Shown: in pieces, positions 1-21,987 of the stretch
Layout of the letters: each line of letters starts with the position of its first letter
Position numbering within the stretch: position 1 is the stretch's first letter
Source of the DNA: a virus
DNA: 21,987 bases
Direction: 5' to 3' (one strand)
Virus record (IMG/VR): IMGVR_UViG_3300037485_001308
Span: 1 to 21,987 of that record
The notes under the pieces: generated by a model
The model's database searches: none
Seen by the model: the letters and a program-made list of their open reading frames with translations, nothing else
Told to the model about the DNA's origin: nothing
Translations under genes and position numbers: made by a program

Positions 1-272
1 GATACGTCACCACTTGTAATTACATCTGTAATCTCAAATTTTTCTTCAACACCGTTTTCATACACAAATGCGACTTTTTTATCTAAACTTAAAACATATT
101 GTTTGTCACAAACTTTTGACACAAATTGTTTGGTATTTTTAATTATGTCGTCTTTTTCAGAGAAACCTTTGACTACATAAAAATCGTAGTTTTTAACATC
201 AAACGTGTACGTTTGAGAAAAGGACACAAGACTTACAAAAGAAAACAAAAAGATCGCAATTAGATTTTTCAT
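1..272 (-). CDS. Secreted hypothetical protein, C-terminus cut by window edge
   Basis: An open frame runs from ATG at 272 off the left edge, giving 90 codons with no stop. The protein begins MKNLIAIFLFSFVSLVSFSQ: a short basic n-region, a hydrophobic core and a Ser-Phe-Ser-Gln cleavage region, typical of a Sec signal peptide in Flavobacteriia. The visible mature part is a mixed charged sequence with no domain I recognise. A host-type promoter lies 42 bases upstream. The protein is probably exported to the periplasm of the infected cell, unusual for a gene beside a head-assembly module. Function unknown. The signal peptide and start are well supported. Confidence 0.75.
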   Translation of the reverse strand, partial: MKNLIAIFLFSFVSLVSFSQTYTFDVKNYDFYVVKGFSEKDDIIKNTKQFVSKVCDKQYVLSLDKKVAFVYENGVEEKFEITDVITSGDV

Positions 273-313
273 ATGGTTTATATTTTTTTAAGGGTTAGTA
301 ATTGATTACAATA

Positions 314-343
314 CAAAGTTAGTGTTTTTATTGAGAATACCAA
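314..343 (-). promoter_or_regulatory. Flavobacterial-type promoter for the secreted protein gene
   Basis: On the minus strand a TTG (343-341) is followed after 19 bases by TAACTTTG (321-314). This fits the known Bacteroidota sigma-A consensus TTG-N17-23-TAnnTTTG in all eight -7 positions. It points at the gene starting at 272, leaving a leader of roughly 35 bases. This suggests transcription by unmodified host RNA polymerase. Confidence 0.6.
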
Positions 344-363
344 ACAATCTTTAGAATATTTTA

Positions 364-395
364 TAAAAAATAAAACCCCATCCTAAGATGAGGTT
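364..395 (-). terminator. Rho-independent terminator of the tmRNA
   Basis: On the minus strand, just after the encoded CCA end of the tmRNA, AACCTCATC pairs with GATGGGGTT (9 bp with one G-U pair, loop TTAG). The stem is followed by TTTATTTTTT. It starts 5 bases beyond the mature 3' end, so the precursor needs only short 3' trimming. Confidence 0.75.
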
Positions 396-399
396 TAGT

Positions 400-819
400 T
401 GGTGGAGGTGCGGGGACTCGAACCCCGGTCCAGCTTACCCTGTCAGATAAGGACTACACGTTTAGATCAAGGTTTTTCATACCTTCCGAAATATTTGGTT
501 CCTATTTTGACATCGTTACCAATAACTGTGTAGAGTTCACTTTTATTACGGTAGACCTCCAAACGAGACCGTTGTTCCTTTTACGGTAGAAACCACACCT
601 TTGTAAAGACTTCTGTTGCTAGGTTATGTGTCCACCGACCCCCCGTTTCCGTAAACCTCTTAGGATACAGTAACTTCAGATTCTCTTACTAATCCAAGAG
701 TTTCCATTTTTGATAAAACGTTGCCGTCTATAAAAGTAAACCAGTTTTTAAGGAGATTAGTTCAGTCCCCACGTGCCCTTGATCCTCAGCCAATACCTGT
801 CAAATCCAAAAACACCCCC
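400..819 (-). ncRNA. ssrA: Transfer-messenger RNA (tmRNA)
   Basis: tmRNA rescues stalled ribosomes by acting as an alanyl-tRNA and then as a short mRNA encoding a peptide tag. The 5' acceptor strand GGGGGTG (819-813) pairs with CACCTCC (410-404), followed by A and an encoded CCA (402-400). The third pair is G-U, the alanyl-tRNA synthetase identity element. The 5' end continues TTTTTGGATTTGACAGG, matching the conserved tmRNA start. The T arm CGGGG-TTCGAGT-CCCCG lies at 427-411. GATCAAGG (784-777) pairs with CCTTGATC (472-465), a long-range helix like H2. TCTACCGTAA occurs twice (590-581 and 555-546), probably in duplicated pseudoknots. Length is 420 nt. Phage tmRNAs are known but uncommon. The assignment is very secure; the tag frame is discussed separately. 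Confidence 0.93.
660..725 (-). other. tmRNA tag-peptide reading frame, 21 codons, no ALAA end
   Basis: The resume codon is probably GGC at 725-723, preceded by TAGAC, which resembles the TAGTC before the resume codon in E. coli tmRNA. The frame reads GNVLSKMETL, then G and L, then VRESEVTVS and a TAA stop (662-660): 21 residues after the tRNA-borne alanine. Starting with Gly fits Bacteroidota tags. The end TVS does not match the ALAA or LAA degron recognised by ClpXP. The alternative frame one base over (GCA start) gives ATFYQKWKLLD, also without ALAA. Which frame is used is an inference from position. Confidence 0.6.
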
Positions 820-838
820 ATATTTCAAATAACTATTG

Positions 839-869
839 TAAAGATAGTATATTTCTTTCTATAATCCAA
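839..869 (-). promoter_or_regulatory. Flavobacterial-type promoter of the tmRNA
   Basis: On the minus strand TTG (869-867) is followed after 20 bases by TATCTTTA (846-839), a 7 of 8 match to TAnnTTTG. Transcription would begin roughly 12 bases before the mature tmRNA 5' end, consistent with RNase P trimming. Confidence 0.5.
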
Positions 870-871
870 TA

Positions 872-879
872 TATTTATA
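872..879 (+). promoter_or_regulatory. TATTTATA box before the 377-residue gene
   Basis: TATTTATA ends 5 bases before the ATG at 885. Here it sits inside a near-palindrome (ATATTTATAAATAT), so either orientation is possible. It is one of the recurrent boxes seen before plus-strand genes across the window. Confidence 0.45.
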
Positions 880-884
880 AATAT

Positions 885-2018
885 ATGAAAAAAAGACTTC
901 TTATTGAGGATGAGGCTAAAGAATTAGACGATTTTCAAAAACTTTTATTGTTAAACAAAAAAAGAATATCACCTGAGGATGTTGTATTTGTTAATGAAAA
1001 TGGGGTTGAACCTGATGAGATAGAGATTGATTCTAAAGGTATGTACTTTAACTTTGATGGTCTTGAAGATTTTCTAAAGTTCTTTTTTCCTGACACATAC
1101 GGTGATGGTGCTTATGAACAATATGAGGCATCATATCTTGAATCAATGTATAACACTCGTTGGGATTTTGGTTTTTCGGATAAATCTTATGAAGAATGGA
1201 AAGAGGGTTATGTGATAGGGGATTTATGTAGTGATAGTATGTCTGTATTGTATGATGTTGTTAAACTTGTTTCACCTAATCTTACCAGTTGTTTTATTAA
1301 AGATAATTATGAGAGATACTCATTTAAAGATGATGATTGTCAAATTAAAATATGTGATGTTCTTGATTCACTACCTAAGATATCTGACGACATACAATGG
1401 ATATGGGCTGATGCGAAACAAGAATCAACTGAGGATGTCGCGTCTGACTACATTAAAGGCATTTACTGTGATGGATTGAAACAATTTGGTTTTGAGAATT
1501 TCTCAAATAGATTGGATTCTTGTTTTAGGACTTATTTTATAAGTTGGGGTAGTTTGGCAATGATGTTCATTAATAACGGTGAGTTTGATGGTAATTTACT
1601 TGAAACAATGAATACTTACGTTGAAAGAAATTTTAGGAACCATACTCCTGAATATTATGAGATTGAGTATAACGTTATGGATTACGAAAAATTCACTGAA
1701 TATTTTTGTCCTAGAGTAACCAAAAAGTTAGAGGACTTGAGGGAAGTCATTATTGAGGAGTATAATCCTAAATATTTAAAGGTTTTAAACCAACTAATTG
1801 ACATGGGTGGGTTTGACAAGTTTTTACCAATGAAAGCATTTAATGGTGAATATGAGATTAGATTTAACTCAGTTGACCAAGACACCCTAAAAGTTTCATT
1901 TGGAGTTAGAAAGAAAGGTCAATGGGATGGTTTAAAAACAGGTAAAGCACCGATTAAGGATGTTATAAACTTTATTAACCAACCAGGTTTATTTAAACCT
2001 GATGAATATAGGGGTTAG
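885..2018 (+). CDS. Hypothetical protein, 377 aa
   Basis: I recognise no family. The protein is acidic and rich in aromatic residues (many Tyr, Phe and Trp), with no signal peptide, membrane segment or nucleotide-binding motif that I can see. It begins MKKRLLIEDEAKELDDF. It is the only large plus-strand gene in the left accessory part, is preceded by a TATTTATA box, and its stop overlaps the stop of the convergent peptidase gene by 4 bases. Codon use matches the phage neighbours. The start at 885 is the first ATG after the box and gives the full frame. It is a real gene by length, but its role is unknown. Confidence 0.85.
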   Translation: MKKRLLIEDEAKELDDFQKLLLLNKKRISPEDVVFVNENGVEPDEIEIDSKGMYFNFDGLEDFLKFFFPDTYGDGAYEQYEASYLESMYNTRWDFGFSDKSYEEWKEGYVIGDLCSDSMSVLYDVVKLVSPNLTSCFIKDNYERYSFKDDDCQIKICDVLDSLPKISDDIQWIWADAKQESTEDVASDYIKGIYCDGLKQFGFENFSNRLDSCFRTYFISWGSLAMMFINNGEFDGNLLETMNTYVERNFRNHTPEYYEIEYNVMDYEKFTEYFCPRVTKKLEDLREVIIEEYNPKYLKVLNQLIDMGGFDKFLPMKAFNGEYEIRFNSVDQDTLKVSFGVRKKGQWDGLKTGKAPIKDVINFINQPGLFKPDEYRG

Positions 2019-3052
2019 TTAGATCCGTAAAATCTTTCGTGTAAAATCTCGTAAAGTTTAAGACAATCATCATTATCAATGAACAGACCGGCACCATCGT
2101 AGATGTCTGAAATCATAATACCATCTTCTTCCTCAAAGATATCCAAAGAATCCAATGAATGTAGTTTATCAACCTCATACTCAACAACGTTAACATCCTC
2201 ATGGTTATTAAATGTTTGAAATCCCTGAGGTTTGTATTCAAACTCATATTTCTTTAACCCAAGATCCTTAACCAAGTTCTTACCTACCTCAATTGCTCTA
2301 ACAACATCATCAATACAGATAAGTTCATTTGCTGTGTGCATGTTGTAATAACCACAAGAGATGTTGATACAAGAAAAGTCTGACTTTTGTTTGATCATCA
2401 TAATGTCAGTATATGGATGTGATTGTACCATCATCTCGTTTTTAAACGATTTGGTGATTGATCTAAGTGCGGTGTGAAAGAACTCACCATCTTTATCAAA
2501 TAATACGGTTCCAAAACAACTATAAGAGATGAGGTGGTCACCTGGTGCATCGTATTGAGTACAATAACCAACATCTTTAAGGAAATCTTCATTTACCTTT
2601 TTTGATCCGTGACAACCTGTTTCTTCTGACACGAAGAAAGCGACCTTAACCTTATCTAATTGATTAAGTAATTCTAAACAGATATAGATACCGCATTTAT
2701 CGTCACCACCGATACCTGTTGGTTTATCGTCTTTGGTGTATGCCTTTAAACATAATGATTGTTCTGAACCAAAATCTTTTCCAAAAGTGTAAGGACGAAG
2801 AAGGTGTTCCTCCTTAACGATAATTTCGTCAACAAGTTCATGTACCGTATCTGTGTGGGAAATAAACATTGGGTAGAACTCACCTTCATCTAAAGTTCCT
2901 TTTGTTACATAGATATTATTGTGTTCATCACAATTAAGTGTAACACCGTCCATCTTGCCAATTGTTGACATGATATACTCAACCATCTTACTTTCTTTGT
3001 AAGTTTTGGTTGGGACTGATAGTAACTCTTTAAATTTATTTAGATTCATCAT
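2015..3052 (-). CDS. Clan MH metallopeptidase, M20/M42/PepT-like aminopeptidase
   Basis: A zinc exopeptidase of about 345 residues that would trim free peptides in the cytoplasm. The metal ligands of the co-catalytic fold are visible, numbering from the ATG at 3052: HTDTVH (H66, D68), GGDDKCGI (around D117), SEETG (general-base E143 and ligand E144), an Asp in YDAPGDH (about 168), and a late His in YYNMHTANE (H239). The fold matches peptidase T, M20 and M42 relatives; the exact family is not decided. The open frame extends to a TTG at 3067, but ATG at 3052 or 3049 is more likely because the conserved region begins NLNKFKELLSVPT. It lies 46 bases after the ClpC-like gene on the same strand with no terminator between, so it is probably co-transcribed and could recycle peptides released by Clp proteolysis. 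Confidence 0.85.
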   Translation of the reverse strand: MMNLNKFKELLSVPTKTYKESKMVEYIMSTIGKMDGVTLNCDEHNNIYVTKGTLDEGEFYPMFISHTDTVHELVDEIIVKEEHLLRPYTFGKDFGSEQSLCLKAYTKDDKPTGIGGDDKCGIYICLELLNQLDKVKVAFFVSEETGCHGSKKVNEDFLKDVGYCTQYDAPGDHLISYSCFGTVLFDKDGEFFHTALRSITKSFKNEMMVQSHPYTDIMMIKQKSDFSCINISCGYYNMHTANELICIDDVVRAIEVGKNLVKDLGLKKYEFEYKPQGFQTFNNHEDVNVVEYEVDKLHSLDSLDIFEEEDGIMISDIYDGAGLFIDNDDCLKLYEILHERFYGSN

Positions 3053-3098
3053 ACATTGTTTCCACAAAGATATTGTAATTAACTCTTATTAAAAAATT

Positions 3099-5156
3099 TT
3101 AGTCCTTCTTTTTTCTACCTCTTTTAGGTTTTTCCTCAAGAACCTCATCAACTTTATCGTTAATTACTACATTCTCATCAACAACCGTTAGATTATAGTT
3201 AACCCCCTCTTTAATTTCGGACATTAAAATCTTCTCAGAAATTAAATCCTCAATCTTATCTTGGATTGCTCTTTTGATTGGTCTTGCTCCGAATGTTTCA
3301 TCAAACCCAACTTTGGAGATATAATCAATTACTGATTGATCGTAAGTAAAGTTGTATTTTTTACCTTCAACACGTTTTAACAATCTATCAATTTCCAACT
3401 TGGTAATAACATCAATATGTTTTTTCTCAAGTGAGTTGAATACGACAACATCATCAATACGATTTAAGAACTCAGGTGCGAAGAACTTACTAAGTTCTTT
3501 CTTAAGGATTGCTCGTTTTTGTTCTTCCTGAACCACATCACTTGAATTGTTAGTTTTGAATCCAACACCAGTTCCGAAGTCTTGTAATTTCTTAACACCA
3601 ATGTTAGATGTCATGATGATCAAACAATTCTTAAAGTTAATCTTTCTACCTAATGCGTCGGTGATATGACCATCATCTAAAAGTTGTAATAATGTTGAGA
3701 AAATGTCTTTGTGTGCTTTCTCAATTTCATCAAACAATACAACTGAGTAAGGTTTGTTTTTAACTTGTTCCGTTAATTGTCCGCCATCATCGTGACCAAC
3801 GTATCCTGGAGGAGAACCGATCAATCTTGAGATTGTGTGTTTCTCTTGGTATTCGGACATATCTACACGGATAAGGTTATCGGGACTACCAAAGATTTCT
3901 TTTGCCAATTGTTTTGCCAAGAATGTTTTACCCACACCTGTTGACCCCAAGAAGATGAATGATCCGATTGGTTTGTTTGGATCTTTAATCCCAATTCTAT
4001 TTCTACGGATAGCCTTGGTGATTTTTAATACCGCTTCTTCTTGACCAATTACGATTGAATTAAGATTTGTGTCCAAATTGATAAGTGAGTTCTTCTCATC
4101 CAAGTTAATGTTGGAGATTGGAATTTTCGTCATGTTTGAAACAACTTCGTAGATCAATTCCTCAGGAATGTTTCTTTTGCTATTCTTAAGTTCTTCATCA
4201 AACTTCTTTTTCTCAATATCCAATCTACTCAATACATTTCGTTCTCTATCACGAAGTTCTGCAGCTTGTTCGTAATTCTGTTGTTTAATTACGGTGATTT
4301 TCTCTAACTTAATGTCTGAAGCCTCTTGTTTAAGTTTCTCAATAACCTCAGGAAGTTTAATATCAATCTGCATTCTTGCTCCAACCTCATCTAAGATATC
4401 AAAAGCTTTATCTGGAAACTCACGATCTGTGATGTAACGATCAGCTAACTCAACGAATGTCCAAAGTGTTTCATCACTATACTTAACCTTGTGATGGTCT
4501 TCGTATTTCTCCTTACTTTGTTGAAGGATTTCAAATGTCTCCTCTTTTGTTGACGCGTCAACGATAACTTTTTGGAATCTTCTCTCTAACGCACCATCTT
4601 TCTCAAAGTTAGTTCTATACTCATCCAAAGTAGTTGCACCAATACATTGAATCTCACCACGTGATAACGCCGGTTTAAAGATGTTTGAAGCATCTAACGA
4701 ACCTGAACTATTACCCGCACCAACTATGGTGTGAATCTCATCAATAAATAAGATTATGTTTGGTGCCGCTTGAAGTTCCTCAATAATAACCTTCATTCTT
4801 TCTTCAAACTGACCACGATATTTTGTACCAGCAACAATTGAGTTCATATCTAAGGACACAATTCTTTTATCCGCCAAATTCTTAGGACATTCTCCATTAT
4901 GGATCATCATTGCCAATCCCTCAACAATTGCTGTTTTACCACAACCTGGTTCACCGATAATGATTGGGTTATTTTTCTTTCTACGAGACAAAATCTGCGC
5001 AATCCTAAAGATTTCATTTTGTCTTCCAATAACAGGGTCAAGTTTACCTTCTTCGGCCAACTTATTTAAGTCCTTACTAAAGTTATCAAGTACTGGTGTT
5101 CCACCATCTGATTTTTTCTTTCCTTTATCCCCTCCGTCTTCTGCAAATTCTAACAT
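3099..5156 (-). CDS. clpC: ClpC-like AAA+ unfoldase lacking the N-domain
   Basis: A two-ring-domain Clp/Hsp100 ATPase of 685 residues that would unfold proteins and feed them to ClpP. D1 has Walker A GEPGCGKT (68-75), Walker B IILFIDE (134-140) and an ERRF arginine-finger region (191-194). A short middle domain with a UVR-like stretch KQQNYEQAAELRD (291-303) follows. D2 has Walker A GSTGVGKT (404-411), Walker B VVLFDE (472-477), LNRID and sensor 2 GARPIKR. The loop GTGVGFKT holds VGF at 531-533, equivalent to the ClpP-contact loop of ClpC, so this is not the disaggregase ClpB. Family members are usually 810-850 residues; here the N-terminal repeat domain that binds adaptors and substrates is missing, replaced by about 20 charged residues. 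The end is a basic Lys-Arg tail. It is divergent from the UVR-motif gene and upstream of the peptidase. No ClpP gene is in the window, so host ClpP is the likely partner. Confidence 0.93.
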   Translation of the reverse strand: MLEFAEDGGDKGKKKSDGGTPVLDNFSKDLNKLAEEGKLDPVIGRQNEIFRIAQILSRRKKNNPIIIGEPGCGKTAIVEGLAMMIHNGECPKNLADKRIVSLDMNSIVAGTKYRGQFEERMKVIIEELQAAPNIILFIDEIHTIVGAGNSSGSLDASNIFKPALSRGEIQCIGATTLDEYRTNFEKDGALERRFQKVIVDASTKEETFEILQQSKEKYEDHHKVKYSDETLWTFVELADRYITDREFPDKAFDILDEVGARMQIDIKLPEVIEKLKQEASDIKLEKITVIKQQNYEQAAELRDRERNVLSRLDIEKKKFDEELKNSKRNIPEELIYEVVSNMTKIPISNINLDEKNSLINLDTNLNSIVIGQEEAVLKITKAIRRNRIGIKDPNKPIGSFIFLGSTGVGKTFLAKQLAKEIFGSPDNLIRVDMSEYQEKHTISRLIGSPPGYVGHDDGGQLTEQVKNKPYSVVLFDEIEKAHKDIFSTLLQLLDDGHITDALGRKINFKNCLIIMTSNIGVKKLQDFGTGVGFKTNNSSDVVQEEQKRAILKKELSKFFAPEFLNRIDDVVVFNSLEKKHIDVITKLEIDRLLKRVEGKKYNFTYDQSVIDYISKVGFDETFGARPIKRAIQDKIEDLISEKILMSEIKEGVNYNLTVVDENVVINDKVDEVLEEKPKRGRKKKD

Positions 5157-5213
5157 AGTTTTTTCTTTTTTTCTAATACTAACAATAATTAAACAAAAAG
5201 TCCAATATTGTTA

Positions 5214-5253
5214 TTTTGTCATGTTTATTTATTTATACCTGACATTTTGTCAG
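5214..5253. promoter_or_regulatory. Possible operator: repeated TTTTGTCA with inverted repeat
   Basis: The divergent spacer between the ClpC-like and UVR genes contains TTTTGTCA twice (5214-5221 and 5245-5252). The second copy is part of the inverted repeat CTGACATTTTGTCAG (5239-5253; 6-bp arms, 3-base spacer). A TATTTATA lies between them (5230-5237). This could be a shared regulatory site for both genes. It is a visible pattern with no direct functional proof. Confidence 0.35.
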
Positions 5254-5263
5254 TATATGGGTG

Positions 5264-5290
5264 TTGGCACAAATTTCGTAATAATTTTTG
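5264..5290 (+). promoter_or_regulatory. Weak candidate host-type promoter for the UVR-motif gene
   Basis: TTG at 5264-5266 is followed after 16 bases by AATTTTTG (5283-5290), a 7 of 8 match to TAnnTTTG with a slightly short spacer. It would give a leader of about 30 bases before the ATG at 5325. Confidence 0.3.
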
Positions 5291-5324
5291 TAAAATAAAA
5301 ATAAACTTAAAAATAAATTAAAAA

Positions 5325-5687
5325 ATGATTGATTGGAGAGAATTCAATAGAATGATGGATGAAATGTTTAGCTCCCCATTTAATAACACAGGATGGGATA
5401 AAAAATCTTATAAATCACCAGATGGTAGAATGTCGTATACCGTTATGAGTAAAGGATTTGAGAATGAACCTAAGATGGATGAGGTTGGGTTTCTAAAACA
5501 TAAATTAGAGAAGTGTGTTGAATTACAGAATTTTGAGGAAGCCGTAGAATTAAGAGATAAGATCAAAAATTTAGAGGAAAACAAAGAAAAGATTTCAGAG
5601 TTAAGAACTAAGTTAGATGAATGTGTGAAAAACCAAGATTATGAAAAGGCGATAGAGTATCGTGATAAAATAAGGGCTCTCAAATAA
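5325..5687 (+). CDS. Small protein with two UVR motifs, McsA-like in part
   Basis: A 120-residue protein. Its C-terminal two thirds is an internal duplication of the UVR motif: residues 56-84 contain LEKCVELQNFEEAVELRDKI and residues 91-119 contain LDECVKNQDYEKAIEYRDKI. UVR motifs occur in UvrB, UvrC, the ClpC middle domain and the ClpC-system protein McsA, where they mediate pairing of helical hairpins. The N-terminal 50 residues (WREFNRMMDEMF...) show no zinc-binding Cys pairs, so it is not a full McsA. The ClpC-like protein encoded divergently next door has the related stretch NYEQAAELRD in its middle domain. A role as adaptor or activator of that unfoldase is an inference from motif and position. 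A terminator with a UUCG loop follows directly. Confidence 0.85.
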   Translation: MIDWREFNRMMDEMFSSPFNNTGWDKKSYKSPDGRMSYTVMSKGFENEPKMDEVGFLKHKLEKCVELQNFEEAVELRDKIKNLEENKEKISELRTKLDECVKNQDYEKAIEYRDKIRALK

Positions 5688-5692
5688 TAAAG

Positions 5693-5718
5693 ATCCACCT
5701 TCGGGTGGATTTTTTTTT
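5693..5718 (+). terminator. Rho-independent terminator with UUCG tetraloop
   Basis: ATCCACC (5693-5699), loop TTCG and GGTGGAT (5704-5710) form a perfect 7-bp stem followed by eight T. It sits 5 bases after the stop of the UVR-motif gene and separates it from the next gene. Confidence 0.9.
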
Positions 5719-5724
5719 AATATA

Positions 5725-5732
5725 TATTTATC
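5725..5732 (+). promoter_or_regulatory. TATTTATC box (candidate late promoter)
   Basis: A one-mismatch copy of the recurrent TATTTATA box, placed right after a terminator and only 3 bases before the ATG at 5736. Because the terminator isolates the gene, a promoter is needed here. The spacing implies a nearly leaderless transcript. Confidence 0.5.
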
Positions 5733-5735
5733 TAT

Positions 5736-6023
5736 ATGGAAGGGTGGAAAAAATTTGCAGAATCTTTGGAACTAACAAAAGAGTTAGAAAAAACTTATTA
5801 CAAAATTAGAGAAGTATTCCAAAGAGAAGGGTGGACACAAAAGGATATTGAAAAGCCACCATATTATCCAAATGATTTAATGTTATTACACTCAAAAATC
5901 CAACCATTGATTCGGGAAATAAACCAAACAATCAGAGATTATGGTTTTAATGTTGACGGAACCGAAGTTGGTTATTATATTATGGATAAACTTAGTCACA
6001 TAGATGACATAACCCCATTATAA
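5736..6023 (+). CDS. Hypothetical protein, 95 aa
   Basis: A small, soluble, mostly helical-looking protein beginning MEGWKKFAESLELTKELEK, with a central PPYYPNDLM segment. I recognise no family. It is the first gene after a terminator and a TATTTATC box, and it is followed after 7 bases by the KTSC gene, so the two are probably co-transcribed. Codon use agrees with its neighbours. Confidence 0.75.
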   Translation: MEGWKKFAESLELTKELEKTYYKIREVFQREGWTQKDIEKPPYYPNDLMLLHSKIQPLIREINQTIRDYGFNVDGTEVGYYIMDKLSHIDDITPL

Positions 6024-6030
6024 AAACCAA

Positions 6031-6276
6031 ATGGCAATCACAAAAGAACAAATTGTAGGAACAAAAATTTTAAATGAAATTGAGTCATCCAATATCGTAA
6101 GAACAGAGTATGATACGGTTACCAAAAAAATGATAGCAGAATTTAAAAACGGATCTAGATATGAGTACGATGATGTACCCCACCAAAAATACACAGAGTT
6201 CAGATCATCACAATCACAAGGAAATTTCTTCAACAAAAATATTTCTAAGACCTATACCCATAAGAAACTAGGGTAA
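6031..6276 (+). CDS. KTSC domain protein
   Basis: An 81-residue protein whose body matches the KTSC domain, first described at the C-terminus of some lysyl-tRNA synthetases and common as a stand-alone phage protein. Visible features are SSNIVRTEYD, then a strand with KMIAEFKNGSRYEYDDVP, and the family's end pattern SSQSQGNFFNKNISKTY (residues about 59-75). The function of stand-alone copies is not known; RNA or tRNA contact has been suggested for the domain. It lies in a short run with the preceding 95-residue gene and the following nucleotidyltransferase-like gene. Confidence 0.8.
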   Translation: MAITKEQIVGTKILNEIESSNIVRTEYDTVTKKMIAEFKNGSRYEYDDVPHQKYTEFRSSQSQGNFFNKNISKTYTHKKLG

Positions 6277-6281
6277 TCTTG

Positions 6282-6289
6282 TATTTATA
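6282..6289 (+). promoter_or_regulatory. TATTTATA box (candidate late promoter)
   Basis: An exact TATTTATA in the short gap after the KTSC gene, 3 bases before the ATG at 6293. Confidence 0.5.
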
Positions 6290-6292
6290 TGT

Positions 6293-7030
6293 ATGAGTAC
6301 TAAAGAACTAATTAAAAGTTTTGACTTACAGAATGAACTAAACCCTAAGATTTGGGAAAAAGGTAGTGGCGAAAACTACACTATGAAACCAGAGGTTAGA
6401 GAAAGGTTGTTAGAGATTGCATACCAATTCATAGATTATTTGGGTGTTGATATTGTAGTAACCGATGTTGTACTTACAGGGTCGTTATCAAACTATAGTT
6501 GGTCAAAGTATTCTGACTTTGATGTTCACATCATTGCTAACTTTCATCAATTCCCACCAAGTCAGGTGGAACTTTACAAAGAACTCTTTATGTTAAAGAA
6601 AGCACTATTCAACAAAAACCACGATATTAAGTTATTTGGGTATGAGGTTGAGTTATATATTGAGGATGAGGCGGAAGCTCATTTCTCAAGTGGTGTTTAT
6701 TCATTGCTTTTTAATGAGTGGGCAAGAGAACCTAAGAAAGAAAAGGTAACCATTGATAAAGGTACGGTTGAAAGAAAGGCTAAACAATGGATGGATATTA
6801 TTGATGGTGTATTAGATAATATTGAAGATGAAGATATTGAAGATGCGAAAGCTCTTGTTGAGAAATATAAAGAGAAACTTAGGAAGTTTAGAACCTGTGG
6901 TTTACAAAAAGATGGTGAGTTCTCATCTGAGAATCTTGTCTTTAAAATCTTAAGAAGAAATGGATATCTTGAAAAATTGAGGGGTGCAACTCACAAAATA
7001 CTTGAGAAAGGTTTATCTATGAATCAATAA
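6293..7030 (+). CDS. Nucleotidyltransferase-fold protein
   Basis: A 245-residue protein with the DNA polymerase beta-type nucleotidyltransferase signature: GS at 63-64 in LTGSLSNYSWSKYSDFDVHII, with the metal-binding Asp pair D75 and D77. An acidic strand VELYIED (near residue 120) could supply the third carboxylate. The second half is helical and charged. Proteins with this GSLxNYxWSKYSDxDxH signature recur in T4-like phages of marine bacteria, usually without known substrate. It could transfer a nucleotide to RNA, protein or a small molecule; nothing here fixes which. It lies between the KTSC gene and the virion region. Confidence 0.85.
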   Translation: MSTKELIKSFDLQNELNPKIWEKGSGENYTMKPEVRERLLEIAYQFIDYLGVDIVVTDVVLTGSLSNYSWSKYSDFDVHIIANFHQFPPSQVELYKELFMLKKALFNKNHDIKLFGYEVELYIEDEAEAHFSSGVYSLLFNEWAREPKKEKVTIDKGTVERKAKQWMDIIDGVLDNIEDEDIEDAKALVEKYKEKLRKFRTCGLQKDGEFSSENLVFKILRRNGYLEKLRGATHKILEKGLSMNQ

Positions 7031-7065
7031 TGTTAGCAAAAAGAAAATATTACCGATTATCAATA

Positions 7066-7073
7066 TATTTATT
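7066..7073 (+). promoter_or_regulatory. TATTTATT box (candidate late promoter)
   Basis: A one-mismatch copy of the recurrent box, 33 bases before the ATG at 7107 and in the only gap of this stretch large enough to hold a promoter. Confidence 0.45.
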
Positions 7074-7106
7074 AAGAAAAAATAATTTTTAAAAACATAA
7101 AAAACT

Positions 7107-8573
7107 ATGTCAGGACTAAGACCTATAGGAAGTGAGAAATTAGAGGGTATGGATAAAATTAGACGAATAATGGAAATTGCTCGTTATAATGAAAACACAC
7201 CAGAATCTATCAACGAAAGCAAATCAACTGAGTATAGTTTGGATTTGGCGGACGGAAACACATACGAAATTGTAAAAGAAAGACAAGGATATATTGTGAA
7301 AAGAGCAATCAATGAATCTGAGAATGATTATATTGACCCAATGCAGAATAGAAAATATTATCCATCTTACTCACAAGCCTTGAAAAGATTGAACTTGATG
7401 GCACGAGAGTTCAACGCACTTCACGAAAATGTAGAAGGTACCTCGTTATTTAACGAGCAAAAAAAAAAGTACATACTAAAGGTTCCTAAAGGAAAACCTG
7501 CGGCTGAAGAGACACCTGCTCCTGTAGCTGCCCCTCCTGTTCCCGCACCTGAACCTGCACCATCTCCCGCACCGGCACCTGAAGAGGCAATGCCACCAAT
7601 GGGTGATGAAGGAATGCCACCAATGGGTGATGAAGGTATGCCACCAATGGGGGATGAAGGAATGCCACCAATGTCACCAGGAGAAGACGAAGGAATGCCA
7701 CCAATGGAGGACGAAGGAATGCCACCAATGGAAGATGAGGAAGATGTTGACGTTGATGTTGATGTTGAACCAAAAGAGAAAAAAGTTTCTGACCTTAAAA
7801 GAATCCAAATACTTGTTGGAAAATTATCACAAAAGATTAGATCGTACGAAGAGAGTAAAGAACTTTCTGCTAAAGATGTGAAATACATTATCAACTCAAT
7901 TTTATCTGCAATTGATGTGGATGTTTTAAGTGAAAAAGACATTGAACAAATTATTGCAAAATTAGATGGGTCCGAAGATGAGGAGGAGGAAGATGTTGAC
8001 GTTGACGTAGATGTTGAAGATGAGGAAATGGAACCTGAAGATTCATCAACTGAGGAAATTGAAGCACCTGAAGGTGAAATGGCTGAAGGTTTTGGTAATT
8101 TAGGGGATGCATTTAATAATTATATGGGTGCAGCTTACGCTAACACCGCAATGAGAAAAATGGAAGGTCAAGAAATTGATGAAGAGGAAGATTACGGTGA
8201 TTATGACGATGATGATGAATACCACAGAGAAAGAAGAAAAGGTAGAAAACATTTAGTTAACCCTGGACACTTTACTCATGGCACATATACCGAATCATCA
8301 ATAGATAAGGTACTTTCAAAATATTTTACAATATCCGAAAGTGAAGAAAAAGAAAATCAGATAAAACAACAAGAAAGAACTCAAAGACAATATAAAGATA
8401 CTAAAGCTCAAGTTATTAGGTTATCAGAAAGTATTGATCAAATTGAGGCGGCAACCGAATATATTAAAGAATACCCAAGAGCTAAATTGTTTGGAATCTC
8501 AAATAAGGGAAATCTTATTTTTAAACAAGGAATTAGTGAAGTTAAAATTACAAAATTTGGCGACATTCTATGA
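7107..8573 (+). CDS. Acidic Pro/Met-repeat protein, probable virion or prohead component
   Basis: A 488-residue protein with clear blocks: an N-terminal charged region, a Pro-Ala linker (about 130-160), six copies of an MPPM(G/E)DEG-type repeat (162-211), an acidic VDVDVDVE stretch, a helical segment (about 225-285), a second DVDVDVDVE stretch, an acidic region ending with RRKGRKH, and a conserved-looking C-terminus. I recognise no domain. Its place upstream of the terminase and its scaffold-like acidity suggest a head or prohead component; this is inference. (I/L)xE-S motifs, the type cut by T4-family prohead proteases, occur several times (SINES, AINES, ISES, LSES). Its stop overlaps the next start (ATGA). 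The opposite strand carries long spurious Ser-rich frames. Confidence 0.85.
   Translation: MSGLRPIGSEKLEGMDKIRRIMEIARYNENTPESINESKSTEYSLDLADGNTYEIVKERQGYIVKRAINESENDYIDPMQNRKYYPSYSQALKRLNLMAREFNALHENVEGTSLFNEQKKKYILKVPKGKPAAEETPAPVAAPPVPAPEPAPSPAPAPEEAMPPMGDEGMPPMGDEGMPPMGDEGMPPMSPGEDEGMPPMEDEGMPPMEDEEDVDVDVDVEPKEKKVSDLKRIQILVGKLSQKIRSYEESKELSAKDVKYIINSILSAIDVDVLSEKDIEQIIAKLDGSEDEEEEDVDVDVDVEDEEMEPEDSSTEEIEAPEGEMAEGFGNLGDAFNNYMGAAYANTAMRKMEGQEIDEEEDYGDYDDDDEYHRERRKGRKHLVNPGHFTHGTYTESSIDKVLSKYFTISESEEKENQIKQQERTQRQYKDTKAQVIRLSESIDQIEAATEYIKEYPRAKLFGISNKGNLIFKQGISEVKITKFGDIL
7590..7740 (+). repeat. In-frame tandem repeat, 24-base unit
   Basis: The element ATGCCACCAATG begins at 7590, 7614, 7638, 7662, 7695 and 7719. 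The first four units are spaced exactly 24 bases, then a 33-base and a 24-base step follow. It encodes MPPM plus a Gly/Glu-Asp-Glu-Gly spacer. Near-identical units suggest recent slippage or recombination. Confidence 0.95.
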
Positions 8574-8977
8574 ATAGACTGATATATATAAATGGAATGG
8601 GTCCAAATTATAAGGGAGATAACATTTATGAGTTTATCTTTTCTGACACTTTGGAGGTTTGGGGCGAAAACTGGGAATCAAAACCAGCAAATGGATACCC
8701 TAGTCCGCCTGATATAGAATACATAAAAAAAGTGGGAACTTTAGTAAATGAAAACGTTAATTTGGAGTTGGTACAAGATTCAGATGTTTTTTCAGTCATT
8801 GACTCAATGGATGGTGTTTTGGCTTTAGGTTGGGAAAAAGAAAACGACACCGTTGATTTTTCTTTGGTTAAAAGATTAGTGTTCCAATTTGGTGACACTG
8901 AAGATATTGTTAAAGATAAACTATATGAAAGAGATATAGTATTAGAATTTGAAAAACAAGTAGTTTATGAAAAATAA
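8570..8977 (+). CDS. Hypothetical protein, 135 aa
   Basis: An acidic soluble protein beginning MNRLIYINGMGPNYKGDNIYEFIF, with an aromatic patch (EVWGENWESKP) and a predicted mix of strands and helices. I recognise no family. The start overlaps the stop of the preceding gene as ATGA and its own end overlaps the next start by 11 bases, so the three genes are translationally linked. The position just upstream of the terminase suggests a head or packaging role, but nothing in the sequence shows it. Confidence 0.8.
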   Translation: MNRLIYINGMGPNYKGDNIYEFIFSDTLEVWGENWESKPANGYPSPPDIEYIKKVGTLVNENVNLELVQDSDVFSVIDSMDGVLALGWEKENDTVDFSLVKRLVFQFGDTEDIVKDKLYERDIVLEFEKQVVYEK

Positions 8978-9782
8978 TAAAGACATCATTTATTTAATTG
9001 AGAATGGTCTTCACATTAAAACTCTTTCTAAGATGAATGAGTCTCAAATTAAAGTTTTAGTTGAGAAATTTAAAAAATCAAAAGAGGAGACTAAAGAAAT
9101 ACAAACGGTAACCTCAACTAAGGTTATTGCAACACCCGAAGAAGCAAAAAAAGGGATTCCAATTCAGGGTAAAACAATGGCAAAAGAATTACCTGACGGT
9201 AGACTTGAGTTTTCTGAGACAGAAACTGACGATCTAACAACATCTAACGCTCAAGGTAATGCCCAATTATCTAAAATAACAGGTCAAGAACCACCTGAGG
9301 ATGCAAATGATATGGCACCTGATGGAATGGACGATGATTCTGACGATAATAGATCGTCAATGGGATTATCTGAGAAATTTGTATCTCACGCACAACAAAA
9401 CTTCTTTTGGGCTAAATGTAATACAACAAAAGGAGTACAAAGACAAAAATGGTGTCAATTGGCAAGAGAATTCTCTGATGAGACAACAAAAAAGGATTAC
9501 AAAAAAATGCCTGAAAAATTACACCCTGAAAAAACCGTAAAAGTTAAAAAAGAAAAAACAAACGAACAATTGGAAAAATTTCTGGAGAAAAAAATCTCAG
9601 AAATGGTAGAAAAGGAAATACAACCAAAAATGTCTAAAAAAGATTTAATTGAGGCAATTAAAAAAAGAAAAAACGAAAACTCAATGATCCTTCGTAAACC
9701 AAAAAAGATGGAAATGTTTTCTGATGAGGCACCAATGGAATTACCAATTGGTAAAATGTTCTCAATCGGAAAAACAAAGTAA
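8967..9782 (+). CDS. Hypothetical charged protein upstream of the terminase
   Basis: A 271-residue protein. The N-terminal quarter is helical (MKNNKDIIYLIENGLHIKTL), followed by a disordered acidic centre with DDDSDDN, a short compact segment with two cysteines (FFWAKCNTTKGVQRQKWCQL, about 150-169) and a strongly basic coiled-coil-like C-terminus rich in Lys and Glu. It lies directly before the large terminase gene, where a small terminase subunit might be expected, but I see no helix-turn-helix and do not assign that. It overlaps the preceding gene by 11 bases. Confidence 0.8.
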   Translation: MKNNKDIIYLIENGLHIKTLSKMNESQIKVLVEKFKKSKEETKEIQTVTSTKVIATPEEAKKGIPIQGKTMAKELPDGRLEFSETETDDLTTSNAQGNAQLSKITGQEPPEDANDMAPDGMDDDSDDNRSSMGLSEKFVSHAQQNFFWAKCNTTKGVQRQKWCQLAREFSDETTKKDYKKMPEKLHPEKTVKVKKEKTNEQLEKFLEKKISEMVEKEIQPKMSKKDLIEAIKKRKNENSMILRKPKKMEMFSDEAPMELPIGKMFSIGKTK

Positions 9783-9824
9783 ATCCAATACTGAACTCAT
9801 TACTTCGTAAAAAATTAGATTAAG

Positions 9825-9832
9825 TATTTATA
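9825..9832 (+). promoter_or_regulatory. TATTTATA box before the terminase
   Basis: An exact TATTTATA in the 54-base gap before the terminase gene, 4 bases upstream of its ATG. If this is a promoter, the transcript would be nearly leaderless. Confidence 0.55.
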
Positions 9833-9836
9833 TTAT

Positions 9837-11612
9837 ATGGCTTTAACTAAAGAACAGGTAATGATTGAGTATGTGAAGTGTTTACAAGACACTCCATACG
9901 CACTTCGTACATATCTACAGACTTACGACAATACAGTATCACAATATGTTCCATTGGAATTATTTCCGGATCAAGTTTCTTTATTACAGGACTATGAAGA
10001 TTTTGAAGAGAACATTGCATTAAAATATCGTCAGGCCGGTGTATCTACAGTAACCGCAGCTTGGATATCAAAAAGATTGGTATTTGCAAAAAAAACAAAA
10101 CCTGAAAAAATCCTAATTATTGCCAACAAACTTGACACATCTCAAGAGATGGCAAATAAGATTAGGGCATTTGTCGCTCAATGGCCGTCTTGGGTTGGTG
10201 CCGGATTTGCGGCAGAAAAAAACGCACAAAAACATTACAAACTTACAAATGGATCTGAGGTTAAAGCGGTGGCAACATCAAAAGATGCCTTACGTGGATT
10301 TACTCCTACTATATTAGTATTTGATGAGGCGGCCTTTATTGAAGCCGACAGTGATTTCTGGGCGGCTTGTATGGCATCCTTATCCACAGGGGGTAAGGTA
10401 ATTGTGGTTTCTACACCAAATGGATACGACCCAATTTATTATGAGATATATGACCAAGCATTAAAGGGAATGAATCAGTTCAAAATCACTGAGATGTTTT
10501 GGTATAGAGATCCAAGATACACAAAAGACCTTTATTTAGTTAAAACGGAAGATATTGTTCATTACCTACTAAATAGGGAAGAATACGATGAATCAAAAAA
10601 TATTTCATTAGGTAATATTAATCCTTACGAACGAGATTATGATGAAATGTCCCACTTTTTCAAACAAGGGTACAAACCATGTTCAAGTTGGTATGAAAAA
10701 ATGGTTAAGAAACTTAAATACGATAAACGTAAAATTAACCAAGAGTTAAATTGTGAATTCTTAGGTTCAGGTGATAACGTATTTGATAATAAACAACTTG
10801 AGGATATTAAGAATAACTCATTGTTAGAACCAACAACAAAACTAATGGGTAATTCCGTTTGGATATGGAAGGAACCAGTTGAAGGTCACAAGTATATTAT
10901 GGGTGTTGACGTTTCTCGTGGTGATAGTGAAGATTTTTCATCAATACAAATAATTGATTTTGATGCAAGAGAACAGGTCTTTGAATACGTTGGAAAAATC
11001 CCACCTGATACGTTAGCTGAGATTGCTTACAAGTGGGGTATTATGTATAACGCATTTGTTGTGGTGGATATCACCGGTGGTATGGGTATTACGACAGTAA
11101 GGAAAATGCAAGAACTTGGATATAGAAGTTTATATATTGATGGGGTAGATTCTATGAATATTTGGGCGGTAAATAAAAGTTCTGTTGATAAAATCCCTGG
11201 TATTAACTTTAACAATAAAAGGGTTCAGATCATTGCGGCATTTGAGGAGGGGGTTAGACATAAGTTCCAAATCAGAAGTGTTCGTCTTTATAACGAGATG
11301 AATACATTCATATATGTCAATGGTAGACCAGATCACCAAAAAGGACAACACGATGACCTTATTATGGGTATATCAATGGCGTTATATGTGGGAGAATCAT
11401 CATTCTCCAAATTAGAAAAAGTAACCGAACATACAAAATCTATGATTGATTCTTGGGCGGTTGTAAATAATGATACGGTGGCTAAAGAAGCACACTTTAA
11501 CCCGGTAATTCCAAATCAAAACTTTTTGAATGAGAGAGCGGGTTTAAATAGAGGAGCAACACGTAAAGAATACGAACAATATGGTTGGTTATTTAACGGT
11601 ATGAGAAGATAA
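9837..11612 (+). CDS. Terminase large subunit, T4 gp17-like
   Basis: The packaging motor ATPase and nuclease, 591 residues (T4 gp17 is 610). The ATPase half shows a variant Walker A RQAGVST (65-71), Walker B ILVFDEAAF with D163 and E164, and the coupling motif STPNG (192-196). The C-terminal RNase H-like nuclease shows its acidic metal ligands: D358 in GVDVSRGDSEDFSS, D411 in VVVDITGG, and HDD (D506, D507). It would cut concatemeric DNA and drive it into the prohead through the portal encoded next. In T4, genes 18 and 19 (tail sheath and tube) lie between 17 and 20; here only a 58-codon frame does. Confidence 0.97.
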   Translation: MALTKEQVMIEYVKCLQDTPYALRTYLQTYDNTVSQYVPLELFPDQVSLLQDYEDFEENIALKYRQAGVSTVTAAWISKRLVFAKKTKPEKILIIANKLDTSQEMANKIRAFVAQWPSWVGAGFAAEKNAQKHYKLTNGSEVKAVATSKDALRGFTPTILVFDEAAFIEADSDFWAACMASLSTGGKVIVVSTPNGYDPIYYEIYDQALKGMNQFKITEMFWYRDPRYTKDLYLVKTEDIVHYLLNREEYDESKNISLGNINPYERDYDEMSHFFKQGYKPCSSWYEKMVKKLKYDKRKINQELNCEFLGSGDNVFDNKQLEDIKNNSLLEPTTKLMGNSVWIWKEPVEGHKYIMGVDVSRGDSEDFSSIQIIDFDAREQVFEYVGKIPPDTLAEIAYKWGIMYNAFVVVDITGGMGITTVRKMQELGYRSLYIDGVDSMNIWAVNKSSVDKIPGINFNNKRVQIIAAFEEGVRHKFQIRSVRLYNEMNTFIYVNGRPDHQKGQHDDLIMGISMALYVGESSFSKLEKVTEHTKSMIDSWAVVNNDTVAKEAHFNPVIPNQNFLNERAGLNRGATRKEYEQYGWLFNGMRR

Positions 11613-11617
11613 TAAAG

Positions 11618-11794
11618 ATGGGATTAAGTTTTAGAAAAAGATCGGGTAGAATAGCAAATGGATCAAGATTGATTGTTCCGGGTCAAATTACGACCGGGGA
11701 AAAAATATTTGAGATTACTTTTAATGGTAAACAAAACCCATATGATGGACTTCAGTTACCCCCATTTTCAGGTACCCCATCATCAAATCAATAG
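11618..11794 (+). CDS. Small hypothetical protein, 58 aa
   Basis: A frame of 58 codons starts 5 bases after the terminase stop: MGLSFRKRSGRIANGSRLI, then a short strand-rich middle and a Pro-Ser tail ending in TAG. The tight spacing, shared codon use and separate TATTTATA box after it support a genuine co-transcribed gene. It has a basic N-terminus and no recognised domain. It occupies the place where T4 has its tail sheath and tube genes but is far too small to be either. Confidence 0.6.
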   Translation: MGLSFRKRSGRIANGSRLIVPGQITTGEKIFEITFNGKQNPYDGLQLPPFSGTPSSNQ

Positions 11795-11813
11795 CCCAAA
11801 CAAACTATTTAGA

Positions 11814-11821
11814 TATTTATA
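11814..11821 (+). promoter_or_regulatory. TATTTATA box before the portal gene
   Basis: An exact TATTTATA 20 bases upstream of the portal ATG, in a 47-base gap. Confidence 0.55.
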
Positions 11822-11841
11822 ACTATAGTTAAATTATTTAC

Positions 11842-13641
11842 ATGGAAAATAACAGGCAAAATCTTACAGTTTGGCAAAGGCTATCCAAAACCTTTGGACC
11901 CGATTCTACATTGGGAATGTCCCAACCTGACTATAAGTTAGATAAGAAAGAATTATTAAAAACAACCGATAAGGCCGAATACGAGAAAGCTAAGTTGCAA
12001 AACCAGCAATCTTTATATTTGAGTACTAACTGGGCTAAAGTTGAAAATAACCTATATACTCAAGCAGTTTATTACGAGCCAACAAGATTAGCCGCGTTTT
12101 ATGACTTTGAGTCAATGGAATATACTCCTGAGATTTCTGCGGCGTTAGATATATATGCCGAAGAGTCAACAACACCAAATCAAGATGGTTATGTTCTTCA
12201 GGTATATTCAGAATCAAAAAGAATCAAATCAATTCTTGTAGATTTATTCATCAATAATTTAGATATAAACACCAACTTACCAATGTGGATTAGAAACATG
12301 TGTAAGTACGGTGATAACTTTGTTTATTTAAAATTAGACCCTGAAAAGGGAGTAACAGGAGCATTACAATTACCTAACATTGAGATTGAAAGATTGGAAA
12401 GAGGTATGGATGCAAGAACATATAACGCAACAATAGATGTTACTAAGAAAGCATTGACATTTACTTGGAAAGCGAGAGATGCTGAGTTTAACACTTGGGA
12501 GATTGGTCACTTCAGATTATTGGGTGACGATAGAAAACTTCCTTACGGTACATCTATGTTGGAGAAAGCAAGACGTATTTGGAAACAATTAGTTTTGGCT
12601 GAAGATGCGATGTTAATCTATCGTACATCAAGAGCACCTGAAAGACGTGTGTTTAAAGTGTTCGTGGGTAACATGGATGATAAAGACGTAGAAGCATACG
12701 TACAAAGAGTTGCAAACAAATTCAAAAGAGATCAGGTTGTAGATAAAAACTCAGGTAATGTGGATTTAAGATTTAACCAAATGGCGGTGGATCAAGATTA
12801 CTTTATACCTGTACGTGATCCAGCGGCCGCTAACCCAATTGATACCTTACCGGGAGCTCAAAACTTGGCGGAGATTGCTGATATTGAGTATATCCAAAAG
12901 AAATTGGTTACGGCATTAAGAATACCTAAAGCATATTTAGGATTTGAGGAAGTTGTTGGTGATGGTAAAAATCTATCTTTATTGGATATCCGTTTTGCAA
13001 GAACAATTAACAAAATACAAAAATCTGTAATTGCCGAATTAAATAAAATTGCCATTATTCACTTATTCTTAATGGGATTTGAGGATGAATTACAAAACTT
13101 TACATTAGGTCTTACCAACCCATCAAAACAAGCTGACTTGTTAATGATTGATGTATGGAAAGAAAAAGTATTGTTGTATAAAGATTTGGTTGCGGAGATT
13201 CCAAAATCAATTCAAGCAACATCAGCAACTTGGGCTAAGAAACATATCTTTGGGTTCTCAGATGAAGAAATCAAATTGGAATTACAACAAGTTAGAATGG
13301 AGAGAGCAGTTTCCGCAGAACTTGATAATACCGCAACAATCATAACTAAAACAGGTTTATTTGATACCGTAGATAGATTGTATAAGGCACCGGCATCAGG
13401 GACAACCGCACCGGCAGCAGGAGGAGATGCAGGTGGAGCACCAGACATGGGAGCACCGGCACCTGAAGCAGGAGGACCACCGGCACCACCTGAAGCAGCA
13501 CCAACGGTTCCTGAATCAACTTTAAGTAATAAATTAAACATTCTTACAGAGAATAAAGAGGACGAATATTTGAGTTTTGACAAAATGAATAACTCTTTAG
13601 GTGCTATGGAAAATGAATTATCTAAATTATTACGAGACTAA
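11842..13641 (+). CDS. Portal protein, T4 gp20-like
   Basis: The dodecameric portal at the capsid vertex, which nucleates head assembly and is the DNA channel, 599 residues. Family signatures are YTPEISAALDIYAEES (about 93-108), MCKYGDNFVYLKL, LPYGTSMLEKARRIWKQL, and the highly conserved stem-region motif YRTSRAPERRVFKVFVGN, followed by LVTALRIPKAYLGFEE. The C-terminal 90 residues depart from the family: a Pro-Ala-Gly low-complexity linker (roughly 515-555) and a short charged end with ILTENKEDEY. The DNA of this linker is visibly richer in G and C than the surroundings. It belongs to the terminase-portal-protease-scaffold-capsid series. Confidence 0.96.
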   Translation: MENNRQNLTVWQRLSKTFGPDSTLGMSQPDYKLDKKELLKTTDKAEYEKAKLQNQQSLYLSTNWAKVENNLYTQAVYYEPTRLAAFYDFESMEYTPEISAALDIYAEESTTPNQDGYVLQVYSESKRIKSILVDLFINNLDINTNLPMWIRNMCKYGDNFVYLKLDPEKGVTGALQLPNIEIERLERGMDARTYNATIDVTKKALTFTWKARDAEFNTWEIGHFRLLGDDRKLPYGTSMLEKARRIWKQLVLAEDAMLIYRTSRAPERRVFKVFVGNMDDKDVEAYVQRVANKFKRDQVVDKNSGNVDLRFNQMAVDQDYFIPVRDPAAANPIDTLPGAQNLAEIADIEYIQKKLVTALRIPKAYLGFEEVVGDGKNLSLLDIRFARTINKIQKSVIAELNKIAIIHLFLMGFEDELQNFTLGLTNPSKQADLLMIDVWKEKVLLYKDLVAEIPKSIQATSATWAKKHIFGFSDEEIKLELQQVRMERAVSAELDNTATIITKTGLFDTVDRLYKAPASGTTAPAAGGDAGGAPDMGAPAPEAGGPPAPPEAAPTVPESTLSNKLNILTENKEDEYLSFDKMNNSLGAMENELSKLLRD

Positions 13642-13644
13642 CAA

Positions 13645-13652
13645 TATTTATA
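13645..13652 (+). promoter_or_regulatory. TATTTATA box (candidate late promoter)
   Basis: An exact TATTTATA lies 3 bases after the portal stop and 13 bases before the next ATG. Confidence 0.5.
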
Positions 13653-13665
13653 TTAAAAAGTAACT

Positions 13666-14382
13666 ATGAATTTCGGAGAATTAAAATCAAAAATAGAGAC
13701 ATCTATGTCACAGTCTTATAAGTCTAACACCTTAAAAGAAAATCTTTTCGTATTTGACGAATTAGTGTTAAAAAATAAAAATATCTCAAAAGTATTTTTT
13801 CTTTATGACGAATTATCAAAAAGTAAGGGATTATCTGAGTCTGTTGCAAATGAATATATAAATGAATCTATTTCTGCGTACGAAAAAACAATTAAAAAAA
13901 TCACACCAAAAGAACTTAAAGAATTAAAAGCTTGGGTTGGTCATATTACGTGTGAGAATGAATATAAAAATATTGATAATTTATTCTCAAAAAATCTTTT
14001 AGTAATGGAAGATAAAATTAAAAGTAAAAAACTTATTTCTGAGAGTTTAAAGAAAACAGAAAAAGAATCAAAAGAGGTTATTAACGTTCCATTAAAAGCT
14101 ATGGTTAACGTGGCAAACAAAACGGTTAAAAACTTCCTTTCAAGTTTAACAGAATCAGAACAAAAAGAATTAAATAAAATATTATCCACACCAAAAGAAA
14201 CTTTAGTTGAGAACTACAATAAAATTAAAGAAGAGATCACCAAAAAATTAAGCAATACAAAATTAACAGAATCTGATGATGAAACTGTAAATACTATTGA
14301 TCAAGTCTTAGGTAGATTACAAACAGAATCATTTAATGAACTTAACTATTATAAGTTGATTAAATTATCCGATTCTCTCTAA
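13666..14382 (+). CDS. Hypothetical protein, possible prohead core component
   Basis: A 238-residue, Lys- and Glu-rich, almost wholly helical protein. I recognise no family. It lies directly after the portal gene, where T4 encodes the small core proteins gp67 and gp68. It is studded with (I/L)xE-S tetrapeptides (LSES, INES, ISES, LTES twice), the type of site cut by gp21-family prohead proteases. A core role is therefore plausible by synteny only. Its stop overlaps the stop of the convergent S21 gene by 4 bases. Confidence 0.8.
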   Translation: MNFGELKSKIETSMSQSYKSNTLKENLFVFDELVLKNKNISKVFFLYDELSKSKGLSESVANEYINESISAYEKTIKKITPKELKELKAWVGHITCENEYKNIDNLFSKNLLVMEDKIKSKKLISESLKKTEKESKEVINVPLKAMVNVANKTVKNFLSSLTESEQKELNKILSTPKETLVENYNKIKEEITKKLSNTKLTESDDETVNTIDQVLGRLQTESFNELNYYKLIKLSDSL

Positions 14383-14564
14383 TCTTTGGATTTTAGTTTT
14401 TGAATATAAGACGCTTTTTGAATCTCGTCTCTTTTCTTAACTGACTTTTTAGTAAATTCTTTTCTATCAAACAATTTACTATTTTGTTTCGTCTTTATCA
14501 CTTTTCCTTTAAGGTCTTTTAAGGCTTTTTCAATATTACCCTTTTTTACTTCTACAAATAACAT
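14379..14564 (-). CDS. rpsU: Phage-encoded ribosomal protein bS21
   Basis: A 61-residue basic protein matching bacterial small-subunit protein S21 over its full length: MLFVEVKKGNIEKALKDLK, then REFxKKSVKKRDEIQKASYIQKL in the C-terminal helix, closest in pattern to Bacteroidota S21 (KPSVxRRxEIQKAxYxQ). The conserved tyrosine before the end is Y53. S21 sits by the 3' end of 16S rRNA; in flavobacteria it helps hide the anti-Shine-Dalgarno sequence. Phage S21 genes are known from other phages. This one lies on the opposite strand inside the head module, has its own TATTTATA box, and has no Shine-Dalgarno motif upstream. It could replace host S21 in ribosomes and bias initiation toward phage messages. 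The identity is strong; the effect is inferred. Confidence 0.88.
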   Translation of the reverse strand: MLFVEVKKGNIEKALKDLKGKVIKTKQNSKLFDRKEFTKKSVKKRDEIQKASYIQKLKSKD

Positions 14565-14577
14565 ATTTTTTGGCTTG

Positions 14578-14608
14578 TTGATATAAATATAATAATCATT
14601 TACCTTTA
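14578..14608 (+). promoter_or_regulatory. Host-type promoter for the 155-residue gene
   Basis: TTG (14578-14580), a 20-base spacer and TACCTTTA (14601-14608), a 7 of 8 match to the Bacteroidota -7 element TAnnTTTG, lie 34 bases before the ATG at 14643. It overlaps the box of the divergent S21 gene, so the two could interfere. Confidence 0.45.
14582..14589 (-). promoter_or_regulatory. TATTTATA box before the S21 gene (minus strand)
   Basis: Read on the minus strand this is an exact TATTTATA, 17 bases before the S21 start codon. That it keeps the same orientation relative to a minus-strand gene supports the box as a directional element. Confidence 0.5.
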
Positions 14609-14642
14609 AGTAAAAATAAACCTCAGAGTATGAAAAATTTTT

Positions 14643-15110
14643 ATGAAAAAAGGGAAAACAACCAAATTAACTGGTTACAGAACGTTTAAATCGCATTACG
14701 GCACCATTGATGCCCAAAACCTTAAATCAATATACGTTAATCTACAAACGTGGGTAGAACCCAAAGATGAAGTAGAGAATTGGAACCGAGTAGTCCTAAA
14801 CATGTCAAGATCCGTCAAACACTCGGTTTTAGAAAATATAAATAAAGAAGTTTTTGACAACAAATTTATTGTTGATTTAGACCTTCGTACAAGCGGATTA
14901 CACCTAAAGAAAAAATCATTTATGAACTTAGAAGTCAATCTTTTCCTACACGAACCGATGGACTTCAAATCCCCCAAATTAAAGAAACATGTTAAGTCTT
15001 TAATTAAATCATTATATGGGGATGTGATAAATAAAAACAAATACTTTAAATTTTATTTAACCAAAACAGGAAATTCAAAACCTATTAAAAAAGAAACTGA
15101 AACTATTTAG
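14643..15110 (+). CDS. Hypothetical protein, 155 aa
   Basis: A basic protein beginning MKKGKTTKLTGYRTFKSHYGT, with alternating hydrophobic and charged segments suggesting an alpha-beta fold (IYVNLQTWVEP, FIVDLDLRTSGL, FMNLEVNLFL) and a Lys-rich tail. I recognise no family. It is divergent from the S21 gene, with a host-type promoter in the gap, and its stop is immediately followed by the box of the protease gene. Another ATG at 14630 lies in a different frame and stops after 19 codons. Confidence 0.8.
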   Translation: MKKGKTTKLTGYRTFKSHYGTIDAQNLKSIYVNLQTWVEPKDEVENWNRVVLNMSRSVKHSVLENINKEVFDNKFIVDLDLRTSGLHLKKKSFMNLEVNLFLHEPMDFKSPKLKKHVKSLIKSLYGDVINKNKYFKFYLTKTGNSKPIKKETETI

Positions 15111-15118
15111 TATTTATA
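15111..15118 (+). promoter_or_regulatory. TATTTATA box before the prohead protease
   Basis: An exact TATTTATA beginning on the base after the preceding stop codon and ending 13 bases before the protease ATG. Confidence 0.5.
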
Positions 15119-15131
15119 TATAAAATATTAA

Positions 15132-15860
15132 ATGGAAAATTTTAAAATATTAGGACCGAGAGATTCGGGTAAGGGTATTCTTATTGAGTATGATGCTGGG
15201 TATATAAATCCAAGAGAGGGTAAAAACTTAGAAATGATCAATGAAAATAAGAATATGTTGGATCACTCAAAACCATTTGAGTTTTATGCGGTTCTTCAGA
15301 AATATAACACACCAAATAGAAATGGTCGTGTATACCCTGAAAGGATTTTAAAAAGAGAAGCGGATAACTACAAAAAGATGATTGATAAGGGTACGTCTCT
15401 TTCTGAGTTAAATCACCCTGAGTCGTCTTTAATTGACTTAGACAGGGCTTCACACATTATCACAGAGATATGGTGGGACGGACCTGTATTGTTAGGTAAG
15501 TTAAAGTTATTAACAAGTCCAGGTTTCCACGAAAGAGGGATTGTTTCTACCAAAGGAGATTTGGCAGCAAACTACCTACGTCAGGGAGTAACTTTAGGTA
15601 TATCTTCTCGTGGTGTGGGATCACTTAAAAAAGTGGGAGAACAAAACGAAGTACAAGATGATTTTGAACTTATCTGTTTTGACCTTGTATCATCCCCATC
15701 TACACCAGGAGCGTATTTGTTCCAAAACAAAGATGACAGAATGAAGTACGAAGAAAACTTGGAAGAGGATAGAAAAATTGCTGTAGAAAGAAATGTTGGT
15801 GAATCTGGATCTAAATCACTTGACTTAATGAAAAGATTATCCGATTATTTAGGAAAATAA
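15132..15860 (+). CDS. Prohead maturation protease, T4 gp21-like (S77)
   Basis: A 242-residue serine protease that would act inside the prohead, cutting scaffold, capsid and internal proteins before packaging. The herpesvirus-assemblin-like triad is visible: His95 in SELNHPE, Ser in GISSRGVG (S158 or S159), and Asp184 in CFDLVSSPS. The flanking family motifs NRNGRVYPE (62-70) and TPGA after the Asp are also present. T4 gp21 is of similar size. It lies between the portal and the scaffold, as in T4. Substrate sites in the neighbours of the form (I/L)xE followed by A or S fit the known gp21 specificity. Confidence 0.95.
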   Translation: MENFKILGPRDSGKGILIEYDAGYINPREGKNLEMINENKNMLDHSKPFEFYAVLQKYNTPNRNGRVYPERILKREADNYKKMIDKGTSLSELNHPESSLIDLDRASHIITEIWWDGPVLLGKLKLLTSPGFHERGIVSTKGDLAANYLRQGVTLGISSRGVGSLKKVGEQNEVQDDFELICFDLVSSPSTPGAYLFQNKDDRMKYEENLEEDRKIAVERNVGESGSKSLDLMKRLSDYLGK

Positions 15861-15866
15861 AAAATT

Positions 15867-16079
15867 ATGGACGAAAAGTATTTTGTAGCAAAGATCACCA
15901 CAGATATGGTTGATACTGAAACCGGAAAGGTTAAAAAACAAAGAGAAGAAAAATTGGTAAAAGGTTATTCACCAACTGATGTTGAGGCAAAAGTAACCAA
16001 AGTTTACGAAAACTATTCTATGGAATGGAGAATTACATCTATCAGTGAAAGTAAAATTGATGAGGTGATTGAAGATTAA
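15867..16079 (+). CDS. DUF4494-like small protein
   Basis: A 70-residue protein whose pattern fits the DUF4494 family of Bacteroidota and their phages: an N-terminal strand YFVAKITTDMVD, a turn TETGKVKKQREEKLV, a helix starting SPTDVEAKV and a final strand WRITSISESKIDEVIE. The function of the family is unknown. It starts 6 bases after the protease stop and is followed by a strong terminator, so it is transcribed with the protease gene. Assignment to the family is from memory of its pattern. Confidence 0.7.
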   Translation: MDEKYFVAKITTDMVDTETGKVKKQREEKLVKGYSPTDVEAKVTKVYENYSMEWRITSISESKIDEVIED

Positions 16080-16099
16080 GATCTAAAAAATTAAATAAG

Positions 16100-16138
16100 A
16101 AATGGGAATTGACAATAGTCTTTTCCCATTTTTTTTTG
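16100..16138 (+). terminator. Rho-independent terminator after the protease unit
   Basis: AAATGGGAA (16100-16108) pairs perfectly with TTCCCATTT (16123-16131) around a 14-base loop, followed by a run of T to 16138. It separates the protease unit from the scaffold-capsid unit. Confidence 0.8.
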
Positions 16139-16179
16139 TCTTAAAGTATCTAAAATTAAAATTTTTTGAATATTGTAGA

Positions 16180-16187
16180 TATTTATT
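16180..16187 (+). promoter_or_regulatory. TATTTATT box before the scaffold-capsid unit
   Basis: A one-mismatch copy of the box, 21 bases before the scaffold ATG and after a terminator. No other box or terminator lies between the scaffold and capsid genes, so it probably serves both. Confidence 0.5.
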
Positions 16188-16208
16188 TGAAAACTCTATA
16201 AAAAAAGT

Positions 16209-17714
16209 ATGGAAAAAAACCAAAATGTAGTAGAAGACGCTCTATTTCAAATTCGTAATTTGGAAGAGACTCTACAAGAGAATGCAAAAGGAATACTTCA
16301 ATCTACGATGAAAGAAGAAATCAGACAATTAGTAAAAGAATCTCTAAAGGAAGAAATGGACGAAGAGATTGAAGAACAAGATGAACCTGTAACAGGCGGA
16401 GAAGCAGAACTTGATGTTGATTCAGAAGTTGAGGACGAAGACATGGATGATGACATGGAAGCGGAAGATGAGTTGGATATGGACGATGAGGACATGGAAG
16501 ATGAAGACGATGTTGAAATGGATTTTGATGTGGACGGTGACGAAATGGGTATGGATGACGAAGAAACTATTGATTTGACAAATGCGTCAGACGATGAGGT
16601 TTTACAAGTTTTCAAAGCTATGGGTGATGAAGACGGAATTATCGTTAAAAAAGAAGGTGGTAATATTCACCTTAAAGATGGTGATAACGACTACATGATT
16701 CAATTAGGTGAATCTTATTTAGAAGAAGAAGGAGATGAATATCCTGTTACTCCAGAAATGGAAGAAGAAACAATCTATGAAATCGAAATGGACGATGACT
16801 ACGAAGATGAAGACGAAGACGAAATGTGGGGCGGTAACAAACATGACTATAAAAGACATGACGGACACAAATTAGGTGATGTTGACGGACACTACAAAGA
16901 CTATGAGATGGATGAAGAGGAAACAATTGACTTAGATTTGGGTGAAGAATGGAATGAAGAAGAAGTGGACAATTTGGATGCTGTTATGGAGGCTGTTAAA
17001 AAAGCAATGAAACCTAAGGGTGTTGGAATGGGTAACCAATCTAAATTCAAATATAACCAAAAACCTAACATGAGCGGAGGATTCAACGAAAAGAAAAAAG
17101 AAGGTCCAAGAGCTGTTGGTACAGGTAAAGCAAAATTTGAATACAAAGAAGGTGAAAACATGGAAAAAGGTAAAGACACACCTGTTAAGAAAGTTGAAAC
17201 TAAAGAAGCGTCAAGAACTATGGGTAATGGATCCAAAAATGGAAGTCGTGGACTTAGAAAAGCTAGAACTAATAACAGAAACTATGAATTTAATCCTTTT
17301 AAACTTTCTGAAGAAAAATCTCAAAATGAAGTTAATTTATTAAGAGAGAAAAATGAAGAGTACAGACAAGCACTTGATGTGTTTAGAACAAAACTTAACG
17401 AAGTTGCGATCTTTAACTCAAACTTGGCTTACGCTACAAGATTATTCACAGAACATTCAACAACAAAACAAGAAAAAATAAATATACTAAGAAGATTTGA
17501 CAATGTTGAAACTTTGAAGGAATCAAAAAATCTATATAGATCTATCAAAGACGAGTTAACGTCTGGATCTAAAACAGATGAAAAATTAAACGAATCAATT
17601 GAAAGAACTGTTAACAAAACTGTATCAACAGGTTCATCAGCAAATTTAATTGAATCAAAAACGTACGAAAATCCACAATTCTTAAGAATGAAGGATTTGA
17701 TGTCAAAAATATAA
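16209..17714 (+). CDS. Prohead scaffold/core protein, gp22-like
   Basis: A 501-residue, extremely acidic protein immediately before the capsid gene. Residues about 50-120 are nearly all Asp, Glu, Met and Val; a His-rich acidic patch and a basic Gly-Lys stretch (260-350) follow. The last 150 residues form a conserved helical domain (LREKNEEYRQALDVFRTKLN, VAIFNSNLAYATRLFTEH) of the type seen in T4-like scaffold proteins. Scaffolds of this class fill the prohead and are then degraded by the gp21-type protease; candidate (I/L)xE-S sites here include LGES, LKES, LNES and LIES. The C-terminal 21 residues (ending FLRMKDLMSKI) could contact the capsid protein, as gp22 tails do. Identity rests on position, composition and the C-terminal domain rather than on strong overall similarity. 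Confidence 0.85.
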   Translation: MEKNQNVVEDALFQIRNLEETLQENAKGILQSTMKEEIRQLVKESLKEEMDEEIEEQDEPVTGGEAELDVDSEVEDEDMDDDMEAEDELDMDDEDMEDEDDVEMDFDVDGDEMGMDDEETIDLTNASDDEVLQVFKAMGDEDGIIVKKEGGNIHLKDGDNDYMIQLGESYLEEEGDEYPVTPEMEEETIYEIEMDDDYEDEDEDEMWGGNKHDYKRHDGHKLGDVDGHYKDYEMDEEETIDLDLGEEWNEEEVDNLDAVMEAVKKAMKPKGVGMGNQSKFKYNQKPNMSGGFNEKKKEGPRAVGTGKAKFEYKEGENMEKGKDTPVKKVETKEASRTMGNGSKNGSRGLRKARTNNRNYEFNPFKLSEEKSQNEVNLLREKNEEYRQALDVFRTKLNEVAIFNSNLAYATRLFTEHSTTKQEKINILRRFDNVETLKESKNLYRSIKDELTSGSKTDEKLNESIERTVNKTVSTGSSANLIESKTYENPQFLRMKDLMSKI

Positions 17715-17753
17715 TAAATAAACAAATAAACACAAATAATAAAAACCAAAAAA

Positions 17754-19646
17754 ATGGGAGCATTATTAGAATCAGGTCTTGTAGGTAACATCGGGTTGAA
17801 ACACCTTAAAGTTATCAAAGAAGACACAATTAACAAATGGGACAAATTAGGGTTCCTTGATGGTCTTAAAGGACATCTAAAAGAAAACGTAGCTCAATTA
17901 TATGAGAACCAAGCTTCTTTCTTAATTAACGAAGCAACAGGTGAAGGCTCTAACGGAGCATTTGAAACTGTAGTTTTCCCAATCGTAAGAAGAGTATTCT
18001 CTAAATTGTTGGCTAACGACATCGTTTCTGTACAAGCAATGAACTTACCTATCGGTAAATTGTTCTACTTCGTACCACGTATCCAAGGATACCAAAACGA
18101 ATTCCAAGGACCGGACGCTAACGGTGGTATTCACTACCCACCAATCGGGTCTAACAATGAAGCTGCTGGTCAAACACCAGGTTCAGGTTACCCTCCAGTA
18201 GGACCTTACTCTTACCAAAAAGATTTGTATGATTTATTCTACGAAGGAAATGAGGCAGGTTTAGATCCTCCAGGATTGTTTGATTACTCTAAAGGTAAAT
18301 GGACAGCAGTTACAGCTAACACTACAGTTCAAGCTTGGGTTGGTGGTAACTTAGTTGACGCTAACATTGGAGCAGGACAAATCATTCCAGCTGGTAACAC
18401 AAGAAAAGTTATCGTTAAAATGTGTGGTTTCGCAACTGCAGGTGAAGGTAAATTGATCGGACCTGATGGAAATGAAATGGATAGTGAGGCATTCTTGTCT
18501 GACTTGAGAATATACGGTTTCACAGGTTTATCAGCAGATACAACACCATGTGACGTTATCAAAAACAGTGCAGGACAATATGTTCCTTTATTGTTTAGAT
18601 GTGTTACTCAAATCTACGGTAGAGGTTTAGTTAAATATGGTGATAGAGCTCAAACCGTATTTAATAACACAGCAACAACTCCTCAAAATAACCCAACAAA
18701 CTCAGGTAATGGTGGTTCTTACTACGATATCTGTGACCAACAAGGTTGTATTTGGTTAGAAGTTGATTTATCTTGTCCAGTATGTGCTGATTGTGACTCA
18801 ACATCTTTAGATGGTTACACAGGTACTACATTGTTCTCAGGTGGATCTGCAACTTCATTTACTGCATGGTTCAGAAGATATGCTAACTTAGAGTGGGAAG
18901 ATGAAATCGGTGAGGTTTCTTTTGACCTTGAGTCAGTAACAGTTTCTGTAACAGAAAGAAAATTAAGAGCACAATGGTCTCCTGAATTAGCTCAAGACGT
19001 TGCTGCATTCCATAACATTGACGCTGAAGCTGAGTTAACTGCATTGTTATCTGAGCAAGTAGCAGCTGAGATTGACCGTGAGATCTTACGTGACTTGAGA
19101 AAAGGTGCGGCTTGGAACTTACGTTGGGATTACAACGGATGGAGAAGAATTGCTTCTACAACATCTTACACTCAGAAAGACTGGAACCAAACATTAATTA
19201 CAGCAATCAATCAGTTGTCTGCACAAATTCACAAATCAACTTTGAGAGGTGGTGCTAACTGGATCGTTGTTTCTTCTGAGGTTTCTGCTATCTTTGACGA
19301 TTTAGAATACTTCCACGTATCTAACGCGGCTCCTGAGCAAGATCAGTATAACATGGGTATTGAAAGAGTTGGTACTCTTGCAGGACGTTACCAAGTTTAC
19401 CGTGATCCTTACTTCCCACCAAACCAAGTTTTGATCGGACACAAAGGAACATCATTGTTAGACACAGGTTACATCTACGCACCGTACGTACCTCTACAAT
19501 TGACACCTACAATGTACAATCCATTCAACTTTACTCCGATTAAAGGAATAATGACACGTTACGCTAAGAAAATGGTTAACAACCGTTTCTACGGACGTAT
19601 CACAGTTGATGGAGTTAGAACATTTGACTTGAGAGAATTGAGATAA
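17754..19646 (+). CDS. Major capsid protein, T4 gp23-like
   Basis: The shell protein, 630 residues (T4 gp23 is 521). Strong gp23 signature at about 397-445: ERKLRAQWSPELAQDVAAFH followed by NIDAEAELTALL and EIDREIL. The N-terminal 60 residues are a likely delta peptide ending FLINE, then ATGEGSNG; cleavage after E60 would match the gp21 rule and the position of the T4 cut (after residue 65). The extra length is mainly an insertion (about 120-375) with Gly- and Pro-rich loops and eight cysteines, five of them clustered at 327-347 (spacing C-x4-C-x8-C-x2-C-x2-C). Codon choice looks more restricted than in the neighbours, as expected for a highly expressed gene. It lies 39 bases after the scaffold gene and is followed by a strong terminator. 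Confidence 0.97.
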   Translation: MGALLESGLVGNIGLKHLKVIKEDTINKWDKLGFLDGLKGHLKENVAQLYENQASFLINEATGEGSNGAFETVVFPIVRRVFSKLLANDIVSVQAMNLPIGKLFYFVPRIQGYQNEFQGPDANGGIHYPPIGSNNEAAGQTPGSGYPPVGPYSYQKDLYDLFYEGNEAGLDPPGLFDYSKGKWTAVTANTTVQAWVGGNLVDANIGAGQIIPAGNTRKVIVKMCGFATAGEGKLIGPDGNEMDSEAFLSDLRIYGFTGLSADTTPCDVIKNSAGQYVPLLFRCVTQIYGRGLVKYGDRAQTVFNNTATTPQNNPTNSGNGGSYYDICDQQGCIWLEVDLSCPVCADCDSTSLDGYTGTTLFSGGSATSFTAWFRRYANLEWEDEIGEVSFDLESVTVSVTERKLRAQWSPELAQDVAAFHNIDAEAELTALLSEQVAAEIDREILRDLRKGAAWNLRWDYNGWRRIASTTSYTQKDWNQTLITAINQLSAQIHKSTLRGGANWIVVSSEVSAIFDDLEYFHVSNAAPEQDQYNMGIERVGTLAGRYQVYRDPYFPPNQVLIGHKGTSLLDTGYIYAPYVPLQLTPTMYNPFNFTPIKGIMTRYAKKMVNNRFYGRITVDGVRTFDLRELR

Positions 19647-19666
19647 TCAATTAAAAACAGAATAAG

Positions 19667-19697
19667 AAAAAGGTCAGAGAAATCTGACCTTTTTTTA
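19667..19697 (+). terminator. Rho-independent terminator after the capsid gene
   Basis: AAAAAGGTCAGA pairs with TCTGACCTTTTT around a GAAA tetraloop, followed by a T run. The A run on the left makes it usable in both directions, so it may also end the convergent 69-residue gene at 19695. Confidence 0.92.
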
Positions 19698-19904
19698 TTT
19701 TATAAGAGTTCTAATTGACTTGGACAATACTTCTGATTCACCAATACTAAAAACACCTTTAGAATGTGCCATTTTGACAGATTCTATCAGATAATATAAA
19801 GCATGTTCTTTATCCATAGCATTTAAAATCAATTCTAAATGATCTTCAGAAATTAGATCTATTGTACCAAATAAATTACCGTATTTTTCATTTTCTTGTT
19901 CCAT
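19695..19904 (-). CDS. Small conserved phage-type hypothetical protein
   Basis: A 69-residue helical protein from the ATG at 19904 (the frame reaches a TTG at 19910, less likely). The second half, LYYLIESVKMAHSKGVFSIGESEVLSKSIRTL, has the pattern of small proteins common in T4-like phages of marine bacteria, where a helix is followed by AxxKGxFxLxExxxxxxAI. Their function is unknown. It converges on the capsid gene and shares its terminator. The spacer to the next plus-strand gene is only 35 bases, so both promoters lie in it. Confidence 0.7.
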   Translation of the reverse strand: MEQENEKYGNLFGTIDLISEDHLELILNAMDKEHALYYLIESVKMAHSKGVFSIGESEVLSKSIRTLIK

Positions 19905-19919
19905 AATCAAATTATAAGA

Positions 19920-19927
19920 TATTTATT
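19920..19927 (+). promoter_or_regulatory. TATTTATT box (candidate late promoter)
   Basis: A one-mismatch copy of the box, 12 bases before the ATG at 19940, in the short divergent gap. Confidence 0.45.
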
Positions 19928-19939
19928 ACTATAAATCAA

Positions 19940-20656
19940 ATGGATAAGTTAGACAGGATAATATCAAAATTAATAAAAGAAGCAACTGGTGATAGTGGTG
20001 GTGGAAGAGGTAGTTATATACCACCAATACAGCCTGGTTTAAGACCTTGGTCGGGTGAATCATTACATCCTTTTACGCAGTCAGTATCTGATTATAAAAA
20101 TCCTTTAGTACAATATGATAGTTACGATAAAACGTGGGACTTAAGAAGTGATCAAATTCGTGAATTAGAAAAAACAGCATCAAAGGTCCAAGATTATATG
20201 AAACACCACCCATATTCTACATTTTCAGATGAAGATGGTAATCCTGTCAACCCTAATATGTTAGATAATTTAAATCCTAATGTTATAGAAAAAATGCAAC
20301 CATACACCCAAAAAGTACAATATAATGAATGGATTGAAGTTGCTGACAGAGGTGTGTTAAATGAAGACCTTGCCGTTTGGTTTGGTACTAAAAAGAAACC
20401 TAAAGGATCTAAACAACCTAAAGGGCCTTGGGTTAACATTTGTAGAAAGGTGGATGGTAAACACCCACCTTGTGGAAGACATGACACATCTAAAGGTTCG
20501 TACCCTAAGTGTAGAGCCTCTGGTGTTGCGGGTAAGATGAGTGATTCCGCAAAAAAAGCGGCTTGTCAACAAAAAAGAACCGCAGAAAAGAAAGATACTC
20601 AGACGGGTAAAGGTCAAAAACCTATTATGACTTCTTACAAACCAAGAAAAAAATAA
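19940..20656 (+). CDS. Candidate head-internal protein with DUF5872-like C-terminal domain
   Basis: A 238-residue protein. It opens MDKLDRIISKLIKEATGDSG: an amphipathic helix ending LIKE, then ATG, closely resembling the cleavage region of the capsid protein (LINEATGEGS) and the shape of T4 capsid-targeting sequences. The middle is Pro- and Tyr-rich. The C-terminal 80 residues are basic with five cysteines and a CGRHDTSKGSYPKCR core, matching the DUF5872-type domain found in phages and large viruses. Expression from a TATTTATT box just after the capsid gene fits a virion protein. Cleavage after E14 and packaging inside the head are predictions. Its stop abuts the stop of the convergent gene. 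Confidence 0.75.
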   Translation: MDKLDRIISKLIKEATGDSGGGRGSYIPPIQPGLRPWSGESLHPFTQSVSDYKNPLVQYDSYDKTWDLRSDQIRELEKTASKVQDYMKHHPYSTFSDEDGNPVNPNMLDNLNPNVIEKMQPYTQKVQYNEWIEVADRGVLNEDLAVWFGTKKKPKGSKQPKGPWVNICRKVDGKHPPCGRHDTSKGSYPKCRASGVAGKMSDSAKKAACQQKRTAEKKDTQTGKGQKPIMTSYKPRKK

Positions 20657-21085
20657 TTACTTTTTAGTTACTTGGTTTAGACGATCTAAAACATGATCCA
20701 AAGAATTTTTAATGTTAGAACTAACTTCTTTCTCCATCTCTGTACGTCTTTTTTCTGTTTCGGTATCAAAAATAAATACCAACCTTTCCCAGTCACGATT
20801 TGATAACTTTACGTTATAATTGAATACGTGATTAGTAATTTCAACTCGACCAAAATCCATTGTGATAAACATTGATAATTCGTTATTTCTAATATAACGT
20901 TTACCTGACATTGGAGCAATCATAAACTCAGATTCTGAATGTGAAATGAGTTTTAAACATATCTTGAAACATGTTTTCTCATAAGAAGCAATCTCCTCAT
21001 CAGTGTTTGGTAGTGAATTAAATCGAGTTGTGAGGTATAAACGATGTTTCATTCGTTTAGTAATGTATCGGAAAAAGTTCTTCAT
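20657..21085 (-). CDS. Hypothetical protein, 142 aa, early-type promoter
   Basis: A basic N-terminus (MKNFFRYITKRMKHRLYL) is followed by an alpha-beta-looking body and a long charged C-terminal helix (about 105-140). The N-terminal helix has no signal cleavage region. I recognise no family. A full-match flavobacterial promoter lies 23 bases upstream, so the gene is probably transcribed early by host polymerase. It converges with the plus-strand gene ending at 20656 with no gap. Confidence 0.8.
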   Translation of the reverse strand: MKNFFRYITKRMKHRLYLTTRFNSLPNTDEEIASYEKTCFKICLKLISHSESEFMIAPMSGKRYIRNNELSMFITMDFGRVEITNHVFNYNVKLSNRDWERLVFIFDTETEKRRTEMEKEVSSNIKNSLDHVLDRLNQVTKK

Positions 21086-21107
21086 AGTTAGTTTTTTTAT
21101 CTGACTA

Positions 21108-21138
21108 CAAATATATAATAAAATAATTGATTAAACAA
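21108..21138 (-). promoter_or_regulatory. Flavobacterial promoter of the 142-residue gene
   Basis: On the minus strand TTG (21138-21136), a 20-base spacer and TATATTTG (21115-21108) match TTG-N17-23-TAnnTTTG exactly, leaving a leader of about 15-18 bases before the ATG at 21085. Confidence 0.65.
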
Positions 21139-21156
21139 AAAGGAAGTTAAGAAATT

Positions 21157-21624
21157 TTAACAATATGCTCCTGAGCATCTCTTTTTACCATCCAATCCTG
21201 GCTTTGTACCCTTACAAACCTGAACCGCATATCCGTTAGCGTATGCCGAAGGGTAAACGTCAAACTTAGACTTTGCGGCTGCTTTTCCTCTTGCACAAAG
21301 TTTAGTTCCTGTTTTTTTCCTACCTTCCATCATGACCATATCTTTATCGTCAATATTCATTGACATTTCCATACCGTCACTTTTAGATTCATTCATTATG
21401 AAATCAAAAACTTGATCCATATTATTTTTAGCCTCAGCAATGTGATCCTGAGCCCAATCGTGACCGTGTTCTAATATTGACTCAACCATGTTTTGATCTA
21501 AATCTAATAAAAGATCACATTGTCTTCTCATTTGTTCTAAATTAGAAAAGAACATGTATCTTGAAGATCTTTCTTCTTTAGTTTCTTTAATAACTCTTGT
21601 AATTATTCGGTCTAAGTTTTTCAT
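21157..21624 (-). CDS. Candidate head-internal protein with Cys/YPSAYAN C-terminal domain
   Basis: A 155-residue protein. Its start MKNLDRIITRVIKETKEERS parallels MDKLDRIISKLIKEATGDSG of the protein encoded at 19940: the same LDRII core and an IKE end, a possible capsid-targeting sequence with cleavage after E14. The middle is acidic and helical. The last 50 residues are basic with four cysteines and a KFDVYPSAYANGYAVQVCKG core, a motif seen in other phage proteins of unknown function. It starts 2 bases after the stop of the preceding minus-strand structural gene, so the two form an operon. Confidence 0.75.
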   Translation of the reverse strand: MKNLDRIITRVIKETKEERSSRYMFFSNLEQMRRQCDLLLDLDQNMVESILEHGHDWAQDHIAEAKNNMDQVFDFIMNESKSDGMEMSMNIDDKDMVMMEGRKKTGTKLCARGKAAAKSKFDVYPSAYANGYAVQVCKGTKPGLDGKKRCSGAYC

Positions 21625-21626
21625 AA

Positions 21627-21987
21627 TTAAGAATTTAATCCATTACCCCCCAATAATACAGCGTTACCTTGTACGACTACATTACCGTAATTATCCGTCC
21701 ATGTTGGGTGAGGAGCTTCAACTGTTGTACTTGTACCTTCACAAATAACACATTCATCATATATTGTATTTGCAGTAAAATATAGTGTGGTTGCACTTAA
21801 ACAATCACCACATCCTTCGTATTGAGTTGCTGCGGAAAAATTAGGAAACCCCGCTGTTGATTGTTGTACCACAGTACCACATAATAATTGACCTGTAGAA
21901 CTTGAGAATGCCCAAGTTTCACCTGGTAATAAAGTTTCTTCACCTGACTCAACGTAGGCGTATTGATTACCTTCATTACATAATAAA
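21627..21987 (-). CDS. Cysteine-rich structural protein, N-terminus outside the window
   Basis: The frame is open from the right edge (first full codon at 21986) to TAA at 21627, 120 codons including the stop. A GTG at 21872 lies inside the open frame and is probably not the start. The sequence is Thr-, Gly- and Asn-rich with repeated short units that place cysteines in strands (QLLCGTVVQ, YEGCGDCLS, YDECVICEG). This style of beta-rich, Cys-containing repeats is common in tail-fibre, head-fibre and other surface proteins of Bacteroidota phages. It recalls the CPVCADCDST cluster in the capsid insertion. It is probably a virion surface protein; its exact type cannot be told from the fragment. 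Confidence 0.75.
   Translation of the reverse strand, partial: LLCNEGNQYAYVESGEETLLPGETWAFSSSTGQLLCGTVVQQSTAGFPNFSAATQYEGCGDCLSATTLYFTANTIYDECVICEGTSTTVEAPHPTWTDNYGNVVVQGNAVLLGGNGLNS

Follow-up and report, generated by a model that had tools for sequence, protein, structure and literature searches.

A phage-specific class of non-LAA tmRNA tags encoded near a ClpC-type unfoldase in T4-like phages

The DNA analysed here (the window) is a 21,987-base contig of a large virus, probably of Bacteroidota bacteria, with T4-like genes for terminase, portal, protease and major head protein, and it carries an intact tmRNA gene whose tag does not end in the LAA or MAA of bacterial ssrA tags. Comparison with related phages establishes, at the level of sequence, the reading frame of the tag, its membership of a non-LAA class and a conserved block in which the tmRNA lies close to a gene for a ClpC-type unfoldase. 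We infer that the tmRNA is active, that the tag leads to degradation and that ClpC is its reader, which suggests that the phage redirects the fate of the proteins released from rescued ribosomes. Phage tmRNAs are already known: they have been described for phage G and mycobacteriophages (PMC4131195), for 402 of 18,146 phage genomes (PMC9004378) and, together with SmpB, for huge phages (PMC7162821). Proposals for why some phages carry them include upkeep of the host machinery and degradation of host proteins (PMC9004378). What is new is the clade-wide class of non-LAA, 21-residue tags linked to ClpC, of which no description was found in the open-access literature. A phage-only tag that is conserved over many diverged phages, with a linked unfoldase, makes the role of a phage tmRNA testable.

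The tmRNA gene and its tag frame

The tmRNA (ssrA) gene lies at 400–819 on the minus strand and matches the complete Rfam model RF00023 (positions 1–374) at 98.9 bits (E = 7e-38; the curated cut-off is 47 bits). It is a one-piece gene with complete tRNA-like and mRNA-like domains, an acceptor stem (GGGGGUG/CACCUCC) containing the G3-U pair, a T arm and an encoded CCA. An earlier note, made from the letters of the window, had taken these features as those of a genuine tmRNA, and the covariance search bears this out. Relatives were gathered from IMG/VR by a 5'-end pattern and by ClpC homology, yielding 84 distinct tag regions. When 20 relatives were aligned and given a consensus fold, compensatory changes were seen at 31 of its 43 pairs, and all 20 have the G3-U pair that marks alanine identity, as do 36 of 37 full-length genes counted separately; judged by this covariation, the phage tmRNA is thus maintained and not decayed.

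The tag frame and its stop codon occupy 660–725 on the minus strand, exactly the span assigned to them in the earlier note. The 21 codons and stop (GGC AAC GUU UUA UCA AAA AUG GAA ACU CUU GGA UUA GUA AGA GAA UCU GAA GUU ACU GUA UCC UAA) specify GNVLSKMETLGLVRESEVTVS, and it is comparison across the family that fixes this frame. Position -4 is A and position -5 is T or C in all 84 distinct tag regions, neither base having been imposed, which matches the known upstream determinant of the E. coli tmRNA, where AUAG or AUAA is favoured before the resume codon (PMC4236655). Among near neighbours, synonymous changes account for 53% of all changes in the tag frame vs 11% and 16% in the other two, and in several relatives ARAGORN calls the same 21-residue tag. 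The frame ending in ESEVTVS had been preferred in the earlier note, and it is the right one. The alternative +1 frame (ATFYQKWKLLD) is not conserved, since 34 of 86 distinct windows have a stop right behind its third codon; the third frame likewise shows no conservation across relatives.

The distinct family peptides comprise 51 of 21 residues and five, from one subgroup, of 22 residues; conservation across them is strongest at G1, K6, G11, L12, V18 and A21. In one locus (L059) the resume codon is GCA and the tag, read by hand, is ATFAKMATLGLTREAVVVGA, with 20 residues. Fixed length, coding constraint and the C-terminal Ala argue, from these alignments, for the tag being used.

ARAGORN makes no tmRNA call at 400–819 and misses or shortens most family tags in loci L082–L255 (for example AKLSTLGLIRTEEVTVA), and annotation pipelines will therefore under-report the family. 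Three loci (L236, L237 and L252) keep the same tag despite an odd T loop (AGTCGGAG vs TTCGANT) and extra sequence inserted close to the acceptor side. In L088 (IMGVR_UViG_3300008259_004318; 817–840, minus strand) an internal deletion, which is either decay or an assembly error, has shortened the tag to GNVLDNLSVVGLN and removed most of the pseudoknot region. When cultured relatives were sought, no DNA match to the tmRNA was present among 50,697 phage records, and a tmRNA is also absent from Flavobacterium phage immuto, whose terminase and capsid mark it as distantly related.

Tag ending, hairpin and upstream elements

The contig's own tag has 21 residues and ends in TVS in place of the C-terminal LAA or MAA of a canonical ssrA degron, as the earlier note had claimed, and the departure extends to the whole family. 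Among the 51 distinct 21-residue tags the last two residues are VA in 37, AA in 5, VS in 2, TA in 2, TI in 2 and EA, KA and GA in one each; Ala is C-terminal in 47, and no family tag ends in LAA or MAA. The TVS of the contig is a one-base variant (GCN to TCC) of the usual TVA, which is the ending found in the nearest relative (L002, whose ClpC is 98% identical). The probable host phylum was represented by 198 Bacteroidota genomes, 189 of which contain a tmRNA at or above the cut-off, and 73 chromosomal tags were read. All but one of these (72 of 73) end in LAA or MAA and most have 9–10 residues, so that the phage tag is also unusually long, again as noted earlier; in the tmRNA database, with 97,179 sequences, the commonest tag length is 10 residues (PMC11915505). 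No sampled Bacteroidota tag resembles the family tag, and none of 84,980 species genomes matched a degenerate DNA pattern made from the 3' half of the tag, so that a host source was not found. On this comparison the family tag is thus a phage-specific class and not a host tag. Three unrelated phages from the same scan (L137, L177 and L189) have kept MAA or LAA tags.

With bacterial one-piece tmRNAs and Bacteroidota ssrA the gene shares the G3-U pair of its tRNA-like domain, the conservation of both its 5' and its 3' end and an AUAG-like upstream determinant; many Bacteroidota tags also begin, as in the phage family, with a GGN resume codon. In contrast to Bacteroidota ssrA, the family is phage-encoded, its tags of 21–22 residues end in VA, VS, AA, TA or TI, and there is a hairpin inside the tag frame. 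The hairpin (CUCUU GGAUUAGU AAGAG; 683–700, minus strand) spans codons 9–15 and overlaps the invariant Gly11-Leu12. Its mean minimum free energy (MFE) across the family is -6.7 kcal/mol vs -2.9 for synonymous recodings, with p at or below 0.05 in 39 of 64 cases and p = 0.06 for the contig itself. Because the hairpin lies within the frame, the conservation of Gly11-Leu12 and of the middle of the tag may be partly RNA-driven.

Three conserved elements precede the gene on the minus strand. A Bacteroidota-type -7 promoter element, TATCTTTA (839–846; consensus TAnnTTTG), is accompanied by TTG at 867–869, and TAnnTTTG occurs at -45 to -10 in 54 of 65 relatives, where three would be expected. Just 5' of the tmRNA, at 825–833, lies a GTTATTTGA/GTTCTTTGA word that is possibly an antitermination or processing element; 56 of 65 relatives, where 0.1 would be expected, have the pattern GTT(C/A)(T/A)TTGA about 15 nt ahead of the gene, and the GTTCTTTGA word also precedes 6 of 36 chromosomal Bacteroidota ssrA genes. 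The third element, TATAAATA (872–879), resembles a T4 late promoter, and [TA]ATAAATA is found at -80 to -30 in 48 of 65 relatives (3.7 expected); since its context is palindromic, it may also serve the divergent open reading frame at 885. These motifs support both a Bacteroidota host, itself a probable assignment, and real transcription of the tmRNA.

The ClpC gene and the conserved block

The ClpC-like gene that the earlier note placed near the tmRNA is indeed about 2.3 kb away, at 3099–5156 on the minus strand (phrog_4871, E = 5.5e-235). Its product has two AAA+ modules, a UVR middle motif, both pore loops and a VGF (ClpP-docking) loop; the alignment to a solved ClpC (708 bits) starts at residue 155 of the latter, and the adaptor-binding N-domain is therefore absent. 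This domain is likewise absent from all 81 ClpCs of relatives, in which the pore loops are kept and a [VIM]GF loop is found in 73. Between the unfoldase and the tmRNA lie an M20/M42-like (PepT-like) peptidase (2015–3067, minus strand; Pfam PF05343/PF01546, phrog_4191), which adjoins ClpC in nearly all relatives and is often inverted, and a 377-residue protein (885–2018, plus strand) with homologues in part of the relatives and no match in Pfam, PHROG, NCBIfam or PADLOC. On the other side of ClpC a small McsA-like protein with two UVR motifs is encoded at 5325–5687 on the plus strand (PF02151, E = 2.7e-20). It scores 41.6 bits against the NCBIfam McsA model, the cut-off of which is 210, and has the UVR motifs without the zinc-binding region of McsA; as a guess, it is a candidate ClpC adaptor.

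The gene order TerL-NTase-KTSC-UVR-ClpC-peptidase-tmRNA is kept in loci chosen by ClpC, with ClpC identities of 67–98%. In all 40 large records in which both genes were placed, the tmRNA follows ClpC in the same orientation, 2.0–5.1 kb downstream. When 20 large records were picked by ClpC alone, 16 had a tmRNA over the cut-off, each with the same tag type, and in one further record ClpC sits at the contig edge. The persistence of the linkage across phages with ClpC identity down to 67% lends weight to the idea that ClpC reads the tag. It could also be argued that the linkage is plain synteny, since the block holds unrelated structural genes as well. Tag distances correlate with those of ClpC (Spearman 0.27) no better than with those of the neighbouring NTase (0.29), and specific co-evolution of tag and ClpC was thus not detected. 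Furthermore, the tmRNA of locus L070 is of the ESEVTVA type and the adjacent ClpC belongs to another subgroup, so that, unless this contig is chimeric, tag and ClpC are not strictly matched. In the GDVFANATVGHFVTEGATVAA (ATVAA) subgroup the tmRNA lies away from ClpC, and a single complete ClpC was seen, which has retained its N-domain.

Of 50 records, which are mostly fragments, 15 encode ClpP and one encodes SmpB. A single 309-kb genome (IMGVR_UViG_3300033995_001164; L043, also G038) encodes ClpC (213585), the tmRNA (218102), ClpP (245312) and SmpB (23555), and thereby a nearly complete phage set for trans-translation and degradation. A GOLLD RNA was also seen within a few kb of ClpC in LR745206.1, LR756502.1 and L031 (14932–15339), and in L031 it is near the tmRNA too.

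Possible fates of the tagged proteins

As an explanation of the findings as a whole, a phage tmRNA with a re-targeted degron, whose likeliest reader is the phage ClpC, is the best available, and we give it a little under an even chance. A T4-like Bacteroidota phage would express its own complete tmRNA during infection, and this RNA, charged with alanine, would act with SmpB to free stalled ribosomes. The SmpB is assumed to be the host's in nearly all members, because a phage copy is missing from 49 of 50 records, and rescue of this kind is, on the RNA evidence described above, very likely. Stalled products would receive the phage-specific 21-residue tag instead of the host's 9–10-residue tag ending in LAA or MAA. 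The phage tag would still be a C-terminal degron, though one re-targeted from the ClpX signal that is standard in the host. Its likeliest reader would be the ClpC without N-domain, docked on a ClpP that comes from the host in the present case and from the phage in some relatives; the neighbouring UVR protein would perhaps serve as adaptor, and the PepT-like peptidase would complete the breakdown of the peptides. This ClpC route is plausible. A conserved pair of small hydrophobic C-terminal residues, with Ala in 47 of 51 tags, is what a C-degron should have. We favour re-targeting, with the linked ClpC as its simplest destination, because a -VA end can be a degron and because there is a precedent in Mesoplasma florum, in which a long divergent ssrA tag is read by Lon, replacing the canonical ClpXP route (PMC8138137, PMC9097571). 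The M. florum tag is cellular and its reading by Lon was proven experimentally, whereas ClpC is the putative reader of the phage tag. The family tag could supply an orthogonal degradation tag, as that of M. florum did. In a stronger form of the ClpC reading the pathway would be private to the phage: host ClpXP would ignore the degron, phage ClpC would read it with the UVR adaptor, host or phage ClpP and the peptidase, and the phage would control both the disposal of stalled products and the reuse of their amino acids. This is a tentative extension in which we have rather little confidence.

The earlier note had gone on from the missing LAA to a tag that lacks a degron altogether, which is not established. 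In E. coli, LVA destabilizes GFP about as strongly as LAA, and AAV and ASV do so more weakly (PMC9097571). By this analogy a -VA end, which most relatives have, can in principle be a degron, and the absence of LAA does not imply the absence of a degron. These engineered variants have VA and SV-like ends as in the family, but follow an AANDENYA context. They are also consistent with a functional tmRNA whose tag is read at an altered rate by host proteases, ClpXP or another, with ClpC merely syntenic. This alternative, which is possible though doubtful, draws on the VA or AA end of most tags, the failure to detect co-evolution and the fact that ClpC is common in these phages and set in a structural gene block. 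Against it, all relatives have abandoned LAA and MAA while the host phylum keeps them, and there would be little reason to lose Leu or Met if ClpXP were the reader.

It seems unlikely that rescue is the only function, ribosomes being freed while the fate of the tag is irrelevant or deliberately non-degrading. Growth of lambda-immP22 in E. coli needs mainly ribosome recycling and not proteolysis (PMC2862035), TVS is not among the strong degrons known, ASV acts less strongly than LAA (PMC9097571) and the hairpin in the tag frame is a constraint at the RNA level; a neutral tag, however, would not keep its length, its C-terminal Ala and its synonymous excess. Release without destruction, which the earlier note had envisaged, is thus possible but not the favoured reading, since the tags of nearly all relatives end in two small hydrophobic residues and TVS is a minority variant. 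Far less probable still is a decayed host gene, or a true frame other than the one adopted here (that of KWKLLD or a hidden LAA). The lack of an ARAGORN call and the deletion in L088 would fit such a view, but it is contradicted by the covariation, the G3-U pair, the conserved frame, the invariant A at -4 and the conserved promoter. The earlier note had named a frame ending in LAA and decay seen through relatives as grounds for abandoning its reading; the frame fixed by the family does not end in LAA, and the relatives, with compensatory changes at most pairs, show no decay of the contig's copy.

The departure from LAA is not unique to this family, since the tag of Bacillus phage G, read by ARAGORN as AKLNITNNELQVA, ends in QVA, like the VA of the family. 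Other phage tmRNAs (Bacillus phage G, mycobacteriophages, Melnitz and huge phages) are phage-encoded too, sometimes with SmpB (PMC7162821); their tags are unrelated in sequence to those described here, and no report of their linkage to ClpC was found in the open-access literature. An uncultured 484-kb phage (LR756508.1) has a tmRNA at 92434–92880 with a putative 35-residue tag ending in PAAV and, at 414804–414915, a 112-nt tmRNA-like gene without an mRNA domain that is reminiscent of the DS6A form.
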